Below, piece by piece: positions 1 through 64,000 of a stretch of 64,000 nt of DNA. The position numbers and the translations under genes are program-made. This DNA comes from Pseudomonadota bacterium (GTDB taxonomy: Bacteria > Pseudomonadota > Gammaproteobacteria > Burkholderiales > Burkholderiaceae_C): NCBI GenBank assembly GCA_021808525.1, contig JAKBBK010000002.1:26536-90535 (forward strand), read 5' to 3'. The notes under the pieces were generated by a model. It was not told the DNA's origin. It worked only from the letters and a program-made list of their open reading frames with translations, and made no database searches. The first letter of the stretch is position 1; every line of letters starts with the position of its first letter.

Positions 1-101
1 GCGACGCCGGGCTGCAGGCCGGCGAGGCCCGGCGCGTGCGCCCGAGCCTGGAGGACGTGTTCGTGCGCCAGGTAGGCGGCCACGCGCACGGTGCGCCATG
101 A
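1..101 (+). CDS. ABC exporter ATP-binding subunit, C-terminal end (partial)
   Basis: Only the last 32 codons are present, read in the frame starting at base 3 and ending with TGA at 99-101. The tail contains RPSLEDVFV, the conserved C-terminal signature of ATPases that energise ABC-2 exporters (YbhF/DrrA/CcmA type). Its stop overlaps the start of the next gene as ATGA, so translation is probably coupled to the two permeases downstream. The 5' part, with the Walker motifs, lies outside the window, so the substrate cannot be inferred. Confidence 0.85.
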   Translation, partial: DAGLQAGEARRVRPSLEDVFVRQVGGHAHGAP

Positions 102-1231
102 AGCTGCGACGCCTGCTGGCCGTGGCGTACAAGGAAGCCTTGCAGATCCTGCGCGACCCACGCAGCCTGGCCATCGCCCTGCTCATGCCGCTGATGCAGA
201 TGGCCCTGCTCGGCTATGGGGTCAGCCTGGACATCAAGCACGTTCCCATGTGCGTGCTCGACCAGGAGAACAGCCAGCTCAGCAGGCAATGGGTGGCCGG
301 GCTGGATGCCGGCGGGTGGTTCGACGTCAAGCGCCGACCCGCCGACAACCTGGCGCTGCGCACCGACATCGACCGGGGCCGCTGTTCGGTCGCGGTGGTC
401 GTTCCCACCGACTTCTCGCGCCGCCTGGCGCAGAGCGGCCGCGTGTCGGTGCAGGCGGTATTCGATGCCACCGACGTCAACACCACGAACATCGCGACGG
501 GCTATCTGCAGGCGGACGTTGCGCAATTCAACGCCCGCTGGCAGGCGGACCAGGCGGCGGCGCGCGGCGCGGCCCCGATGCGTCCCCCGGTCGATCTCGA
601 GCCGGCCACCTGGTTCAACGAGACTCTGGACAGCCGCAACTTCATCATTCCCGGCGTGGTGGCCATCATTCTGGCTCTCGTGGGCGCGCAACTGACCTCG
701 CTGACCATCTCGCGCGAGTGGGAGCGCGGAACCATGGAGCAGCTCATAGCCACCCCGGTGACCCCGCTGGAGATCATGCTGGGCAAGCTGGTGCCGTATT
801 TCTGCGTCGGCTTCGTCGATGCCGTGGCCTGCCTGGGGATCGCCGTGCTGTGGTTCGGCGTGCCGTTGCGAGGAAGCATCTGGACCCTTTTCGTCGCCAC
901 CGGACTGTTCAGCGTCGTCGTGCTGGGCATCGGCTACCTGATCTCGGTGCGTGTTCGCAGCCAACTGGGCGCAAGCCAGATCGCCCTGCTCATCACCATG
1001 CTGCCCACGACCCTGCTGTCGGGCTACACCTTCCCGATCGACCAGATGCCCAGGGCGATCCAGGCCATCACCTACCTGGTCTATCCGCGCTACTACGTCA
1101 CCCTGCTGCGAGCGATCTTTCTCAAGGGAAGCTCGGTGGCCGATCTCTGGCTGCCGCTGCTGGCGCTGAGCGCGTTCGCCCTCGCCATCGGCGCCATGGC
1201 CTCGCGCGCCTTCCACAAGCGTCTCGACTGA
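98..1231 (+). CDS. ABC-2 type export permease (first of a pair)
   Basis: This 377-residue inner-membrane protein has the ABC-2 permease layout: one N-terminal membrane segment (about residues 20-42), a long extracytoplasmic stretch to about residue 170, then a block of five hydrophobic segments. It resembles YbhS/YbhR-type permeases, which export drugs or other small molecules. The motif REWERGTMEQLIATPVTP before the second hydrophobic block is typical of the family. The ATG overlaps the stop of the ATPase gene, and a second, homologous permease begins 4 bases after its stop, so the exporter is probably a heterodimeric channel. The substrate is unknown. Confidence 0.9.
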   Translation: MKLRRLLAVAYKEALQILRDPRSLAIALLMPLMQMALLGYGVSLDIKHVPMCVLDQENSQLSRQWVAGLDAGGWFDVKRRPADNLALRTDIDRGRCSVAVVVPTDFSRRLAQSGRVSVQAVFDATDVNTTNIATGYLQADVAQFNARWQADQAAARGAAPMRPPVDLEPATWFNETLDSRNFIIPGVVAIILALVGAQLTSLTISREWERGTMEQLIATPVTPLEIMLGKLVPYFCVGFVDAVACLGIAVLWFGVPLRGSIWTLFVATGLFSVVVLGIGYLISVRVRSQLGASQIALLITMLPTTLLSGYTFPIDQMPRAIQAITYLVYPRYYVTLLRAIFLKGSSVADLWLPLLALSAFALAIGAMASRAFHKRLD

Positions 1232-1235
1232 GGCC

Positions 1236-2366
1236 ATGTTCGACCGTCTCGGGTCCATGCTGGTCAAGGAATTCCTGCAGATGCGGCGAGACCGCTGGCT
1301 GGTCATGCGCCTGGTGCTGCCCCTGGTGATCCAGCTCTTGATCTTCGGCTATGCCGCGACCTTCACAGTGCATGATGTCGCCACCGACGTGCTCGACCTC
1401 GACCACAGCCAGGCCAGCCGCGACCTGATTTCCCGGTTCACCGCCAGCAGGCGCTTTCGGGTCGTCGCCGAGGCGTCCAGCCAGGCGCAGGTCACGCGAG
1501 ACATCGACCGCGGCGACGCCGTCGTCGCCGTGATCATCCACGCCGGCTTCCAGCGCCGCCTGCAGGGCAGTCCGCCGGCGCCGCTGCAGGTTCTGGTCGA
1601 CGGCACGAACTCGAACACCGCGCTCATCGCCGTGGGCTACATCGGCCAGATCGTGGCGGCCTTCTCGAGCTCCGTCACCGTGTCGCATGGTCCGGGCTTG
1701 CACGCATCGGCGTTGCCGCAGGGCATCGAACTGCAGCCCAGGCCCTGGTTCAATCCGGGATTGGTCGATACCTGGTTTTTCATTCCCGGCGTGATCGGCA
1801 GCCTCACGCTGCTGCAGGTGGTCACGCTGACGGCCTTCGCCATCGTGCGCGAGCGAGAGGTCGGAACCCTCGAGCAGATCCTGGTCAGCCCCATCACGCC
1901 GCTGGAGTTCGTGCTCGGCAAGACCATCCCTTCCTTCGTGGTGGGTTGCGCCAGCATCAGCCTCGTTTCCGTCCTGGGCATCCTGTGGTTCGGCGTGCCC
2001 TTCATCGGATCCCTGGCAGTGATGGCCGCGGGGGCCACGCTGTTCCTGCTCGCGACCATCGGCCTGGGGCTGCTGCTTTCCACGTTTTCTCGCACCCAGC
2101 AACAGGCCTTCGCGCTGAATTTCTTTTTCATCAACCCCTTCTTCATTCTTTCGGGGTTTGCCTTCCCGATCGCCGCGATGCCGCGTGTGCTGCAGTGGTT
2201 CACCCTGGTGAACCCGCTGCGCTACTTTCTGGTGGTGATCCGCGCGGTGTTTCTCAAGGGGGTCGGATTCTCCGCGCTGTGGCCCGAGTTCGGCGCGCTC
2301 GCGGCCTTGGCCGGCATCATGCTCGCGGTCAGCGTGTTGCGGTTTCGTGCATCCCTGCAGTCTTGA
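1236..2366 (+). CDS. ABC-2 type export permease (second of a pair)
   Basis: A 376-residue paralogue of the preceding permease with the same architecture: an N-terminal membrane helix, a periplasmic domain of about 130 residues and a C-terminal five-helix block. The matching family motif reads REREVGTLEQILVSPITP. It lies 4 bases downstream of the first permease with no room for a promoter, so ATPase, permease 1 and permease 2 form one operon. In YbhFSR-type systems the two permeases form the transmembrane pathway and the upstream genes supply the ATPase and often a membrane-fusion protein; those would lie left of the window. Confidence 0.9.
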   Translation: MFDRLGSMLVKEFLQMRRDRWLVMRLVLPLVIQLLIFGYAATFTVHDVATDVLDLDHSQASRDLISRFTASRRFRVVAEASSQAQVTRDIDRGDAVVAVIIHAGFQRRLQGSPPAPLQVLVDGTNSNTALIAVGYIGQIVAAFSSSVTVSHGPGLHASALPQGIELQPRPWFNPGLVDTWFFIPGVIGSLTLLQVVTLTAFAIVREREVGTLEQILVSPITPLEFVLGKTIPSFVVGCASISLVSVLGILWFGVPFIGSLAVMAAGATLFLLATIGLGLLLSTFSRTQQQAFALNFFFINPFFILSGFAFPIAAMPRVLQWFTLVNPLRYFLVVIRAVFLKGVGFSALWPEFGALAALAGIMLAVSVLRFRASLQS

Positions 2367-2476
2367 GCCGCCTGATCAGCTCCTGCGCCGGGCTCCGAGG
2401 TGGCCCAAGCCTCCATCCCGATTGCCCTCGAAGGGGAGGTCAGGCAAGATCCGGCCCAACAAGATGGAGCCGCACC

Positions 2477-3517
2477 ATGGATGAAGTCACCGTTCTGATC
2501 ACTGGCATTTCAGGGTTCATCGCCAAGCACTGCGCGGTCGAGCTGCTCCAGCAAGGCTACCGTGTGCGAGGCACCGTGCGCAGTGCCGGCAAGGCGGATG
2601 CGGTACGCAAGACCCTGGCTGCGCATGCAAACGTTTCGCGACTCGAGTTCGTGGCGGCCGACCTGGAATCGGATCCCGGCTGGGCGGATGCGATGCAAGG
2701 CGTGCATGGCGTGCTGCACCTGGCTTCTCCGTTTCCCCTGGCACAGCCCAAGGACGAAGCCGAGCTGATCCGGCCCGCGGTGGACGGCACCTTGCGGGTC
2801 CTTCGAGCTGCCAAGGCTGCCGGAGTGAAGCGCTTCGTGCAAACCTCGTCGACCGTGGCGGTGATCTTCGGCCATGGCGGCAGCCACTCCGGCGCGTACA
2901 CGGAGGCCGACTGGACCGACGTCGACGCCCCGCATGTCACGGCCTACGCCAAATCCAAGACCCTGGCGGAGCGCGCGGCCCGCGATTTCGTGGCCAGGCA
3001 ATGTCCCGCGCTTCACTACGCGTCGGTCAATCCCGGTCTGGTGCTGGGGCCGCTGCTCGACAACGATGCCGGTAGCTCCGCCGATCTCATCGCCAGCTGC
3101 CTGCGAGGCAAATACCCCGGCTGCCCGAGGCTGTCGATTCCCGTGGTCGACGTTCGCGACGTGGCACTGGCGCACCGGCTGGCGCTGGAATCGGACGCGG
3201 CTTCCGGCGGCCGCTTCCTGGCCACATCGGGCGCGGTCTGGTTCAAGGAGCTGATGCGGCCCATCAAGGAAAGCCTGGGCGCCCGGGCGCGCAAGGTGCC
3301 GACTCGCGAATTGCCGGACTTCCTGGTCAAGCTGGTGTCCATCTTCGACGCCGACTCGCGCCCCATCGTGCCGGACCTGGGAATCGAATTCCGGATCGAC
3401 AATTCCACCACCTGCCGGACGCTGGGCATGGCATTCAGGCCGCATACCGAGTCGGGGCCGGCGATGGCCGAGAGTCTGCTGCGGTTGGGCCTCGTGCAGG
3501 ACGGCCGCATGGCTTGA
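2477..3517 (+). CDS. NAD(P)-dependent epimerase/aldehyde reductase (extended SDR)
   Basis: A 346-residue extended short-chain dehydrogenase. The N-terminus VLITGISGFIAKHCAVEL is a Rossmann-fold dinucleotide-binding loop of the GxxGxxA/G type, and the active site is visible as QTSST followed by AYAKSKTLAE (Tyr-x3-Lys). The overall pattern is that of dihydroflavonol-reductase/aldehyde-reductase-like members, which reduce carbonyls with NADPH, rather than of sugar epimerases. The ATG at 2477 was chosen because the Rossmann strand begins within four residues of it; the same frame is open further upstream but only as antisense-like sequence. It stands alone 110 bases after the ABC permease. The substrate is unknown. 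Confidence 0.85.
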   Translation: MDEVTVLITGISGFIAKHCAVELLQQGYRVRGTVRSAGKADAVRKTLAAHANVSRLEFVAADLESDPGWADAMQGVHGVLHLASPFPLAQPKDEAELIRPAVDGTLRVLRAAKAAGVKRFVQTSSTVAVIFGHGGSHSGAYTEADWTDVDAPHVTAYAKSKTLAERAARDFVARQCPALHYASVNPGLVLGPLLDNDAGSSADLIASCLRGKYPGCPRLSIPVVDVRDVALAHRLALESDAASGGRFLATSGAVWFKELMRPIKESLGARARKVPTRELPDFLVKLVSIFDADSRPIVPDLGIEFRIDNSTTCRTLGMAFRPHTESGPAMAESLLRLGLVQDGRMA

Positions 3518-4067
3518 CGCCTTTCGGCCGGCCTGTGGCGAAACAAGGTTCTCCGCGAAGGTATCGGTGATCCCTGAAGCCGCGCGACAGCTACGCTTGT
3601 TTGCGACTTCCGAGGCGGCACGCCCCGTGACGGCGTGGAGCCAGGCCGCGTCTGGCATTTGCCGGCGTTTGCAGCCGTGAGTGGAAGGAATATATTGTGC
3701 TCATCGATGAATCGCAGTGGCCCTCGCATGCTGCAGTGCGGACGCAGTTTCGGGGGGGGGCAAGCACACAGTAATCGGTTCGTGCATATTCAAGAAACAT
3801 AATGAATGCGCTGATGCCATGCACTGCCGCGAGCTGGGTCCGGTCCGATGCCGATGGAGCAGCCTTGCATACCGCAAGATTCAGTAAAACGCAATGCCCA
3901 CGCGTTGCGCAAAATTCCGAACCAATCACCGAGCGTGGAACTTCGCGGGTTTTGAATTACTCTAGGGTTCTATTGGCTGGTGCACGTCTTGTCAGGGAAA
4001 ACCAGGGTCATTCCCGCTGAATCATCGATGTTCGGCATGATGTCTGTCCCCGATTTTCGAGAATTCC
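3518..4067. other. Long intergenic region without a recognisable gene
   Basis: These 550 bases are clearly more A/T-rich than the flanking genes and carry no open frame with protein-like composition on either strand. A run of nine G lies at 3752-3760. The stretch probably holds the promoter of the GGDEF/EAL gene downstream, but I could not place a convincing -35/-10 pair. Confidence 0.5.
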
Positions 4068-4292
4068 ATGCGCAAAGGTTCGCGTCTGCTCGGTGGCCTC
4101 GCCTCGGCCGCCATCCTGCCCAATGGCAACGCGACGCTTGTTGTGGCCGAGGGCAGCGCCTACAGCCTGTCCATTGCCGCACAGGGGTCCGGTGAGTTCC
4201 GCGAACGGGTCATGTTCTCGGTCGGCGCAGCCCATCCCGGCGGTCGCATGTCCGGCTGGCCCGGTGCGTTGTCCAAGTTGGACCACGACTGA
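4068..4292 (+). pseudogene. Short reading frame in phase with the downstream PAS-GGDEF-EAL gene
   Basis: A 74-codon frame that opens with a basic then hydrophobic stretch (MRKGSRLLGGLASAAIL) resembling the start of a signal peptide. It ends with TGA at 4290-4292, in exactly the same phase as the next gene; only three codons (GTT CCG GAC) separate the stop from the next ATG at 4302. It may be an independent small secreted peptide, a decayed periplasmic sensor part of the downstream protein cut off by a nonsense mutation, or a chance frame. The remaining residues match no family I recognise. Confidence 0.3.
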
Positions 4293-4301
4293 GTTCCGGA
4301 C

Positions 4302-6110
4302 ATGGCCGTGGCCCGAGCCTCGTTCTGGTTGGCGATCATCGCCCTGGTGGCCTTGAGCACGCTCGGCCTGCGCCGCCAGATTCGCGGGCGGACGCGCCCA
4401 CGAATGGTCAGCGAGGGTGCGTTATCGATGATTCTCGATGACGTAGGGGCCTTCGTGTACATCAAGGACCTGGATCTGCGCTACCGGTACGTGAACCAGA
4501 AGGTCGTCGAATGGTTGGGGCGCCCGGCGGATGCCATCCTGGGTCTGCGCGACCAGGACCTATTCGACGCAGCCACTGCCGAGCATCTCCGCAAGACCGA
4601 TGAACGCGTGCTGCAGCAGGGCCAGCGCATCACCATCGAGGAACAGAATCGGCAACGGGCCGGACAGCCGCTACGCACCTTCATGTCGGTGAAACAGCCG
4701 CTACGCGATCAGTACGGGCGCATCCATGCGCTGTGTGGCATCTCCACCGACATCACCGACGTCAAGCATAGCGAGCAGAAGATCCGACGTCTCGCCGTCT
4801 ACGATCCACTGACCGGGCTGCCGAACCGTGCCTTGCTGCTGGACAGGATTCATCACGCCTTCCTTCGTTTCGCACGTTCGCGTTGCGATGGCGCGCTATT
4901 GTTCATCGACCTCGACAATTTCAAACTGCTCAATGACACGCTGGGGCATGCGAAGGGAGATCTTCTGCTCAAGCAAGTCGCCGAGCGCCTGGGGCGCTGC
5001 CTGCGTCTGGACGATACCCTGGCGCGACTGGGGGGCGACGAATTCGTGTTGCTGGCCGAGAACCTGGGGCGGGATTTCGTCGACGTGGCCGTGGGTGTCA
5101 AGGTCGTGGCCGAGAGACTGCTCCATGAACTCTGCACCCAGCCGATCGAATTGGACAACGAGCTTTATACCGTCAGCGCCAGCATCGGGGTCGCGTTGAT
5201 GTCCTACGTCAGTCGGGGTGCGGGTGGCGCGCCGGCGGACGACCTGCTCAGACGCGCCGACATGGCCATGTACGAGGCCAAGGCCGCCGGGCGCAATCAG
5301 GTCAAGTGCTTCGACCCCAGCATGCAGCAGGCGCTCAATCGCCGAGCCGAACTGGAATCCCTGATCAAGGATGGACTGCGACTGAGCCAGTTTCAACTGG
5401 CCTACCAACCGATCGTGGACGAGGATGGCTGCGTGGTCGGAGCCGAGGCGTTGGCGCGCTGGCCGCACCCTCAGAAGGGGCCGATAGCGCCTGGCGAATT
5501 CATCGCCGCGGCCGAGAATAGCGGTCAGATCCTTGCATTGGGAGAGTGGGTTCTGCGCACCGCGTGCGCAGAACTGGCAGCCTGGGGTCAATCCGACGGG
5601 TTTCGCGAGCTGACCCTCTCGGTGAACGTCAGCGCACGCCAGATTCGCCACCCCGAATTCGTCGCACAAGTCGCCGCGGCCTTGCAACAGACGGGGGCCG
5701 ATCCACATCGGCTCGAGCTTGAATTGACGGAGTCCGTGTTCGCGCACGACTTCGAGGGTGTCTCCGAAAAAATGCGCAGCCTGCAGCGCATCGGTCTGCG
5801 CTTTTCGCTGGATGACTTCGGAACCGGCTATTCGTCGCTGACCTACCTGAAGCGCCTGCCGTTCCAGCGTCTCAAGATCGATCAATCCTTTGTTCGCGAC
5901 CTGTTGCTGGACGAGAACGATGCGGCCATCGTTCGCGCGGTCCTGACGCTCGGCGAAAGCCTGGGGCTTGAAGTCGTCGCGGAGGGGGTGGAGACGGCTG
6001 AGCATTTCGAGGCGCTGCGGCGTCTCGGTGGCCGACGTTTCCAGGGCTATTTCTTCGGGCGCCCGGGACGGGTCGAGGACATGCTGAACGCCGCTGTACT
6101 GGTGTCTTGA
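4302..6110 (+). CDS. Membrane-anchored PAS-GGDEF-EAL cyclic-di-GMP enzyme
   Basis: A 602-residue protein with one N-terminal membrane helix (about residues 8-24), a PAS domain (about 38-150), a GGDEF domain (about 160-325) and an EAL domain (about 345-595). The cyclase motif GGDEF is intact at 244-248, with an RLDD inhibitory site five residues before it. The phosphodiesterase motif is intact (EAL at 382-384), as are NVSA, ELTES, DDFGTGYSS and AEGVE. Both making and breaking of cyclic-di-GMP are therefore possible, under control of whatever the PAS domain senses. The start at 4302 includes the membrane helix; there is no good ribosome-binding site before it. An in-phase frame ends 9 bases upstream and may be a lost N-terminal extension. 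Confidence 0.9.
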   Translation: MAVARASFWLAIIALVALSTLGLRRQIRGRTRPRMVSEGALSMILDDVGAFVYIKDLDLRYRYVNQKVVEWLGRPADAILGLRDQDLFDAATAEHLRKTDERVLQQGQRITIEEQNRQRAGQPLRTFMSVKQPLRDQYGRIHALCGISTDITDVKHSEQKIRRLAVYDPLTGLPNRALLLDRIHHAFLRFARSRCDGALLFIDLDNFKLLNDTLGHAKGDLLLKQVAERLGRCLRLDDTLARLGGDEFVLLAENLGRDFVDVAVGVKVVAERLLHELCTQPIELDNELYTVSASIGVALMSYVSRGAGGAPADDLLRRADMAMYEAKAAGRNQVKCFDPSMQQALNRRAELESLIKDGLRLSQFQLAYQPIVDEDGCVVGAEALARWPHPQKGPIAPGEFIAAAENSGQILALGEWVLRTACAELAAWGQSDGFRELTLSVNVSARQIRHPEFVAQVAAALQQTGADPHRLELELTESVFAHDFEGVSEKMRSLQRIGLRFSLDDFGTGYSSLTYLKRLPFQRLKIDQSFVRDLLLDENDAAIVRAVLTLGESLGLEVVAEGVETAEHFEALRRLGGRRFQGYFFGRPGRVEDMLNAAVLVS

Positions 6111-6120
6111 GCCGCCCCGG

Positions 6121-6143
6121 AGTTGGTGGAGGCGCCAACTTTT
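6121..6143 (+). terminator. Possible intrinsic terminator after the GGDEF-EAL gene
   Basis: AGTTGG (6121-6126) pairs with CCAACT (6135-6140) around an 8-base loop and is followed by a short T run. It lies 10 bases after the stop codon at 6110. The stem is short, so this is tentative. Confidence 0.4.
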
Positions 6144-6299
6144 GAGCGCCCCCCATGGGTGCCCCGGTTGCCACGGCCAGGTTTCCATCGCGCCGTCACG
6201 CGCCAGCACTGCTCGCAGGCCGTCGCGAATCGCTTCACTCTTGTGGGCGCAGTTGCCGGCACGCACCCTGCTCAGAAGGTGCTTGATCCCGGCACGAAG

Positions 6300-6315
6300 T
6301 TGCAAACTTTTGCAA
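6300..6315. promoter_or_regulatory. 16-bp palindrome, possible operator
   Basis: TTGCAAA CT TTTGCAA is a perfect 7-bp inverted repeat with a 2-base centre, extended imperfectly by AAG on the left and (G)CTT on the right. It lies about 130 bases before the ATG of the GH5-like lipoprotein, in an otherwise GC-rich background, which fits a binding site for a dimeric repressor. No regulator gene is adjacent. Confidence 0.4.
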
Positions 6316-6445
6316 GCTTGCGGCGATGCCCTGTCGGCATGCGTCGGGATTCGTCGTTGAGTGCACCACGCCCCCGATTCCACGGGGTCAGGCGCTGGCC
6401 CAGCCATGCCTGCGCGCTGCTGGATCCATCGGGAAGGGAGAGGAC

Positions 6446-7729
6446 ATGGTCGGACAGGTAGCCAGCGACCAGTCGCGCAAGGGTTTCGCCAGACGCAGCC
6501 TGCTCCTGTTCGTGACCATGGCTACGGCCGTGCTGGTCGGTGCATGCGGAGGTGGGGGCGCTGCCTCGTCCGCGCCGGCGTTTTCCACGCAACCCGAGGG
6601 TGTCGCCGTCGGCTCCGGAAGGCTCGTCGTCGCCGGCACCAGCACGCCCTTCATTCCCGAGGGCTTCAACACCAACGGCGTTCTCTATCCCGTCTCCTAC
6701 GCGGCCACGCTGTGTCCCCAGGCCGCCCCGCTGAGCGCGACACTGGTTCAATATCTCGAGGACACCCAGGCCGCGTTGACGGCGCCACCACTGCCGGGGC
6801 TGGCCTACAACGCGTCCTTCCAGGCCATGGTCCAGGACTGGCATGCCAACACGGTCCGCATCCACGTCAGCCAGGGCGCCCTGCAATACGAATACGCACA
6901 GGGCCTGTCGAGCTACACGGACATGGCCCGCGGCGTCATCGCGCAGGCACGCGCCGCCGGCCTCGTCGTGATCGTCGACATGCAGGCCGAGAAATACGGC
7001 TGCACCCCCTATGAAAACGGGGGCCTGCAAAAGCTTCCCGACGTCAACACCGAACAGGCCTGGAAGCAGATCCTCGACGCGACCCTGACCAACGACAAGG
7101 GCGTGATTCTCGAGGTCTTCAACGAACCGGACGCATTGGCCGCCTGCAATCTCGGCACCTACACCCAGCCGGACTGGAATGCATGGGAAACGGGCTGCGG
7201 CTCGGAACCGGATCAGGGCATGCTCACCGTCGGGCAGTACCTTCGCTCCCTGGCTCCCGACAACGTGCTGTTCTTCAACGGGCAGGGGATCGATTTCGGA
7301 TTCGACGGATTCGTCGTTCCAGCCGGCATGCCGTCCAACGCTGCCTACACGGTCCATCCCTTCAGCTATGTCGAGAATGGCAGCGAGAGCGCGAGCATCG
7401 GCAGCTGGGATGGCTCGTTCGGAAATCTCGAGCAAGGTGGTCAAGCGGTGGTCGCCACGGCCTGGGACGAGGATTTTGAATGCCCCAACGACCCCAACCA
7501 GACCATCACGGACGAATTCCTCCAGACCTATCTTCCCCAGCACTCCATAGGGATGATCGGCTACGCATGGGACGGACCGTACTGGGGCTCCGGCTACCTC
7601 GTCAACAGCTACGACTACACCGGGAACACCGCGAATTTCCAGTTGGTCGATCCCGATGCATCGGGATGCCCCCAGAACGGCGGCAGGCAGTTGCAGCAAC
7701 TCTTCCTGAGTCAGGCTGCGGCGCCTTGA
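6446..7729 (+). CDS. Secreted lipoprotein of the GH5 (cellulase) superfamily
   Basis: This 427-residue protein starts at the ATG at 6446, behind a good ribosome-binding site (GGGAAGGGAGAGG). The N-terminus is a lipoprotein signal peptide ending in LVGAC followed by a glycine run. The body looks like a TIM-barrel glycoside hydrolase of clan A: a metal- or substrate-loop stretch early on, then ILEVFNEPD, the acid/base Asn-Glu-Pro of GH5 enzymes. The nucleophile is less certain; TAWDEDFECPND near the C-terminus is a candidate. Members hydrolyse beta-1,4-linked glucans or mannans at the cell surface. It is a single gene with its own upstream palindrome. The exact substrate cannot be read from sequence. 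Confidence 0.75.
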   Translation: MVGQVASDQSRKGFARRSLLLFVTMATAVLVGACGGGGAASSAPAFSTQPEGVAVGSGRLVVAGTSTPFIPEGFNTNGVLYPVSYAATLCPQAAPLSATLVQYLEDTQAALTAPPLPGLAYNASFQAMVQDWHANTVRIHVSQGALQYEYAQGLSSYTDMARGVIAQARAAGLVVIVDMQAEKYGCTPYENGGLQKLPDVNTEQAWKQILDATLTNDKGVILEVFNEPDALAACNLGTYTQPDWNAWETGCGSEPDQGMLTVGQYLRSLAPDNVLFFNGQGIDFGFDGFVVPAGMPSNAAYTVHPFSYVENGSESASIGSWDGSFGNLEQGGQAVVATAWDEDFECPNDPNQTITDEFLQTYLPQHSIGMIGYAWDGPYWGSGYLVNSYDYTGNTANFQLVDPDASGCPQNGGRQLQQLFLSQAAAP

Positions 7730-7944
7730 GGGAATTCCTCGTCCACCACGTTCCCTTGAGCGTGCGGCGGCGATGTCTCAAGCGGGTGGCCGGCCGCCAG
7801 GTCGGCCAGTTCGGACAAGTTGGCCCGCGCTTGCGTGAAGGGCACACATCCTTGACCGACAGGCCCATCGCTGGCTCCTTGCAGTCGTGGTCAGCACTCC
7901 CGGGATGGAGAAAGGCACCACGGCCGCGACCGCGATGGCCTGCT

Positions 7945-10257
7945 TCAGGCTCCTGAGCCACTGCGCGACGCGGCGGCCTTGGCGGCGGCCAGCGCGGCCA
8001 TGTTGACGATGCGCCGCACCGTCGACGACGGCGTGAGGATATGGGCCGATGCGCCGGCTCCCAGCAGGATCGGCCCCACCGTCATGCCGTGGCCGCTGCT
8101 GGTCTTGAGCACGTTGAACAGGATGTTGGCGGCGTCCAGGTTGGGGCAGACCAGCACGTTGGCGGCGCCATTCAGGCTGCTGTCGGTCAGGCCGGCCGTG
8201 GCGCGCACCGCCTGGGACAGCGCGGCGTCGCCCTGCAGTTCGCCGTCGCACTCGATGTGGGGTGCCAGCTCGCGGAAGCGCTGGTAGGCGGCTCGCATCT
8301 TCAGGGCCGAGGGCCGCGTCGAGCTGCCGTAGTGCGAGTGGGACAGGAACGCCACCTTCGGCGGCAGGCCGAAGCGCTGCACCTCGTCGGAAGCGGCCAG
8401 CGCGATGCGGGCGAGCTGCTCGGCGTCGGGTGACTCGTTGATGTAGGTGTCGGCGATGAACAGGGTGCGTTCGGGCAGCATCAGCGCGTTCAAGGCCGCG
8501 AACTCGTGGGCTCCGGGCTTCATCCCGATCACCGTGCGCACGTGTTCGAGGTGGTGGTCGTAGCGTCCCACCAGCCCGCACAGCATGGCGTCGGCGTCGC
8601 CCAGGCGCACCATCAGCGCGGCGATCAGGGTGTTGGACCGGCGCACCGCCGCCTTGGCGGCGTCCGGCGTGATGCCGTCGCGCCCCATGATGCGGTGGTA
8701 GGCCTCCCAGTACTGCCGGAAGCGCGGGTCGTCCTCGGGGTTGATGCACTCGACGTCGACGCCCAGGCGCATGCGCAGCCCGGCCTTGTGCAGGCGCGAC
8801 TGCATCACCGCCGGGCGTCCGATCAGGATCGGGCGCGCGAGCTCCTCGTCCACCACCACCTGCACGGCGCGCAGCACGCGTTCGTCCTCGCCTTCGGCGA
8901 AGGCCACGCGCTGGGGGTGCGACCTGGCCGTGCTGAACACGGGGCGCATGAACATGGCCGTCTGGTAGACAAAGCGCGTGAGGCTGTCGCGGTAGGCGTC
9001 GAGGTCGGCGATGGGACGCGTGGCCACGCCCGATTCCTGCGCGGCCCGCGCCACCGCCGGCGCGATGCGCAGGATCAGGCGCGCGTCGAACGGGGTGGGA
9101 ATGAGGTAATCGGGGCCGAACACCAGTTCCTTGCCGGGATAGGCCGCGGCCACCTCGTCGCTGGTCTCGGCCTTCGCCAGCGCCGCGATCTCGCGCACGC
9201 AGGCCAGCTTCATGGCCTCGGTGATCTTGGTCGCCCCGCAGTCCAGCGCTCCCCGGAAAATGTAGGGGAAGCAAAGCACGTTGTTGACCTGGTTCGGGTA
9301 GTCCGAGCGCCCGGTGGCGATGATGCAATCGGGCCGGACCGCCTTGGCCAGCTCGGGGCGGATCTCCGGCTCGGGGTTGGCCAGCGCCAGGATCACCGGG
9401 CGCGGGGCCATGCTGGCGACCATCTCCGTCGTCAGCACGCCGGGGGCCGAGCAGCCCAGGAACACGTCGGCCCCGGCCACCACGTCGGCCAGGGTGCGCG
9501 CCTCGGTCTTCTGCGCGTAGCGCGCCTTCGAGGCGTCGAGGGTGCCGGGCCGCCCCTCATAGATCACGCCCCTGGAGTCCACCATGAACACATGGCTGCG
9601 CTGCACTCCCAGGCCGATCATCACGTCCACGCAGGCGATGGCGGCCGCTCCGGCGCCGGACACCGCGATGCGCACGTCGGCGATGTCCTTGCCCACCAGT
9701 TCCAGCGCGTTGAGCAGCGCGGCGGAGGAGATGATCGCGGTGCCATGCTGGTCGTCGTGGAACACCGGGATGTTCAGGCGCGCGCTGAGCTGCTTCTCGA
9801 TGTAGAAGCACTCGGGGGCCTTGATGTCCTCGAGGTTGATGCCGCCCAGCGTGGGCTCCAGCGCGGCGATGATGTCCACCAGCTTGTCCGGGTCGCGCTC
9901 GGCCAGCTCGATGTCGAACACGTCGATGCCGGCGAATTTCTTGAACAGGCAGCCCTTGCCCTCCATCACCGGCTTGCCGGCCAGCGGGCCGATGTCGCCC
10001 AGCCCGAGGACCGCGGTGCCGTTGGTGATCACCCCGACCAGGTTGCCGCGCGAGGTGTATTCGAAGGCCTTCAGCGGGTCGGCCTGGATGTCCAGGCAGG
10101 GGTAGGCCACGCCCGGCGAGTAGGCCAGCGACAGGTCGCGCTGGTTGGACAGCGGCTTGGTCGGGCCGACGGCGATCTTGCCGTGGCTGGGGTTGCGGTG
10201 GTAGTCGCGCGCGGCGTCGCGCAGGGCTTGCTCGGCTGCGGAGAGTTCGTGGGCCAT
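7945..10257 (-). CDS. maeB: NADP-dependent malic enzyme MaeB with C-terminal phosphotransacetylase-like domain
   Basis: A 770-residue cytosolic enzyme, the full length of MaeB-type malic enzymes. Residues 1 to about 430 are the malic enzyme: [12 protein letters not shown], the lysine-containing [19 protein letters not shown], and the NADP-binding loop [13 protein letters not shown]. From about 435 to the end is a phosphotransacetylase-like domain, which in MaeB is regulatory and binds acetyl-CoA rather than being required for catalysis. The reaction is malate + NADP to pyruvate + CO2 + NADPH, linking the TCA cycle to pyruvate and supplying NADPH. It is divergently placed from the FAD oxidoreductase, sharing a 149-base region that must hold both promoters. 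Confidence 0.95.
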
Positions 10258-10406
10258 GACGAGGGCGTGGGCGTGGGTAGGGTGGGCGTGCGGAGGAAGT
10301 CGCGCTTGCGTGCGGCGCGTCGGGGGAGCTTACTCCCGTGGGCGCCGGTGCGCGAATGGCGCCTCGCTGGTAGCCTTCGGCACTCGATCCGACACGCCTG
10401 AATCCG

Positions 10407-11462
10407 ATGGGAACGAATCCCGATGCTTCTGGTTCCGCGCCCCCGTCCGTGCCCTTTCGCACGGCCGTCGTGGGTGCCGGCCTGGCCGGGCTGAGCTGTG
10501 CACAGCTGCTGCGCGAAGCCGGCCACGAGCCATGCCTGTTCGAGAAAAGCCGCGGCCCGTCCGGCCGCGCCGCGACGCGACGCGGCGACGGCTGGGCCTG
10601 CGACCACGGGGCGCAGTACTTCACCGCCGACGATCCCGGCTTCGCCGCCCAGGTGCGGCGCTGGTGCGAGGCGGGGGTGGCCGCCGAATGGACGCCGCGC
10701 CTGGAGGTGTTCGGCGAGGCGCCCGATGCGCGGCGGCGCGACGTGCCGACGCGCCGCTTTGTCGGCCTGCCGGGCATGACGGCGCCCGCGCGCTGGATGG
10801 CCGCTGCCCACCAGGTCGAGCTGTGCCACACCATCGACGCGCTGCGCCGCGACCACGGCGCCTGGCGCCTGCGCAGCAGGGAGCAGGGCTGGAGCCGGCA
10901 GGCCTTCGACGCCGTGCTGCTGGCCATGCCGGCGCCGCAGGCGGCGGTCTTGCTGCAGGGGGTTCACGAGGAGATGGCGCGGCGCGCCGCGTCCGCCGAC
11001 ATGCAGCCCTGCTGGAGTGTCATGGCCGTGTACGACGTCGATCCGCAGCCTCGGTTCGACGCGGCCTTCGTCAACCAGTCCGTGCTGTCCTGGGTATGCG
11101 CCGAGCATCGCAAGCCGGGGCGGGGGGGCACACCATGCTGGGTGCTGCATGCCCAGGCGGCGTGGAGCCGCGAGCATCTGGAGGCGCCGCCCGAGCAGGT
11201 GATCGAGGCCTTGCTGCAGGCCTTCCAGGGCCTGGGCGCGCGGGCCATGCCCCGGCACGCCGTGGCCCACCGATGGCGCTATGCGCGCGGCACGCTGGCG
11301 GATGCGCCGCCGGCGTTGTGGGACCCGTCCAGCGGCCTGGGAGTGTGCGGCGACTGGCTGTGCGGCGGGCGTATCGAGGGCGCCTGGCGCAGCGGCCAGG
11401 CGCTGGCCCGGGCGCTGGAGCTGCAGCCGCCGCGCCGAAGCGCCTGCTTGGCGGCGGGTTGA
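10407..11462 (+). CDS. FAD-dependent NAD(P)/amine oxidoreductase (renalase-like)
   Basis: A 351-residue flavoprotein. The N-terminus AVVGAGLAGLSCAQLLREAG followed by an acidic LFEKSRGPSGR is the FAD-binding GxGxxG fold and the GR motif of the amine-oxidase superfamily; DHGAQYF follows at about residue 65, as in the renalase-like COG3380 family. Renalase-type enzymes oxidise aberrant forms of NAD(P)H, but other members have unknown substrates. No signal peptide, so probably cytosolic. It is followed after 16 bases by an AraC regulator on the same strand, and the two are probably co-transcribed. Confidence 0.8.
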   Translation: MGTNPDASGSAPPSVPFRTAVVGAGLAGLSCAQLLREAGHEPCLFEKSRGPSGRAATRRGDGWACDHGAQYFTADDPGFAAQVRRWCEAGVAAEWTPRLEVFGEAPDARRRDVPTRRFVGLPGMTAPARWMAAAHQVELCHTIDALRRDHGAWRLRSREQGWSRQAFDAVLLAMPAPQAAVLLQGVHEEMARRAASADMQPCWSVMAVYDVDPQPRFDAAFVNQSVLSWVCAEHRKPGRGGTPCWVLHAQAAWSREHLEAPPEQVIEALLQAFQGLGARAMPRHAVAHRWRYARGTLADAPPALWDPSSGLGVCGDWLCGGRIEGAWRSGQALARALELQPPRRSACLAAG

Positions 11463-11478
11463 GAAGGCCGGCGCAGGC

Positions 11479-12426
11479 ATGGACTTTCCGATCTTCCCCT
11501 TCGCACCGCGGCGGCCGGCCGCGGTTGCCATCGAAGCGCAGCGTCTGGGCCCGCACAGCACGATCCTGCAGGTCCCGCCGCATGGGCATGTGTTTTTCGA
11601 ACTGCTGCTGGTCAGCGCGGGCTCGGGCCTGCTCATGCTCGATGGGGTGACCCATGTCGCGCTGCCCGGAAGCGTGTTCGCCATCGCGCCCGGGACCGCG
11701 CACGATGCCCGCGGGCTGGCGAAGGCCGGCGGCTGGGCCGTGTTGTTCGCCGCCGAGGGCGCCGATGCCCGCAGCGCACCCGCGCTGGGCCTGCTGGACG
11801 ATCGGCCGGCCGGCCTGGTGTTCGACCTCTTTCGTCGTGACGGGCGCGGCGCCGACGGGCACCTGCGCCTGCCGGCCGAGGAACTCCCCGAGCTGGAAGC
11901 CCTGTACGGGCGGATCGAAGGCGAGCTCGCCGAGCGCGCGCTGGGTTACGAGGTCGCGGCGCGCGCCGCGCTGCACCTGCTCCTGGTGCGCGTGGGCCGG
12001 GCCGCCGGTTCCGGGCAAGGGCGGGCGCGCAGCGGCGGCTCGCGCCCGCCCGACCTGCTGGCGCGGGCCTTTCGTGACATCGATCGGCACTTTCACGGCG
12101 ATTGCTCGCTGGCCGCCGCCGGCAGGCGTCTCGGGCTGGCCCCGGCGCACCTGACCACCCGCCTGCGGCAGATCAGCGGGCGCACCTATCGCGACTGGGT
12201 GATCGAGCGGCGCATGATCGAAGCCCGCCATCGCCTGGGCGCCACCGGGCAGAGCCTTGCCGAAATCGCCGCGGCGATCGGCTACCAGGACACCGAAAGT
12301 TTCATTCGCCGCTTCCGGCGGCACCACGGCTCCACCCCGGCCGCCTGGCGCGAGCAGGCGCGCGCCGGCGCGCGCGATGCCGCCGAGGATGACGCGCCGT
12401 CCCCCGGACGAAATCCGGATCAGTGA
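11479..12426 (+). CDS. AraC-family transcriptional regulator with cupin sensor
   Basis: A 315-residue regulator. The first 100 residues form a cupin-like pocket (HGHVFFELLLVSAGSG, then PGSVFAIAPGTAHDA), and the last 100 hold two helix-turn-helix motifs of the AraC type, including CSLAAAGRRLGLAPAHLTT and IGYQDTESFIRRFRRHHG. The ATG at 11479 was chosen because the cupin begins directly after it; earlier in-frame sequence is antisense of the preceding gene's end. It sits 16 bases after the FAD oxidoreductase and 95 before a flavodoxin-like gene, so it may control one or both. The inducer is unknown. Confidence 0.85.
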   Translation: MDFPIFPFAPRRPAAVAIEAQRLGPHSTILQVPPHGHVFFELLLVSAGSGLLMLDGVTHVALPGSVFAIAPGTAHDARGLAKAGGWAVLFAAEGADARSAPALGLLDDRPAGLVFDLFRRDGRGADGHLRLPAEELPELEALYGRIEGELAERALGYEVAARAALHLLLVRVGRAAGSGQGRARSGGSRPPDLLARAFRDIDRHFHGDCSLAAAGRRLGLAPAHLTTRLRQISGRTYRDWVIERRMIEARHRLGATGQSLAEIAAAIGYQDTESFIRRFRRHHGSTPAAWREQARAGARDAAEDDAPSPGRNPDQ

Positions 12427-12521
12427 TTTCCGAACCGCGGCCCTGTTGCGCTCGCGGGCCTTTGCCTACGCTCATCGCGTCGGATGGGCCGACCCGCGAA
12501 ACCGAACGAGGACATGGCGTC

Positions 12522-13103
12522 ATGGCAAAGATGGTGGTGTTGTTTCATAGCGGCTACGGGCACACGCGTCGATTGGCGACGGCGGTCGCAGAGGGCGCGC
12601 AAGGCGTCGCCGGGGTCAGCCTCTCCAGCCTGGCCATCAACGAGACCGGGGACATTCCCGACGAGGCCTGGGCGCTGCTCGACGCGGCCGATGCGATCGT
12701 GCTGGGCTCGCCGACCTACATGGGCGGGCCGTCGTGGCAGTTCAAGAAGTTCGCCGATGCCAGCAGCAAGGCGTGGGCACGCCAATCCTGGAAGGACAAG
12801 CTGGCCGCGGGTTTCACGAACTCGGGCTCGATGAACGGAGACAAGTCCTCCACCCTGGCCTACATGGTGACCTTTGCCATGCAGCATGGCATGCTGTGGG
12901 CCGGCACGGCGATGATGCCCGCCAACACCAAGGCGGCGCGGCGCGACGACCTGAACTACCTCGGGGCCTTCACCGGCCTGATGGCGCAGTCGCCCGCCGA
13001 TGCCAGCGCGGAGGAGGCGCCCACCCAAGGCGACCTGGAGACCGCGCGGCGCTTCGGCGAGCGCATCGCGCGGCTGGCCGGCACGCTGCGGTCCGCAGCC
13101 TGA
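12522..13103 (+). CDS. Flavodoxin-fold NAD(P)H:quinone oxidoreductase (WrbA-like)
   Basis: A 193-residue protein of the flavodoxin-like fold. MVVLFHSGYGHTRRLA is the FMN phosphate-binding loop, SPTYMGGPSWQFKKFAD the second FMN loop and TNSGSMNGDK the third, in the order seen in WrbA. Such enzymes reduce quinones by two electrons and protect against redox stress. The start at 12522 is preceded by ACGAGGAC; an ATG eight bases earlier is out of frame. It lies downstream of the AraC regulator and ends 12 bases before the stop of a convergent BON-domain gene. Confidence 0.85.
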   Translation: MAKMVVLFHSGYGHTRRLATAVAEGAQGVAGVSLSSLAINETGDIPDEAWALLDAADAIVLGSPTYMGGPSWQFKKFADASSKAWARQSWKDKLAAGFTNSGSMNGDKSSTLAYMVTFAMQHGMLWAGTAMMPANTKAARRDDLNYLGAFTGLMAQSPADASAEEAPTQGDLETARRFGERIARLAGTLRSAA

Positions 13104-13105
13104 GT

Positions 13106-13124
13106 TACCCGCGCGTCACGGGTA
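13106..13124. terminator. Short hairpin between convergent genes
   Basis: TACCCG (13106-13111) can pair with CGGGTA (13119-13124) around a 7-base loop. It occupies the gap between the flavodoxin-like gene and the BON-domain gene and overlaps the stop codon of the latter. The stem is only six pairs and has no T run. Confidence 0.3.
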
Positions 13125-13616
13125 CGGCCGGCTTCCGCGGACGCCCACCATCAAATGGGGGATGACCCCCTGCACATCCCGGAGGCTCCGGGTGACTCGT
13201 TCGGCGGTCGCGATCTGGGCAGCCGAGGCGACACAGCCCGAAAGCTCCACGATGCGGCCCTGCACCAGGATCCAGATGCTGGTGTGGCGCAGCAGGGGGC
13301 TGGAAGCCAGGCCGCGCTTCAGGCGTCGGGCGATTCCCGCGTCGTAGAGGTAGCTGTTCGAATACCGGCATCGGCCGGCGAGGTAGCAGCTGTTGCCCTG
13401 TTCCACCCGCCAATGCTCTTCCTCGCGCATGGCGGCAAGGGTGTAGCTGGGCGGCTGCGGCGGGACACAGCCTCGCAAGCCCTGCGTCGCGGGCTCGAAG
13501 GGGTCGTGAAAGGGATTGCTCATCGCCTGGCCGAAGGCGCAAGGCTGCATCAGCGCAAGCAGCGCCACCCCGATGCGCGGGGCCCACCCCGGGATTCGTC
13601 GTGGTGCAGGGTCCAT
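13116..13616 (-). CDS. Exported BON-domain protein
   Basis: A 166-residue protein with a signal peptide (basic PRRIPGWAPR followed by a hydrophobic core to about residue 30). The C-terminal 70 residues form a BON domain: a first helix IARRLKRGLASSPLL, a beta hairpin ending VELSGCVASAAQ, and AERVTRSLRDVQGVI. BON domains bind membranes or other ligands in periplasmic proteins such as OsmY. Two cysteines in the middle (SCYLAGRCRY) may form a disulphide. AGAGGAAG precedes the ATG. The PhyH gene ends 18 bases upstream on the same strand, so they may share a transcript. Function unknown. Confidence 0.75.
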   Translation of the reverse strand: MDPAPRRIPGWAPRIGVALLALMQPCAFGQAMSNPFHDPFEPATQGLRGCVPPQPPSYTLAAMREEEHWRVEQGNSCYLAGRCRYSNSYLYDAGIARRLKRGLASSPLLRHTSIWILVQGRIVELSGCVASAAQIATAERVTRSLRDVQGVIPHLMVGVRGSRPYP

Positions 13617-13634
13617 GGGGCTTCCTCTTGATCC

Positions 13635-14861
13635 TCACCCCTCGTGGCGAGGGGCGAGGGCCCCGTCAGGTTCCACGGAGCGCCGCGCGGCGTGGTCCGT
13701 CAACACATCCGCGAGCCGCGTCCCGGGCCAGTTCTCCTCCAGGGCCTGGCGCAGCAGCTCCTGCTGGCTCCTGGGTGCCAGGCCGCCGACCGGAGGGTCG
13801 CGATCCAGGTTGCTCGGGAAGGGATAGCCTTCCGCGCAGGCCGCCAGGACGGCGTCGATCTGCGCGGGGCCGATCCGGCCCGCCTCGCGCAGGCAGCGCA
13901 GCTCGGGATAGACGGCCTCGCACATACGCCGGCGATCCAGCACTTCCATGGCCCGGCCGAAGGCGGAGGACACCTGCAGCAGATTGGCCATGCGCTGGAT
14001 GTCCGGGGTGCGATTGGCCCCCGCCGCGTGGAACAGTGCGGGATTGAAAAACAGCGCGTCACCCTTGCGCAAGGGCAATTGCACGAAGTGGGCCTCGAAA
14101 TAGGCCCGGAAATCCGGCCTGCCCCAGGCCAGATAACCCTGCGCGTAACGTTGCGAGCCGGGCAGGAGTTTCGTGGGTCCGCTTTCCACCGGCATGTCGA
14201 CATGGGCGATCGCGCCCTGCAGGGTCAGCAGCGCCGACATGCGGTGCACATGCGCGGGATAGCGCTGCGCCTGCTCGACGGTCTGGAAACCGAGGTGGTA
14301 GTCGCGATGGGCCAGCTGGGCCTGCGCGCCCGGCCGCACCACGTTGACCTGCGAGGTCATCTGGTAGTTGGGCCCCAGCCAGGCCTCGCAGACCCTCGCG
14401 AGCAAGGGATTGGAGAAGTAGCGCACGAAGGTGCCGGGCGCCCGCAGGCAAAGCTTTTCCTGCGCGTTCCAGATGCGATCGTTCTCTCCCGGCTTGGCAA
14501 AGTGGTCCCCGCCACCGGTGGCGCTGGAACGTTCGCTGCGGATGATGGACTCGAACACCCCGGTGGCTTCGTCGATGGCCCCGGTTGGGTCGTAGGCCCG
14601 TCGAAGCACGATGGCGCCGGCACCATCGCGCAGCACGCGGGCCCACTCGGCCTGCAGCGAGGCGCATTCCCGCGCGTCCTCGATCAGCTGGCTGCACGCG
14701 GCACCGTCGTAGATCGGGATTCCCCCCGAGAGCTCGCGCGCGTGGCGCAAGCGCGGCTCCCCGCCGTGCTCGAGCAGGGCCGAAAGGTCTTCCAGCGAGC
14801 AATCCTGCTCCCGGTACCACTCCTGCTCGTCCTGATCCATGGTCTGTTCGGCGCGCCGCAT
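13635..14861 (-). CDS. Phytanoyl-CoA dioxygenase (PhyH) family Fe(II)/2-oxoglutarate oxygenase
   Basis: A 408-residue protein of the PhyH family of non-haem iron oxygenases. The iron-binding motif His-x-Asp appears as AHRDYH at about residue 195, and the distal His and 2-oxoglutarate-binding Arg as FHAAGANRTPDIQRMANLLQ at about 280. Such enzymes hydroxylate fatty acyl chains, small metabolites or antibiotics. The start at 14861 has a strong ribosome-binding site (GAGGGAGGGG); an internal ATG seven codons later lacks one. It is divergent from a LacI-family regulator 105 bases away, the natural candidate to control it. Substrate unknown. Confidence 0.8.
   Translation of the reverse strand: MRRAEQTMDQDEQEWYREQDCSLEDLSALLEHGGEPRLRHARELSGGIPIYDGAACSQLIEDARECASLQAEWARVLRDGAGAIVLRRAYDPTGAIDEATGVFESIIRSERSSATGGGDHFAKPGENDRIWNAQEKLCLRAPGTFVRYFSNPLLARVCEAWLGPNYQMTSQVNVVRPGAQAQLAHRDYHLGFQTVEQAQRYPAHVHRMSALLTLQGAIAHVDMPVESGPTKLLPGSQRYAQGYLAWGRPDFRAYFEAHFVQLPLRKGDALFFNPALFHAAGANRTPDIQRMANLLQVSSAFGRAMEVLDRRRMCEAVYPELRCLREAGRIGPAQIDAVLAACAEGYPFPSNLDRDPPVGGLAPRSQQELLRQALEENWPGTRLADVLTDHAARRSVEPDGALAPRHEG
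13638..13654 (-). terminator. GC hairpin at the 3' end of the PhyH gene
   Basis: CCCCTCG (13638-13644) pairs perfectly with CGAGGGG (13648-13654) around a 3-base loop. It overlaps the last codons of the PhyH gene and precedes the BON gene start by about 20 bases, so it could attenuate transcription between them. No T run follows. Confidence 0.35.
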
Positions 14862-14966
14862 GTCTTCCCCTCCCTCGGCCCTGGGTTGGTTGCCAGCTTA
14901 GCCAGCGATGCCGGCCTCGACCTAGGATGAACACCTCAAGAACACCTCAAATCCCTGGGGAGGAGC

Positions 14967-16016
14967 ATGCCGCACAGGTTTCCCGTCAAGGAGATCGCAC
15001 GCCAGGCGGGGGTGGCGCCCGCCACGGTGGATCGGGTGCTGCACGCCAGGGCCCATGTGCGCGAGCACACGCGCCATCGTGTCGAGCAGGCCATCCGGGA
15101 TCTGGAGCGCCAGGAAAGCTTGCTGGCGATGACCGGCCGCAAGCTCAGGATCGACGTCGTGGTCGAGGCGCCGATCCGCTTCGCGGTGGAGATCCGGGCG
15201 GCGCTCGAAGCGGAATTGCCCGGGCTTCGCCCGGCCGTGTTCCTGCCGCGCTTCGACATGCGCGAGACCATGAGCACGGCCCAGGTCGTCGAGGCGCTGG
15301 ACGCGATCGGATCCCGGGGCAGCCACGGGGTGCTTCTCAAGGCACGGGATGTCCCGGAAGTGGCCGAGGCCATCGCCAGGTTGCGTGCAAGGGGCGTGCC
15401 GGTGCTCACCTTGGTCACCGACATCCCGGATTCGCAGCGCATCGCCTACGCGGGTCTGGACAACCGCGTCGCGGGTGCCACGGCCGCCTATCTGGTGGGA
15501 CAGTGGGTGGGAAGCCGGTCGGGCACCGTGTTGCTGACCCGGAGCGACGAGCGCTTTCGCGGCGAGCAGCAGCGCGAGCTCGGTTTTCGCCAGGTGCTGG
15601 AGCGGCGATCCCCGCGACTGCGCCTGGTCGATGCCAGCGGGGGCCATGGGCTCGACACCCCCACCGAGCAGCGGGTGCGCGATGCGCTCGCCGGGGTGGG
15701 CGACGTGGTGGCGGTGTACTCGATGGGCGGGGGCAACCTGGCGATCCTGCGCGCGCTGTCGTCCCTGGGGGCCTGTCCGATGTGCTTCATCGGACACGAC
15801 CTGGACCAGGAGAACGTGCAACTGCTGCGCGCCGGCAGGATCCAGGCCGTGCTGCATCACGAGCTGCGGCAGGACCTTCGTTCGGCCTGCCAGCAGCTGA
15901 TGTGCTTCCACGGCCTGCTGCCGGCGGCCTCGATCGGTCCATGCTCCCAGGTCGTCGTGGTCACGCCCGAGAACGTTCCCGCGGCGCGGTGGCTCGCGCC
16001 GCCCCCAGGCTCCTAG
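14967..16016 (+). CDS. LacI-family transcriptional regulator
   Basis: A 349-residue LacI/GalR-type regulator. Residues 5-55 hold the helix-turn-helix and hinge (VKEIARQAGVAPATVDRVLHAR), followed by a periplasmic-binding-protein-like sensor domain. The sequence motifs of the sensor (VLLKARDVPEVAEAI, DSQRIAYAGLDNRVAG) are those of the sugar-binding subgroup. GGGGAGGAGC precedes the ATG. It is divergent from the PhyH gene. At the 3' end it overlaps the convergent methyltransferase gene by 4 bases. It probably represses the PhyH/BON unit in response to a small sugar-like ligand; this is inferred from position only. Confidence 0.9.
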   Translation: MPHRFPVKEIARQAGVAPATVDRVLHARAHVREHTRHRVEQAIRDLERQESLLAMTGRKLRIDVVVEAPIRFAVEIRAALEAELPGLRPAVFLPRFDMRETMSTAQVVEALDAIGSRGSHGVLLKARDVPEVAEAIARLRARGVPVLTLVTDIPDSQRIAYAGLDNRVAGATAAYLVGQWVGSRSGTVLLTRSDERFRGEQQRELGFRQVLERRSPRLRLVDASGGHGLDTPTEQRVRDALAGVGDVVAVYSMGGGNLAILRALSSLGACPMCFIGHDLDQENVQLLRAGRIQAVLHHELRQDLRSACQQLMCFHGLLPAASIGPCSQVVVVTPENVPAARWLAPPPGS

Positions 16017-16651
16017 GCCTCGAGAATGAAAATCCTCGCCGGCGGGACGTTGGCCCAGACCAGATGACTGGTGTGCTGCCTGAGCCCGGCCGGCTTGTGG
16101 CGCAACCGGGCCCGGAGGTCGTAGGTGAACTGGACGGCGCAACCGCCGAGGCGAAGCACCTGCTGCCATTGCGCGACGATGGCTCGGGCATCGGTCTGCG
16201 GCAGGGATCGCAGGGGAAGGCTGGACACGATGGCGTCGACTTTCGCGGCGGGCGGAAGCAGCGTCGCCAGGCGCAGAGCGTCGCCGTGCAACACCGTGAC
16301 GCTCGGGAAGCTGCGGCGCAGATGCCTGACAAAAGTCGCCGAGCGCTCGACCACCACGAGGCGTTCGGCACGAATGCCGCGGTCCAGCAAGGCCTGGGTC
16401 ACGGCCCCGGTGCCGGCGCCCAGCTCGATGACCAGCCCGTCTCCGGATCGCGGCACGCAGGCCGCCATGCGGCGCGCGAGACGGCTGGAGCTGGGCCAGA
16501 TGGCGCCGATCGCGGCCGGATGATGCATCCATTCGCGCAGGAACAGCGAAGGGGCCATGGTGCCGAGAGCGCGCCGCGCGCGCAGGACCACGGCCGAGGG
16601 TTTCAGCGCGGCGCGACCGATGCGGTCTTCAGGCGGTTCCCTGTGGTTCAT
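16013..16651 (-). CDS. SAM-dependent methyltransferase (phospholipid N-methyltransferase-like)
   Basis: A 212-residue class I methyltransferase. VIELGAGTGAVTQALLDRG is SAM-binding motif I, preceded by a long N-terminal segment (FLREWMHHPAAIGAIWPSS) typical of the PmtA-type phosphatidylethanolamine N-methyltransferases and of KsgA relatives. DAIVSSLPLRSL occupies motif IV. PmtA makes phosphatidylcholine at the membrane; the match of N-terminus, motif I and motif IV supports but does not prove this. It ends inside the end of the LacI gene. The start codon is uncertain, as the upstream ribosome-binding site is weak. Confidence 0.75.
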   Translation of the reverse strand: MNHREPPEDRIGRAALKPSAVVLRARRALGTMAPSLFLREWMHHPAAIGAIWPSSSRLARRMAACVPRSGDGLVIELGAGTGAVTQALLDRGIRAERLVVVERSATFVRHLRRSFPSVTVLHGDALRLATLLPPAAKVDAIVSSLPLRSLPQTDARAIVAQWQQVLRLGGCAVQFTYDLRARLRHKPAGLRQHTSHLVWANVPPARIFILEA

Positions 16652-16872
16652 GGGCTTTCATGGGCGGGTTCCCGTCGAGGCGCTGGAGCTCGGGCATGGA
16701 GCGGAAGTTGCGATGTCGGCCGGATGATCCGAAGGAATTTCTGGGGGAAGCATAGCGAATGTGGGTGCAGTACCCGCAATTCGACGAGATCCTGAAATTG
16801 GCGCCAGTGGCCCGAAGCTCGGCGTGCCGTACTATCTCCGCATGTAATGCGACATCGCGAGGGAGCGCGTCC

Positions 16873-17775
16873 TTGCCAGAGGCCGGAAAGACTTTTTTTG
16901 TCACGGGCGCGACGGGGTACCTGGGCAGCCGCCTCGTGCGCGCACTGGTGGCCGGCGGCAGCAACGTCTATTGTCTGAGGCGCGCTCATTCCCGTGTCGA
17001 CCGGCTCGAGGACATCGAGGCCAGCATCGCATGGGTGGATGCGGTGGGCGTGGACTTCGAGGCCTTTTTCGCCGGCAATCCGGTCGACGCCGTCGTGCAT
17101 TGCGCGACCAGTTACGGGCGCCGCGCGGTCGGACCGCTGGACACCATCGAGGCCAATCTTCTGCTGCCGCTCAAGCTTCTGCACGCGGCCGCCGCGGCCG
17201 GAGTGCCTGCCTTGCTGAACACCGACACGGTGCTCGACAAGGGCGTGAGCAATTACGCCTTGTCCAAGGCGCAGTTCGTCGATTGGCTCAAGGCCTACTC
17301 GACCAAGCTGACCTGCCTCAACGTGGCGCTCCAGCACTTCTATGGTGCTGGCGATGACCCGACCAAATTCACGACCACCGTCGTGCAAAGCCTGCTGCGC
17401 GGGGAATCCCGTCTGAAGCTGACGGCAGGCGAGCAGACACGCGACTTCATTCACGTGGACGACGTGGTGTCCGCGATGCTGGTGGTGCTGGGCGCGGCGC
17501 AGGGTCTCGGCAGGGGCTACTTCCACTACGAAGTGGGAACCGGCGCGCCGATACGCATTCGCGACTTCGTCACCCTGGCCGCCGAACTCGCAGACAACCG
17601 CAGCACGGCCCTGGATTTCGGGGCCTTGCCCTACCGCCGCGGCGAGGTCATGGACATCCGCACCGAACTCGGCCCCCTGCTGGCGCTGGGCTGGAGTCCG
17701 CGCATCGGCCTGCGCGAGGGCCTCACCCAAATGATCGAGTCCGAGAAGGCACTGCTCAAATCATGCGATACCTGA
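16873..17775 (+). CDS. NAD-dependent sugar-nucleotide reductase/epimerase (CDP-abequose/paratose synthase-like)
   Basis: An extended SDR of 300 residues when read from the TTG at 16873. I chose TTG because GAGGGAG stands 8 bases before it and the Rossmann strand TFFVTGATGYLGSRLVRAL follows directly; an ATG at 16759 would add 38 residues of unconvincing sequence. The catalytic pair is NYALSKAQF (Tyr-x3-Lys), and the later RDFIHVDDV is typical of sugar-nucleotide enzymes. It resembles RfbJ/RfbS, which reduce CDP-4-keto-3,6-dideoxyglucose to abequose or paratose. It overlaps the next gene by 13 bases and is first of a three-gene operon. Confidence 0.75.
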   Translation: MPEAGKTFFVTGATGYLGSRLVRALVAGGSNVYCLRRAHSRVDRLEDIEASIAWVDAVGVDFEAFFAGNPVDAVVHCATSYGRRAVGPLDTIEANLLLPLKLLHAAAAAGVPALLNTDTVLDKGVSNYALSKAQFVDWLKAYSTKLTCLNVALQHFYGAGDDPTKFTTTVVQSLLRGESRLKLTAGEQTRDFIHVDDVVSAMLVVLGAAQGLGRGYFHYEVGTGAPIRIRDFVTLAAELADNRSTALDFGALPYRRGEVMDIRTELGPLLALGWSPRIGLREGLTQMIESEKALLKSCDT

Positions 17776-18803
17776 TCACCGGGGGTTGTGGCTTCATCGG
17801 CTCGAACCTGGCCGCCGAGGCCTTGCGCCGAGGCGCCACGGTGACCGTTCTGGACAACCTGAGCCGCACCGGAAGCACCGAGAACCTGGCCTGGCTGCGC
17901 GCGCTGGGCCTGCAGGAATTTCGCTGCGGCGACATGCGCTGCCGCGACGACGTCGAGGCCGCCGTGCGGCATGCCGCGCCGGAGGTGGTGTTTCACGTCG
18001 CCGGGCAGGTTGCCATGACCACGTCGCTGGCCCATCCCCGGCTCGATTTCGAGGTCAACGTGGCAGGGACCCTGCATCTGCTGGAAGCCCTGCGTTCGCT
18101 GGCGCCCGATGCCGCGGTGTTCTTCTCCTCGACCAACAAGGTCTACGGAGATCTCGAGCAGTACCCCTACGAGGAGACCTCGACGCGCTACGTCTGCCCG
18201 CGCTACCCGCAGGGCTTCGATGAGCAGGTTCCGCTGGACTTTCGTTCCCCCTATGGGTGCTCGAAGGGGGCCGCGGACCAGTACATGCTCGACTACCGTC
18301 GCCAGTACGGATTGCGCACCGTCGTGTTCCGCCACTCCTCCGTGTACGGAGGACGTCAGTTCAGTACCGCCGACCAGGGCTGGATCGGCTGGTTCGTGGA
18401 CCAGGCCCTGCGCCAGCGCGGCAGGCGCGACGCTCCCGCGTTCTCCATCTCCGGCACGGGCAAGCAGGTTCGCGACGTGCTGTTCATCAGCGATCTCGTG
18501 GCCTGTTATTTCCAGGCGCTCGGGAAGCTCGAATCCTGCGCGGGAGAGGCCTTCAACATCGGCGGCGGACAGTCCAACAGTCTTTCCCTGCTCGAATTGT
18601 TCGAGTGGCTCGGGCGGCGCCTGGACGTCGAGTTGCGCTATGCGCGAGGGCCGGCGCGCAGCAGCGACCAGAAGGTGTTCGTCGCCGACATTTCGAAGGC
18701 CGGGCAGCGCTTCGACTGGAGCCCGCGAGTGGACTACATGGCGGGGCTGGAGTCGATGATCCAATGGGTGGAAGCCGGCAAGGGCGAAGGGAGCAATGCA
18801 TGA
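17763..18803 (+). CDS. NAD-dependent epimerase, CDP-paratose 2-epimerase (RfbE)-like
   Basis: A 346-residue extended SDR with TGGCGFIGSNLAAE at the N-terminus, SSTNKVYGDLE around the catalytic Thr, and SPYGCSKGAADQYMLDY with the Tyr-x3-Lys pair. The stretch HSSVYGGRQFSTADQGWIGW is characteristic of CDP-paratose 2-epimerases (tyvelose synthesis). The predicted job is C2 epimerisation of a CDP-3,6-dideoxyhexose made by the preceding enzyme. It overlaps the previous gene by 13 bases and its stop overlaps the next start as ATGA, so all three are translated together. The earlier pathway enzymes (RfbF, RfbG, RfbH) are not in the window. Confidence 0.8.
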   Translation: MRYLITGGCGFIGSNLAAEALRRGATVTVLDNLSRTGSTENLAWLRALGLQEFRCGDMRCRDDVEAAVRHAAPEVVFHVAGQVAMTTSLAHPRLDFEVNVAGTLHLLEALRSLAPDAAVFFSSTNKVYGDLEQYPYEETSTRYVCPRYPQGFDEQVPLDFRSPYGCSKGAADQYMLDYRRQYGLRTVVFRHSSVYGGRQFSTADQGWIGWFVDQALRQRGRRDAPAFSISGTGKQVRDVLFISDLVACYFQALGKLESCAGEAFNIGGGQSNSLSLLELFEWLGRRLDVELRYARGPARSSDQKVFVADISKAGQRFDWSPRVDYMAGLESMIQWVEAGKGEGSNA

Positions 18804-20113
18804 ATCAGCGCATCGAGTTGAGCATCCTGGTGCCGACCACCGAGGATCATCGCAACTCGCAAATCGTGCGGGACTATCTGGAGTCGCCGCAGCGCAAGCA
18901 GCTCGGGGTGCAGTTCGTGTTCCTGCTGAACGACCGCAAGACCATCGGGCAGCACCGATCCGAGATTGTCTCGCAGGGGGATCATGAAATCGTGGTCGTC
19001 GCCAACGACCGCTATTTCGGCGCCTGCGAGGACAACCTCTACAGGGTCCAGGACTTCGGCGGCTTGCTCAAGCCGATCGTGTTCAACATGGGGGCGCACG
19101 ACACCATCGACTGGGATGTCCTGGCGGAGGCGGTCGAACATTTTGTGCAGCACCGCCTGGGCGCTCTGGCATGGAATCTCATGTCCGACCAGCAGCTGGC
19201 CGATGGCCGCTACGCGGGGCTGGCGGCGCTGACCGAACTCAGTGACGACCTGTCGGCCAACCACGTGGTGCGCAGCCTGACGGCGGGCGAGATCATGCCG
19301 TCCAACCTGGGCAACGCGGCGATGACCTCGACCTACGGCCCGATCGACTGGCAGGCTTACCTGGGCTGCCACCTGCTTGCGCGCGAAGTGTTCCTGGGCC
19401 TGCTGCAGTACCACTTTGGCGAAGCCGTGTATTCGCTGGTGTACAAGCAGTCGACCTATTTCCACCACCACCCGGTTCCCTACGCCTATTGGTCGAAGCC
19501 GGTCATCCATCGCCGCAGCGACGATTTCACCCGCATCCAGCAAGGCAGCTACTCCTCGGGCTGGCTGGCCGACCACCGCACCACCGCCGGGGCCAGCCCG
19601 ATCTTCTGGATCGCGAACATGCGCTACATGACGGAAATGCGCAGCGACGTGTTGTTCAACCTGTTCGCGTCCAGCCTGACCCTGACCCATGTCCCCGCCC
19701 AGGGCGGGGGCTCCGCCTACACGCGCATGGCCACTCTGGGCAACCTGGTGCTCTGGTCGGCGGAGGTGGTGCGCGATGCGCTGGCTCGTCGAAGCCACTA
19801 TTTCCCGGACTTGAAGGTCGGGGCCTCGCTGCGCGACCTGCGCTGCGTGGCCGACTTCTGGCAGGATCTCCTGCTGCGCAGTCAACGCAGCGCCCAGGTC
19901 TATTCGGTGATTCCGAAGGAGTTTCTCGATCGCACGGCCGATGCCGTGGGCCTGCTGCGCGCGAGCCTCGCCTCGGCGCACACCCCTACGCGCACGCTCG
20001 AGCAGGCGCTGAACATGTTCGGGGCGGCGTCGAGCCGCCTGACACCCCCCGTGAACGTGGCGTTCAACCAGGAAGGTTTCCACAACCTGCTCGCGCACAT
20101 GCCCGCGGCCTGA
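18800..20113 (+). CDS. Uncharacterised protein of a sugar-nucleotide operon, possible glycosyltransferase
   Basis: A 437-residue protein with no signal peptide and no membrane helix. I do not recognise the family. The beginning (IELSILVPTTEDH, then VQFVFLLNDRKT) has the strand-loop look of GT-A glycosyltransferases, but no DxD motif or family signature is clear. There are notable aromatic and histidine-rich stretches (YFHHHPVPYAYW). Its ATG overlaps the stop of the tyvelose-type epimerase gene, so it must be produced together with the two sugar-nucleotide enzymes. By context it may transfer or further modify a 3,6-dideoxyhexose. A strong hairpin follows. Confidence 0.6.
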   Translation: MNQRIELSILVPTTEDHRNSQIVRDYLESPQRKQLGVQFVFLLNDRKTIGQHRSEIVSQGDHEIVVVANDRYFGACEDNLYRVQDFGGLLKPIVFNMGAHDTIDWDVLAEAVEHFVQHRLGALAWNLMSDQQLADGRYAGLAALTELSDDLSANHVVRSLTAGEIMPSNLGNAAMTSTYGPIDWQAYLGCHLLAREVFLGLLQYHFGEAVYSLVYKQSTYFHHHPVPYAYWSKPVIHRRSDDFTRIQQGSYSSGWLADHRTTAGASPIFWIANMRYMTEMRSDVLFNLFASSLTLTHVPAQGGGSAYTRMATLGNLVLWSAEVVRDALARRSHYFPDLKVGASLRDLRCVADFWQDLLLRSQRSAQVYSVIPKEFLDRTADAVGLLRASLASAHTPTRTLEQALNMFGAASSRLTPPVNVAFNQEGFHNLLAHMPAA

Positions 20114-20160
20114 GCCTTGCGCGTCGCGCGGCGCCTCGTGCATGGGCGCTCCCCGAGCCC

Positions 20161-20197
20161 GGTGGCTTGCCGCGGCGCACGGCCGCGGCAAGCCACC
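20161..20197. terminator. Strong bidirectional hairpin terminator
   Basis: GGTGGCTTGCCGCGG (20161-20175) pairs perfectly over 15 bases with CCGCGGCAAGCCACC (20183-20197) around a 7-base loop. It lies exactly between the convergent sugar operon (ends 20113) and the amide cluster (last gene ends 20208). There is no T run, but the stem is the strongest in the window. Confidence 0.75.
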
Positions 20198-20207
20198 CTC
20201 GTGCTGC

Positions 20208-20453
20208 TCAGCCGGAGCCCGCGCAGTGCGGGCATCCGAAGCCGCACAGGCTTCGCCAGGAACCGCCGCCCCCCGGAACCCGCGGGCCCGGGGCATGGTC
20301 GGCGTCGCCGCGTCCGGCCAGAAAGGGCGTGACCAGGATGCGCTGCGCCGGGGCGGCGCAACCGGGGCAGGGTTGCGCCTGGTCCGAGTCGGCCATGCGC
20401 ACCATTTTCCGGAAGCCTCCGCAGTCGGCGCAGAAGTAGTCGTACAGCGGCAT
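20208..20453 (-). CDS. FmdB-family zinc-ribbon protein (first copy)
   Basis: An 81-residue protein beginning MPLYDYFCADCGGF and continuing to CPGC, the paired CxxC of the FmdB/CxxC_CxxC_SSSS zinc ribbon. FmdB was named as a putative regulator next to formamidase in Methylophilus; its mechanism is not established. The C-terminal tail is glycine-rich and carries two more CxxC-like cysteines (GFGCPHCAGSG). It starts 14 bases after the AmiS-like gene and is last of the minus-strand amide cluster. Confidence 0.8.
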   Translation of the reverse strand: MPLYDYFCADCGGFRKMVRMADSDQAQPCPGCAAPAQRILVTPFLAGRGDADHAPGPRVPGGGGSWRSLCGFGCPHCAGSG

Positions 20454-20467
20454 CGCGCGGCCTCCCC

Positions 20468-20980
20468 TCAGTGCAGCATTCCGGTGAGCAGCAGATAGCC
20501 CGGCAGCCAGCCCGTGAGAATGCCTTCGAGTACCGTGACCATGCCCACGAAGCGGCCAATGGGCTTTTGCATCACCAGGAGAACGAAGAACAGCAGCCAC
20601 AGCACGGCCCAGGCCGCCCAGCACAGGCCCAGCCAGGTTCCCCACAGGGTGGTGGCGCCCTGCAGGGTCTGCACCGACACCGGCACCGCGGTGATGGCCA
20701 CGAACAGGCAGAACCAACCCAGCCCGCGCCCATCGGCACCGTTGTAGCGATTGATGGCTACCCAGAAGTAGGTGAAGGTGAACAGCAGGGTCAAGGCGGC
20801 CGCCTTGATGCTCGCGTCGTTGGAGCCCGGGCCGAAGGCCAGGTACAGCGACACCAGCAGGGTGATGCCCCCCACGAACACGTCGATCACCGCGATTTCG
20901 TTGTCGCCGATCTGCCCGATCAGCCACAGGCCGTTCAGGCAGAGCACCGCGCCCACGTACAGCAAGACCAGACCCAGCAT
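20468..20980 (-). CDS. AmiS/UreI-family amide or urea channel
   Basis: A 170-residue inner-membrane protein of six hydrophobic helices, the size and pattern of AmiS/UreI (LVLLYVGAVLCLNGLWLIG at the N-terminus; FTFTYFWVAINRYNGAD and FLLLTGMLH-like end). These proteins form proton-gated or ungated channels for urea and short-chain amides. The ATG at 20980 was preferred over an upstream one because AGGGAG lies 6 bases before it and the first helix begins at once, as in the family. Placed after formamidase, it probably admits formamide or acetamide to the cytosol. Two hairpins separate it from fmdA. Confidence 0.9.
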   Translation of the reverse strand: MLGLVLLYVGAVLCLNGLWLIGQIGDNEIAVIDVFVGGITLLVSLYLAFGPGSNDASIKAAALTLLFTFTYFWVAINRYNGADGRGLGWFCLFVAITAVPVSVQTLQGATTLWGTWLGLCWAAWAVLWLLFFVLLVMQKPIGRFVGMVTVLEGILTGWLPGYLLLTGMLH

Positions 20981-21013
20981 GACGAACTCCCTGGAAGTGA
21001 TTCTGCGCATGAT

Positions 21014-21044
21014 CCGGGCCGCCCCGCATTGCGGCGCGGCCCGG
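21014..21044 (-). terminator. Hairpin between formamidase and AmiS genes (second)
   Basis: CCGGGCCGC (21014-21022) pairs with GCGGCCCGG (21036-21044) around a 13-base loop. With the next hairpin it could protect or attenuate the transcript between fmdA and the channel gene. Confidence 0.4.
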
Positions 21045-21064
21045 CTGAGGCGGGGCCTCGGTTC

Positions 21065-21087
21065 GCGGGGATGCACGGCATCCCCGC
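21065..21087 (-). terminator. Hairpin 16 bases after the formamidase stop
   Basis: GCGGGGATGC (21065-21074) pairs perfectly with GCATCCCCGC (21078-21087) around the triloop ACG. Located directly downstream of fmdA, it is likely a partial terminator or an mRNA-stability element. There is no T run. Confidence 0.5.
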
Positions 21088-21102
21088 CCCGCGGTCATCG
21101 GC

Positions 21103-22359
21103 TCAGTTGGCCGAGCGCGGAACCTGCAGGCCCTGCTTGACCTGGTGCAGCGGTCCCTTGGCGTTGGGACGGACGTCGAAGTCGAAGATGGAACGCGGGA
21201 TGTAGATGGTCGAGCAGGCGTTGGGAATGTCCACCACCCCCGACAGGCGACCCTCGACCGGGGCTGTTCCCAGGATCATGTAGGCCTGGATGTCCGTGTA
21301 TCCGAACTTCATCAGGTAGTCGATCGCGTGGTTGCAGGCGTTCTGGTAGGCCAGCCAGGAATCCAGGTAATGCTGCTTGCCGTTGGGGTGCACCGACACG
21401 CCGGAGAAGGCCAGCCACTCCGAGTACTGCGGATCGCGCAGCCCCGGCATGAACATGGCGTTCTCGCGGATGCCGTACTTGGCCATGCCGCCCTTGATGA
21501 TGTCGACATGCAGGTCCATGAACCCGCCCATCTCGATCGCCCCGCAGAAGGTGATCTCGCCGTCGCCCTGGGAGAAGTGCAGATCGCCGAAGGACAGCTT
21601 CGCTCCGGGGACGAACACGGGGTAGAAGATGCGGCTGCCGGCGGTCAGGTTCTTGATGTCCTGGTTGCCGCCGTTCTCGCGCGGCGGGGCGGTGCGCGCG
21701 GCCTCGCGTGCCACGCGCTCGAACTCGGCTCCGCTCAGCGAGCCCAGGATGGCGCTGTCGGGAAGCGGAGGCAGCGCCAGCGGAGGCACGCGCATCGGAT
21801 CGGTGGCGATCAGCGCCTTCTCTCGCGCGGTCCACCTGGCCAGCAGCTCGGCCGATGGCGCGGTGCCCATCAGGCCCGGGTGGTGGATGCCCACGTAGGA
21901 CACCTCGGGAATATGGCGCGAGGTCGCCACGTCGCCGTTGAAGTCCCAGATCACCTTGTAGGCGTCGGGGAAGCGCTCGGTGAGAAAGCCCCCGCCGTTC
22001 TTGTTGGCGAACACCCCGGTATAGCCCCAGCCCATGCCGGAAAAGGGCCCCGAGTCCTCCTGGTCGCAGGAGTCGATCTCCAGGATGTCGACCACCAGCA
22101 GGTCACCCGGCTCGGCGCCCTCGACATGGAAGGGGCCGGACAGCACGTGCACCCCGGCCAGCGGGGCGTTGCGCATGTCCTCGGCCGAATCGTCGTTCTT
22201 GATCGCGCCGTCGAACCACTCGCGGCAGTCGGCGCGGAAAGTGTCGCCGGGCTTGACGTGCACGGCCGCCGGAATGTCGGGGTGCCAGCGATTGTGGCCG
22301 ACGATTTTCTGGTCCTTGAACTTCTTGGTGTTGTCGAGGGGAAACAGGTTCTTGGGCAT
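21103..22359 (-). CDS. fmdA: Formamidase/acetamidase
   Basis: A 418-residue protein of the FmdA_AmdA family, full length. Recognisable blocks are HNRWHPDIPAAVHVKPGD at the start, GPFSGMGWGYTG, the metal-binding-type HHPGLMGTAPS, SRIFYPVFVPGAKLSFGDLHFSQGDGE, and CAIEMGG-like sequence. The enzyme hydrolyses formamide (or short aliphatic amides) to ammonia and formate, in the cytosol as a homo-oligomer. GAGGT stands 7 bases before the ATG. It sits between two FmdB-like genes and is followed by an amide channel, as in known formamide-use operons. The cluster is probably induced by amides or nitrogen limitation, possibly by the LuxR protein or the transporter-kinase encoded alongside. Confidence 0.95.
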   Translation of the reverse strand: MPKNLFPLDNTKKFKDQKIVGHNRWHPDIPAAVHVKPGDTFRADCREWFDGAIKNDDSAEDMRNAPLAGVHVLSGPFHVEGAEPGDLLVVDILEIDSCDQEDSGPFSGMGWGYTGVFANKNGGGFLTERFPDAYKVIWDFNGDVATSRHIPEVSYVGIHHPGLMGTAPSAELLARWTAREKALIATDPMRVPPLALPPLPDSAILGSLSGAEFERVAREAARTAPPRENGGNQDIKNLTAGSRIFYPVFVPGAKLSFGDLHFSQGDGEITFCGAIEMGGFMDLHVDIIKGGMAKYGIRENAMFMPGLRDPQYSEWLAFSGVSVHPNGKQHYLDSWLAYQNACNHAIDYLMKFGYTDIQAYMILGTAPVEGRLSGVVDIPNACSTIYIPRSIFDFDVRPNAKGPLHQVKQGLQVPRSAN

Positions 22360-22521
22360 TTCGATACCTCAGTCCGAGAGTGGGTGACGGGAACTGCGCT
22401 TGCCGAATGCATGCCTGGGGTGGCCTTGCCTGCTGCCTCCTTTCCCCGGTTCGCCTCGGGCCTGCGCCGCCGGCGTCGCGGGATGGGGTGTTGCGCCTAT
22501 GCTGCGTCGCCGCCAGCGGCT

Positions 22522-22809
22522 TCAGGGTCTGGGCAGCTTCCACAGATCGGGGGTCATGCGCACCTGGCGCCGCGGGGCTCCCGAGGGCGGAAGCGAAGTC
22601 ACCACCTCGGGTTCGTGGCGGCTTTTCTGCGCGCCGTCGATGGCCGTGAACAAGGCGGCGCGACGCCCGATCACCAGCGCGGGCGCGGAAATCACGCGCG
22701 CGGCCTCGCTGCCGCAGACCGGGCAGGCCGCGTGGGAGGGGGCTTCGCCCAGGCGGCGCAGGATCTCGAACGCACCATGGGTGCGGCAGGCGTATTCGTA
22801 CAGGGCCAT
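22522..22809 (-). CDS. FmdB-family zinc-ribbon protein (second copy, one Cys pair altered)
   Basis: A 95-residue protein starting MALYEYACRTHGAFE. FmdB proteins have two CxxC pairs; here the first reads CRTH, so the second cysteine is replaced by histidine, while CPVC is intact. A Cys3His zinc site would still be possible. The tail (PPSGAPRRQVRM...) is longer than usual and shows no motif. GGAGGA stands 5 bases before the ATG. It lies upstream of fmdA on the same strand. The paralogue at 20208 keeps both pairs. Confidence 0.75.
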   Translation of the reverse strand: MALYEYACRTHGAFEILRRLGEAPSHAACPVCGSEAARVISAPALVIGRRAALFTAIDGAQKSRHEPEVVTSLPPSGAPRRQVRMTPDLWKLPRP

Positions 22810-22828
22810 GGATTCCTCCGGTCGATGG

Positions 22829-22853
22829 GGCCGCGGCATCCGCCGCCGCGGCC
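22829..22853 (-). terminator. Hairpin upstream of the second FmdB-like gene
   Basis: GGCCGCGG (22829-22836) pairs with CCGCGGCC (22846-22853) around 9 bases, in the gap between the DUF190 gene and the FmdB-like gene. It may separate the fluoride-exporter unit from the amide unit. Confidence 0.35.
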
Positions 22854-22865
22854 GATGTCCAGCCT

Positions 22866-22925
22866 GGAATCGATGCTAGGAAGTCCTGGCTCCGCTGGAA
22901 TCCCTCGCAGCGGGGAATCGATGCT
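22866..22925. repeat. 12-bp direct repeat GGAATCGATGCT, two copies
   Basis: Copies lie at 22866-22877 and 22914-22925, spaced 48 bases start to start, in the 119-base gap upstream of the second FmdB-like gene. A spacing near four to five helical turns on the same face suits two operator sites, but the sequence matches no motif known to me. Confidence 0.4.
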
Positions 22926-22928
22926 CCC

Positions 22929-23297
22929 TCAGGGCCGCGGTGCCATCTCACCGGAATGGGTGAGGGCAGGCGTGGCGTCCGCCTCATCGGGGCAGCGCGC
23001 GTCCCAGGACACGATGTGGCCGCCCGGCAGCAGCGCTGTCAGCCGCGGCAGCGCGTCCCGCACGACCTCGGGGGAGTCGAAGAACTCCACCACCAGCGGC
23101 AGGTGCACTCCCAGTCGCAGCAGGTCATCGGCATGTGTCTCGCCGCGGCTTCCATAGCCCGCCACGCCGCGGTACACGGTGATCCCACGCACACCGAGTT
23201 CGCCGTGCAGCAACGCGAACAACTCGCGCACCAGGTTGTGGTGGTCGCGATGGTCGCCCTCGCGAAGGTAGATGCGCACCATGGTCACGTCGCTCAT
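22929..23297 (-). CDS. DUF190 protein
   Basis: A 122-residue protein of the DUF190 family: MVRIYLREGDHRDHHNLVRELF, GVRGITVYRGVAGYG, LLRLGVHLPLVVEFFDSPEVV. The fold is ferredoxin-like, similar to PII signalling proteins, and these proteins are typically encoded next to the fluoride exporter CrcB, with which they are presumed to work. Two consecutive ATG codons occur; the second (23297) is better spaced from GGAGG. The start overlaps the crcB stop. The last codons contain one copy of an 18-bp palindrome that also lies upstream of crcB. Confidence 0.85.
   Translation of the reverse strand: MSDVTMVRIYLREGDHRDHHNLVRELFALLHGELGVRGITVYRGVAGYGSRGETHADDLLRLGVHLPLVVEFFDSPEVVRDALPRLTALLPGGHIVSWDARCPDEADATPALTHSGEMAPRP
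22947..22964. promoter_or_regulatory. 18-bp palindrome, copy A (inside DUF190 3' end)
   Basis: CTCACCGGAATGGGTGAG. The arms CTCACC and GGTGAG are inverted repeats. It differs by a single base from copy B at 23813-23830 read on the minus strand. Here it lies within the last codons of the DUF190 gene, just before the intergenic region leading to the amide genes. Confidence 0.55.
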
Positions 23298-23677
23298 CAT
23301 GCACCTCCGATGCCGCGGGCCAGGTACGCGCCCAGCGCGGCGGCGCCGATGCCCAGCACGCAGGAGCCCACGATGTAGAGCAGGGCCTTGGCCGGCTCGC
23401 CCTGCTCGAACAGGCTCAGGGATTCGAGGGAGAAGGTCGAGAAGGTGGTGTAGGCGCCGAGCCCACCGGTCAGGATGCCCGTGCGCAGCGCCGGGGAGAT
23501 GGACAGCCGCTCCAGCGTGAGGAAGAACAGCAGCCCCATGAGGAAGGAACCCAGCACGTTGATCGACAGCGTGGCGAAGGGGAACTGGCGTCCCAGCAGC
23601 CCCTGCACGAACAGGGTCTGCCCGTAGCGCGCGAAGGCGCCGAGCACGGCGAAGGCGGCGATCGAAAGCAGGGTCAT
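23297..23677 (-). CDS. crcB: Fluoride exporter CrcB/Fluc
   Basis: A 126-residue membrane protein with four hydrophobic helices, the size of Fluc/CrcB fluoride channels. Signature stretches are GAFARYG, the pore-lining INVLGSFLMGLLFF, and GILTGGLGAYTTFSTFSLE, which carries the Phe and Thr/Ser residues of the fluoride track. It works as a dual-topology dimer to expel fluoride. GGAGGG precedes the ATG by 8 bases. It is followed with overlap by DUF190 and preceded by a palindrome. I see no fluoride riboswitch in front of it. Confidence 0.9.
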   Translation of the reverse strand: MTLLSIAAFAVLGAFARYGQTLFVQGLLGRQFPFATLSINVLGSFLMGLLFFLTLERLSISPALRTGILTGGLGAYTTFSTFSLESLSLFEQGEPAKALLYIVGSCVLGIGAAALGAYLARGIGGA

Positions 23678-23793
23678 GGCGAAGCCCTCCGCGGCAGCTG
23701 CACGAGGTGGAAGGCATCCTAGGTCGCGGGCGAGGCGCGCGAATCCCGCGCCCGGGGCAAGGCTGCGCGACCAGCGGGGGAGGGGAACTCGAT

Positions 23794-23825
23794 CCGAATG
23801 GGTGAGACGGTTCTCACCCATTCGG
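23794..23825. promoter_or_regulatory. 14-bp perfect inverted repeat between LuxR gene and crcB
   Basis: CCGAATGGGTGAGA (23794-23807) is perfectly complementary to TCTCACCCATTCGG (23812-23825) around CGGT. It begins 12 bases after the LuxR gene stop and could act as a terminator hairpin or as paired binding half-sites; no T run follows. Its right arm is shared with the 18-bp palindrome copy B. Confidence 0.55.
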
Positions 23826-23830
23826 GTGAG
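23813..23830. promoter_or_regulatory. 18-bp palindrome, copy B (upstream of crcB)
   Basis: Read on the minus strand: CTCACCCGAATGGGTGAG, arms CTCACC/GGTGAG. It is nearly identical to copy A (22947-22964), and a half copy CCGAATGGGTGAG lies beside it at 23794-23806. The length and symmetry suit a LuxR/FixJ-type or TetR-type dimer, and a LuxR gene is adjacent. Confidence 0.6.
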
Positions 23831-23837
23831 ACGGGCC

Positions 23838-24983
23838 TCAGGTCCAGCCGGGGCAGATGCGCGCGTGCAGGTGCACGAGGTCCATCTGGCTGTGGGTTCC
23901 GGTTTTCTGGAAAATCTGCTTGAGGTGGCTGCGCACGGTGTTCTCCGACACGTGCAGCGACGCGGCGATCGCCGCCAGGGAGCGGCCGCCGTAGATCAGC
24001 GAGCTCACCCGGGCCTGCGCCAGCGTGAGCTCGTAGTGCCGCGCGAACACGCAGCGCAGGGCGTCGTGGCTGGCGTTCGCGCAGCGCACCGAGAGCAGCG
24101 CCAGCGGGCGGCGGCTGCCGGCACCGCGCTGGAACACGGGCCCGGTGCGGCGGACCACGACCACCAGCGGCTGCGCGCCGGCCGTGCCGGCGAGGCTCAG
24201 CACCTGGGGCTGCTCCCCGGCCGCGGGGTCGTCGCAGGCGCGCGCGATGGCCTCGCGCAGCCGGCGCTGCTCGGCCGGGTTGGCGGCGCGCAGGGTCTGC
24301 TCCTCGGCGGCCAGTCCGCCGCGCTCCTGCAACAACTGCTCGGCCATGCGGTTGCGGTGCACCAGGCGTGCCTCGCGGCTGACCAGCATGAGCGCCTGCG
24401 ACTCGTCATCGCTCAGCGCCAGCAGGGCCTGGGACATGTCGGCCGCTTCCTGCCAGCGCCACTGGCTTTCGAGCGACAGCGCGACATGCGCCAGCATCTG
24501 CTGCAGCTCCCCGCGCTCGCTGTCACCGAAGCCCTGCCGGGATTCCGAACGCAGGGCACTCAGGAAATGCATGCCCTGGCGGTCGCGGCGCAGCACTCCG
24601 CACAACCTGTGCAGCAGCCCGCGGGGCCGCAGGAAATCCCGGTAGAAATCCGTGCGTCGAAGGTCGTGGGGGCTGATCAGGTCTTCCCCGGCCACCACGC
24701 GGCCCGCCACATAGTCCTCGCTGGACAGGAACCAGGGGTTGCGCGCCGAGAACGCGGCCATCTGGGCACAGAAGTCCGCATCCAGCGGCGCCTCGAACAG
24801 CGCCGACTCGGCACCGCTGTCGAAGTCGTGATGCCCGATCATGACCACGCTGGCGCCCAGGCGCTGGCGCATGCCCTCGAGGGCGGCCGGCCAGGCCTGC
24901 GGGTCGATGCTGGCGCCATGGATCGAGCGCGCGAGATCGGCCAGCGACGCGTGCTCCGGATCGGGCCCATGCGAAGCGTACAT
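23838..24983 (-). CDS. LuxR-family transcriptional regulator
   Basis: A 381-residue regulator. The last 65 residues are a LuxR/GerE helix-turn-helix (YELTLAQARVSSLIYGG then LAAIAASLHVSENTVRSHLKQIFQKTGTHSQ). The N-terminal 300 residues form a PAS/GAF-like sensor region without a receiver aspartate, so it is probably ligand-controlled rather than phosphorylated. The ATG at 24983 has GGAG 8 bases before it; the open frame further upstream overlaps the divergent promoter and is unlikely to be translated. It is divergent from the transporter-kinase gene and upstream of crcB and the amide cluster, making it a candidate local regulator. Confidence 0.85.
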   Translation of the reverse strand: MYASHGPDPEHASLADLARSIHGASIDPQAWPAALEGMRQRLGASVVMIGHHDFDSGAESALFEAPLDADFCAQMAAFSARNPWFLSSEDYVAGRVVAGEDLISPHDLRRTDFYRDFLRPRGLLHRLCGVLRRDRQGMHFLSALRSESRQGFGDSERGELQQMLAHVALSLESQWRWQEAADMSQALLALSDDESQALMLVSREARLVHRNRMAEQLLQERGGLAAEEQTLRAANPAEQRRLREAIARACDDPAAGEQPQVLSLAGTAGAQPLVVVVRRTGPVFQRGAGSRRPLALLSVRCANASHDALRCVFARHYELTLAQARVSSLIYGGRSLAAIAASLHVSENTVRSHLKQIFQKTGTHSQMDLVHLHARICPGWT

Positions 24984-25260
24984 GCCTTGGTCTCCATCGC
25001 CACGCGTGGGTCGTGGCGCGGCGTGCCGTATCCGCGGGGCGCAAGCCCGCGCTCCGGTCCGGACGCCGCCTGTTTGAATTTCGCGCATTATTTGGCCCAG
25101 CGCAGGCGCTGTCAAACCATCTGCAAGGTCTGCTTTCACCCAAACGGATGTTGCACGGCGCAACCGGGCAAGCGACACTTGCGCAGCTTGCATCGCGCAC
25201 GGCCGCCCGCCGTGTCGCTCCGAGCGGGCGCGGAGCGTCCGCAAGACACCATCGAGGACC
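24984..25260. promoter_or_regulatory. Divergent control region, LuxR gene / NCS1-histidine kinase gene
   Basis: 277 bases between divergent starts, more A/T-rich around 25070-25140. A degenerate match to the 18-bp palindrome (TTCACCCAAACGGATG, 25135-25150) lies in the middle. I could not fix a -35/-10 pair with confidence. Confidence 0.4.
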
Positions 25261-27996
25261 ATGAGTCGCAGCCGCAGACAGTACCAGTCCTGGGTGGCCA
25301 ACGAGTCGCTGGAAGACTACGCGCTGCGCTACACGGCCAGTTCCTACCGCCGGTGGAGTCCGTCGGTGGTGGCCAACACCGCGCTGGGCGGGATTTCCTT
25401 CCTGGGGCTGGAGGCGATCGGCGCCAACATCACGCTGAGCTACGGTTTCGGCAGCGCCCTGGCCGCGGTGTTCGCGGTCTCGCTGCTGATCTTCCTGGTC
25501 AGCAAGCCCATCGCCTACTGGTGTGCCGCCGCCAACGTGGACATCGACCTGCTGACCCGCGGCGCCGGCTTCGGTTACATCGGCTCCACGCTGACCTCGC
25601 TGATCTACGCCGCCTTCACCCTGATCTTCTTCGCCATCGAGACGGCCATCTGGGCGCAGGCGCTGCAACTCGGCTTCGGGCTGAACCTGGCGCTGGGCTA
25701 CCTGATCTGCTCCCTGGTGATCCTGCCCATCGTGTTCTTCGGCGTCACCTGGATCAATCGCCTGCAGTCCTGGACCCAGCCGGTGTGGCTGCTGATGATG
25801 GTGCTGCCCTTCCTGTTCATCGTCGGCCGGGACCCGCAGGCGCTCCGCGCCTGGGTCGACTTCCCGGGCCGCGCCGGCACGGGCAGCGGCTTCGACCTGC
25901 TGACCTTCGGCGCGGCCTCCGGGGTCCTGTTCGCGCTCATCGCGCAGATCGGGGAACAGGCCGACTACCTGCGCTTCCTGCCGCCACGCACCGAGTCCAA
26001 CCGCCGCTCGTGGTGGGCCGCCATGGTCGCCGCGGGCCCGGGCTGGATTGTGATCGGTGCCCTGAAAATTCTCGCCGGCGGGCTGCTGGCGGTGCTGGCC
26101 TTGCGCCTGGGCAGCACCGCGGCGCAGGCCACCGAGCCGGTGCGCATGTACTACCACGCCTACCGCGCGATGATGGCGTCGCCGGCGCTGGCGCTGGGGC
26201 TCGCGGTGGTGTTCGTCACCGTCTCGCAACTCAAGATCAATGTCACCAATGCCTACAGCGGCTCGCTGGCCTGGTCGAACTGTTTCGTGCGCCTGGCGCA
26301 CTTCCATCCCGGGCGCGTGGTCTGGCTGGTGTTCAACGTGGTGGTGGCCCTGCTGCTGGCGCTGCTGGGGATCTTCGCCACCCTGCAGCTCGTGCTCTCG
26401 GTCTACGCCACCACGGCGATCGCGTGGATCGGCGCCCTGGTGGCCGACCTGGTGGTACTCAAGCGGGTCGGGATCAGCCCGCCCTACATCGAGTTCAAGC
26501 GCGCCCACCTGTACAACATCAATCCGGTGGGCTGCGGAGCCATGCTGCTGGCCAGCCTGGTCGGGATGCTGGCCTATGCCGGCTTGTTCGGCCGCGCCGC
26601 CTCGGCCTTCTTCGGCTATCTCACCCTGGCCACCGCCTTCTGCGCCGCCATCGGCATCGGCTACGCGACCCGGGGGCGTTACTACCTGGCGCGCCCCGAC
26701 CTGCATTACCGCCATCGCGAGAGCGCCCAGCTGGTGCAATGCTGCATCTGCGAGCGCGAGTACGAGGCACCGGACATGACCGATTGCCCCTTCTACCGCG
26801 GCCCGATCTGCTCGCTGTGCTGCGGCCTCGACCTGCACTGCCATGATCTGTGCAAGACGCCGCAGGCACCCGCCGCCGCGGCCGGTGCTCCGGCGGCCGC
26901 GATCGGCTTCCAGCCCCATGTGCTGCGGCGGGTCGGGCGTTTCCTCGTCCTGTTCGCCGGCACCGCCGCGCTGCTGGGCGCCACCTTCGTGCTGACCTAC
27001 CGCCTGATGGGCCTGGACCGGCAGGGGGCCGATGGCGCCATGGTCAACGTGCTGTGGCGCCTGTATCTGGCCACCCTGCTGCTGGCCTCGCTGGCCGTGT
27101 GGTGGGTGGTGCTGTTCCACGAGGGCAGCGAGCAGGCGGAGCGAGATCTGCTGGAGTCGATGGATGACCTGGAGCGCGCCCGTCGGCATCTGGTCGAATC
27201 GGAAAAACTCGCGGCGCTGGGCGGCCTGGTCGCGGGGGTGGCGCATGAAATCAATACGCCCGCGGGAATCGCCATCAGCACAGCGTCCTTTCTGGGCGAC
27301 CGCACGCGGGACGTGCAGGAGCAGTTCGATCGCGGAAGCCTCGATCCGGGGGAACAGTCGCAGTACCTGCGCGACGCCGCCGACTCGGCCCGGCTTCTGC
27401 AGTCCAACGCCCAGCGCATCGGGCAGCTGGTGCGCAACTTCAAGCGTCTGGGGGTCGACCAGATCACCGAGTCGCGCAGGCGCTTCGAGCTGCGTGCGCA
27501 CGTCGAACAAGTGCTGCGCGAGCTGGCGCCCCGGCTGCAGGCCGCCGGGGTCGAGGTGCGCCTGGACATGCCCGAGGGCATCGAGCTGCACAGCTATGCT
27601 CTGTCGCTGGAGCAGGTGATCAGCAACCTGGTGGTCAACTCCCTGCAGCATGGCTTCGTGCACGCCAGCGGGGGGCGCATCGACATCCAGGCACGTGTGG
27701 TCGAGGAGATCGTGGAATTGCATTACAGCGACAGCGGACCCGGCATCGACCCCGCGCTGCGAGCCAGGGTGTTCGAGCCTTTTTTCACCACCCAGCGCCT
27801 GGCGGGGGGCAGCGGCCTGGGACTGTTCATCGTGCACCAGGTGGTGACCCAGCAGCTCGGAGGCAGTGTCGAGCTGGGCGAGCCGGCGGGGCGGGGCGCG
27901 CATTTCCTGTTGCGCATCCCCCTGCAGGCCCGGCATTCGGGGCGCCTGGGCACGGCGCTGCGCTGGCAGGCGCCGGGAGGCGGCGATGCAGCCTGA
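25261..27996 (+). CDS. NCS1-type transporter fused to a sensor histidine kinase through a Cys-rich module
   Basis: A 911-residue inner-membrane protein. Residues 30 to about 480 form an NCS1-type (purine/cytosine/hydantoin/allantoin) transporter with about 12 helices. Residues 494-531 form a Cys/His cluster: C494, C495, C497, C509, C517, C520, C521, H526, C527, H528 and C531. Two more helices follow (about 555-580 and 600-620). The kinase has an H-box AGVAHEINTPAG with H662, an N-box NLVVNSLQHG near 790, and DSGPGID and GGSGLGLFIVHQ glycine boxes. Such fusions (compare CbrA with an SLC5 transporter) may sense a solute directly or couple flux to signalling. It overlaps the next gene, a response regulator, by 11 bases. 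The likely ligand is a small nitrogen compound, inferred from the adjacent amide cluster. Confidence 0.85.
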   Translation: MSRSRRQYQSWVANESLEDYALRYTASSYRRWSPSVVANTALGGISFLGLEAIGANITLSYGFGSALAAVFAVSLLIFLVSKPIAYWCAAANVDIDLLTRGAGFGYIGSTLTSLIYAAFTLIFFAIETAIWAQALQLGFGLNLALGYLICSLVILPIVFFGVTWINRLQSWTQPVWLLMMVLPFLFIVGRDPQALRAWVDFPGRAGTGSGFDLLTFGAASGVLFALIAQIGEQADYLRFLPPRTESNRRSWWAAMVAAGPGWIVIGALKILAGGLLAVLALRLGSTAAQATEPVRMYYHAYRAMMASPALALGLAVVFVTVSQLKINVTNAYSGSLAWSNCFVRLAHFHPGRVVWLVFNVVVALLLALLGIFATLQLVLSVYATTAIAWIGALVADLVVLKRVGISPPYIEFKRAHLYNINPVGCGAMLLASLVGMLAYAGLFGRAASAFFGYLTLATAFCAAIGIGYATRGRYYLARPDLHYRHRESAQLVQCCICEREYEAPDMTDCPFYRGPICSLCCGLDLHCHDLCKTPQAPAAAAGAPAAAIGFQPHVLRRVGRFLVLFAGTAALLGATFVLTYRLMGLDRQGADGAMVNVLWRLYLATLLLASLAVWWVVLFHEGSEQAERDLLESMDDLERARRHLVESEKLAALGGLVAGVAHEINTPAGIAISTASFLGDRTRDVQEQFDRGSLDPGEQSQYLRDAADSARLLQSNAQRIGQLVRNFKRLGVDQITESRRRFELRAHVEQVLRELAPRLQAAGVEVRLDMPEGIELHSYALSLEQVISNLVVNSLQHGFVHASGGRIDIQARVVEEIVELHYSDSGPGIDPALRARVFEPFFTTQRLAGGSGLGLFIVHQVVTQQLGGSVELGEPAGRGAHFLLRIPLQARHSGRLGTALRWQAPGGGDAA

Positions 27997-29254
27997 GACC
28001 CAGACGACGACCGCGGCCTGCGCACCCTGGAAGGTGCTGCTGGTCGATGACGAACCCGCGGTGCACGAGGTCTCGCAACTGATCCTGCGGGGACTGCGCT
28101 TCGAGGGAGCCGCCGTGGACCTGCTGAGCGCGGCCTCGGCGGCGCAGGCGCGGGACCTGCTCGGGCGCCATCCGGACATCGCGCTGGTGCTGCTCGACGT
28201 GGTGATGGAGACCGACGACGCGGGCATGCACCTGGTCGAATTCGTGCGCCGCAAGCTCGGCAACCACGACATGCAGATCATCGTGCGCACCGGCCAGCCC
28301 GGCATGGCGCCCGAGCGCGAGGTGATCGTCGACTACGAGATCAACGGATACCTGCTCAAGACCGAGATCACCGCGCAACGCCTGCATTCGACGGTCATCG
28401 CGGCGCTGCGCGGCTACAGCCGCGCACGCTCGCTCGGCGGCCATGGCGGCCGAGGCGACGCCGAGGGGCGGGCGCGCGACCTGGAACTGGCCGGGGAGCT
28501 GGACGACGCCGCGCCCGAAGGGCGCATCGTCCTGCAGGCGCAGGCCCAGCTCCGGCTGGACTCGCTGAGCATGTACGGGGTCGAGCTGATCGCCAAGTGG
28601 AAGACTCGTCGCGGTCTGCTGTCGACCGAACAGGTGGCCGATCGTCTGGGCATGGGCGCGCCGCGGGTGCGCACGATGCGCTGGCTGCTCGGGCAAGGCG
28701 TGTCGTGGGCTCGCCATTGGCAGGCCCAGTTCGGCAGCGGGCTGCGGGTGAGCCTTCCGCTGATCGGGGAGTTCCTGGACGACCCCCCGTACCTGCAGCA
28801 ATTGCTGCAGGCCCTGGGCGAGCTGAGCGCTCCCTCGCTGCAGATCGACCTGTGGCTGAGCCAGGCCGTGGTGCAGCGCGCCGAATCCAGTCTGCTCGAG
28901 GCCATGCAACGTCTGCGCCAGACGGGGGTCGGTTTCGTGTTTCGTGACTTCGGCGCGGCGACCATCGCGCTTCCCTACCTGAGCAGCCTGGGCTTCGAGT
29001 CGCTGCGACTGCCGCGGTGCTTTGTCGACGGCGTGGCCGAGGAGCCGCAACGCGCGGCCATGGCGCGCTCGCTGATCGCGCTGGCGCAGACCCTGGGGGC
29101 GCTCACCATCGCCGACGGCGTGGGCTCCGATGCCGACCTCCAGTTCCTGCGCTGGGAAGGCTGCGAGGTAGGCCAGGGGCCGGCCATGGCGCGCGCCAGC
29201 GCGCCCTCGGAGCTGGTCCACGACCTGAACGAAGGCTCGCGCACCGCCCACTGA
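27986..29254 (+). CDS. Response regulator with a catalytically degenerate EAL domain
   Basis: A 422-residue protein. Residues 15-140 form a receiver domain with D21/D22, phospho-acceptor D71 and K125; IIVRTGQPGMAPEREVIV is typical of receivers joined to DUF3369 or cyclic-di-GMP domains. Residues 180-410 align with an EAL domain, but the catalytic residues are lost: EAL reads ELI, the NVSA block reads VSLP, ELTES reads DLWLS, DDFG reads RDFG, LKID reads LRLP and AEGVE reads ADGVG. It therefore cannot be a working phosphodiesterase and may bind cyclic-di-GMP or a protein partner. Its start overlaps the histidine kinase gene, so it is the obvious phosphorylation target. Confidence 0.85.
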   Translation: MQPETQTTTAACAPWKVLLVDDEPAVHEVSQLILRGLRFEGAAVDLLSAASAAQARDLLGRHPDIALVLLDVVMETDDAGMHLVEFVRRKLGNHDMQIIVRTGQPGMAPEREVIVDYEINGYLLKTEITAQRLHSTVIAALRGYSRARSLGGHGGRGDAEGRARDLELAGELDDAAPEGRIVLQAQAQLRLDSLSMYGVELIAKWKTRRGLLSTEQVADRLGMGAPRVRTMRWLLGQGVSWARHWQAQFGSGLRVSLPLIGEFLDDPPYLQQLLQALGELSAPSLQIDLWLSQAVVQRAESSLLEAMQRLRQTGVGFVFRDFGAATIALPYLSSLGFESLRLPRCFVDGVAEEPQRAAMARSLIALAQTLGALTIADGVGSDADLQFLRWEGCEVGQGPAMARASAPSELVHDLNEGSRTAH

Positions 29255-29297
29255 GCGCCGTGCCGCCGGGGGAACCCGCCTGGCCATGCGGCAGACG

Positions 29298-29361
29298 TTA
29301 CGAAACGTAAGAAACGTAAGATCATCTAATTGTCATTGCATGGGAAAATTTCCCATTTAAA
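29298..29361 (+). promoter_or_regulatory. Promoter region with tandem and palindromic operators
   Basis: TTACG AAA CGTAA (29298-29310) is an inverted repeat, and GAAACGTAA occurs twice in tandem (29302-29310, 29311-29319). TTGTCA (29330-29335) resembles a -35 box and TTTAAA (29356-29361) a poor -10 at wide spacing. Between them lies the perfect palindrome ATGGGAAAATTTCCCAT (29340-29356). The cluster lies 58-121 bases before the next start and is strikingly A/T-rich, as expected for a regulated promoter. Confidence 0.5.
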
Positions 29362-29418
29362 GTGTGTTCCACGATGTGAAGCGGTGCTGTCCCATGCACC
29401 ATCCCCTTGGAGGTCACG

Positions 29419-30552
29419 ATGCAACAAGCCATTCTTCCCGGCACGGTCGACGCGATGCGAGCGCCGCCGGCCGCCCAACGATCCGGCGCCACCGCCGCCG
29501 AATCCACCTCCCAGGGCCTGCGCTCGGCGAAGGCGGCCTACACGGTGCGTCGCATCGCTCTCGAGCAACGGAAGGGACTGGCCCTGGTCGAGGCCTCTCC
29601 GCGTGCCGGCGACCTGGTCGTCGCCCGGGTCACGCAGCTGGGCATGCACCAGCACCTGGAATCGGCCGACGGACGCCGGCAACGCCTGTGGCCCGGCGAC
29701 ACCATCGTCGTCGCCTACGGCCAGCGCTACGCGCCGGACCAGTTCGAGGCGGTGATCCCCGAGGATCTTTCCCCCTGTCATCTGGTGGCCGGCGGAGGCG
29801 TGGCCGCCAGGGTCCTGAGCCGGCACGCCAGCATCAAGCCCGCCACGCAGATCACTCCCCTGGGCCTGCTGGCCGACTCCCAGGGCGTGCTCAACCTGCG
29901 GCGCGCTGCCCTGGGAGGCGCCCGCGGGCGTGCGCCCCTGTGCATCGCGGTGCTGGGCTCGAGCATGAACGCCGGCAAGACGACCACCGCCGCCCATCTC
30001 ATCGCGGGACTGCAGCGCGCGGGGATGCGCGTGGGCGCGGCGAAGATCACCGGCACCGGCGCCGGCGGCGACCGCTGGCTCATGCAGGACGCCGGGGCGT
30101 CGCCCGTGCTGGACTTCACCGACATGGGCCACGCATCCACCGCGGGCCTGGATCCGGCGATCGTGGAGCGCATCCTGGGCGATCTCTCGGGACACCTGGC
30201 CTCCACCGGGGTCGATTGCGCGGTCATCGAAGTAGCCGATGGCCTGCTGCAGCGCGAAACCTCGGCGCTGGTGCAATCCCGCCTGTTCGCGAAGGTGGTC
30301 GATGCCGTGGTCTTCGCCGCGCCGGATGCCATGAGCGCCATCGCTGGAGTCGCCTGGCTCGAGCAGCGCGGCCTTCCCGTCGTGGCGGTCAGCGGCGTGC
30401 TCACGGCCTCCCCGCTGGCCACGCGGGAGGCCGGGGCCGCCTTGAAGGTTCCCACCTGCACCATCGAGGAACTCTCGACTCCGGCCGTGCTGTGCGGCGT
30501 GCTTCCCAAGCTGCCCGATCTTCTGGAGCGCCTGCGCCGGCGCGGCGAGTGA
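29419..30552 (+). CDS. P-loop NTPase of unknown function (DUF1611/MobB-like)
   Basis: A 377-residue cytosolic protein. A Walker A loop, GSSMNAGKTTTAAHLI, lies at about residues 178-193, followed by KITGTGAGGDRW and DCAVIEVADGLLQRE, a pattern seen in DUF1611 and MobB-type GTPases. The N-terminal 150 residues form a separate beta-rich domain with no family I recognise. GGAGGT stands 5 bases before the ATG. It is first in a three-gene operon: the next start (hydrolase) overlaps its stop by one base as TGATG. It could act in amino-acid or cofactor handling, but nothing in the sequence settles this. Confidence 0.65.
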   Translation: MQQAILPGTVDAMRAPPAAQRSGATAAESTSQGLRSAKAAYTVRRIALEQRKGLALVEASPRAGDLVVARVTQLGMHQHLESADGRRQRLWPGDTIVVAYGQRYAPDQFEAVIPEDLSPCHLVAGGGVAARVLSRHASIKPATQITPLGLLADSQGVLNLRRAALGGARGRAPLCIAVLGSSMNAGKTTTAAHLIAGLQRAGMRVGAAKITGTGAGGDRWLMQDAGASPVLDFTDMGHASTAGLDPAIVERILGDLSGHLASTGVDCAVIEVADGLLQRETSALVQSRLFAKVVDAVVFAAPDAMSAIAGVAWLEQRGLPVVAVSGVLTASPLATREAGAALKVPTCTIEELSTPAVLCGVLPKLPDLLERLRRRGE

Positions 30553-31415
30553 TGCCCATGGCGAGCGACCCCGTTGCCGAGCCCGCGGCGCGACGCTTCG
30601 GAGCCCTGAACTACTGGTTTCAGCAGGCTCCAGGCGCCGCCCCGTGCGCGAGCCTGCTGATTGCCGTGCACGGAGTGCGCCGCAATGCACCCGAGCAACT
30701 GCGGGCTTTTTCCGCGCAGGCTCGCACGCGCGGCTGCCATCTGCTCGTGCCCTGCTTCGACGCCCGGCACTATCCCGACTATCAGCGTCTCGGGCGCCCG
30801 GGGCACGGTCAGCGAGCCGACCTGCACCTGATCGCACTGGTCGCGGATCTGGCCGGAGACCACGGCTTCGACCCCTGCGCCCTGCGCATGTTCGGCCATT
30901 CGGGCGGTGCGCAGTTCGTGCACAGGTTCGTCATGGCCCACCCCGACATGGTCCGGCGCTACGCCCTGAGCGCGCCCGGCTGGTACACATTCCCCGACGA
31001 GGCCCTCCACTTCCCCCTGGGTACCGCGCATCCCCCCGCGGAATTCCCCCGTCTGGAGGCCTGGCGCTATCTGCGCGTGCCGGGGCGCGTGTTCGTGGGC
31101 CAGCGCGAGCATGCGCACAGCAGGCTGCTGCGCCGCGACGAGCGACTCGACCAGGCCCAGGGGCGCACGCGCCTCGAGCGTGCGCGCAGCTGGGTGCAGG
31201 CCATGCTGGCGGCGGCGCGAGCGCAATCCCTCCAGGCCAGCCTGGACCTGATCGAACTCCCCGAGGGCGCGCATGGATTCGGCGGCCTCGTCAGACGCAC
31301 CGCCCTGGTGTCCCAGGTCCTGGATTTCCTGGTTCCCGAAACCGGATCCCGCCCCAGCGGGCGGATCGTGGCCCCGCAAGCCCATGCCCCATCCACAGAC
31401 CTTGCACGCGTTTGA
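30552..31415 (+). CDS. Alpha/beta hydrolase
   Basis: A 287-residue alpha/beta-hydrolase-fold protein. LLIAVHGVRRN supplies the oxyanion-hole strand, FGHSGGAQFVHRF the nucleophile elbow with the catalytic Ser, and LPEGAHGFGG the catalytic His near the C-terminus. There is no signal peptide. It is like esterase/PHB-depolymerase-type proteins of unknown substrate. It is translationally coupled on both sides: start overlapping the P-loop gene stop (TGATG), and its last 32 bases overlapping the MFS gene. A second ATG two codons in could also serve as start. Confidence 0.75.
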   Translation: MPMASDPVAEPAARRFGALNYWFQQAPGAAPCASLLIAVHGVRRNAPEQLRAFSAQARTRGCHLLVPCFDARHYPDYQRLGRPGHGQRADLHLIALVADLAGDHGFDPCALRMFGHSGGAQFVHRFVMAHPDMVRRYALSAPGWYTFPDEALHFPLGTAHPPAEFPRLEAWRYLRVPGRVFVGQREHAHSRLLRRDERLDQAQGRTRLERARSWVQAMLAAARAQSLQASLDLIELPEGAHGFGGLVRRTALVSQVLDFLVPETGSRPSGRIVAPQAHAPSTDLARV

Positions 31416-32652
31416 ACGCGATCGACGGCTGCTGATCGCTGCCCGCGGGTTCCGCAGCATCGCCCAGGGGGTCCTCGCAGCGGACTTCGCCCTGTTCCTG
31501 CGCGCCAGCGCCTGGGATGCCGCGCGCATCGGAGCCGTACTGGCCGGCGGCCTGGCCTTCGCCGTCGTGCTCACCCTGCTCGCGGCGGCCAGCGACCGCT
31601 GGGGGCGCAAGCGATTCCTGCTCGGCTACGAGATCCTGTACGTGCTGAGTTGTGCCGCGGCGAGCCTGCATCCCTCCGGAGCCGTGCTCTCGCTGGCGGC
31701 CATCACCGGGGCCTTCGGCCGGGGCGCGAACGGATCGGCCGGGCCCTTCGGATCCATCGAACAGGCCTGGCTGACCCAGGGGCTGCGCAAAAGCGAGCCA
31801 CTCACCCGCCTGCTCAGTCTGAACACCAGCTTCGGCTTCGCGGGCATGGCCGTCGGCGCCGCTCTGGGCGCGCTGCCGGCGCTGGGCCACGTAGCGCCGA
31901 CCCGCGCCGCCGACTACCACCTCATCTTTCCCCTCGCGCTCGTGTTCGCCCTGGCCTGTCTGGCCTGTGTGGCGCTGGCCCGCGACCGGCATGGGCGGGA
32001 GCGCGAAGCCATCGAGCCCGAGCCCGGACGCGAGCGCGACACGCGCAGGGGAGAGAACCGCCATCTTCGCAACCTGGGACTGGTGAATCTCCTGCAAGGC
32101 GCGGGCATCGGGCTGTCCGGGCCCCTGGTCTCCTACTGGTTCGCCAGGCGCTTCGGGCTCGGCCCGGGGCAGATCGCCCCCCTGATGGCGGCGGGCTTCG
32201 TCGCTGCCGCCCTGAGCGCGCCGCTGGGAGCGCGCCTGACTTCGCGCCTGGGCTTGATGGGGGCCATCGTTCCGCTGCGCGTGGCCGCGCTGGTGGCGCT
32301 GGTGCTCATGCCCCTGGCGCCCGGGCCGGCCTGGGCCATGGCCGCCTATCTCCTGCACAAGACCCTCAATCGCAGCACCAACGGACTTCGCGCCGCCGTC
32401 ACCGCCCGGCTGGTGCGCAACCATCGCAGGGGTTTCGCGGGCGCGATCAGCTCCATCGCGCGCCAGGTCCCGCGCTCCCTCGGGCCCCTCGTCGCCGGAG
32501 TCATGATGGACAGCGGATGGTTGGCCGCGCCCTTCCTGCTGGGCGCCAGCTTCCAGGCCGCGTATCTGTACCTTTACCAATCCCGCTTCCGCGCCAGCGC
32601 CGCCGCCGAGACCGATCCCTACCCCGTCGGCCCCAAGCTGGAATCGTCCTGA
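31384..32652 (+). CDS. MFS transporter
   Basis: A 422-residue major-facilitator carrier with about 12 hydrophobic helices. The loop between helices 2 and 3 carries SDRWGRKRFLLG, the MFS signature D-x-x-G-R-R/K. A long charged cytoplasmic loop (RDRHGREREAIEPEPGR) separates the two six-helix halves. The start at 31384 lies inside the hydrolase gene end, so the P-loop protein, hydrolase and carrier belong to one operon. The substrate is not evident; the context suggests import or export of the compound handled by the hydrolase. Confidence 0.85.
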   Translation: MPHPQTLHAFERDRRLLIAARGFRSIAQGVLAADFALFLRASAWDAARIGAVLAGGLAFAVVLTLLAAASDRWGRKRFLLGYEILYVLSCAAASLHPSGAVLSLAAITGAFGRGANGSAGPFGSIEQAWLTQGLRKSEPLTRLLSLNTSFGFAGMAVGAALGALPALGHVAPTRAADYHLIFPLALVFALACLACVALARDRHGREREAIEPEPGRERDTRRGENRHLRNLGLVNLLQGAGIGLSGPLVSYWFARRFGLGPGQIAPLMAAGFVAAALSAPLGARLTSRLGLMGAIVPLRVAALVALVLMPLAPGPAWAMAAYLLHKTLNRSTNGLRAAVTARLVRNHRRGFAGAISSIARQVPRSLGPLVAGVMMDSGWLAAPFLLGASFQAAYLYLYQSRFRASAAAETDPYPVGPKLESS

Positions 32653-32659
32653 CGAGGGC

Positions 32660-35134
32660 TCAGCCCCCGGTGGCCGTGCCGGCAGTCCGGCTCGCCGAGC
32701 CGAGCTGCTCCAGCATGTGCTCCAGAGCTTGGGGTCGGGCAAGCAGGAATCCCTGGAACCTGCGACAGCCGCTTTCCATGAGAATGCGCCATTGCGCCTC
32801 GTTCTCGACGCCTTCGGCGATGACTCGCAATCCGAGCTTGTCCGCCAGGTCGATGATGGCCACGACAATCGCGCGGGTCTGCCCGTCCGTCTCCAGCGCG
32901 CGCACGAAGGCCTGGTCGATCTTGATCTCGTCGAAGGGGAAATGCCGCAGATACGCCAGGGAGGAAAAACCCGTCCCGAAGTCATCCAGGGATAGCTGAA
33001 AACCCATTTGCTTGAGCAGGCCCATGCGGCGAACCGTGTGCTCCGAGTTGCTGAGCAACATGCCCTCCGTGAGTTCAAGCTTGATCGACTCGGCCCTGGC
33101 GCCGGTGTCCTGCAGGATCTGCGACACCCTGGGCAGGAAGTCCTCGCGGTGGAACTCGCTCGCCGTGACGTTGACCGACAGCGGGGGCCATGGGTGCGCG
33201 GCGGGGCCTTCGCGGGGCATCGACCGAAGGTCCAGGCAGGCGCGGCGCAGCACCCAGCGGCCCACGGCGTCCATCTGGCCGCATTGTTCGGCCAGATCCA
33301 GGAAGGAGCCGGGCCCCAGCAGCCCCTGCTCGGGATGTTGCCAGCGCAGCAGAGCCTCGGCGCCGATCACCCGGCGCTCGTGGTCGAACTGCAATTGGTA
33401 ATGCAGGCGGAACTGCTCGGCCCCGATGGCTTCGCGCAGCGCGCTTTCCGTGGCATGGCGCCGCACCACGGCATCGAGCATCCAGGCCTCGAACACCCCG
33501 ATGGCCCGCGCGGAGTCCTGACGGGCATGGCGGGCGGCGATCGCCGCCCTTCGTACCAGTTCGTGCGCGTCGGTCTCCGAGCCCCGGAACACAACCATGC
33601 CCAGCGTGGTGCGAACGGGCACCAGCTGGCCGGCGACGAGTTGGGGATGAGCGATCGCCGCCTGCAGCGCGACCGCCTGCTCGAGTGCCTGCTCGCGTGC
33701 GTGTTCGATCGTCTGTTCGAGCACCTGATCCACGCCGGCCCCAGCTCCAGGCCGCAGCGGCAGCAAGACACCGAAGCGTGCGTTCTCGATGCGCGCGGGA
33801 GCGCCCCGCGCATCGGTGCAGGCGCGCAGGCGTCGCGCGAACCCACGCAGGAATTCGTCGCCCGCCGAGCGCCCATGGCCCTCGTTGATGGAACCCAGGC
33901 CCTCGAGCTCCAGCAGCGCCACGCAGGCGAAGCCTCCCTGGGCGGCGCTGAGTTCGCCCTCGCGCGCCACGGCCTCCTCGAAGGCCCGGGCGTTGTACAG
34001 CTCCGTCAAGGCATCATGGCGTCGCAGGTGCTCGATGGCGTGCTGCTGCTGCTCGCGCTCGGACAGGTCGATGCCGATCATCAGATGGTTCGGCTCGCTG
34101 TCCATGTCCACATGCACTTGGCGCAAGGACACCAGCAGGGGGAAGCTCATGCCGTCGGAGCGCAGTCCCCGGGTGCGCAGCGCCGGCGCGGCGTGGTTCG
34201 GGTCGCAGCCTCCCTGCATCTGCCCGGCCACGGCGGCGCGCTGCCCGGCGTCGAGCAATCCCAGCAATTCGGTCCCCTCCAGCTCGCTGGCCTGCGAGTA
34301 GCCGAAGGCTTCCAGGAAAGCGGAGTTCACCGTGTGCAGCTTGCCGCGCCGGATCAGCGCGACACAGGCAGGTGCCTGCTCGAACATCGTGCGGAAAAGG
34401 CGCTCGCTTTGCAGGACCGCCAGCTCCAGTTGCTTGCGCTGGGTGATGTCGGCGATCATCACCGCGAAACTGCCGCGTCTCGGCGAGAACACCCGCACGT
34501 GGTACCAGCGGCCGAGCTCGGAGGAATAGTTCTCCAGCTCCCGGGCAGGCGCGCCCAGGGCCACCTCGCCGAAGGCCTGGATCCAGAAGGGCTCCGTGCC
34601 GGGAAGCAGTTCCAGCACGCGGCGCCCCACCAGGTCCCGCGCACGAAGCCCGGTCAGCGCCTCGTAGGCGGGGTTGACCTGGACGAAGCGGTAGTCCACG
34701 GGAGCGCCCTGCTCGTCGGTGAGGATTTCGTGCAGGGCAAAGCCGGTGGTCATGTTCTCGAACAACAGGTTCGGATCGACCAGCGGCGCCTCCTGCGCCG
34801 CGGGCTGCGCTGCACTGCGCAGTCGAGCCAGCCAGGCGCCGTTGGTGTTGCGCTCGAGCAGCTCCAAAAGCACCGTGCGACCGCAGGGAGCCAGGACATC
34901 GGGGCGCAGGGCCAGCAGCAGGGCCTGCCCGGGGCCGTCCGCCGGATCCTGCGCCAGGGCATGCCGCAGGGCCGCGCGCGAAGCCTCGTCCAAGCGATCA
35001 TGCAGCCACATGGGGCCGAACTCGAGCGCCTCGGCGTCCAGCAGCAAAAGCGAACGCGCCTCGCGACTGGCGAAGGCCAGAGCCAGGCCCGGCTCGAGCA
35101 CGACCATCGCGGAAGGCGCCAGATCCTCGCGCAT
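32660..35134 (-). CDS. PAS-PAS-GGDEF(degenerate)-EAL phosphodiesterase
   Basis: An 824-residue soluble protein. It has a PAS-like N-terminus, two PAS domains (about 120-235 and 245-365), a GGDEF-type domain (about 375-540) and an EAL domain (about 565-810). The GGDEF motif is replaced by ENARF near residue 450, so the cyclase is inactive and may only bind GTP. The phosphodiesterase looks active: EAL at 593-595 within GAEALLRWQHP, VNVTA, KLELTEGM, SLDDFGTGFSSL, IKIDQAF and AEGVE are all present. The predicted role is breakdown of cyclic-di-GMP under PAS control. It converges on the MFS gene with an 8-base gap. Confidence 0.9.
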   Translation of the reverse strand: MREDLAPSAMVVLEPGLALAFASREARSLLLLDAEALEFGPMWLHDRLDEASRAALRHALAQDPADGPGQALLLALRPDVLAPCGRTVLLELLERNTNGAWLARLRSAAQPAAQEAPLVDPNLLFENMTTGFALHEILTDEQGAPVDYRFVQVNPAYEALTGLRARDLVGRRVLELLPGTEPFWIQAFGEVALGAPARELENYSSELGRWYHVRVFSPRRGSFAVMIADITQRKQLELAVLQSERLFRTMFEQAPACVALIRRGKLHTVNSAFLEAFGYSQASELEGTELLGLLDAGQRAAVAGQMQGGCDPNHAAPALRTRGLRSDGMSFPLLVSLRQVHVDMDSEPNHLMIGIDLSEREQQQHAIEHLRRHDALTELYNARAFEEAVAREGELSAAQGGFACVALLELEGLGSINEGHGRSAGDEFLRGFARRLRACTDARGAPARIENARFGVLLPLRPGAGAGVDQVLEQTIEHAREQALEQAVALQAAIAHPQLVAGQLVPVRTTLGMVVFRGSETDAHELVRRAAIAARHARQDSARAIGVFEAWMLDAVVRRHATESALREAIGAEQFRLHYQLQFDHERRVIGAEALLRWQHPEQGLLGPGSFLDLAEQCGQMDAVGRWVLRRACLDLRSMPREGPAAHPWPPLSVNVTASEFHREDFLPRVSQILQDTGARAESIKLELTEGMLLSNSEHTVRRMGLLKQMGFQLSLDDFGTGFSSLAYLRHFPFDEIKIDQAFVRALETDGQTRAIVVAIIDLADKLGLRVIAEGVENEAQWRILMESGCRRFQGFLLARPQALEHMLEQLGSASRTAGTATGG

Positions 35135-35207
35135 GCCTGTTCTCCACCGTCAGCGCCCACGATGCGCCTGGTGCGGGAAATTGTGCCCGAGGGGCACGCG
35201 CAGGGCG

Positions 35208-35225
35208 TCCCGGGCTTTCCCGGGA
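35208..35225 (-). terminator. Hairpin downstream of the lipoprotein hydrolase
   Basis: TCCCGGG (35208-35214) pairs with CCCGGGA (35219-35225) around CTTT. It lies 66 bases downstream of the hydrolase stop (35291) in its transcription direction and before the PAS-GGDEF-EAL gene. Confidence 0.45.
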
Positions 35226-35290
35226 GGCATTCGCCTTCGGCTTGCATCCTGCCCCAGGCGCTTGCGCCGGCTGAAACGCGGGCGTGGGAA

Positions 35291-36916
35291 TCAGAACTGG
35301 TCGAACAGGCTTCGTGCCTCCACCGTGCAATAGGGACGCTCGTCGGTGTGATAGGCCTCCAGGCCCAGCGCCGGTCCCAGCGCCGAATCCACGGCCGCCT
35401 GGTAACCGGTGAAGGCGGCCTGGACCTGCGAGGCCATGGCCTGCATCGCGCTGTCCACCGCCGGGCTCAAGCCGTATTGCACGTAGGTTCCGGCGCTGCC
35501 GGAGCTGGTGTCCAGGTCGAGGGTGACGAAGCGCAGGGAAGGATCGCTGGCTTCCTTGCCGCGCAGCATCGCGGTCATCAGTCCGGCCCCCTGGTTCCAC
35601 AGCACTTCGGGGTCGCCGTGTCCTCCGCACAGCAGAAGCGGCATGCTGGGTGTGTAGTTGCGCAGGTCATTGGCCTTCAGATCCTGGCGCAGCAGCAACT
35701 GCGGATCGGCCGCGACGGCCGGCGGAGTGCCCGCCAGGTCGGGTGCCGAGCCGTCGACCGGAGCCCCGCCATCCGGGTGGGCGTCGACATCGGCCACATA
35801 GGCGGCACGGAACGCCGTGCCGACCAGGTAGTCGGAGGCATCGAACCCGGCGCCATACAAGGGCGCCCCCTCGGGCAGCGAGGCCAGGGAGGGATAGGCC
35901 GAGGTGGAGAAGCCGGGCGCTCCGGGCGCCGCTGCCTGCGACTGGAACAAGGCGCTGGCCGGGATGTCGCCATTCGCCACCAGGCTCGCGAAGCCGCTGA
36001 AATCGGTAGTGCCCGGGAACAGCGTGTCGGCCTTCGGATAGCGGCTGCTGAACAGTTGCGAGGGGTCGATCGAGCCATGCCGGAGATGGGCGTAGGAATT
36101 CGCGAGCAACGGAAGGTAGGCCGTGCCGCCGACGTTCGGGTGGCCCAGGAAGATCTCGTCCCCCAGAGCCAGCATGGCATAGGGCCCGGACATCGCCGCG
36201 CCGGCCGTGGCCGGGCGACCCTGGGCATCGAGCGCCTGCAGCGTCGCCATGGACACGTACCCGCCCTCGGAGTATCCGGTGACGAACAGCTTGCCGTTGT
36301 CGCTGACCGGGCTTCCCGGCTGCAGCAGCAACTGGCGCGCGGCGCTCAGGCTGTCGAGCATGTCCTGGGACTGTTGCGCTTCATTCAGGTAGGGGTGGTA
36401 GGGCAGGGTGGACACGTCGTAGCCGGCGTAGTTCGGAGCCACCACGATGTAGCCATGCGCGGCGAAGATCAGCGCGACCCGGGTGGAGCTTGCATAGGCC
36501 GGATTCGTCGGGTCGTTGATCGCCGACATGTCCTCGGCGCGGTCGATGGCGGTGCCATGGGCATAGACCACGATGGGCCGCGGGCCCTGGCACTGCGTGC
36601 CCGCTCCGGTCGGCAGCATCAGCGCGCCCGAGGCGTCGGTGGTTTCGCCCTCGCCGCCCACCGTGGCGTAGACGAACTTGTCCACCTGAACGCCGCACTG
36701 CGGCGCGCCGATGAGTTGCTGCGCCGCCGTCTGCCCTGCGTAGCGCGTGGCAAGCAGGCTCTGCAACTGGCTGGTCGACAGCGCGGCCACGGCGTGGCTC
36801 GACATCAGCGTGTCGGTGCTTCCGCTCTCCGGCGACGAGGACCCGCCGCCGCAGCCGGCGAGCAGCGCCGCCGCGGCGATCGCGGTGAGCAGGGATTTGT
36901 GGGGCAGGCTAGGCAC
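35291..36916 (-). CDS. Lipoprotein alpha/beta hydrolase (secretory lipase-like)
   Basis: A 541-residue exported protein. I chose the GTG at 36916, because GGAGGAG stands 8 bases before it and a lipoprotein signal peptide follows at once (hydrophobic core, then LLAGCGGGSS). The body is an alpha/beta hydrolase: VVYAHGTA, FVTGYSEGGYVS with the nucleophile Ser, and LLCGGHGDPEVLW near the expected acid/His region. It resembles secretory lipases and esterases of about 400-550 residues that act on lipids or polyesters at the surface. It is divergent from the AraC-type regulator at 37150 with 233 bases between. Confidence 0.8.
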   Translation of the reverse strand: MPSLPHKSLLTAIAAAALLAGCGGGSSSPESGSTDTLMSSHAVAALSTSQLQSLLATRYAGQTAAQQLIGAPQCGVQVDKFVYATVGGEGETTDASGALMLPTGAGTQCQGPRPIVVYAHGTAIDRAEDMSAINDPTNPAYASSTRVALIFAAHGYIVVAPNYAGYDVSTLPYHPYLNEAQQSQDMLDSLSAARQLLLQPGSPVSDNGKLFVTGYSEGGYVSMATLQALDAQGRPATAGAAMSGPYAMLALGDEIFLGHPNVGGTAYLPLLANSYAHLRHGSIDPSQLFSSRYPKADTLFPGTTDFSGFASLVANGDIPASALFQSQAAAPGAPGFSTSAYPSLASLPEGAPLYGAGFDASDYLVGTAFRAAYVADVDAHPDGGAPVDGSAPDLAGTPPAVAADPQLLLRQDLKANDLRNYTPSMPLLLCGGHGDPEVLWNQGAGLMTAMLRGKEASDPSLRFVTLDLDTSSGSAGTYVQYGLSPAVDSAMQAMASQVQAAFTGYQAAVDSALGPALGLEAYHTDERPYCTVEARSLFDQF

Positions 36917-37149
36917 GATGCAATCTCCTCCTGGATCGGAAAGGTCCAGTCTAGGCAGGCAAGGATGCCGCGAGGCGTGCCGGAACCGCCAATCATCAAG
37001 CTGATTTCGCCAGGCAGCAATAGGCCATGCGCCACGCGGGCCTCCAAGATGTTTCCTCGTCGCAGGAGCTTCACCGGATACCATCGCGAAGCACGGAACG
37101 GGCGATTCTCGCCACGATACAAGCCGTTTTCGCCAACTCGGGGGTCCCG

Positions 37150-38181
37150 ATGTCCGCACGCATCGATCTGCTGTACAGCCCAGGCTGCCTGGTAGGTTCC
37201 CTGTTCGGAGTGATCGACGTGCTGCGCATGTCCAATCGCATGTGGCGCATGCACCATCCCCGCAAGCGCGGCGCTCCGCTGAGCTGGCGGGTCATCGATG
37301 CCCAGGGCCGCGAGCTGCCCCTGCCCGAGTGGTGGGAGGCCTCCGATCGCCCGCCGCCCGTGGCGCCTCGCCTGCCTCCCCAGCGCACGGCCCTGGTCGT
37401 GCCCGGTGTCGACATGCGCAACGTTCCCCATCTGGTCCAGATGCTCAGGGATTCGGGCGATGTCATCCGGCTCATCCAGGAGCACAGGCGCGCGGGAGGG
37501 GCGCTGGCGTCGCTGTACAACGGCTCGGTCCTGCTGGCGCAAGCCGGGGTTCTGGACCGTCGGGAGGCCACGGTGGCCTGGCTGATCGCCGGATGGTTCG
37601 CCCGCAGCTACCCCGGGGTCGGACTGCGCATGGACGCCCCGGTGATCGTGGACCACGACATCTTCAGCGCGGGCGCGATGAGCGCGCACACCGAACTGGC
37701 CCTGGCCCTGGTACGGCATTTCGCGGGAGAGGAGCTGGCGCAGATCGGCGCCAACGCCCTGGTCTACGAGGCCACACGGTATCGGCAATCGGGAATCCAT
37801 CTGTCCGGCGTGCATTCGGTGACCCGGGACAGCGTGGTCTACAAGGCCAGGCAGTGGATCGAGCACCATGCGCACGAGCCCTATGACCTGGACGCGCTGG
37901 CCGAGGTCGCCTCGGTCAGCACGCGCACGCTGCTGCGGCATTTCCGGGAGGTGGTGGGAATGAGTCCGCTGCGCTACCTGCAGAAGTTGCGGGTCGAGCG
38001 CGCCAGGCAGTTGCTGGAGGTCACCATGATGGACCTGGACAGCATCATGGAACATTGCGGTTATCGGGACGGAAGTGCCTTCCGGCGCCTGTTCCAGCGC
38101 GAGACCGGCTTGTCCCCTTCCCAGTACCGGGCTCGCTATGCGGTGCGGGCATCGCGGCGCTGGTGGCGCATCGACCCCTGA
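37150..38181 (+). CDS. GlxA-like AraC-family regulator with DJ-1/PfpI sensor
   Basis: A 343-residue regulator. The N-terminal 185 residues resemble the DJ-1/PfpI (class I glutamine-amidotransferase-like) domain of GlxA regulators (LLYSPGCLVGSLFGVIDVLRM at the start, GGALASLYNGSVLLAQAGVLDRREATVAWL around the nucleophile-elbow position, where Asn-Gly-Ser replaces the usual Cys). The C-terminal 100 residues contain the double helix-turn-helix of AraC (LDALAEVASVSTRTLLRHFREVVGMSPLRYL). GlxA-type regulators often control amine, arginine or other nitrogen-compound catabolism. It is followed by an amino-acid ABC importer, its likely target. Confidence 0.85.
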   Translation: MSARIDLLYSPGCLVGSLFGVIDVLRMSNRMWRMHHPRKRGAPLSWRVIDAQGRELPLPEWWEASDRPPPVAPRLPPQRTALVVPGVDMRNVPHLVQMLRDSGDVIRLIQEHRRAGGALASLYNGSVLLAQAGVLDRREATVAWLIAGWFARSYPGVGLRMDAPVIVDHDIFSAGAMSAHTELALALVRHFAGEELAQIGANALVYEATRYRQSGIHLSGVHSVTRDSVVYKARQWIEHHAHEPYDLDALAEVASVSTRTLLRHFREVVGMSPLRYLQKLRVERARQLLEVTMMDLDSIMEHCGYRDGSAFRRLFQRETGLSPSQYRARYAVRASRRWWRIDP

Positions 38182-38293
38182 GGCCGCGGGGACGCGCCGA
38201 GCTCGGTGAGGGCTCGGTGAAAGGCAGGCTGCCGGCTGCACCCTTGCGCCTGATCGATGCGTGTCGCTTCGACAAGCCCGGTACACACGCCTA

Positions 38294-38326
38294 TTGACAA
38301 GGGATTCGGTTGCGAATCAACATACT
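38294..38326 (+). promoter_or_regulatory. Promoter with internal operator for the amino-acid importer
   Basis: TTGACA at 38294-38299 is a perfect -35 box. CATACT at 38321-38326 is a possible -10 box at a wider spacing (21 bases) than ideal. Between them GATTCG (38303-38308) and CGAATC (38313-38318) form an inverted repeat around GTTG, well placed for a repressor or activator that adjusts the spacing. It lies 76 bases before the importer's first gene. Confidence 0.5.
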
Positions 38327-38401
38327 TCAGAATGCAACCAAAAATCGGCCTCGGCGCGAGGCGTCACGGGCCCTTCGATGACCTTCTCATGGAGCCATGA
38401 A

Positions 38402-39223
38402 TTGAAACTCTCTTCCCTGATCCAAGGCCTGGCCCTCGGGCTTGTGCTCACCGCCGGTGTCAGCGTGGCCGCGCAGGCCGGTGAACTCGACACCATCAAG
38501 CACCGCGGCACCCTGATCGTCGGCGTGAAGGCGGACTACCCTCCCTTCGGGTTCCGCGCGCCGGACGGCAGCATCCAGGGCATCGAGCCCTCGCTGGCCG
38601 CCCAGGCCGCCAGGAAGCTCGGGGTCAAGGTTGAATATGTGCCGGTGACGGCTTCCAACCGCATGCAGTTCCTGGAGCAGGGCAAGATCGACCTGCTGAT
38701 CGCCACCATGAACGTGACCCCCGAGCGTGCCAAGGACGTGTGGTTCGTCGAGCCCTACTACTACGCCTCGGGCTACAACGTGATGCTGTCCGACAAGGTC
38801 AAGGCGCACCAGTGGTCCGACCTCAAGGGGCAGTCGGTCTGCGGCATCCAGGGCACCTACTACAACAAGGATTCCGAGCAGAAGTACGGCGTGCACATCG
38901 TCGCGTTCACGGGAACCGCGGAGGCCCTCACGGCGCTCAAGCAGGGCCGTTGCATCGGCTTCATCTTCGACAACACCTTCATCCAGGGCAAGCTGCTGGA
39001 CAAGGATTGGAGCGGCTACGACATGCCCCTGGAGACCCTGGATGCGAAGCCCTGGGGCATGGCCACGCGCCTCGGGGACAAGGATTTCCACGACTTCATG
39101 AACCAGATGTCGCTCGACTGGGCGAAGACCGGCGAGGTGCTGAAGCTCGAGACCCAGTTCGGCATCACCCAGCATTCCGCCTATGTGGAGAAACTGCACG
39201 AGCAGTACAAGAGCGCGAAGTAA
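38402..39223 (+). CDS. Periplasmic amino-acid-binding protein of an ABC importer
   Basis: A 273-residue SBP_bac_3-family protein. Reading from the TTG at 38402 gives an ideal signal peptide (KLSSLIQGLALGLVLTAG...AAQA), with GGAG 8 bases before it; an ATG at 38378 in the same frame would add eight residues before the basic region. Family blocks are LIVGVKADYPPFGF, the Asn/Asp-rich ligand strand, DLLIATMNVTPERAKDVWFVEPYY and GIQGTYYNKDSEQKYG. It captures a polar amino acid and delivers it to the permeases encoded next. It is the first gene of the importer operon. Confidence 0.9.
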   Translation: MKLSSLIQGLALGLVLTAGVSVAAQAGELDTIKHRGTLIVGVKADYPPFGFRAPDGSIQGIEPSLAAQAARKLGVKVEYVPVTASNRMQFLEQGKIDLLIATMNVTPERAKDVWFVEPYYYASGYNVMLSDKVKAHQWSDLKGQSVCGIQGTYYNKDSEQKYGVHIVAFTGTAEALTALKQGRCIGFIFDNTFIQGKLLDKDWSGYDMPLETLDAKPWGMATRLGDKDFHDFMNQMSLDWAKTGEVLKLETQFGITQHSAYVEKLHEQYKSAK

Positions 39224-39332
39224 GGCCGTCGGGTCCTGATCGCATGGCCACCCTCCGCCGTCCGCAGTCGGGGCATCCGCCCCCGCGGGCGGCGGCCACC
39301 CGACTCCCGGGGCTTGCCTGGGCGCACGCGTG

Positions 39333-40079
39333 ATGAACGAGATCGTCGCCTGGTTCCGCCATCTGTCCCAGACCAGCGGAATCAACCTCACCATCGTCTA
39401 CGACCCCTTCGACCGCGCCAGGTTCCTGCGCGGCTTCCTGGTGACCGCGGAGCTCTCGGTGGTCTGCGTGCTCGGCTCGGTGATCGTGGGGGTCGTGGGC
39501 GCCTGGCTCCAGGGCTCGAGGATGGTCTGGACCCGGCGCATCGTGCAGGGCTACATCCAGCTGTTCCGGAACACGCCCCCGCTGGTGCAGATGTATTTCT
39601 TCTATTTCGGCGTGAGCAACCTGCTGCCCAAGACCACCAACGCCATCGGGCTGCCGCAGCCCCTGGTCAGCGGCTTCATCTGGGCCTGTATCTCGCTGAC
39701 CTTCTTCGCCGGAGCCTTCAACGTGGAGATCTTCCGCGCGGGCATCGAGGCGGTTCCGTCGGCCACCATCGAGGCCGCCGAGGCGCTGGGATACACGCGC
39801 TTCCAGTCCTACCGGCACATCGTGCTTCCGCTGGCGCTGCGCGTGAGCCTGCCGGCCCTGAACAACAACCTGGTGAACCTGATCAAGACCACCACGCTGG
39901 CCTATGCGATCGCCGTGCCCGAGCTGCTGTATGCCTCGGCGCAGATCTGGTCGGACGAGTCCAACGTCACGGTGATGATGGTCGTGCTGCTGTTCGCCTA
40001 CGTGGCGCTGGTCGGGCTGCTGGTGTTCCTGATGCACAAGCTCGAGCACCGCCTGCGCCTGCCGGGCTATTCGCGATGA
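39333..40079 (+). CDS. Polar amino-acid ABC transporter permease (first)
   Basis: A 248-residue inner-membrane protein of the HisM/GlnP type. The EAA loop that contacts the ATPase reads [41 protein letters not shown] is characteristic of amino-acid importers. It ends in an ATGA overlap with the second permease. An alternative GTG lies one codon upstream of the chosen ATG. Confidence 0.92.
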
Positions 40080-40939
40080 ACATGCCGACGACACAGACCG
40101 GCAGGCCGTTGGCCGTGCTGGCGCCCCCCGCCGAAGCGCTCGCGAGGGCCGAGCCCTGGCAGGCGCCGAGGCTGCGCCTCTGGCATGGAGCCGCGCTGGT
40201 GCTGCTGGTGCTGATCGGCGGCGGCGTGGCCGATGCCGCGGCCACGCCGCAACAGGCCGGGGTGCTGGCCGTTCTGGTGCGCTGGACTCCGCTGCTGCTC
40301 CGGGGCTTCGGCTTCAACATCCTGATCAGCTTTCTTTCCATGGGCCTGGGCACGCTGCTGGGCGTGGCGCTGGGCCTGGGCCTGATCTCGCAGACCCACG
40401 GGACCCGGCGCCTGGCCTGGGTGCTGACCCAGTTCTTCCGCAATGCGCCCTGGCTGGTGCTGCTGTTCTTCGCCATTTTCCTGATCCCCTTCCAGCTGCG
40501 CGTGGGCGGGCTGACCATTCCCCTGCCGGGCTGGTTCAAGGCCGTGGTCGGGCTGAGCCTGCCGGTGATGGCCAACGTGGCGGAGATCCTGCGCGGGGCC
40601 GTGTCCTCGATTCCGTCGGGGCAGTGGGAGGCGGCCGAATCCCTGGCCTTCAGCCGCCGGCAGCAGTTGTGGCTGGTCATCCTGCCCCAGTGCGTCAAGC
40701 GCATGCTGCCGCCGTGGATGAACCTGTATTCGATTCTCACCACCTCCACCGTGCTCGCGTCCATCGTCGGGGTCAACGAGGTCATGACCCTGGCGTCGCA
40801 GGTCACGGCCGCCGAGGGCGGGCGCACCGACATCCTGGCCCCCTTGTACGGCTACATCATGTTGTGGTTCTTCGCGTACTGCTATCCCATCGCCCGCTAC
40901 ACCGTCCGTCTCGAGCGCCGCTTCGCGGTGAAGATCTGA
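40076..40939 (+). CDS. Polar amino-acid ABC transporter permease (second)
   Basis: A 287-residue paralogue of the previous permease. It has an extra N-terminal helix after a 35-residue cytoplasmic leader, the [14 protein letters not shown] signature and the EAA loop [29 protein letters not shown]. With the first permease it should form the heterodimeric channel. It overlaps the preceding gene by 4 bases and the ATPase begins 11 bases later. Confidence 0.92.
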
Positions 40940-40950
40940 GCTGCCCATCC

Positions 40951-41694
40951 ATGACCATCTCCGGTGAAGTCGCCGTCGTCATCCAGGACCTGCGCAAATC
41001 CTATGGCGACACCGAAGTCCTCAAGGGCGTGTCGCTCACGGTGAAAAAGGGGGAGGTGGTCTGCATCATCGGGCCCTCGGGCTCCGGCAAGTCCACCCTG
41101 ATCCGCTGCATCAACGCACTGACTCCCTTCGACAGCGGGTCGATCCGCGTGTTCGACATCGACGTGCATGACCCGCGCCTGGACAAGCTCGCCCTGCGCC
41201 GGCGCGTGGGCATGGTGTTCCAGCAGTACAACCTGTTCCCCCATCGAACGGCGCTGCAGAACGTGATGATGGCCCCCGTCCACGTGCTGGGCCAGGATCG
41301 TCGGCAGGTCGAGCAAAGGGCCTTCGCGCTGCTGAAGAAGGTTCGCCTGTCCGGTCGCGAGCATGCCTTCCCCGGGGAGATGTCCGGAGGGCAGCAGCAG
41401 CGCGTGGCCATCGCGCGTTCGCTGGCCATGAACCCCGACGTCATGCTGTTCGACGAGGTGACGGCGGCGCTGGATCCGGAGACCGTGGGCGAGGTGCTGC
41501 TGACCATCAAGGAACTGGCGGCCGAGGGCATGACCTGCATCCTGGTCACCCATGAGATGGGCTTCGCCCGGGAAGTGGCGGACCACGTGTACTTCACGGA
41601 CCGCGGCGTGATCGTCGAGCATGGCCCGCCCTCGGAATTGTTCGGCGCGCCCAAGGACCCGCGGACCCGGGAGTTTCTCGGCAAGGTGATGTAG
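40951..41694 (+). CDS. Polar amino-acid ABC transporter ATP-binding protein
   Basis: A 247-residue ATPase of the GlnQ/HisP family. Walker A is GPSGSGKS, the Q-loop FQQYNLFPH, the ABC signature MSGGQQQR, Walker [15 protein letters not shown], and the H-loop THEMG. It is the last gene of the importer operon (binding protein, two permeases, ATPase). A dehydrogenase gene on the other strand ends 6 bases away. Confidence 0.95.
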
Positions 41695-41700
41695 CGGGCC

Positions 41701-42846
41701 TCAGCCGGGGAGGGCGCCCGGCAGCGCGACCACGACCTTCCTGGCGGAGACCCCCCGGCGCAACGTGGCCATGGCCTCGGGGATGGCCTCGAGGCCGCTG
41801 CCGACCACCAGGGGCTGCGGCGCCGGCCGGAAGCGGCCCGAGGCCAGCGCCGGCTCCAGGAAGTCCTCGAACAGCCGGCTGCCCCAGGGATCCTGGACCA
41901 CCGAGCTTCCCCAGATGGCGCTGGTGCGCACCCCCCCGCGGCGTGCGCGCAGGGCCAGGCCGGCGAAGCCCAGGGCCAGGCGTGCAAGCCGGCGCAGTTT
42001 CCAGCCGAACTGCCCCTCCAGCGGGGCGTCCGCGAGGGACACGGGGGTGCTGGCCATGGCCACCTTGCGGGGGCCCGGGCAGCGTGCGGCCACGTCGATG
42101 CAGGCGCCCGCCGCTCCGACGGCCAGGCACAGCACGCCCGCGAGCTCGCGGCGGCCCAGCGCGTCCACGATGCGCTCGCGCGCCGCGGGGTCGTGGTAGT
42201 CGACGCAGGCGCTCGCTCCCAGTCGGCGCGCGTGCTCGAACTGCCGTGCCGAGCAGATCGCGATGACGGCGTAACCGGCGGCGGCTACGAGCTGGACGGC
42301 GCAACTGCCCACGCTGGTCGAGGCGCCCCAGACCAGCACCGCCTGGTCGGCGGCCTGCTCGACCGAAGCGACCGAGGGACGGCGCAGCCCGAGGTGCCGG
42401 GGCAGGAACAGGCCGCAGGCCGCCGTGGCGAAGGCCAGGGGCAGCACGGCCGCCTGTTCGTAGGCCAGTCCGGGCGGGATGCGCGCGGTGCAGGCCTCGC
42501 GCAGGATCACATGCTCCTGGAACGCGCCCTCGGCCGCGTGGTTCGCCGCCTTCTCCACACCCAGGGCCAGGCCGACCACGCGATCGCCCGGGGCGAAGCG
42601 CGAAACCCCGGGGCCCACGGCCAGTACCTCTCCGGCCAGGTCCGAACCCAGCACCGCCGGGTAGCGCAGCCAGGGCGTCACCACGCTGCCCAGCGACTGC
42701 ACGATGCCGTCGAAGGGATTGATGGCGATCGCGCGGTTCCGAACCAGGATCTGGCCGGGCCCAGGGGGCGTGGGCGGGGCCTCGCCGACGGTGAGTGACT
42801 GTCGGGCCGCGCGCAGCCAGGCGGCATGGTGGGGAGCTGATGTCAT
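41701..42846 (-). CDS. Medium-chain (zinc-type) alcohol dehydrogenase / quinone reductase family
   Basis: A 381-residue medium-chain dehydrogenase. The N-terminal GroES-like domain runs to about residue 150 (GSDLAGEVLAVGPGVSRFAPGDRVVG), followed by a Rossmann cofactor domain with VLVWGASTSVGSCAVQLV, where the usual GAxGxVG loop is GASTSVG. No catalytic zinc cysteines are visible, so it belongs with the zinc-free enoyl/quinone reductase group. The ATG at 42846 was chosen since the family N-terminus follows it; it lacks a clear ribosome-binding site, and a TTG at 42903 is an alternative. Divergent from the AraC regulator at 42983. Confidence 0.8.
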   Translation of the reverse strand: MTSAPHHAAWLRAARQSLTVGEAPPTPPGPGQILVRNRAIAINPFDGIVQSLGSVVTPWLRYPAVLGSDLAGEVLAVGPGVSRFAPGDRVVGLALGVEKAANHAAEGAFQEHVILREACTARIPPGLAYEQAAVLPLAFATAACGLFLPRHLGLRRPSVASVEQAADQAVLVWGASTSVGSCAVQLVAAAGYAVIAICSARQFEHARRLGASACVDYHDPAARERIVDALGRRELAGVLCLAVGAAGACIDVAARCPGPRKVAMASTPVSLADAPLEGQFGWKLRRLARLALGFAGLALRARRGGVRTSAIWGSSVVQDPWGSRLFEDFLEPALASGRFRPAPQPLVVGSGLEAIPEAMATLRRGVSARKVVVALPGALPG

Positions 42847-42982
42847 GGGGTGCGGGTACGAGGAAGTCGCTGCGGGAGTTCGCCGTCGGGCTTGGATGCG
42901 CAACTGTAGGTCGACGATCCCGATGCATCTATGATCGAGCGTCCCTTGTTTTTTGTGATTCGTTCAGACGCGCCAAGCCCCC

Positions 42983-43885
42983 ATGGACGCACTCTCGGAG
43001 GTGATCCGCCTGTCGCGTCCGCGAGGCCAAGCGGTGGGCGCGACCGATGTGGGCGGCGACATCGCCATCGGCTTTCCGGCGCATGAAGGGATCTTTCTGT
43101 ACTGCGTGGCCTCGGGTGAATGCCTGCTCCAGGTCGACGCGGTGGAGCAGGCGACCCGACTTCGGGCCGGCGACTGCGTGGTGCTGTGCAGCGGTCGGCC
43201 CTTCGTGCTGGCCAGTGATCTCGACTTGCCGCGCACCGAGGCCGCGGTGGTGTTCGCCAGTCGCAGCAATGGCTCCGTCGGCACCTGGAACGGGGGAGGC
43301 CGGTGCATGATGTTCGCGGCGCACCTGGAGTTCGAGAGCGGGTTCGCTGGCTTGCTGTTCGACGGGCTCGCGCCCGTCGTGCGGGTCGAGGACGCCTCCG
43401 CGCGTCGCGCGCTCAGGGCCTGCATCGAGCAGATGATGGAGGAACTGCAGGCGGCGCGGCCGGGCCACGAACTCGTGGTCGAGCATCTGGTTCACATCGC
43501 CTTGATCAAGGTGCTGCGCTTTCACCTGGCCGAGTCCGCCGGACACGTGGCCAGCTGGCTGGCGGCACTGGCCGACGCGCGCCTGAGCCCGGTGATCGAG
43601 GCGATGCAGGCAAGGCCCGCCCAGGCCTGGACCGTGGCCTCCCTGGCCGAGCTGGCCTGCCTGTCGCGCACGGCCTTCGCCACTCGGTTCAAGGCGGTGT
43701 CCGGGCTCGCGCCCCTGGACTTCCTGACCGTGCTGCGCATGCGCATCGCCGCGCGCATGCTCGAGCAGCCGCGTGTTCGCGTCTCGGAGGTGGCGCAGGC
43801 GGTGGGCTATGCCTCGCAGAGCGGCTTTTCCACCGCCTTCAGGCGGGTGCTGGGGGCCTCCCCGCGCCGATTCATGCGTCCCTGA
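42983..43885 (+). CDS. AraC-family regulator with cupin_6-type N-terminus
   Basis: A 300-residue regulator. An N-terminal cupin-like domain (residues 1-180, with HEGIFLYCVASGECLLQV and LRAGDCVVLCSGRPFVL) is followed by an AraC double helix-turn-helix (VASLAELACLSRTAFATRFK and VSEVAQAVGYASQSGFSTAFRRV). It is divergent from the medium-chain dehydrogenase with 136 bases between, so it probably controls that gene. It has no recognisable ribosome-binding site. The following gene is on the same strand but differs in base composition. Confidence 0.85.
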   Translation: MDALSEVIRLSRPRGQAVGATDVGGDIAIGFPAHEGIFLYCVASGECLLQVDAVEQATRLRAGDCVVLCSGRPFVLASDLDLPRTEAAVVFASRSNGSVGTWNGGGRCMMFAAHLEFESGFAGLLFDGLAPVVRVEDASARRALRACIEQMMEELQAARPGHELVVEHLVHIALIKVLRFHLAESAGHVASWLAALADARLSPVIEAMQARPAQAWTVASLAELACLSRTAFATRFKAVSGLAPLDFLTVLRMRIAARMLEQPRVRVSEVAQAVGYASQSGFSTAFRRVLGASPRRFMRP

Positions 43886-43970
43886 AGGCTGCGGACCCCA
43901 CCTGCGCACAAGCGCGATCAAGGCGATGAATAGGCGCGCCTCGTACATAACGCGCCCTGGACACTGCACC

Positions 43971-45653
43971 ATGAAAATCAACCCAAAAATTGCAATTACC
44001 CTGGGACTGGTCCTTTTTACAGCGGCATGCATTGCTTTCGCCTTCGACGTCTTTCACCGGCAGTTCGGCGGATATGACCTCAGTCCGCTGATTGATTTTC
44101 AATACCGGTTGAGCACGGGTCAGATTCCTGGCCGCAGCTTCATCCTGACCTTTCCAGCCAGTCTCGGCCTGCTGTTGCAGGTCGAGAACTGGATCGCAGC
44201 GCCCACGTGGTTCGGTTTGTTGTGGGTGAACTGCGCGCTGTTCGCATTTTGTATCGCATGTCTGGGAGCATTCTGGCCGCGCGAATTCGAGCCGTGGAAG
44301 CTGGTCCTGACGTCCTTGTTGCTGGCGCTGCCACTGCTCTACACGAATCACATCTGGCATTCGGCGATGACGCAGTGGATCGCCATTGTCTATTGCGTCG
44401 TCTGCCTGTCTGCGTTGGGGAAAGATGGACGCGCCAAGATCGCCAGAATGCTTCTGGCCGCCGTGGCGGGTCTGTTGTTCTTCTCCAAACAGAATCTCGG
44501 AGCTCCGCTGGTCGTTGCGACGAGCTTCGCGCTGATGGGGCTCGGTTTCGTGCAACCCGCGAAGCGCAGGGTCTGCCTGCATGTTGTGGTAATTCAGGTT
44601 CTCGGCGTGCTCGCAACAGCCGTGGTCATCATGCTTTGCCTTCACATGGGCGTGGCGACCTTGGTGCATACATTCACCTATGTATTGGGCCGTGCTCGAG
44701 TCTCGAGGCAGCAAGAGGCCGCACTGCCGTTCAAGGCGCCGGTGATCTTGGCCGCGGTCGTGTTTTCCTTGGGCTACCTGTTGACTCGGGCAGTGAGGCG
44801 ATCCCGGACCGAAGGGGTTGATCCCTTGATAGTTGCGCTGTTGGCCGCCGCACTGATCGGCATGGCGGTATATGAGAGAAACTACGACGCAATTCTCATG
44901 GCTGCAATTTGCCTGTTCCTTGGGGTCTTCCTGGTTTCAGCTGACCTGAGCGCCGAGCAGGACGTTTCAGCGTGGGCGATCTGGGGCACGGGCCTGCTGG
45001 TTTCGGTACTTCCCTTGATCACCGATTGGGATAGCAAGTACAACGATGCCGTGCTCCCCGCGGTGTCCATGATCTGTCTTTCCCGACCGAGGGCCGCCGT
45101 CACCCGGAATTTGTTGGTCGGTGGCGTCGTTGTCTCGCTGCTCGGGGCCGCGACAGGTGGCTGGGTGCGTCAGCGCATGCACGATGTCGGACCGGGCGTT
45201 TTTTGGGAGGACGCCCGGCTGATTACCATTCGCGAAGGATATTTCGACGGACTGGCCGTAGGTCCGCATATGATCGAAGTTCGCAAGGAGATGCTTCGGG
45301 CGCTGAGGGAGATTCCCCATCCAGACGGAGTTTTTTGCGGTCCGCGTATCGAGTTCTGTTACGCGGACCTCGGGCTTCGTTCCCCGCTGGGGCTTCCGCT
45401 GTGGTGGCATCCTGGAACTTCCTACCCGATGCAGGCGCAGGGTGCGGTTGTCCGAGCCTTCGCACGAGATCATTTTTCGCTGTTGATGTTTGTCAAGGGC
45501 GACCGAACTCGCATGCCTGCCGCGTTGCTGGCATTGATCGCACGGGATTACAGCTCGGTGGAAGGCTTCGAAGCGTTGGATGTATACGTACCCCGGCGTG
45601 AATCTGGCACGCTTGCCGCGAGCCGAGCAGATCAGCCTGCGCCCGCGCGCTGA
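43971..45653 (+). CDS. Polytopic membrane protein, GT-C glycosyltransferase-like
   Basis: A 560-residue integral membrane protein with about ten hydrophobic helices, from MKINPKIAITLGLVLFTA onward. The first periplasmic loop (FGGYDLSPLIDFQYRLSTGQIPGR) recalls the acidic first loop of GT-C-fold, lipid-linked-sugar transferases, and a soluble domain fills the last 110 residues. No specific family is recognisable. The coding sequence is visibly less GC-rich than its neighbours, suggesting acquisition by transfer. The start is uncertain: an ATG at 43926 adds 15 residues. Its 3' end overlaps the convergent LysR gene by 22 bases. Confidence 0.6.
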   Translation: MKINPKIAITLGLVLFTAACIAFAFDVFHRQFGGYDLSPLIDFQYRLSTGQIPGRSFILTFPASLGLLLQVENWIAAPTWFGLLWVNCALFAFCIACLGAFWPREFEPWKLVLTSLLLALPLLYTNHIWHSAMTQWIAIVYCVVCLSALGKDGRAKIARMLLAAVAGLLFFSKQNLGAPLVVATSFALMGLGFVQPAKRRVCLHVVVIQVLGVLATAVVIMLCLHMGVATLVHTFTYVLGRARVSRQQEAALPFKAPVILAAVVFSLGYLLTRAVRRSRTEGVDPLIVALLAAALIGMAVYERNYDAILMAAICLFLGVFLVSADLSAEQDVSAWAIWGTGLLVSVLPLITDWDSKYNDAVLPAVSMICLSRPRAAVTRNLLVGGVVVSLLGAATGGWVRQRMHDVGPGVFWEDARLITIREGYFDGLAVGPHMIEVRKEMLRALREIPHPDGVFCGPRIEFCYADLGLRSPLGLPLWWHPGTSYPMQAQGAVVRAFARDHFSLLMFVKGDRTRMPAALLALIARDYSSVEGFEALDVYVPRRESGTLAASRADQPAPAR

Positions 45654-46579
45654 TCCGCGTCCGGGGAATCCGCGCAGCGTTCGCGGGCCATGCGCACGAA
45701 GGCGCTGGCCGGGGCCGACAGCGCGGCTTCGTCGCGCAGGACCAGCAGCAGCCCGCGTCGCGTGGGGATGCCGCTGAGGCGCCGCAGCGCCAGTCCCATG
45801 GACTTGACATGCGGCGCGGCGCCGGCGCGAGGCAGGATGCCGATGCCCAGTCCGGCCGCGATCATGCGGCAGACCTCGTCGAAGCCGCGCACCTGCACCC
45901 GGATACGCAGGTTCAGCCCCTTGGCGGCGGCGGCGGACGCCACCTGGCGCATCAGCGAGGTGGCGCGGCTCAGGCCGACGATGTCGTGCTCCAGCACCTC
46001 CTCGACCGGCACCAGGTCGAGCCTGGCCAGCGCATGCGCGGCGGGCAGCACCAGCATGAGCTCGTCGCTGTCGCAGGGCAGCGAACGCAGCTCGCCCAGG
46101 GGAGTGTTGTTGCCGATGACGCCCAGCTCGGCATTGCCGCGCGTGACCGCCCGCACCACTTCCTCGCTGAGGGCGTCTTCCAGGTCGAGCATGACCGCCG
46201 GGTAGGCGGCCGAGTAGCGCGCCAGCAACTGGGGCAGGAAACCCGTGAAGGCCGAGGTGTTGGCCCACAGGCGCAGGTGTCCGCCAGCTCCCCGGTGGTA
46301 GTCGACCATGGCCATCGAGAGTTGCTCGGTGCCGGCGACGATGCCGATGGCGTAGCGCAGGAAGGTCAGGCCCGGGGCGGTGGGGGTCACGCCCTTCTTG
46401 CTGCGTTGCAGCAGAACGCTTCCGATATGACTTTCCAGCGCGGCAAGACGCTTGCTGGCGGCGGGAAGGCTGAGGGCCATGCGCTCGGCGCCCAGGGTCA
46501 GGCTGCCGCTCTCCACGGCCGCGACGAACAGTCGCAGGGTGGTGAGATCGAAGCGGGCCGGGTTGATGGCGCGGTCCAT
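45632..46579 (-). CDS. LysR-family transcriptional regulator
   Basis: A 315-residue regulator. The N-terminal winged helix (TLRLFVAAVESGSLTLGAERMALSLPAASKRLAALES) is of LysR type and is followed by a two-lobed effector domain (GHLRLWANTSAFTGFLPQLLARY). It is divergent from an MFS carrier gene, and a 7-bp inverted repeat lies just before its start, in the classic LysR arrangement. The ATG at 46579 was chosen over an upstream one at 46633 because the conserved N-terminus follows it. The effector is probably the substrate of the carrier or of the Old Yellow Enzyme beyond. Confidence 0.88.
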   Translation of the reverse strand: MDRAINPARFDLTTLRLFVAAVESGSLTLGAERMALSLPAASKRLAALESHIGSVLLQRSKKGVTPTAPGLTFLRYAIGIVAGTEQLSMAMVDYHRGAGGHLRLWANTSAFTGFLPQLLARYSAAYPAVMLDLEDALSEEVVRAVTRGNAELGVIGNNTPLGELRSLPCDSDELMLVLPAAHALARLDLVPVEEVLEHDIVGLSRATSLMRQVASAAAAKGLNLRIRVQVRGFDEVCRMIAAGLGIGILPRAGAAPHVKSMGLALRRLSGIPTRRGLLLVLRDEAALSAPASAFVRMARERCADSPDADQRAGAG

Positions 46580-46586
46580 GCTCGGT

Positions 46587-46617
46587 TTGACTTGAACAGA
46601 GGTTAAGGATAAGTCAA
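46587..46617. promoter_or_regulatory. LysR-type operator in the divergent promoter
   Basis: TTGACTT (46587-46593) and AAGTCAA (46611-46617) form a perfect 7-bp inverted repeat 17 bases apart. It starts 8 bases upstream of the LysR start and 120 bases before the MFS start, as expected for autoregulation and control of the divergent operon. Confidence 0.6.
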
Positions 46618-46736
46618 CGACTTTCGAATCCACAAGGCGGTGGCGCGCCTAAGCTGTGGCCGAGACCCCGAGGGCGCTCGCCGCTGCAGCCCGGCGCCGC
46701 GCGGGGATCATGACTCACCGCTACAGGAGGAGCACG

Positions 46737-48098
46737 ATGGAGACGAGAGACACAGCGACCCTGGGGGCCACCCCGGTGTCCTGGAGCACCGGCCTGACGG
46801 CCATGCACTGGCGCGTTCTGACGGGGGGATTCCTCGGCTGGGTGTTCGACGGCTACGAGGCGATCGCGCTGGTCATGGTGCTGGGGCCGATGCTGCACGC
46901 GCTGCTGGCTCCCGCGCAGCTGGCTTCCTTCCCGGTGTACGCGGGCACGGCCATCGGCATCACCCTGCTGGGTTGGGGCCTGGGCGGACTGGTCGGCGGG
47001 GTGCTGGCCGACTACATCGGGCGCAAGCGCATGATGCTGTGGTCGGTGTTCCTGTACGCCCTGTTCTCCGGGCTGACCGCCTTCGCCGACAGTTTCGTCA
47101 CCCTGTGCGCGCTGCGCTTTCTGACCGGGCTGGCCCTGGGCAGCGAGTGGAGCACGGGCATTTCCCTGCTGGCGGAGACCTGGCCGCAGCATGCGCGGGC
47201 CAAGGGCGCCGGCTTCCTGCAATCGGGCTTCGGCTGGGGAACCCTGCTGGCCTCGGTGGCCTGGTATGTGTTGTCGACCACCCACCCCCTGGGCGCGCAG
47301 AGCTGGCGCCTGATGTTCGTGCTGGGCGCGCTGCCGGCGCTGTTCGTGCTGTATCTGCGCCGCGGCGTGGAGGAGTCCGAGAAGTGGCGCGAGGCCGTGC
47401 GCGCGCGGCGCTGGGGGCCGACCGAGCAGGCGGCCGGGGCGACGGGGGCGAGCGGGGCCGGCGCGCGGCGCCCCTTCTCGCTGATGCAATTGTTCCGCGA
47501 CCCCGCGGCCCGGCGCCGCACGGTGATCACCACGGTGCTGTCCATCGTCACCACCACGGGCTGGTGGGCGATCTCGAGCTGGCTGCCCATTTTCACCATC
47601 GGGCTGGCCAAGGCGCAGGGGCTGGCCGGGGCTCCGGTCTGGGGCGCGCGGGTTTCCATCTCCTACACCGTCGGGGCCATCGTGGCCTACATGATCGCCG
47701 GCTTCGTCGCCGACGCCATCGGGCGCCGCCTGTTCATGTTCCTGACCTTCGTGGGCTGCCTGGTGACCACCGTGATCACCTACAAATACACCCACACGGT
47801 GGGGGCGATGATGGTGATCGCGCCCATCAACGGATTCTTCACCCTGGGTTGCGCCTATGTCTGGATGGCCATCTATCCGGTGGAGTTGTTCACCTCGACC
47901 GTGCGCTCCACGGCCATCAGCGTGGTGTTCAACGCCGCACGCCTGATCGCCTGGGTGTTCCCGATCATCGCCGGTACCCTGATCCGCTCCTTCGGGGGTA
48001 TCAGCCAGGCGGCGCTGATCATCGGCCTGGTCTACCTGCTGGGTCTGGTGCTGCCCTGGATGCTGCCCGAGACCGTGAAGACCGGGCTTCCCGACTGA
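46737..48098 (+). CDS. MFS transporter of the AAHS/sialate-type group
   Basis: A 453-residue major-facilitator carrier with 12 helices. The loop 2-3 signature is DYIGRKRMM, and helix 1 ends WVFDGYEAIALVM, the Asp-Gly-Tyr/Phe motif of the aromatic-acid/proton symporter (AAHS) group. Helix 4-5 reads GLALGSEWSTGISLLAETWP. AGGAGGAG precedes the ATG at 46737. The substrate is probably an organic or aromatic acid. It is followed by an Old Yellow Enzyme gene 39 bases later and preceded by the divergent LysR regulator. Confidence 0.88.
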   Translation: METRDTATLGATPVSWSTGLTAMHWRVLTGGFLGWVFDGYEAIALVMVLGPMLHALLAPAQLASFPVYAGTAIGITLLGWGLGGLVGGVLADYIGRKRMMLWSVFLYALFSGLTAFADSFVTLCALRFLTGLALGSEWSTGISLLAETWPQHARAKGAGFLQSGFGWGTLLASVAWYVLSTTHPLGAQSWRLMFVLGALPALFVLYLRRGVEESEKWREAVRARRWGPTEQAAGATGASGAGARRPFSLMQLFRDPAARRRTVITTVLSIVTTTGWWAISSWLPIFTIGLAKAQGLAGAPVWGARVSISYTVGAIVAYMIAGFVADAIGRRLFMFLTFVGCLVTTVITYKYTHTVGAMMVIAPINGFFTLGCAYVWMAIYPVELFTSTVRSTAISVVFNAARLIAWVFPIIAGTLIRSFGGISQAALIIGLVYLLGLVLPWMLPETVKTGLPD

Positions 48099-48137
48099 GA
48101 GCCCGGGGCCGCTCGTTTCCCGCCTGAAAACCCCATC

Positions 48138-49253
48138 ATGACCGCTTCCCTGTTCCACCCCATCCGGCTCGGCGAGCTCGAGCTGGCCAATCGCATCGTC
48201 GTGGCGCCCATGTGTCAGTACTCCGCCATCGAGGGCTGTGCCACCGACTGGCATCTCATGCACCTCGGGCAGCTGGCCATTTCGGGTGCCGGGCTGCTGC
48301 TCCTGGAGGCCACCGCGGTCGAGCCCGAGGGGCGTATCACCCCCAGCGACCTGGGGTTGTGGAGCGATGCGAATGAAGCGGCGCTGGGCCGCGTGCTGCA
48401 GGCCGTGCGGGCCCATGCGCCCATCCGCATCGGCGTGCAGTTGTCGCACGCCGGGCGCAAGGCCTCGAGTCGCGTGCCCTGGGAGGGGGGTTCCCTGCTG
48501 CGGCCGGACGAGGGCGGCTGGCCCTGTCTGGCGCCCTCCGCCCTCGCCCATGGGGCCGGCGAGCCGGCGCCGCTCGCGCTCGACCGTGCCGGCCTGGCGC
48601 GGATCCGGGAAGCGTTCGTGGCCTCGGCGCTGCGCGCCGCGCGCCTGGGCCTGGAAGTGATCGAGCTGCACGCGGCGCATGGTTACCTGCTGCACCAGTT
48701 CCTGTCGCCGCTGTCCAACCAGCGCGACGATGCCTATGGCGGCGCGCTGGAAAACCGCATGCGCTATGTGCTCGAGGTCTTCGAGGCGGTGCGCGCGGCG
48801 ACGCCCGCGCATGTGGCCGTCGGCCTGCGCCTGTCGGCCAGCGACTGGGTCGACGGCGGCTGGGACCTGGCCTCGAGCGTGGCCCTGTGCCAGGAGCTGG
48901 ATGGCCGCGGCTGCGCCTACGTGCATGTGTCCAGCGGCGGGCTGTCGCCCCAGCAGGCCATTGCCGTGGGCCCGGGCTACCAGGTGGGTTTCGCCGAGGA
49001 GATCCGGCGCCATGTGCGCATGCCCGTGATCGCGGTGGGGATGATCACCCAGCCCGAGCAGGCCGAGGCCATCGTCGCCGAGGGTCGGGCCGACCTGGTG
49101 GCGCTGGCCCGCGCGATGCTGTACGACCCGCGCTGGCCCTGGCACGCCGCGGCGGCGCTGGGCGCGCAGGTGGCGGCTCCGCCGCAGTACTGGCGTTGCC
49201 AGCCCTCGACCCACAAGGGTCTGTTCGGCGCCACGCGCATGGGCCAGCGCTGA
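48138..49253 (+). CDS. NADH:flavin oxidoreductase (Old Yellow Enzyme, XenA/YqjM class)
   Basis: A 371-residue FMN-dependent ene-reductase. The N-terminus NRIVVAPMCQYSAIEG contains the YqjM-class Cys and Tyr; QLSHAGRKAS holds the substrate His; IELHAAHGYLLHQFLSPLSNQRDDAYGG and GVGMITQPE-like sequence are the FMN-binding segments. Such enzymes reduce activated C=C bonds and nitro groups using NAD(P)H. With the MFS carrier and LysR regulator it looks like a unit for uptake and reduction of an unsaturated or aromatic acid. Confidence 0.92.
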   Translation: MTASLFHPIRLGELELANRIVVAPMCQYSAIEGCATDWHLMHLGQLAISGAGLLLLEATAVEPEGRITPSDLGLWSDANEAALGRVLQAVRAHAPIRIGVQLSHAGRKASSRVPWEGGSLLRPDEGGWPCLAPSALAHGAGEPAPLALDRAGLARIREAFVASALRAARLGLEVIELHAAHGYLLHQFLSPLSNQRDDAYGGALENRMRYVLEVFEAVRAATPAHVAVGLRLSASDWVDGGWDLASSVALCQELDGRGCAYVHVSSGGLSPQQAIAVGPGYQVGFAEEIRRHVRMPVIAVGMITQPEQAEAIVAEGRADLVALARAMLYDPRWPWHAAAALGAQVAAPPQYWRCQPSTHKGLFGATRMGQR

Positions 49254-49352
49254 GGTCCATGCGGCCGCAGGCGTTGCCGCGACGGGGTGCCGCGGCCTAC
49301 CATCGCGCACATCGAAGGGCCACGGCCCGGCGCCGTGTTCGAGGATCATGCG

Positions 49353-51653
49353 ATGGCCACCCGCAGAACCGTCCCGCCGCGCGCGCCCGCCGCGGCCGCC
49401 GCAGCCGCCCCGGCGCGCATCGCCACGCCGGCCGAGCTGCGCGACTACTGGGTGGATGCGACGCAGCGCACCGCGCTGTTCTTCGAGGCCCTGCTCGACC
49501 GCGGCAATGCCTATCGGGAGCATCTCGAACGCGGAACCCCGGCGCTGCTCAAGTTCGAGCACGAGCTGGTGCTGGACGGCGCCAGCTTCGAGCGTCCCTG
49601 CAATTACGCGCTGCTGCGGGTGATCCCCCCGAAGGGCCTGCCGGCTCGCGAGGACCTGCGCCCGCTCGTGGTGGTCGATCCCCGCGCCGGCCACGGGCCG
49701 GGCATCGGCGGTTTCAAGAACGATTCCGAGGTGGGCGTGGCCATGCGCGCGGGGCACCCGGTGTACTTCGTGACCTTCCGGCCCCAGCCCGAGGAGGGCC
49801 AGACCCTGTCGGACGTGATGCATGCGCAGGCGCGCTTCCTGGAGGCCGTGATCGCTCGCCATGCGCATTGTCCGGACAAGCCGGTGGTCGTGGGCAATTG
49901 CCAGGCGGGCTGGGCGATGATGGCCCTGAACGCCACGCGGCCCGAGTTGTTCGGCCCCTTGATGGTGGTGGGCGCGCCCCTGTCCTACTGGGCCGGCGGC
50001 TCCAGGCTCAATCCCATGCGCTATGCGGGGGCCATGCTGGGCGGCACCTGGCTGGCCTCGCTGGCCGCCGACCTGGGGGCCGATCGCTTCGACGGCGCCC
50101 ACCTGGTGGACAATTTCGAGAAACTCCATCCGGCCAATACCTGGTGGAGCCGCTACTACAAGCTCTGGGCCGAGGTGGACGGCGAGGCGGACCGCTTCCT
50201 GGACTTCGAGCGGTGGTGGGGGGGATATTTCCGCATGACCGGGGCCGAGATCGAGACCATCGTCGAGGACCTGTTCGTGGGCAACAAGCTGGCCCGGGGC
50301 GAGGTGCTCGACGCGGGGCGCCCCATCGACCTGCGGGCCATCCGCTCCCCCGTGGTGGTGTTCGCCTCGCATGGGGACAACATCACGCCGGTGCCGCAGG
50401 CGCTGAACTGGATCATCGACACCTGGGGTGACGAGCGTGCCATCGCGGCGGCCGGCCGCACCATCGTCTACGTGCTGCACGAAAGCGTCGGCCACCTCGG
50501 CATCTTCGTCGGCGGCGAGGTGGCGCGCAAGGAGCACGACCAGCTCGTGAGCTCCCTGGACGTGATCGAGAGCCTGCCGCCCGGTCTGTACGAGATGAGG
50601 CTCCAGGCCAAGGACGGCGTGGACGTGCCACGCTGGGACCGCCTGGAGCCGGGCGACTACAGCGTGCACTACGAACACCGCACCCTGCAGGACATCCTGG
50701 CGCTCAACCCCGAGGGACGCGACGAGGAAAGCCTGTTCTCGACCGTCGCCAAGGTGTCCGAGCTCAACGCGCGCTGGTACAAGGCCTGCCTGCGCCCCTG
50801 GGTGCGGGCGCTGGCCAACCGCGCCGCGGGCGATGCCCTGGGGCGTCTGCATCCGCTGCGCCTGCAGCGCGAGTTGCTCAGCGATGCCTCCCCCGCGGCT
50901 CCGACCATCCGGCGCCTCGCCGGCCAGGCGCGTGCGCGGCGCAGGCCCGCGCCGGCCGACAATCCCCTGCTCGACGCGCAACGCCGTGTCGACGCGGGCC
51001 TGCGCGCCAGCCTGGACCGACTGCGCGAGCAGCGCGATGCCCTCGCCGTCGCCTGGGCTCGCCAGCTCTACGGGCCCGCCGGGCTCGGTCGCTGGTTTCC
51101 CCCCGATGCGCCCGATGCCGGGCCGGCGCGTGCGCGCGCGCTGGAGCAGATCGAGCAGGCCCGCACGCAGGCCCTGGAGCAGGTGGATCAGGGCGGCTTC
51201 GCCGAGGCCGTGTGCCGCATCGTGCTGGCCGGCATGGCGTCCATCGGGGCCTTCGAGCGGCGCAGCCTGCGTCTGGCCTTGCTGCTGGCGAAGCTTCCCG
51301 CGCGGGGGCGTGGGGGCCCGCCGGCCCCCGTCGACTGGACCCGGCTGCTCAAGGAGCAGGCGCGCATCACCGCGGTGGCGCCCGTCGAGGCGCTCAACGC
51401 GCTGGAGAGCATGCTGCCGGATCGGCCCAGCCGCGAGCGCGCGCTGGCGCTGGCGGCGGCCGTCATGATGATCGAGCCCACGCTGGCCAATCCGCGCTCG
51501 GAGATCATCGAATTCCTCATGGACACCCTGGGGGCCGACCCGCAGCGCGTGATCGCGCTGGCCCGCAAGCTGACCGGCGCGCTGGAGGCGCCCACGCCCG
51601 GTCCGGGCCAGGCGCGGGGGGCGCGCCGCCGCCGCGCGAGCCCCGCGGGCTGA
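49353..51653 (+). CDS. DUF3141 protein, polyhydroxyalkanoate-synthase-like
   Basis: A 766-residue protein of the DUF3141 family, related to class I PHA synthases. The nucleophile elbow reads VVGNCQAGW with C183 in the lipase-box position (PhaC has GxCxGG). Other active-site candidates are FASHGDNITP (Asp) and HESVGHLG (His). The C-terminal 200 residues are Arg/Ala-rich and helical. Members are common in Proteobacteria but their product has not been shown. GAGG stands 8 bases before the ATG. It precedes an HDOD gene on the same strand by 29 bases. Confidence 0.8.
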   Translation: MATRRTVPPRAPAAAAAAAPARIATPAELRDYWVDATQRTALFFEALLDRGNAYREHLERGTPALLKFEHELVLDGASFERPCNYALLRVIPPKGLPAREDLRPLVVVDPRAGHGPGIGGFKNDSEVGVAMRAGHPVYFVTFRPQPEEGQTLSDVMHAQARFLEAVIARHAHCPDKPVVVGNCQAGWAMMALNATRPELFGPLMVVGAPLSYWAGGSRLNPMRYAGAMLGGTWLASLAADLGADRFDGAHLVDNFEKLHPANTWWSRYYKLWAEVDGEADRFLDFERWWGGYFRMTGAEIETIVEDLFVGNKLARGEVLDAGRPIDLRAIRSPVVVFASHGDNITPVPQALNWIIDTWGDERAIAAAGRTIVYVLHESVGHLGIFVGGEVARKEHDQLVSSLDVIESLPPGLYEMRLQAKDGVDVPRWDRLEPGDYSVHYEHRTLQDILALNPEGRDEESLFSTVAKVSELNARWYKACLRPWVRALANRAAGDALGRLHPLRLQRELLSDASPAAPTIRRLAGQARARRRPAPADNPLLDAQRRVDAGLRASLDRLREQRDALAVAWARQLYGPAGLGRWFPPDAPDAGPARARALEQIEQARTQALEQVDQGGFAEAVCRIVLAGMASIGAFERRSLRLALLLAKLPARGRGGPPAPVDWTRLLKEQARITAVAPVEALNALESMLPDRPSRERALALAAAVMMIEPTLANPRSEIIEFLMDTLGADPQRVIALARKLTGALEAPTPGPGQARGARRRRASPAG

Positions 51654-51682
51654 ACCAACCCACGAGCTCACCGGGAACCTCG

Positions 51683-52513
51683 ATGCCGACCCTCCGCAGC
51701 CTGCTGGATCAACCCCACAAGCTACCCACCGTGCCCAAGGTCGTACAGGAGCTGATGCGCAGCTTCGGCGACGAGCAGGTCTCCTTCACCCATGTGGCCG
51801 CGCAGATCTCGGCCGACCCGGTGCTCAGCGCCAAGCTGCTGCGCCTGGCCAATTCGGCCTATTTCCATTTCCCGCGCTCCATCGGCTCGGTCGACGATGC
51901 CCTGCGCATGCTGGGCTTCGTGATGGTGCGCAACCTGGTGCTGGGCAACGGCATGGCCGCCGCGTTTCGCAAGACCCCGGGCGTGGATCTGCCGGCCTTC
52001 TGGCGCTACAACCTGCACGTCGCCTGCGCCGCCCGCTGGCTGGCCGCCGAGGCGCAGGCGCAGCCCGATGAGGTGTTCACCGTCGGGCTGATGCACGGCA
52101 TCGGCCAGCTGCACCTGCACGCAGCGGCTCCCGAGGCCATGGCGTCGCTGGACCGGAAGATGCCGGTGCTGGAAGCCGCGCGGGCCGAACTGGAACGCCG
52201 GGAACTGGGCTTCCACCATGGGGACGTGGCCGCGGAGCTGGCGCGCCTGTGGCGCTTTCCCGAGGCCATGGTGCTCGCGTTGCGCCAGGCGCCGATGCCG
52301 CTGGAGGGACGGGAGTTCTCCGACGCCGCCGCCTGCGTGCATCTGGGCGCATGGCGCGCACGCGCACAGCTGCATGGCTGGGAGGCCGAGCAGCGAGCTG
52401 CCGCCTTCCCCGCGGTGGTGGGGCGGCGCCTGGGTCTTTCCCTGGAGGCCATCGAGGCGGGCATGCCCGGGCTGGCCGAGCTCAGCGACGGCCTGCAGGC
52501 CATGCTCGAGTGA
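51683..52513 (+). CDS. HDOD-domain signalling protein
   Basis: A 276-residue cytosolic protein. The HDOD domain spans about residues 15-210 (LPTVPKVVQELMRSF, ISADPVLSAKLLRLANSAYF, GSVDDALRMLGFVMVRNLVLG). It is related to HD phosphodiesterases, but such proteins lack hydrolase activity and act as scaffolds in cyclic-di-GMP and motility or stress signalling. No partner domain is attached. It follows the DUF3141 gene closely. Confidence 0.88.
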   Translation: MPTLRSLLDQPHKLPTVPKVVQELMRSFGDEQVSFTHVAAQISADPVLSAKLLRLANSAYFHFPRSIGSVDDALRMLGFVMVRNLVLGNGMAAAFRKTPGVDLPAFWRYNLHVACAARWLAAEAQAQPDEVFTVGLMHGIGQLHLHAAAPEAMASLDRKMPVLEAARAELERRELGFHHGDVAAELARLWRFPEAMVLALRQAPMPLEGREFSDAAACVHLGAWRARAQLHGWEAEQRAAAFPAVVGRRLGLSLEAIEAGMPGLAELSDGLQAMLE

Positions 52514-52515
52514 GA

Positions 52516-52566
52516 CCCGGCCCGCGGCGCGGGGAGCCGCGCGGAGGAGGCAGCCGCCGGGCCGGG
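52516..52566. terminator. Inverted repeat between convergent HDOD and GST genes
   Basis: CCCGGCCCG (52516-52524) pairs with CGGGCCGGG (52558-52566); the 33-base interval contains its own short hairpin (GCGGC/GCCGC). It fills the gap between the stops at 52513 and 52573 and could end transcription in both directions. Confidence 0.45.
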
Positions 52567-52572
52567 CCGCAT

Positions 52573-53253
52573 TCAGCCTGGGGCGCTGCGGTAGGGTTCC
52601 TCGAAGGGCCGGAAGTCCTGCTCGGCCAGGGCCTGCTCGGTCCATTCGCGTACCGAAGCCAGCGCCAGTACGCGCCGCACATAGGCCTCGGTCCGGGAAC
52701 CCAGGGGCAGTGCATAGGTCCGCAGGCGCATGCACACCGGGGCGAAGCAGGCGTCGGCGTTGCTGAAGGCGCCGAACAGCATGGGGCCGCCGTGCTCGGC
52801 GAGGGCGTCGTTCCACAATTGCTCGATGCGGGCCACGTCGGCCCGCACCGCGGGCTGGTCGCGCCAGATGTCGCGCCCCACCTCGGGCAGGCTGGCTTCC
52901 ACGTTCATGGGGCAGTGCGAACGCAGGGCTTCGAAGCCGCTGTGCATTTCCGCGCACAGGCTCCGGGCCCTGGCGCGGGCGCGAGCATCGGTCGGCCACA
53001 CCCCCGGGTGGGACTCATGGAGGTACTCGGCGATGGCCAGGGTGTCCCAGATCAGGAAGCCCTGGTCCACGAGCAGGGGCACCTTGCCCGCGCCGCCGAC
53101 ACGCCGCAGCGCGGACTTGAAGCCCGAGTCGGGCTCGAAGCCGTCGAAGCGCACCACCTGCTCCTCGAAGGCGATGCCGAGCTCGCGCATCAGCACCCAG
53201 CTGCGCATCGACCAGGACGAGTAGTTCTTGTTGCCGATCAGGAGCTTGAGCAT
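52573..53253 (-). CDS. Glutathione S-transferase
   Basis: A 226-residue GST-family protein. The N-terminal thioredoxin fold shows IGNKNYSSWSMRSWVLM (Ser-rich active site of the YfcF/zeta-like class), GKVPLLVD with the cis-proline and TLAIAEYLHE with the glutathione-binding acidic residue; an all-helical domain follows. These enzymes conjugate or reduce electrophiles with glutathione. GAGG precedes the ATG at 53253. It is divergent from the ArfB gene. Confidence 0.88.
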   Translation of the reverse strand: MLKLLIGNKNYSSWSMRSWVLMRELGIAFEEQVVRFDGFEPDSGFKSALRRVGGAGKVPLLVDQGFLIWDTLAIAEYLHESHPGVWPTDARARARARSLCAEMHSGFEALRSHCPMNVEASLPEVGRDIWRDQPAVRADVARIEQLWNDALAEHGGPMLFGAFSNADACFAPVCMRLRTYALPLGSRTEAYVRRVLALASVREWTEQALAEQDFRPFEEPYRSAPG

Positions 53254-53355
53254 GGCGGCCTCGGGAGGGGCTGGAGGGCGGGGGGTGCGGGACATCCTAG
53301 CGATTCGCGGGGTCCGGGGCGACGCCGGGCCGGGCGGCGTAGCATGCCGGGTGCC

Positions 53356-53769
53356 ATGCCAGCAGTCTTCATCATCGCGCCCGGGGAAGTCGAGCTCAAG
53401 GCCATACGCGCCCAGGGCCCGGGCGGGCAGAACGTCAACAAGTTGTCCAGCGCGGTGCAACTGCGCTTCGACATCGCAGCCTCCTCGCTGCCGCCGGAGG
53501 TGAAGCAGCGCTTGCTGGCCCTGCGCGATCATCGCATCACCGAGGACGGGGTGGTGGTCATCAAGGCCCAGTCCCATCGCAGCCAGGAGCTGAACCGGGA
53601 AGACGCGATGCGTCGCCTGGAGCAACTGGTGGAATCGGTGGCGCGGGCCCCGATGCAGCGTCGCCCCACCCGACCCAGCTTCGCGGAGCGTCAGCGACGA
53701 CTGCGGGGCAAGGCGCAGCGCTCGCAGATCAAGGCCACGCGCGCACGGGTGCATCGTTCCATCTGGTGA
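53356..53769 (+). CDS. arfB: Peptidyl-tRNA hydrolase ArfB (YaeJ)
   Basis: A 137-residue protein of the release-factor GGQ family: AQGPGGQNVNKLSSAVQL carries the catalytic GGQ, and the basic C-terminal tail (RQRRLRGKAQRSQIKATRAR) is the part that enters the mRNA channel of stalled ribosomes. It rescues ribosomes lacking a stop codon by hydrolysing peptidyl-tRNA. An ATG four codons earlier (53344) is an alternative start. Divergent from GST, and followed by MOSC and DUF488 genes on the same strand. Confidence 0.92.
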   Translation: MPAVFIIAPGEVELKAIRAQGPGGQNVNKLSSAVQLRFDIAASSLPPEVKQRLLALRDHRITEDGVVVIKAQSHRSQELNREDAMRRLEQLVESVARAPMQRRPTRPSFAERQRRLRGKAQRSQIKATRARVHRSIW

Positions 53770-53788
53770 GGACCGAAGGAGTCGTGAC

Positions 53789-54469
53789 ATGGAAGCGAGG
53801 CCCGCGGTTTCGGTGCGGATTTTCATAGGGGGGGTGCGGCCGCTGCCGGCTTCCGGCAAGCTCAGCGGCATCTACAAGCTGCCCCTGACCGGCCCCGTGC
53901 AACTGGGCCCCGAGGGCTTCGAGGGGGATGTGCAGGCCGACCGCAGGGTGCACGGCGGGCCCGACAAGGCGGTGCAGGTCTACCCGCTCGAGCACCATGC
54001 GGCGCTCGAAACCCTGTTTCCCCAGCTTGCCGGCAGGCTCGGGCCGGGCGCGATCGGCGAGAACCTGTCCTGCGAAGGACTGGACGAGAGCGGTGTGCGC
54101 GTGGGCGACGTCTGGCGCCTGGGCGAGGCCTTGCTGCAAGTCTGCCAGCCGCGCAATCCCTGCTGGAAGATCGACGAGAAGCTCGACTGCGCGGGTGTGG
54201 CCGCAGCCATCGCGCAAAGCCGCCGCAACGGCTGGTATTGCCGGGTGCTTCGCACGGGGCGGGTGGTGCCCGACGATGCGCTGGAACTGGTCGAGCCCGG
54301 CGAGGCTGCATTCCGGCTCGATGCCATGCTGGAGCTCGTACAGCGCGAGGCGCCCGCGCCCCAGGCCTTGCAGCGCCTGGCGCTGGCACCGGGCATCGCG
54401 CAGAACTGGAGGCGCAAGATCGAACAGCGCATCGCCTGGCTGCGCGAGCAGGACGAGGCCGGAGCATGA
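53789..54469 (+). CDS. MOSC-domain protein (YiiM-like)
   Basis: A 226-residue protein with a MOSC domain (GFEGDVQADRRVHGGPDKAVQVYPLEHH, then GENLSCEGL, and QPRNPCWKID with the conserved Cys that binds a sulphur or molybdopterin ligand). YiiM proteins reduce N-hydroxylated compounds in some bacteria. It lies 19 bases after ArfB and its stop overlaps the start of the DUF488-hemerythrin gene as ATGA. Confidence 0.85.
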   Translation: MEARPAVSVRIFIGGVRPLPASGKLSGIYKLPLTGPVQLGPEGFEGDVQADRRVHGGPDKAVQVYPLEHHAALETLFPQLAGRLGPGAIGENLSCEGLDESGVRVGDVWRLGEALLQVCQPRNPCWKIDEKLDCAGVAAAIAQSRRNGWYCRVLRTGRVVPDDALELVEPGEAAFRLDAMLELVQREAPAPQALQRLALAPGIAQNWRRKIEQRIAWLREQDEAGA

Positions 54470-55311
54470 GTCCGTCCCGGGGAAGCCTCGCGTCCAGGCT
54501 GGGCATTCGTCGTGCCCACGAGCCGCCGGACGCTGGCGACGGCTACCGCGTGCTGGTGGACCGACTGTGGCCGCGGGGCTTGCGTCGCGAGCAGGTGGCG
54601 GTCGACCTGTGGCTGAAGGACGTGGCCCCGTCCACGACCCTGCGCAAGTGGTTCGCGCACGATCCGGACAAGTGGACGGAATTCGTCGCCCGCTATCGCG
54701 CCGAGCTCGACGCCAACCCGCAGGCACTCAGGCGCCTGGAGGCCCTGTTGCGCGCCCACGATCGCCTGAGCCTGGTGTTCGCGGCGCGCGATCCGGTGCA
54801 CAACCATGCCGTGGCGCTGCGGGAGTACCTGCGCCAGCCCGCCGGGGGCGGCGGCGTCGCCGCCCCCGGAGCGGAGCTCGAGGGCCTGCGCCAGCGCCTG
54901 TGGGGCGAGCACGCGCGCATGCTGTCGCTGATCGATGATGCCCGGCTGGCGCTGTTGCGCGGCCACGCGCAGGAGGCCCGCGAGGTGCTCGAGGCCATGG
55001 CCACCGTGCATGCGGCCCACGCGCGCCTCGAGGAAACCCTGCTGTTCCCCTCGCTGCCGCGGGCCGCGCGCTGGCCTCGGCGCACCTACGAGGCCGAGCA
55101 TGAGGCGCTCGCGCGGGCGCTCGGGGCGCTGCGCGAGCGCCTGCGCGCCATGCCGGCCCGCATCCGCTCGGCGCGCCAGCGCCTGGAACTCATCGACGCC
55201 GCGCTGCCCCTGCGGCACCAGCTCGAGCATCACTTCGAGCGCGAGGAAAAGGGCCTGTTCGAGGAAGTCGGTCTCATTCCCGGCGCACCTGTTCCACCAG
55301 CCACTCCGTGA
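54466..55311 (+). CDS. DUF488 fused to a hemerythrin-like domain
   Basis: A 281-residue two-domain protein. Residues 8-122 match the DUF488 family (YRVLVDRLWPRGLRREQVAVDLWLKDVAPST, LRKWFAHDPDKW, LSLVFAARDPVHNHA). Residues 135-275 form a four-helix HHE domain with candidate iron ligands in LWGEHARML, HAAHARLEETLLF, TYEAEHEALA and LRHQLEHHFEREEKGLF. Hemerythrins bind O2, NO or iron. The two families are usually separate genes; the fusion is unusual. It is translationally coupled to the MOSC gene and converges with a 38-base overlap on the giant FIST-globin-like protein. Confidence 0.8.
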   Translation: MSPSRGSLASRLGIRRAHEPPDAGDGYRVLVDRLWPRGLRREQVAVDLWLKDVAPSTTLRKWFAHDPDKWTEFVARYRAELDANPQALRRLEALLRAHDRLSLVFAARDPVHNHAVALREYLRQPAGGGGVAAPGAELEGLRQRLWGEHARMLSLIDDARLALLRGHAQEAREVLEAMATVHAAHARLEETLLFPSLPRAARWPRRTYEAEHEALARALGALRERLRAMPARIRSARQRLELIDAALPLRHQLEHHFEREEKGLFEEVGLIPGAPVPPATP

Positions 55312-58300
55312 GCAGCGCGGCGTGGCGTTCGGCCTCCAGGCCCTCGAGCAGGCTGGCGTGCCAGCGCAGGGCCTGGGCGGCGGCCTGCCCCTGCTCGCGC
55401 AGATAGTCGCGCAAGGCCTCGTCTTCGCCGGCCCGATCCTGCGCCCCGCCGTCATGCAGGCGTCGCCAATGGTGCGCGAGGGCGCCCAGGGCGGTGTGGA
55501 TGGCGCCGTTTCCCGGCGTGCGCGCGCAGGAGGTGAGCCAGGGCAGCAGCGCCTGCGGCTGCATCGGCCGGGCCAGGCCGTAGCCCTGCCCGTAGGTGGC
55601 GCCCAGGCGGGTCGCGGCCTCGATCATGCCCTCGTCCTCCAGGCCCTCGACCACGACGGTGCGCTCGAAGTCCTTGCCGATCTGGATGGCGCTGTGGATC
55701 AGGCTCAGGGTGCGTACCGGGTCCTCCCGAATGCGCACCAGCAGGCTCTGGTCGACCTTCACCGTGTCGAAAGGCAGCGAGGCCAGGCGCTGCAGGCTGC
55801 TGTAGCCCGAGCCGAAGTCATCCATGGACAGGCGCACTCCGGTCTGGGTCAGGCGTCGTATCGCCAGGTCCTGCATGCTGGATTCGATGTTCTGCGATTC
55901 CAGCAGTTCCAGGGTCAGGCGCCGGGGCGCGAGCCGGTGCTTGCGCAGGGCTTGCTCCACCCAATGGGGGCAGGCGGGGTCGAGCAGGGTGCTGGGCGCG
56001 ATGTTGACTGCGACCTCGATGGTCAGCCCGCTGCGCTCCCAGCCCGCCAGCGAGGCCAGCGCGAGGTCGAGCCCGGCCCGGAACAGGCGGTCGAGCTCGG
56101 CCGTGCCCAGCAGCGGAAGGAACTCGCCGGGGCCGACGATGGTGCCGTCGGCCATCACCAGCCTGGCCAGCGCCTCCACGCGGGCCAGCGCCCCCGTGGC
56201 CAGGTCGACCACCGGCTGCACGTCCATGCGCAGGCCGCCCGCGCTGAACAGGCGGTCGCGGTAGGCGGTGGCCAGCCTGGCGGGGACGGCGTTCAGCGCG
56301 GGCTCCTTGCAGCGCAGCCACAGCGAGGTCCAGCGCTGTTGCAGGCCGACGGCGAACTGGCGCATCCAGTCGCTCTCGAACTGGTTCAGGCGCGCGCCCA
56401 GCAGACGCACCACCGCCACCGTGTGGCCGGCCGCCGAGAGCACGGGAAAGGCCATGGCACTGCGCACGCCCAGCTCGAGCACGGCCTGTGCCCACGAGGC
56501 CTCGCCTTCCGGGGCATAGGCCCTTCGGTAGGACGCCAGGGTGGCGATGGCCTGGCTGCGCCAGGCGCGTACCACCATGGTCTGCGCCTGCACCGGAGCC
56601 CCGGTGTCCGCGGGGGAATAGCGATGGTCCAGCACGATGGCCCGGACGGCCGCCCCTTGCGGCCCGGCATCGGCCTCGAGCTGGAACACGCCGGCCGAGT
56701 CGAGGCGGAAGCAGGCGGCGGAAAGGACCCCCGGCAAGGCCCCCAGACCTTCGATCTCCCGGCGCATGGCGTCGATCCACAGGGTGCCTGGAGGCGGCAT
56801 GCCATGCGCGAGGATGCCCATGTAGTCGGCCACGGTCTGCTGGCTCGCGCGCAGCTGGGCATGCAGGTCGTCCTGCAGCCGGGCCTCGACCACCTGCAGC
56901 AGGCGCTGACGCTCGCGGGGCGGCATCATGGTGCGCCCCAGGCGCTGCGCCAGCAGGTTGCGATAGCTCATCTGGCTCTGGGCCAGCCAGGCGCCGCTCA
57001 CGCCCGCCAGCGCATGCGCCTGCCCCAGCGCGGCGCCCGTGGTCTGCACCAGATCCTGGCCGGTGTCGGGGTCGAGCAGCAGGCGCAGGTGCGCGCGCTG
57101 GCGCTTTTTCAGCTCGGCCAGCTCCGCGGGGCTCAGCACCGACAGCAGGGCCTGCATGTCCGGGTTCTGGTGCAGGGTCGCGTAAAAGCCCTCGATGAAG
57201 TCCTCCTCGATGATCTCCAGGTGCAGCTGGGATTGGGCCAGCAGCAGGCGGGCCGGCTGCGCGTAGGGTTCCAGCACCGGGGCGACCGGGTCCTGTGCCT
57301 CGCCCGAGGCATGCGCTCGCCACCAGCTGCCTTCCGACTTGTACTGCTTGGTCAGGTACATCGCGGCATCGGCCTGGCGCAGCAGGGCGTCGGCGTCGGT
57401 GCCGTCATCGGGGCACAGCGCGATGCCCGCGCTGAGCCCGATGCTCACCGGGGGGGCCGAGTCGAGCTCGAAAGGCAGCTCGACCGCGCGATGCAGGCGC
57501 TTGAGCGCGGCGGCCACGCTGTGCAGCGGACGCCGGGCATCCAGGTCCTCGATCACCACCACGAACTCGTCGCCGCCCATGCGCGCCAGGAAATCCTGCG
57601 CCCTCAGCAGCCCCGACAGGCGCCTGGCCACCTCGACCAGCAGGCGGTCGCCGGCGATGTGGCCCCAGGTGTCGTTCACCGGCTTGAAGTCGTTCAGGTC
57701 CATCATGCCCACGGCCAGCGAGCGCCCGTGGCGCGTGGCGCGCGCGATCGCCGAATTCAGGTGCTGGGTCAGCGCCAGGCGATTGGGCAGGCCGGTGAGG
57801 GCGTCGTGCAGTGCCGCGTGGCGCAGGCGCTCCTCGGTGCGTTTGGACTCCGTGATGTCCAGCGCGGTGCCGACCGCGCGCTTCGCGCCGCCGTCGGCCT
57901 GGCGCTCGACCACCTTGCCCGCGCAGCGCAGCCAGCGCCAGGCTTCGTCGCCATCGCGCACGCGGAATTCGGCGTGGAAGCCGGGCTCGTCCCCCTTCAG
58001 CGCCCGCGTCGCCAGGCTGCGCACGCGGTGCAGATCCCGCGGATGCACCGAGGCCTCCAGTTCGGCCATGGGCACTCCACCCGCTGCCGGCAGCTGCCCC
58101 GGCAGCGAGCCCGTCGCGCCCTCGTCCAGGCGCAGGAGGGCGTGTTCGGCGTCGTAATCCCACAAGGTCAGCCCCGACGCGCTGATCGCCGTGGCCAGGC
58201 GCGCATTGACCAGCTCCAGCCGGGCAGCAGCCTGGTGCAGGGCTCGCTCAGCCTCGTATCGCTCGCTCAGATCCCTGTAGGAGCAGACGAATCCCCGGAC

Positions 58301-59908
58301 CTCGCCGTGAGCGTCCCGCAGGACGTTCAGGGAGATCAGGACCGGAAACACCCGGCCGCTGCGCGAGCGGCGCAGCACCTCCCCGTGGAAGGAACCCCCC
58401 GCCACCGCCTCGCGTACCAGCGCGGCCGCGTCTCGCTCGGGGTCGCCATCGGGGGGACGCAGTGCCTCGGGGCCCTGGCCGACGATGTCCTCGGCGGTGT
58501 ATTCGAACAGGCGCGTGAAGGCCGGATTGACGAAACGGTAGCGCAGATCGGGGTCCGCGATGGCGAAGGCATCCTGGGTCTGGCGCAGGGCCTGGTCGAA
58601 CAGGCTGAGCTCGGACAACGCATGCAGCTCCTCGCGCAGGCGCCGGTTTTCCCGGGCCGCGGAGGCGGAGCGGGAGAACTCCCGGCCCAGGACCAGCACG
58701 GCGACCGAGGCGTTGTTGTAGCGGCTGACACCGTCGTCGGCCAGGCCGCCCTCGCCGAAGCTGCAAAAGCCCGCCAGCGGAGCCTGCGCGGCCAGGCGGG
58801 TCATGTGCGCGATCTCGGCCGCCGCGGTCTCGTCGCCGAGGATCGAGCTGCGAAGCGCGCAATCATGCACGAGCACGAAGGCGGGCTGGCTCGTGGCGCC
58901 GCGAAGCAGGGCCTTGCGCAGGGCGTCCGCACCGGCGTCGGGCGTGGCCTCGCCGGCCGACATGACATGCAGCGAGGCCCCGGGCGCCACCGGCTGGGTC
59001 AGCAGCACGCCATCGCGCCCGGTGGCGTAGCTGGCCACGTTGATGGAATATTGTTCCAGTGGATCGGGGGTCCCCAGCACGGTGCGGGTGCTCAGTGTGA
59101 TGTGTTCGGCACGCAATGGCCGGACATCGCGGCCGAGACGCCTGGCCAGTGCCGGCAGCGCCGGCTCGCCGTCCAGCGACAGCAGCTCCCGGCCCGTGCT
59201 GGCCGTCACGCGCAGGGCCTGCGGGGACGGCTGGAATCCATGGCTCATGGCGATGCCGAAGCTCAGCTCGGTCTCGAACACCGCCACCAGCAGGCCGTCC
59301 GCATGCACGCGGGAACCGTGGAACACCGCATTGCCCTGCATGCGCCAGTCGTCGGCACTCGCGCCGGCGATGACCGGAATGCGCCCCAGGGTGCGTTGCT
59401 TGAAGGCCTCGACGATCTCGAAGCCGGGGGAGGGGTAGCGCAGCGTGTTCCCCGGCACCAGCAACATGGCGAAGAGCTGCGAGCCGCGCTCGGCGCGCGC
59501 GCGCACGAGTTCGTCATCCGGCGCCAGCGCGGCGCGCAGCGCCGGCGCCGCCAGCGCCTGATCCAGGGCGGCGCGCCAGTTCTCGCCGGCCTTGTCGCCC
59601 ACGCCCACGCTGCCGCGCACATGGGGGGAGGCCCAGGCCGTGACGACCACGCTGGCGCGCAGCATGCCCTGGTCGATCTCCCCGCAGGTGCTCGCGCCGA
59701 TCAGCAGCGTTTGCCCGAACTCCGCGCCCACCTCGGTCAGCACGGCCTCGAGATCATGCTGCACCGAGGCATGCACGAGCAGCACCGAGACCTTGTCGGA
59801 ACGCAGCCGGGCGCGGCAGGCACGGGCCGCGGCGGCGCCCGCAGCGGCGCCGCTCGCGCTGCCCACCGCGATCTCGATCAATGCCGCCCCGGACGGGTCT
59901 TCGACCAT
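55274..59908 (-). CDS. FIST-PAS-PAS-GGDEF-globin-like-GAF-EAL signalling protein
   Basis: A 1544-residue cytosolic protein, the largest in the window. Order: FIST sensor (about 10-400), PAS (435-560), PAS (570-700), GGDEF (715-875), a globin-coupled-sensor-like helical domain (890-1005) with candidate haem ligand H965 in GQAHALAGV, GAF-like (1030-1170), EAL (1190-1430) and a helical tail. The GGDEF motif at 778-782 is intact, preceded by an RAQD inhibitory site; EAL at 1245-1247 and downstream DDFGSGYSS, LLES and VEGLE are intact. It may both make and degrade cyclic-di-GMP in response to a small molecule (FIST) and to gases (globin). The ATG at 59908 lacks a strong ribosome-binding site; a TTG 48 bases earlier is possible. 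Confidence 0.88.
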   Translation of the reverse strand: MVEDPSGAALIEIAVGSASGAAAGAAAARACRARLRSDKVSVLLVHASVQHDLEAVLTEVGAEFGQTLLIGASTCGEIDQGMLRASVVVTAWASPHVRGSVGVGDKAGENWRAALDQALAAPALRAALAPDDELVRARAERGSQLFAMLLVPGNTLRYPSPGFEIVEAFKQRTLGRIPVIAGASADDWRMQGNAVFHGSRVHADGLLVAVFETELSFGIAMSHGFQPSPQALRVTASTGRELLSLDGEPALPALARRLGRDVRPLRAEHITLSTRTVLGTPDPLEQYSINVASYATGRDGVLLTQPVAPGASLHVMSAGEATPDAGADALRKALLRGATSQPAFVLVHDCALRSSILGDETAAAEIAHMTRLAAQAPLAGFCSFGEGGLADDGVSRYNNASVAVLVLGREFSRSASAARENRRLREELHALSELSLFDQALRQTQDAFAIADPDLRYRFVNPAFTRLFEYTAEDIVGQGPEALRPPDGDPERDAAALVREAVAGGSFHGEVLRRSRSGRVFPVLISLNVLRDAHGEVRGFVCSYRDLSERYEAERALHQAAARLELVNARLATAISASGLTLWDYDAEHALLRLDEGATGSLPGQLPAAGGVPMAELEASVHPRDLHRVRSLATRALKGDEPGFHAEFRVRDGDEAWRWLRCAGKVVERQADGGAKRAVGTALDITESKRTEERLRHAALHDALTGLPNRLALTQHLNSAIARATRHGRSLAVGMMDLNDFKPVNDTWGHIAGDRLLVEVARRLSGLLRAQDFLARMGGDEFVVVIEDLDARRPLHSVAAALKRLHRAVELPFELDSAPPVSIGLSAGIALCPDDGTDADALLRQADAAMYLTKQYKSEGSWWRAHASGEAQDPVAPVLEPYAQPARLLLAQSQLHLEIIEEDFIEGFYATLHQNPDMQALLSVLSPAELAELKKRQRAHLRLLLDPDTGQDLVQTTGAALGQAHALAGVSGAWLAQSQMSYRNLLAQRLGRTMMPPRERQRLLQVVEARLQDDLHAQLRASQQTVADYMGILAHGMPPPGTLWIDAMRREIEGLGALPGVLSAACFRLDSAGVFQLEADAGPQGAAVRAIVLDHRYSPADTGAPVQAQTMVVRAWRSQAIATLASYRRAYAPEGEASWAQAVLELGVRSAMAFPVLSAAGHTVAVVRLLGARLNQFESDWMRQFAVGLQQRWTSLWLRCKEPALNAVPARLATAYRDRLFSAGGLRMDVQPVVDLATGALARVEALARLVMADGTIVGPGEFLPLLGTAELDRLFRAGLDLALASLAGWERSGLTIEVAVNIAPSTLLDPACPHWVEQALRKHRLAPRRLTLELLESQNIESSMQDLAIRRLTQTGVRLSMDDFGSGYSSLQRLASLPFDTVKVDQSLLVRIREDPVRTLSLIHSAIQIGKDFERTVVVEGLEDEGMIEAATRLGATYGQGYGLARPMQPQALLPWLTSCARTPGNGAIHTALGALAHHWRRLHDGGAQDRAGEDEALRDYLREQGQAAAQALRWHASLLEGLEAERHAALLTEWLVEQVRRE

Positions 59909-59992
59909 GGCTTGCCGACCATGCTTGGCGAGTGGATGCCGGCAGGGTAGCGCCAATCCGCGCCGGCCAGCGCCCCGGGTTTCCCGCAGCGC

Positions 59993-60847
59993 TCAGCGCT
60001 CGCCGCGAATCCTGCTGCCCCAGAAGGCGGCGCCCACGATCATCAGCGTGGCCGCGATGATGGAGGCGTCGGGTCGCTGATGGTGCACCGCCATGAGCAG
60101 GCCGGTCGACAGCAGGGGCGTCAGAAAGGCCAACAGGCCGATGCGCCGCGGGTCCCCACGCTTGAGCGCCGCATCCCAGAGAAAGAAGGCCCCACCCAGC
60201 GGGCCCAGGCCGAGCAGCGCCAGCAGTTCCCACTGCGCCACCGACAGGCTGGCTGGCGCTTCGAGCAGGGCGTGGCACAGCAGCGCCAGCAGACCGGCGA
60301 TCGCCGCGAAGCCCCCGACCGCGGCGGTGGGAAAGCGTGGCAGCCGGCGGGTCATCAGGGAATAGGAGGCCCAGGTCAGGGCAGCGCCGAAGGCGAAGCC
60401 GTAGCCCCAGTGGAAGCCCCCGCTCAGCATGGAGCCGCCGCCCGCGCGTCCCAGGATGGCGGTGGCCGCCCCGGCGAAGCCCAGCAGCGCGGCCGCGACA
60501 TGGCCGGCCCGCACACGCATGCCGGGCAGGAACAGCGGCGCCATCACCACCATGCCCAGGGGCCACAGGTAGTTCACCAGATTGGCCTGCACCGCAGGCG
60601 CCAGGCGCAGGCCCATGAACAGCAGGAAGTGGTAGCCGAACAGCCCCCCCGCGCCCACCGCCAGCGTGGGCCCCGGCACGCGCCAGCGGCGCAGGTCGAA
60701 GCCGGAGAGCGGCAGCGCGATCAGGCTGCCGATCAGCAGCCCTGCGCCGGTGAGCAGGAAAGGCGGCACCTGGGCCAGGGCCACGCCCAGCGTGGCCAGG
60801 GAACTCCACAGCACGATGGCCGCGAGTGCGAGCAGATCGGAGGTCAT
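59993..60847 (-). CDS. EamA-family (DMT) exporter, YddG-like
   Basis: A 284-residue membrane protein with ten hydrophobic helices in two repeats of the drug/metabolite transporter family. ALAAIVLWSSLATLG starts the first repeat; ANLVNYLWPLGMVVMAPLF and LTPLLSTGLLM are typical of YddG-type exporters of aromatic amino acids and other metabolites. It is divergent from a glutathione peroxidase gene, with 133 bases between. Confidence 0.85.
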   Translation of the reverse strand: MTSDLLALAAIVLWSSLATLGVALAQVPPFLLTGAGLLIGSLIALPLSGFDLRRWRVPGPTLAVGAGGLFGYHFLLFMGLRLAPAVQANLVNYLWPLGMVVMAPLFLPGMRVRAGHVAAALLGFAGAATAILGRAGGGSMLSGGFHWGYGFAFGAALTWASYSLMTRRLPRFPTAAVGGFAAIAGLLALLCHALLEAPASLSVAQWELLALLGLGPLGGAFFLWDAALKRGDPRRIGLLAFLTPLLSTGLLMAVHHQRPDASIIAATLMIVGAAFWGSRIRGER

Positions 60848-60933
60848 GGCGGTAGCGTAGCGTGCCCGGCTCCTGGACCCGGCGAGCCTAAAGACCCTAT
60901 GACTAGTCTGGGTATGCGACCCGCCTCGCATGG

Positions 60934-60970
60934 TTTTGTCGAACATGGAGTCGAATTGTCCTAGACAAAA
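60934..60970. promoter_or_regulatory. Nested inverted repeats before the glutathione peroxidase gene
   Basis: TTTTGTC (60934-60940) and GACAAAA (60964-60970) are inverted repeats, and inside the same stretch TTGTC CTA GACAA (60956-60968) is a tighter palindrome. The latter overlaps the region just before the ribosome-binding site AAGGAAAC, where a bound repressor would block transcription or translation. Confidence 0.45.
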
Positions 60971-60980
60971 AGGAAACGCC

Positions 60981-61553
60981 ATGCGCATCCAACTCCCCTT
61001 CTCGAGCGCGCTGAGAGCCTGCGCGCTGCTGGCCGGCCTGGGCTTCGCCGTTCCCGCCCTGGCGGCGACCTGTCCCTCGTTGCTGGATCAGAGCTTTCGC
61101 TCCCTCGACACCGGCAAACCGGTGAACCTGTGCCGCTATGCCGGCAAGGTGATCCTGGTCGTGAACACGGCCAGCCACTGCGGCTTCAGTCCCCAGGAGA
61201 GGGAACTGCAGCACCTGCAGGCCGAGTACGGGCCCCAGGGCTTCGTGGTGCTGGGCTTCCCATCCAATGATTTTTTCCAGGAATTCTCGAACCCCCAGCG
61301 CATCGTGCCGTACTCGCAGGCGACCTACGGGGTGCAGTTTCCGCTGTTCGATCCCTCGCACGTGCACGGCTCCGACGCCAATCCGCTGTTCGCCCAGCTG
61401 ATCCGCGAGTCCGGCACGAGCCCGAAGTGGAACTTCTACAAATACCTGATCAGTCGCGACGGGAAGGTGGTCGCGGCCTACTCCAGCCTGACCTCTCCCG
61501 ACAACAAGGACCTGAACGCCAAGATTCGCAAGCTGCTCGCGCAGCATCCCTGA
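60981..61553 (+). CDS. Exported glutathione peroxidase (Cys type)
   Basis: A 190-residue protein. It has a classical signal peptide (basic MRIQ..., hydrophobic core, then PALAAT), so it acts in the periplasm. The thioredoxin-fold core has VVNTASHCGFSPQ, where the peroxidatic residue is Cys and His replaces the usual Lys of NTASKCG; GFPSNDFFQEF and KWNFYKYLISRDGK complete the family pattern. It reduces peroxides using a thioredoxin-like donor. AAAAAGGAAA precedes the ATG. Confidence 0.9.
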   Translation: MRIQLPFSSALRACALLAGLGFAVPALAATCPSLLDQSFRSLDTGKPVNLCRYAGKVILVVNTASHCGFSPQERELQHLQAEYGPQGFVVLGFPSNDFFQEFSNPQRIVPYSQATYGVQFPLFDPSHVHGSDANPLFAQLIRESGTSPKWNFYKYLISRDGKVVAAYSSLTSPDNKDLNAKIRKLLAQHP

Positions 61554-61596
61554 TCCGCCGTCGCATCGCCCCGGCTCCGACCTGAAAGGATTCACC

Positions 61597-62415
61597 GTGA
61601 ACTCCCCCGACCTGCTGATGCTGCGTGACCAGGGCGCTGCCCTGCCCGATGTCCAGTCCAGCCCCGATCGACGCAGCATCGCCATCCAGAAGGTGGGGGT
61701 GCGCGACGTGCGCTACCCGCTGCGCCTGCGCGGTGGTGCCGGCGATGCCCAGAGCACCGTCGGCACCTTCCAGATGACGGTCGCGCTGCCCGCGGAGGTC
61801 AAGGGAACCCATATGTCGCGCTTCCTCGAGGTGCTCGACGCGCATGCGGGCGAGATGGATGCGCAGGGCCTGGGCCGGCTTCTCGACACCATGCTGCCCC
61901 GCCTGGGCGCCAGCGAAGGCGCCATCACCCTGCGAGCCACCTATTTCCGGCGCAAGAGCGCTCCCGTGTCGGGGGTGTCCAGCCTGCTCGACTATGGCGT
62001 GAGCCTGCACGCCGAGACGCGCGCGGGCCGTCGGGTGCTGCGCCAGAGCGTGGAGGTGCCGGTGACCAGCCTGTGCCCCTGCTCGCGCGACATCTCCGAT
62101 TACGGCGCGCACAACCAGCGCTCGATCATCAGCATCGGCGCCGAACTGCGCGACGTGTTCACCCTGGACGAGCAGATCGCCATCGCCGAGACGGCGGCAT
62201 CCTGCCAGCTCTGGGGCCTGCTCAAGCGCCCGGACGAGAAGTTCGTGACCGAATACGCCTACGACCACCCCAAGTTCGTGGAGGATCTGGTGCGCGACGT
62301 GGCCGTGGCGCTGCGCGGCGAGCCCCGCGTGGCGGCCTACACGGTGGCCTCGGAGAACTTCGAGTCCATCCACAACCACTCGGCCTACGCGTGGCTGGAA
62401 GGCCGCAACGATTGA
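61597..62415 (+). CDS. folE2: GTP cyclohydrolase FolE2 (type IB)
   Basis: A 272-residue enzyme that converts GTP to dihydroneopterin triphosphate, the first step to folate. It begins at GTG 61597 with AAAGGA in front. The active-site segment SLCPCSRDISDYGAHNQRS includes the metal-binding Cys; the flanking VKGTHMSRF and ENFESIHNHSAYAW contain the other ligands of the COG1469 family. FolE2 is metal-flexible and serves when zinc is scarce, but I see no Zur box. It is coupled by ATTGA overlap to a DUF2256 gene and followed by an SDR. Confidence 0.95.
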   Translation: MNSPDLLMLRDQGAALPDVQSSPDRRSIAIQKVGVRDVRYPLRLRGGAGDAQSTVGTFQMTVALPAEVKGTHMSRFLEVLDAHAGEMDAQGLGRLLDTMLPRLGASEGAITLRATYFRRKSAPVSGVSSLLDYGVSLHAETRAGRRVLRQSVEVPVTSLCPCSRDISDYGAHNQRSIISIGAELRDVFTLDEQIAIAETAASCQLWGLLKRPDEKFVTEYAYDHPKFVEDLVRDVAVALRGEPRVAAYTVASENFESIHNHSAYAWLEGRND

Positions 62416-62597
62416 ACGCGGGCCACCGCGGCAACAAATCCGGCCTGCCCAGCAAGCCCTGCCGGGTCTGCGGGCGTGCGATGAGCTGGCGCCGCGCGTG
62501 GGCGGCGAACTGGGAGCAGGTGCGCTATTGCTCCGAGGCCTGCCGCAAGCGCAAGGGCCGGGCTCGCGGCGCCGGGCCCGGCGGCGATTCGATCTGA
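62412..62597 (+). CDS. DUF2256 small zinc-ribbon protein
   Basis: A 61-residue protein: KSGLPSKPCRVCGRAMSWRR, then NWEQVRYCSEACRKRKGR. The CxxC/CxxxC layout and W-R-R-x-W core are those of DUF2256, small proteins often found beside photolyase/cryptochrome or pterin genes and of unknown function. The start is TTG at 62412, overlapping the folE2 stop, so the two are made together. Confidence 0.8.
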   Translation: MNAGHRGNKSGLPSKPCRVCGRAMSWRRAWAANWEQVRYCSEACRKRKGRARGAGPGGDSI

Positions 62598-62660
62598 GCC
62601 GGGGCAGGGCCCCGAGGGGGCGCCTCCGAAGGCCCGTACAGGACAACAGGAGCAGGCAGC

Positions 62661-63401
62661 ATGGACACGCCCAAGGTCGTGATGGTCACCGGCGCCGCCG
62701 GAGGCATGGGACGGGCGCTGATGCGCCGGCTGCACGAGGCCGGCCACACCCTGGTGGCGGTGGGCCGCGACCCGCAGCGCCTGGCCGAGGTGCCGGCCGA
62801 GTTGCGCATCGTGGCCGACACCACGCAGGCGGCGCAGGCCCAGCAGGCGATGCAGGAATGCATTCGCGCCGTGGGGGTTCCGACGGCGCTGGCGCATCTG
62901 GTCGGCAGTACCCTCATCGCACCCCTGCACCGCACCCAGCCCGAGCAATGGGAGCAGATCCTGCGGGTCAACCTGGGCAGCGCGCTGGCCGTGTTGCGAG
63001 CCTGGACCTCGGCCCTGCGCGAGGCGCAGGCGCCGGGTGCGGCGGTGCTGGTCAGCTCCGTGGTGGCGCGGGTGGGCGCGGCCAACCACGAAGCCATCGC
63101 GGCGGCCAAGGGCGGCATCGAGGCCCTGGTGCGCAGCGCGGCGGCCACCTACGCGGGCTCGGGGCTGCGCATCAACGCCGTGGCGCCGGGGCTCACCCAG
63201 ACCCCCATGACCGCCGGCATGCTCAAGCTGCCCGCGCAGCGCGAGGCCGCCGGTCGCCAGTACCCCTTGGGCGGCGTGCAAGGCGCCGACGAGGTCGCCG
63301 CGGCCATCGAGTGGCTGCTGTCGGACGGGGCCTCGCGGGTCACCGGGCAGGTGCTGCCGGTCGACGGCGGCTTCACGGCGGTGCGGCCCCTCGTGAAATG
63401 A
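62661..63401 (+). CDS. Short-chain dehydrogenase lacking the catalytic Tyr
   Basis: A 246-residue classical SDR. VMVTGAAGGMGRALMRRL is the NAD(P) loop and LRVNLGSA has the conserved Asn. The Ser is present in VLVSSVV. The expected Tyr-x3-Lys is IAAAK (NHEAIAAAKGGI), so the catalytic Tyr has become Ile while Lys is kept; dehydrogenase chemistry is probably lost or altered. The C-terminus SDGASRVTGQVLPVDGGF is normal. It follows DUF2256 by 63 bases and probably belongs to the folE2 operon, hinting at pterin handling. Confidence 0.85.
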   Translation: MDTPKVVMVTGAAGGMGRALMRRLHEAGHTLVAVGRDPQRLAEVPAELRIVADTTQAAQAQQAMQECIRAVGVPTALAHLVGSTLIAPLHRTQPEQWEQILRVNLGSALAVLRAWTSALREAQAPGAAVLVSSVVARVGAANHEAIAAAKGGIEALVRSAAATYAGSGLRINAVAPGLTQTPMTAGMLKLPAQREAAGRQYPLGGVQGADEVAAAIEWLLSDGASRVTGQVLPVDGGFTAVRPLVK

Positions 63402-63413
63402 GCCTGCGCCCGC

Positions 63414-63435
63414 GCCCGCCCTCGGCGGGGCGGGC
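63414..63435. terminator. Hairpin between convergent SDR and cytochrome genes
   Basis: GCCCGCCC (63414-63421) pairs perfectly with GGGCGGGC (63428-63435) around TCGGCG. It lies in the 39 bases between the stops at 63401 and 63441 and can terminate both transcripts. Confidence 0.6.
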
Positions 63436-63440
63436 CGGGC

Positions 63441-64000
63441 TCAGCGGGAAAACTGCGTGCCCATGGTGGCGCCCTTGGACAACTGCGTGAGGTAGGCCAC
63501 CAGGTCGACCATCTCGGGGCTGTCGTAGGCGGGAGGCTTGCCCAGGATGCCGGCGCGCACGCAGTGCACGATCTGGCGCTCCAGGGTGTACACCGCCTGC
63601 TTCTTGCCCTTGAACTTGGGGTAGCGGGCGGCGGCACCGATCAGGCTGGGAATGTGCTGGCCGGCCGGCGTCGTGCCCTCGGGCCTGCCGCCGTCGGTGT
63701 GGCAGGCCGCGCAGGTCATCAGGTGGTTGCTGAAGGCGTTCGGCGGCACCCAGGTCTGGCGGGTGCCGAAGGTGTCGTTGGCGAACACCTGCGCGCCTTG
63801 CGCGGCCGCCTGTTCCAGGGACGAGACCTTGGCCGTGGCGCTGAACTTGCCCGCGGGTGCCGTGTCGGCCCTGGCGGGAAGGCAGCAGGCGGCGGCCAGC
63901 GCGATGCCCGCGACGCCGAGCAGGGGGTATCGCGAGCCCGCGGGCCCTGCCGGGGCACGCCCCCCCCGCGGGCTCGCGGGAGACGTGCTTGCCGAGAACG
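63441..64000 (-). CDS. Exported c-type cytochrome (partial, start outside window)
   Basis: The frame is open from the stop at 63441 to the window edge, with no ATG, so the start lies beyond. A hydrophobic segment (PLLGVAGIALAAACCLPARA) is a signal peptide or lipoprotein leader. TCAACHTDGG is the single haem-c motif; a Met near the C-terminus (GATMGTQFSR) may be the axial ligand. WVPPNAFSNHLMTCAACH and the later VDLVAYLTQLSKG resemble the DHC/SoxA/TsdA type of cytochromes that act in sulphur oxidation or other periplasmic electron transfer. Identity beyond that is uncertain. Confidence 0.8.
   Translation of the reverse strand, partial: FSASTSPASPRGGRAPAGPAGSRYPLLGVAGIALAAACCLPARADTAPAGKFSATAKVSSLEQAAAQGAQVFANDTFGTRQTWVPPNAFSNHLMTCAACHTDGGRPEGTTPAGQHIPSLIGAAARYPKFKGKKQAVYTLERQIVHCVRAGILGKPPAYDSPEMVDLVAYLTQLSKGATMGTQFSR

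Follow-up and report, generated by a model that had tools for sequence, protein, structure and literature searches.

A transporter-histidine kinase fusion with an NCS1-fold core and an eight-cysteine domain, probably a sensor of urea and other short-chain amides

What does a histidine kinase sense when the part in front of it is an entire transporter, and how might that transporter reach the kinase? Both questions are raised by one gene in the stretch of Pseudomonadota DNA analysed here (64,000 nucleotides, hereafter the window). We consider it probable, at roughly 0.7, that its product belongs to the transceptor-type sensor histidine kinases and responds to urea and other short-chain amides. 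A preliminary description made from the sequence had stated that no NCS1 example with such a metal-cluster-like linker was known to have been characterised. This agrees with the literature searched, mostly without subscription papers, in which we found no functional study of a fusion of NCS1-fold transporter, Cys domain and kinase.

Architecture and distribution of the fusion

The gene, its parts and the neighbours that bear on its function are laid out in the window as follows.

25261–27996, + strand: whole gene, a fusion of NCS1-fold transporter, 8-Cys domain, two-helix segment and histidine kinase, 911 residues
25261–26694, + strand: NCS1-fold transporter domain, residues 1–478, with E127 invariant (Foldseek to CodB and Mhp1; NCBIfam cytosine permease match far below cut-off)
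26740–26856, + strand: Cys domain, residues 494–532, with eight invariant Cys, predicted treble-clef-like
26917–27120, + strand: pair of additional hydrophobic helices joined by a short loop, residues 553–620 (AlphaFold secondary structure and hydropathy)
27217–27438, + strand: HisKA region, residues 653–726, with the phospho-acceptor H662 in HEINTP (Pfam match below cut-off)
27601–27927, + strand: HATPase_c, residues 781–889 (Pfam 2.2e-22)
27986–29254, + strand: response regulator, a receiver plus an EAL domain without several usual residues, probable partner
23838–25301, − strand: LuxR-type regulator, divergent from the kinase, its true start probably inside the open frame
22522–22839, − strand: FmdB-family zinc ribbon protein
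21103–22359, − strand: formamidase FmdA, above the NCBIfam equivalog cut-off
20468–21076, − strand: AmiS/UreI family amide/urea channel

The frame at 25261–27996 runs through 911 residues without an internal stop. That a single chain joins an NCS1-type carrier, a Cys cluster, extra helices and a kinase, as first described, is borne out by this translation, by AlphaFold and by the presence of H662, N789/N793 and the glycine boxes. An AlphaFold2 model of the full chain (m9c76cb7932dd, pLDDT 82, from a 71-row alignment) allows about 12 membrane helices to be read in the first 470 residues, and it places helices 553–582 and the start of 592–690 between the Cys domain and the kinase. The kinase part superposes on HK853-type structures among the best 50 of 759 Foldseek matches. 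At E up to 0.001, Pfam recognised HATPase_c and a related ATPase model and gave no match N-terminal of residue 653; HisKA scored 20.3 bits, below the Pfam cut-off of 26.9.

Conservation was read from an alignment of 92 rows, the window protein and 91 others, drawn from 102 hit frames with near-copies left in; the window's own locus, the kinase-only loci L104 and L105 and frames that did not differ within the first 600 residues had been dropped. H662, N789, N793, D824 and G850/852/854 are unchanged in every one of the 89 rows extending into the kinase, as are the other catalytic residues apart from one exception each at G826 and F838. Two kinase types stand behind the sensor, with Asn (39 rows) or Arg (50 rows) at position 665. 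On the transporter tree these labels need 3 to 5 changes, with 2 to 3 of them required by well-supported branches, this being a quick tree of the 92 rows without bootstrap. The other kinases of the source genome resemble the 911-residue protein over the kinase part only.

The family is broad. A scan of a genome collection matched 465 stretches, of which 433 encode some relative, and the best 80 were kept as loci. Among 60 kin genomes, the window's own included, 18 match at 1e-60, two of them over the kinase only; seven genomes of the same genus carry the gene at 82–94% identity and an eighth at 68%, and the closest named relatives are from Thiomonas (L027 at 94%, L012 at 85%), which makes a Thiomonas-like bacterium the probable source of the window. 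The transporter is found at 1e-20 in 52 of 398 Pseudomonadota genomes, again counting the window's own. The 92-row tree spans Pseudomonadota, Cyanobacteriota and Myxococcota, and relatives about 40–50% identical in these three phyla retain transporter, Cys domain and kinase. Plasmids too carry the sensor part widely, with 520 matching records, 340 of them named Klebsiella. All of these matches fall short of 80% query coverage; the 40 listed of the 520 end at residue 518, spanning at most about 57% of the query at less than 60% identity.

Amide and urea genes beside the kinase gene

Upstream of the kinase gene, the opposite strand carries genes for the LuxR-type regulator, CrcB, FmdB, formamidase and AmiS/UreI. 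The full-length FmdA match of the source genome is the one that adjoins the kinase gene; two further contigs have six partial matches between them, and another has a urease gene. Because the neighbours here are FmdA, FmdB and AmiS/UreI, and not urease, formamide or acetamide is a likelier ligand for the window protein than urea.

On the downstream side, the ATG of the response regulator gene (27986) precedes the end of the kinase stop codon (27996), giving an overlap of 11 bases, and is itself preceded by GGAGG. Within the fetched flanks of the 22 loci at least 59% identical, a similar response regulator is present in 18 and a similar LuxR-type gene in 21. Compared with that of an EAL protein encoded at 32660–35134 (− strand), the EAL domain of the regulator is altered at a number of motif positions that we take to be catalytic, reading RDFGAA, for instance, where the other has DDFGTG. 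Judged by these residues, the domain looks non-catalytic. Partners vary among the relatives: an EAL regulator in the window, a LuxR-type one beside hybrid kinases, a MarR-like domain in two cyanobacteria and GGDEF-EAL in a Vibrio. PADLOC returned no match, and a defence role was rejected on that ground.

For the family as a whole, we counted as a marker a formamidase, an aliphatic amidase, AmiS/UreI, three or more Urt genes or two or more urease genes. A marker accompanies the gene at 60 of the 80 loci, a set that contains near-copies and in which synteny within close clades partly reflects shared ancestry, and at 46 of the 53 loci flanked by 7.5 kb or more on each side. By phylum, markers are borne by 54/62 loci of Pseudomonadota, 6/14 of Cyanobacteriota and 0/4 of Myxococcota. 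The seven well-flanked loci without one come from a Vibrio (L030), cyanobacteria (L035, L046, L064 and L087) and myxobacteria (L048 and L063). Many marker-less loci are short-flanked (14 in the first count, of which L038 later gained an amidase). None of 12 other kinase loci of the source genome has any marker, these controls being shorter and from a single genome (189,781 bases in all, 3.9 to 19.9 kb each).

Counted separately over the 80 loci, formamidase occurs at 53, Urt genes at 35, amidase at 22, AmiS/UreI at 21 and urease at 4. The 22 amidases are 76–94% identical to the reference, and two aliphatic amidase and two UrtA examples pass their NCBIfam cut-offs. A comparable arrangement is found in four plasmid records (Klebsiella, Chelatococcus, Burkholderia vietnamiensis and Methylosinus), where the gene is divergent from a Urt-type transporter and accompanied by formamidase or urease; the Burkholderia one has an amino acid/amide annotation for its transporter, whose binding protein scores above the UrtA cut-off. 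The nitrogen solute first proposed as ligand is narrowed by these neighbours to urea and short-chain amides, which keeps urea and formamide from the original candidates, while allantoin, hydantoin and uracil gained no support from the markers counted. Since genes for urea and genes for amides both figure among the markers, different clades may respond to different ligands.

Elements of this neighbourhood have appeared in the literature. A formamidase/urt cluster has been described in passages that leave the sensor gene unmentioned (PMC13209695), a figure legend places an annotated hybrid kinase and an annotated LuxR regulator amid urea genes (PMC13296017), and formamide use has been reviewed in a text that does not contain the words 'sensor', 'permease' or 'NCS1' (PMC10781810).

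The transporter domain could also be mainly a working uptake protein, with the kinase reporting flux and the whole being something other than a pure receptor. We regard this as possible, though doubtful. The transporter and the Cys domain are far more conserved (mean 0.72 and 0.75) than the kinase (0.43–0.47), as uptake might lead one to expect, and three cyanobacterial genomes hold copies of about 550 residues (549, 555 and 556) that end just past the Cys domain, have no kinase and could be transporters. Transport by a fused carrier has a precedent in CbrA, which transports histidine (PMC13022988). Uptake would be redundant, however, at the many loci where a Urt transporter or an AmiS/UreI channel already stands beside the gene, and we retain the reading of the protein as a sensor of urea and short-chain amides.

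The cysteine domain and the transporter core

All nine Cys (494, 495, 497, 509, 517, 520, 521, 527 and 531) and both His (526 and 528) originally assigned to the cluster are present. Conservation among homologues, on which the first description was to stand or fall, holds for eight of them, namely every Cys except C495. These are invariant in 92 of 92 rows, drawn from a scan that had a Cys-domain peptide among its six search patterns and in which Cys conservation is thus partly selected for; they are equally invariant in the 68 rows less than 55% identical to the window protein. Their exact spacing is held in 90 of 92 rows. Position 495, in contrast, is Cys in 47 rows, 526 is His in 27 and 528 is His in 55, and a cluster in which all eleven residues serve as ligands is rejected. 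For the five Cys elsewhere in the protein, conservation ranges from 3 to 71 of the 92 rows.

The domain is tied to the transporter. In the 398 Pseudomonadota genomes, a transporter-only profile found 58 places and a Cys-only profile 57, both profiles having been built from alignment rows that are themselves partly Cys-selected. Each of the 57 lies just behind a transporter place (tables compared by eye), and the sole transporter place without a Cys domain is a free-standing gene in locus L143, described below. At the thresholds used, the Cys domain occurs nowhere else in these genomes and is never absent from the fused family. Since the kinase-less cyanobacterial copies end just past it, the domain goes with the transporter and not with the kinase.

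Modelled in isolation (pLDDT 86), the domain is predicted to form a hairpin, a second hairpin and a helix, with strands at 491–493, 500–502, 506–509 and 514–517 and the helix at 518–523. This order, together with the paired Cys, is shared with treble-clef zinc domains (RING, FYVE, PHD, ZZ, Rab-effector). Foldseek gave 249 matches at E up to 10, none better than 0.77; most of the 50 listed are RING, FYVE, PHD, ZZ, LIM or FmdE proteins with poor E-values, and 2zet_C superposes at a TM of 0.70 normalised by query (rmsd 1.4). Unlike these treble clefs, the domain of the fusion is all-Cys with a CC pair and falls in no significant Pfam or NCBIfam family, the weak matches being scattered (Prok-RING_1 in 3 of 71, best E 0.095). 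By sequence, the solved structures that match it are mostly short C2H2 stretches, with a best value of 0.0005 when several fingers are summed; matches to two RING proteins came at 0.48 and 9.5. The model suggests two metal (zinc) sites in a treble-clef-like domain, and the predicted fold would suit a zinc domain with a structural role no less than it would the metal or redox gate first suggested.

Eight invariant Cys would likewise suit two [4Fe-4S] clusters or redox-labile zinc sites, and the C-x2-C-x11-C start of the domain presumably resembles that of the Fe-S sensor NreB. On that basis the domain might be an iron-sulfur or thiol redox switch, with the kinase answering amide only in a given redox or metal state. 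We think this unlikely given the resemblance of the model to zinc treble clefs.

As to the transporter core, its NCS1 label stands by fold and fails by Pfam. Among the best 50 of 759 Foldseek matches, the N-terminal part aligned to CodB at a TM of 0.77 (7qoa) and 0.74 and to Mhp1 at 0.68 (2jln) and 0.70 (4d1a), all normalised by target. Neither of these carriers is known to have a kinase or a Cys domain. PF02133, the Pfam NCS1 model, matched none of 58 transporter regions. The NCBIfam cytosine permease model matched 31 of 58 members, the best at E 1.4e-9, with the window protein at 16.6 bits, far under the cut-off of 326; a sequence search for a solved structure of the transporter found none at E up to 1.

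Substrate-site positions can nevertheless be aligned with those of CodB and Mhp1. By way of CodB, to which the profile match alone is weak (probability 52%), the invariant E127 falls opposite Q121 of Mhp1, which hydrogen-bonds substrate (PMC9379551). By the same match, Phe123 corresponds to CodB Trp108; the position is Phe in 90 of 92 rows, and this TM3 aromatic is mostly Trp in NCS1 proteins. A link to the Pfam family comes from the free-standing gene at 4949–6442 of L143, which encodes a 497-residue relative without the Cys cluster and is adjoined by a carbon-nitrogen hydrolase gene. It matches PF02133 at 3.6e-9 and the fused family by hhalign at 99.9% with 27% identity, and by these profile matches it bridges the two. 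The contrast originally drawn with the SLC5 carrier of CbrA also holds. Pfam gave no SSF (SLC5) match in the window protein or the 58 transporter regions, and CodB and Mhp1 are the only carriers among the 50 listed Foldseek matches, leaving SLC5 membership unsupported.

Because CodB and Mhp1 carry heterocycles, the fused domain might sense a classical NCS1 ligand such as allantoin, hydantoin, uracil or cytosine, with the urea and amide genes as downstream breakdown steps. The breakdown of allantoin and hydantoin does lead to urea or carbamoyl compounds. Even so, we find this distinctly unlikely: the neighbours actually found are formamidase, aliphatic amidase, Urt, AmiS/UreI and urease genes, and a non-cyclic substrate is possible for an NCS1 member, as shown by MetT and metformin (PMC13390362). 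A chance or decayed fusion without shared function, to which the lack of a Pfam match for the transporter and the sub-threshold HisKA might point, has a negligible probability and is rejected, as the fusion is conserved in same-genus genomes, in the 92-row alignment and over three phyla with its catalytic motifs intact.

A candidate signalling path and known transporter-kinase fusions

For the reading as a urea and short-chain amide sensor, we propose the following path. The NCS1-fold domain would bind an extracellular (or entering) short-chain amide, as the gene neighbourhood suggests, and switching of the transporter core, by analogy with CodB and Mhp1, would shift its cytosolic face. The Cys domain, whose linkage to the transporter is constant, would couple this movement to the signalling helices as a predicted treble clef with probably two metal sites. 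The two extra helices and a coiled coil would then drive autophosphorylation at H662, and the phosphate would pass to the receiver of the regulator at 27986–29254. The seemingly non-catalytic EAL domain of that regulator may act via the neighbouring LuxR-type regulator to switch on fmdA, fmdB and amiS/ureI. Through the overlapping response regulator, the kinase probably controls the nearby formamidase, FmdB and AmiS/UreI genes. We consider rather unlikely a more ambitious version, in which these proteins form a new transceptor class with an NCS1-fold core for acyclic urea and short amides and an eight-Cys binuclear coupler conditional on metal or redox state, the kinase firing only when amide and a permissive state coincide.

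The nearest functional parallels are the SLC5/STAC kinases CbrA, CrbS and RpuS, described as transceptors in which an N-terminal transporter is fused to a histidine kinase (PMC13022988, PMC9100948, PMC5715377). The window protein differs from this class in its NCS1-fold carrier, in the eight-Cys domain and two extra helices that take the linker's place, and in the amide/urea gene neighbourhood of its loci. CbrA also has a PAS domain, whereas Pfam gave no PAS match in the window protein. No match named STAC was seen in the window protein or among the 25 families shown of 91, in a library whose inclusion of a STAC model is uncertain. Ks-Amt5 likewise joins a nitrogen-solute transporter domain to a histidine kinase, but its transporter is an Amt domain and not an NCS1 fold (PMC5764959). 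GrtK/GrtR is a different ammonia sensor, for which its authors report finding no Amt module (PMC12918730). Taken in this company, the fusion would work like CbrA and Ks-Amt5 and is filed as a member of neither class.

With this family, the transporter-kinase fusions gain a second carrier fold as well as a linker domain not represented in the family libraries that were searched. Being small and well defined, that domain lends itself to asking how signals pass from a transporter to a kinase. The fusion also suggests, in a form open to test, the means by which many bacteria may detect urea and short amides ahead of their genes for Urt, urease, amidase and formamidase.

Genes around the sensor

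The fusion of an NCS1-fold transporter, a Cys domain and a histidine kinase is flanked in the window by the following genes.

23297-23821 (-), CrcB (fluoride channel type), between the genes for FmdB and the LuxR-type regulator
27986-29254 (+), response regulator with an EAL domain
29407-30552 (+), gene after the response regulator

Several positions of the EAL motifs in the response regulator differ from those of the second EAL protein of the window, and, judged from sequence, its c-di-GMP hydrolase activity is probably absent. The sole match of the gene that follows was to MobB, at 1.5e-4, which is below the cut-off. A CrcB gene also lies in the vicinity of the kinase in several close relatives.

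On the opposite strand, an open frame of 1260 aa (24523-28305 (-)) spans the entire kinase gene; its likeliest explanation is a shadow frame arising from G+C-rich coding sequence.

Relatives in other genomes

Stand-alone cyanobacterial proteins combine the transporter with the Cys domain and carry no kinase.

L036, 321-1964 (-), about 2 kb from a fused copy
L087, 9965-11614
L180, 2672-4309 (-)

In a Klebsiella plasmid (L109, 7885-17357), urtABCDE and formamidase are divergent from the sensor gene, with an arsenic resistance cluster a few kb from this region.

The closest non-fused relative found was a free-standing NCS1 transporter whose gene overlaps that of a carbon-nitrogen hydrolase (L143, 4949-8168), and which may possibly be an amide transporter.
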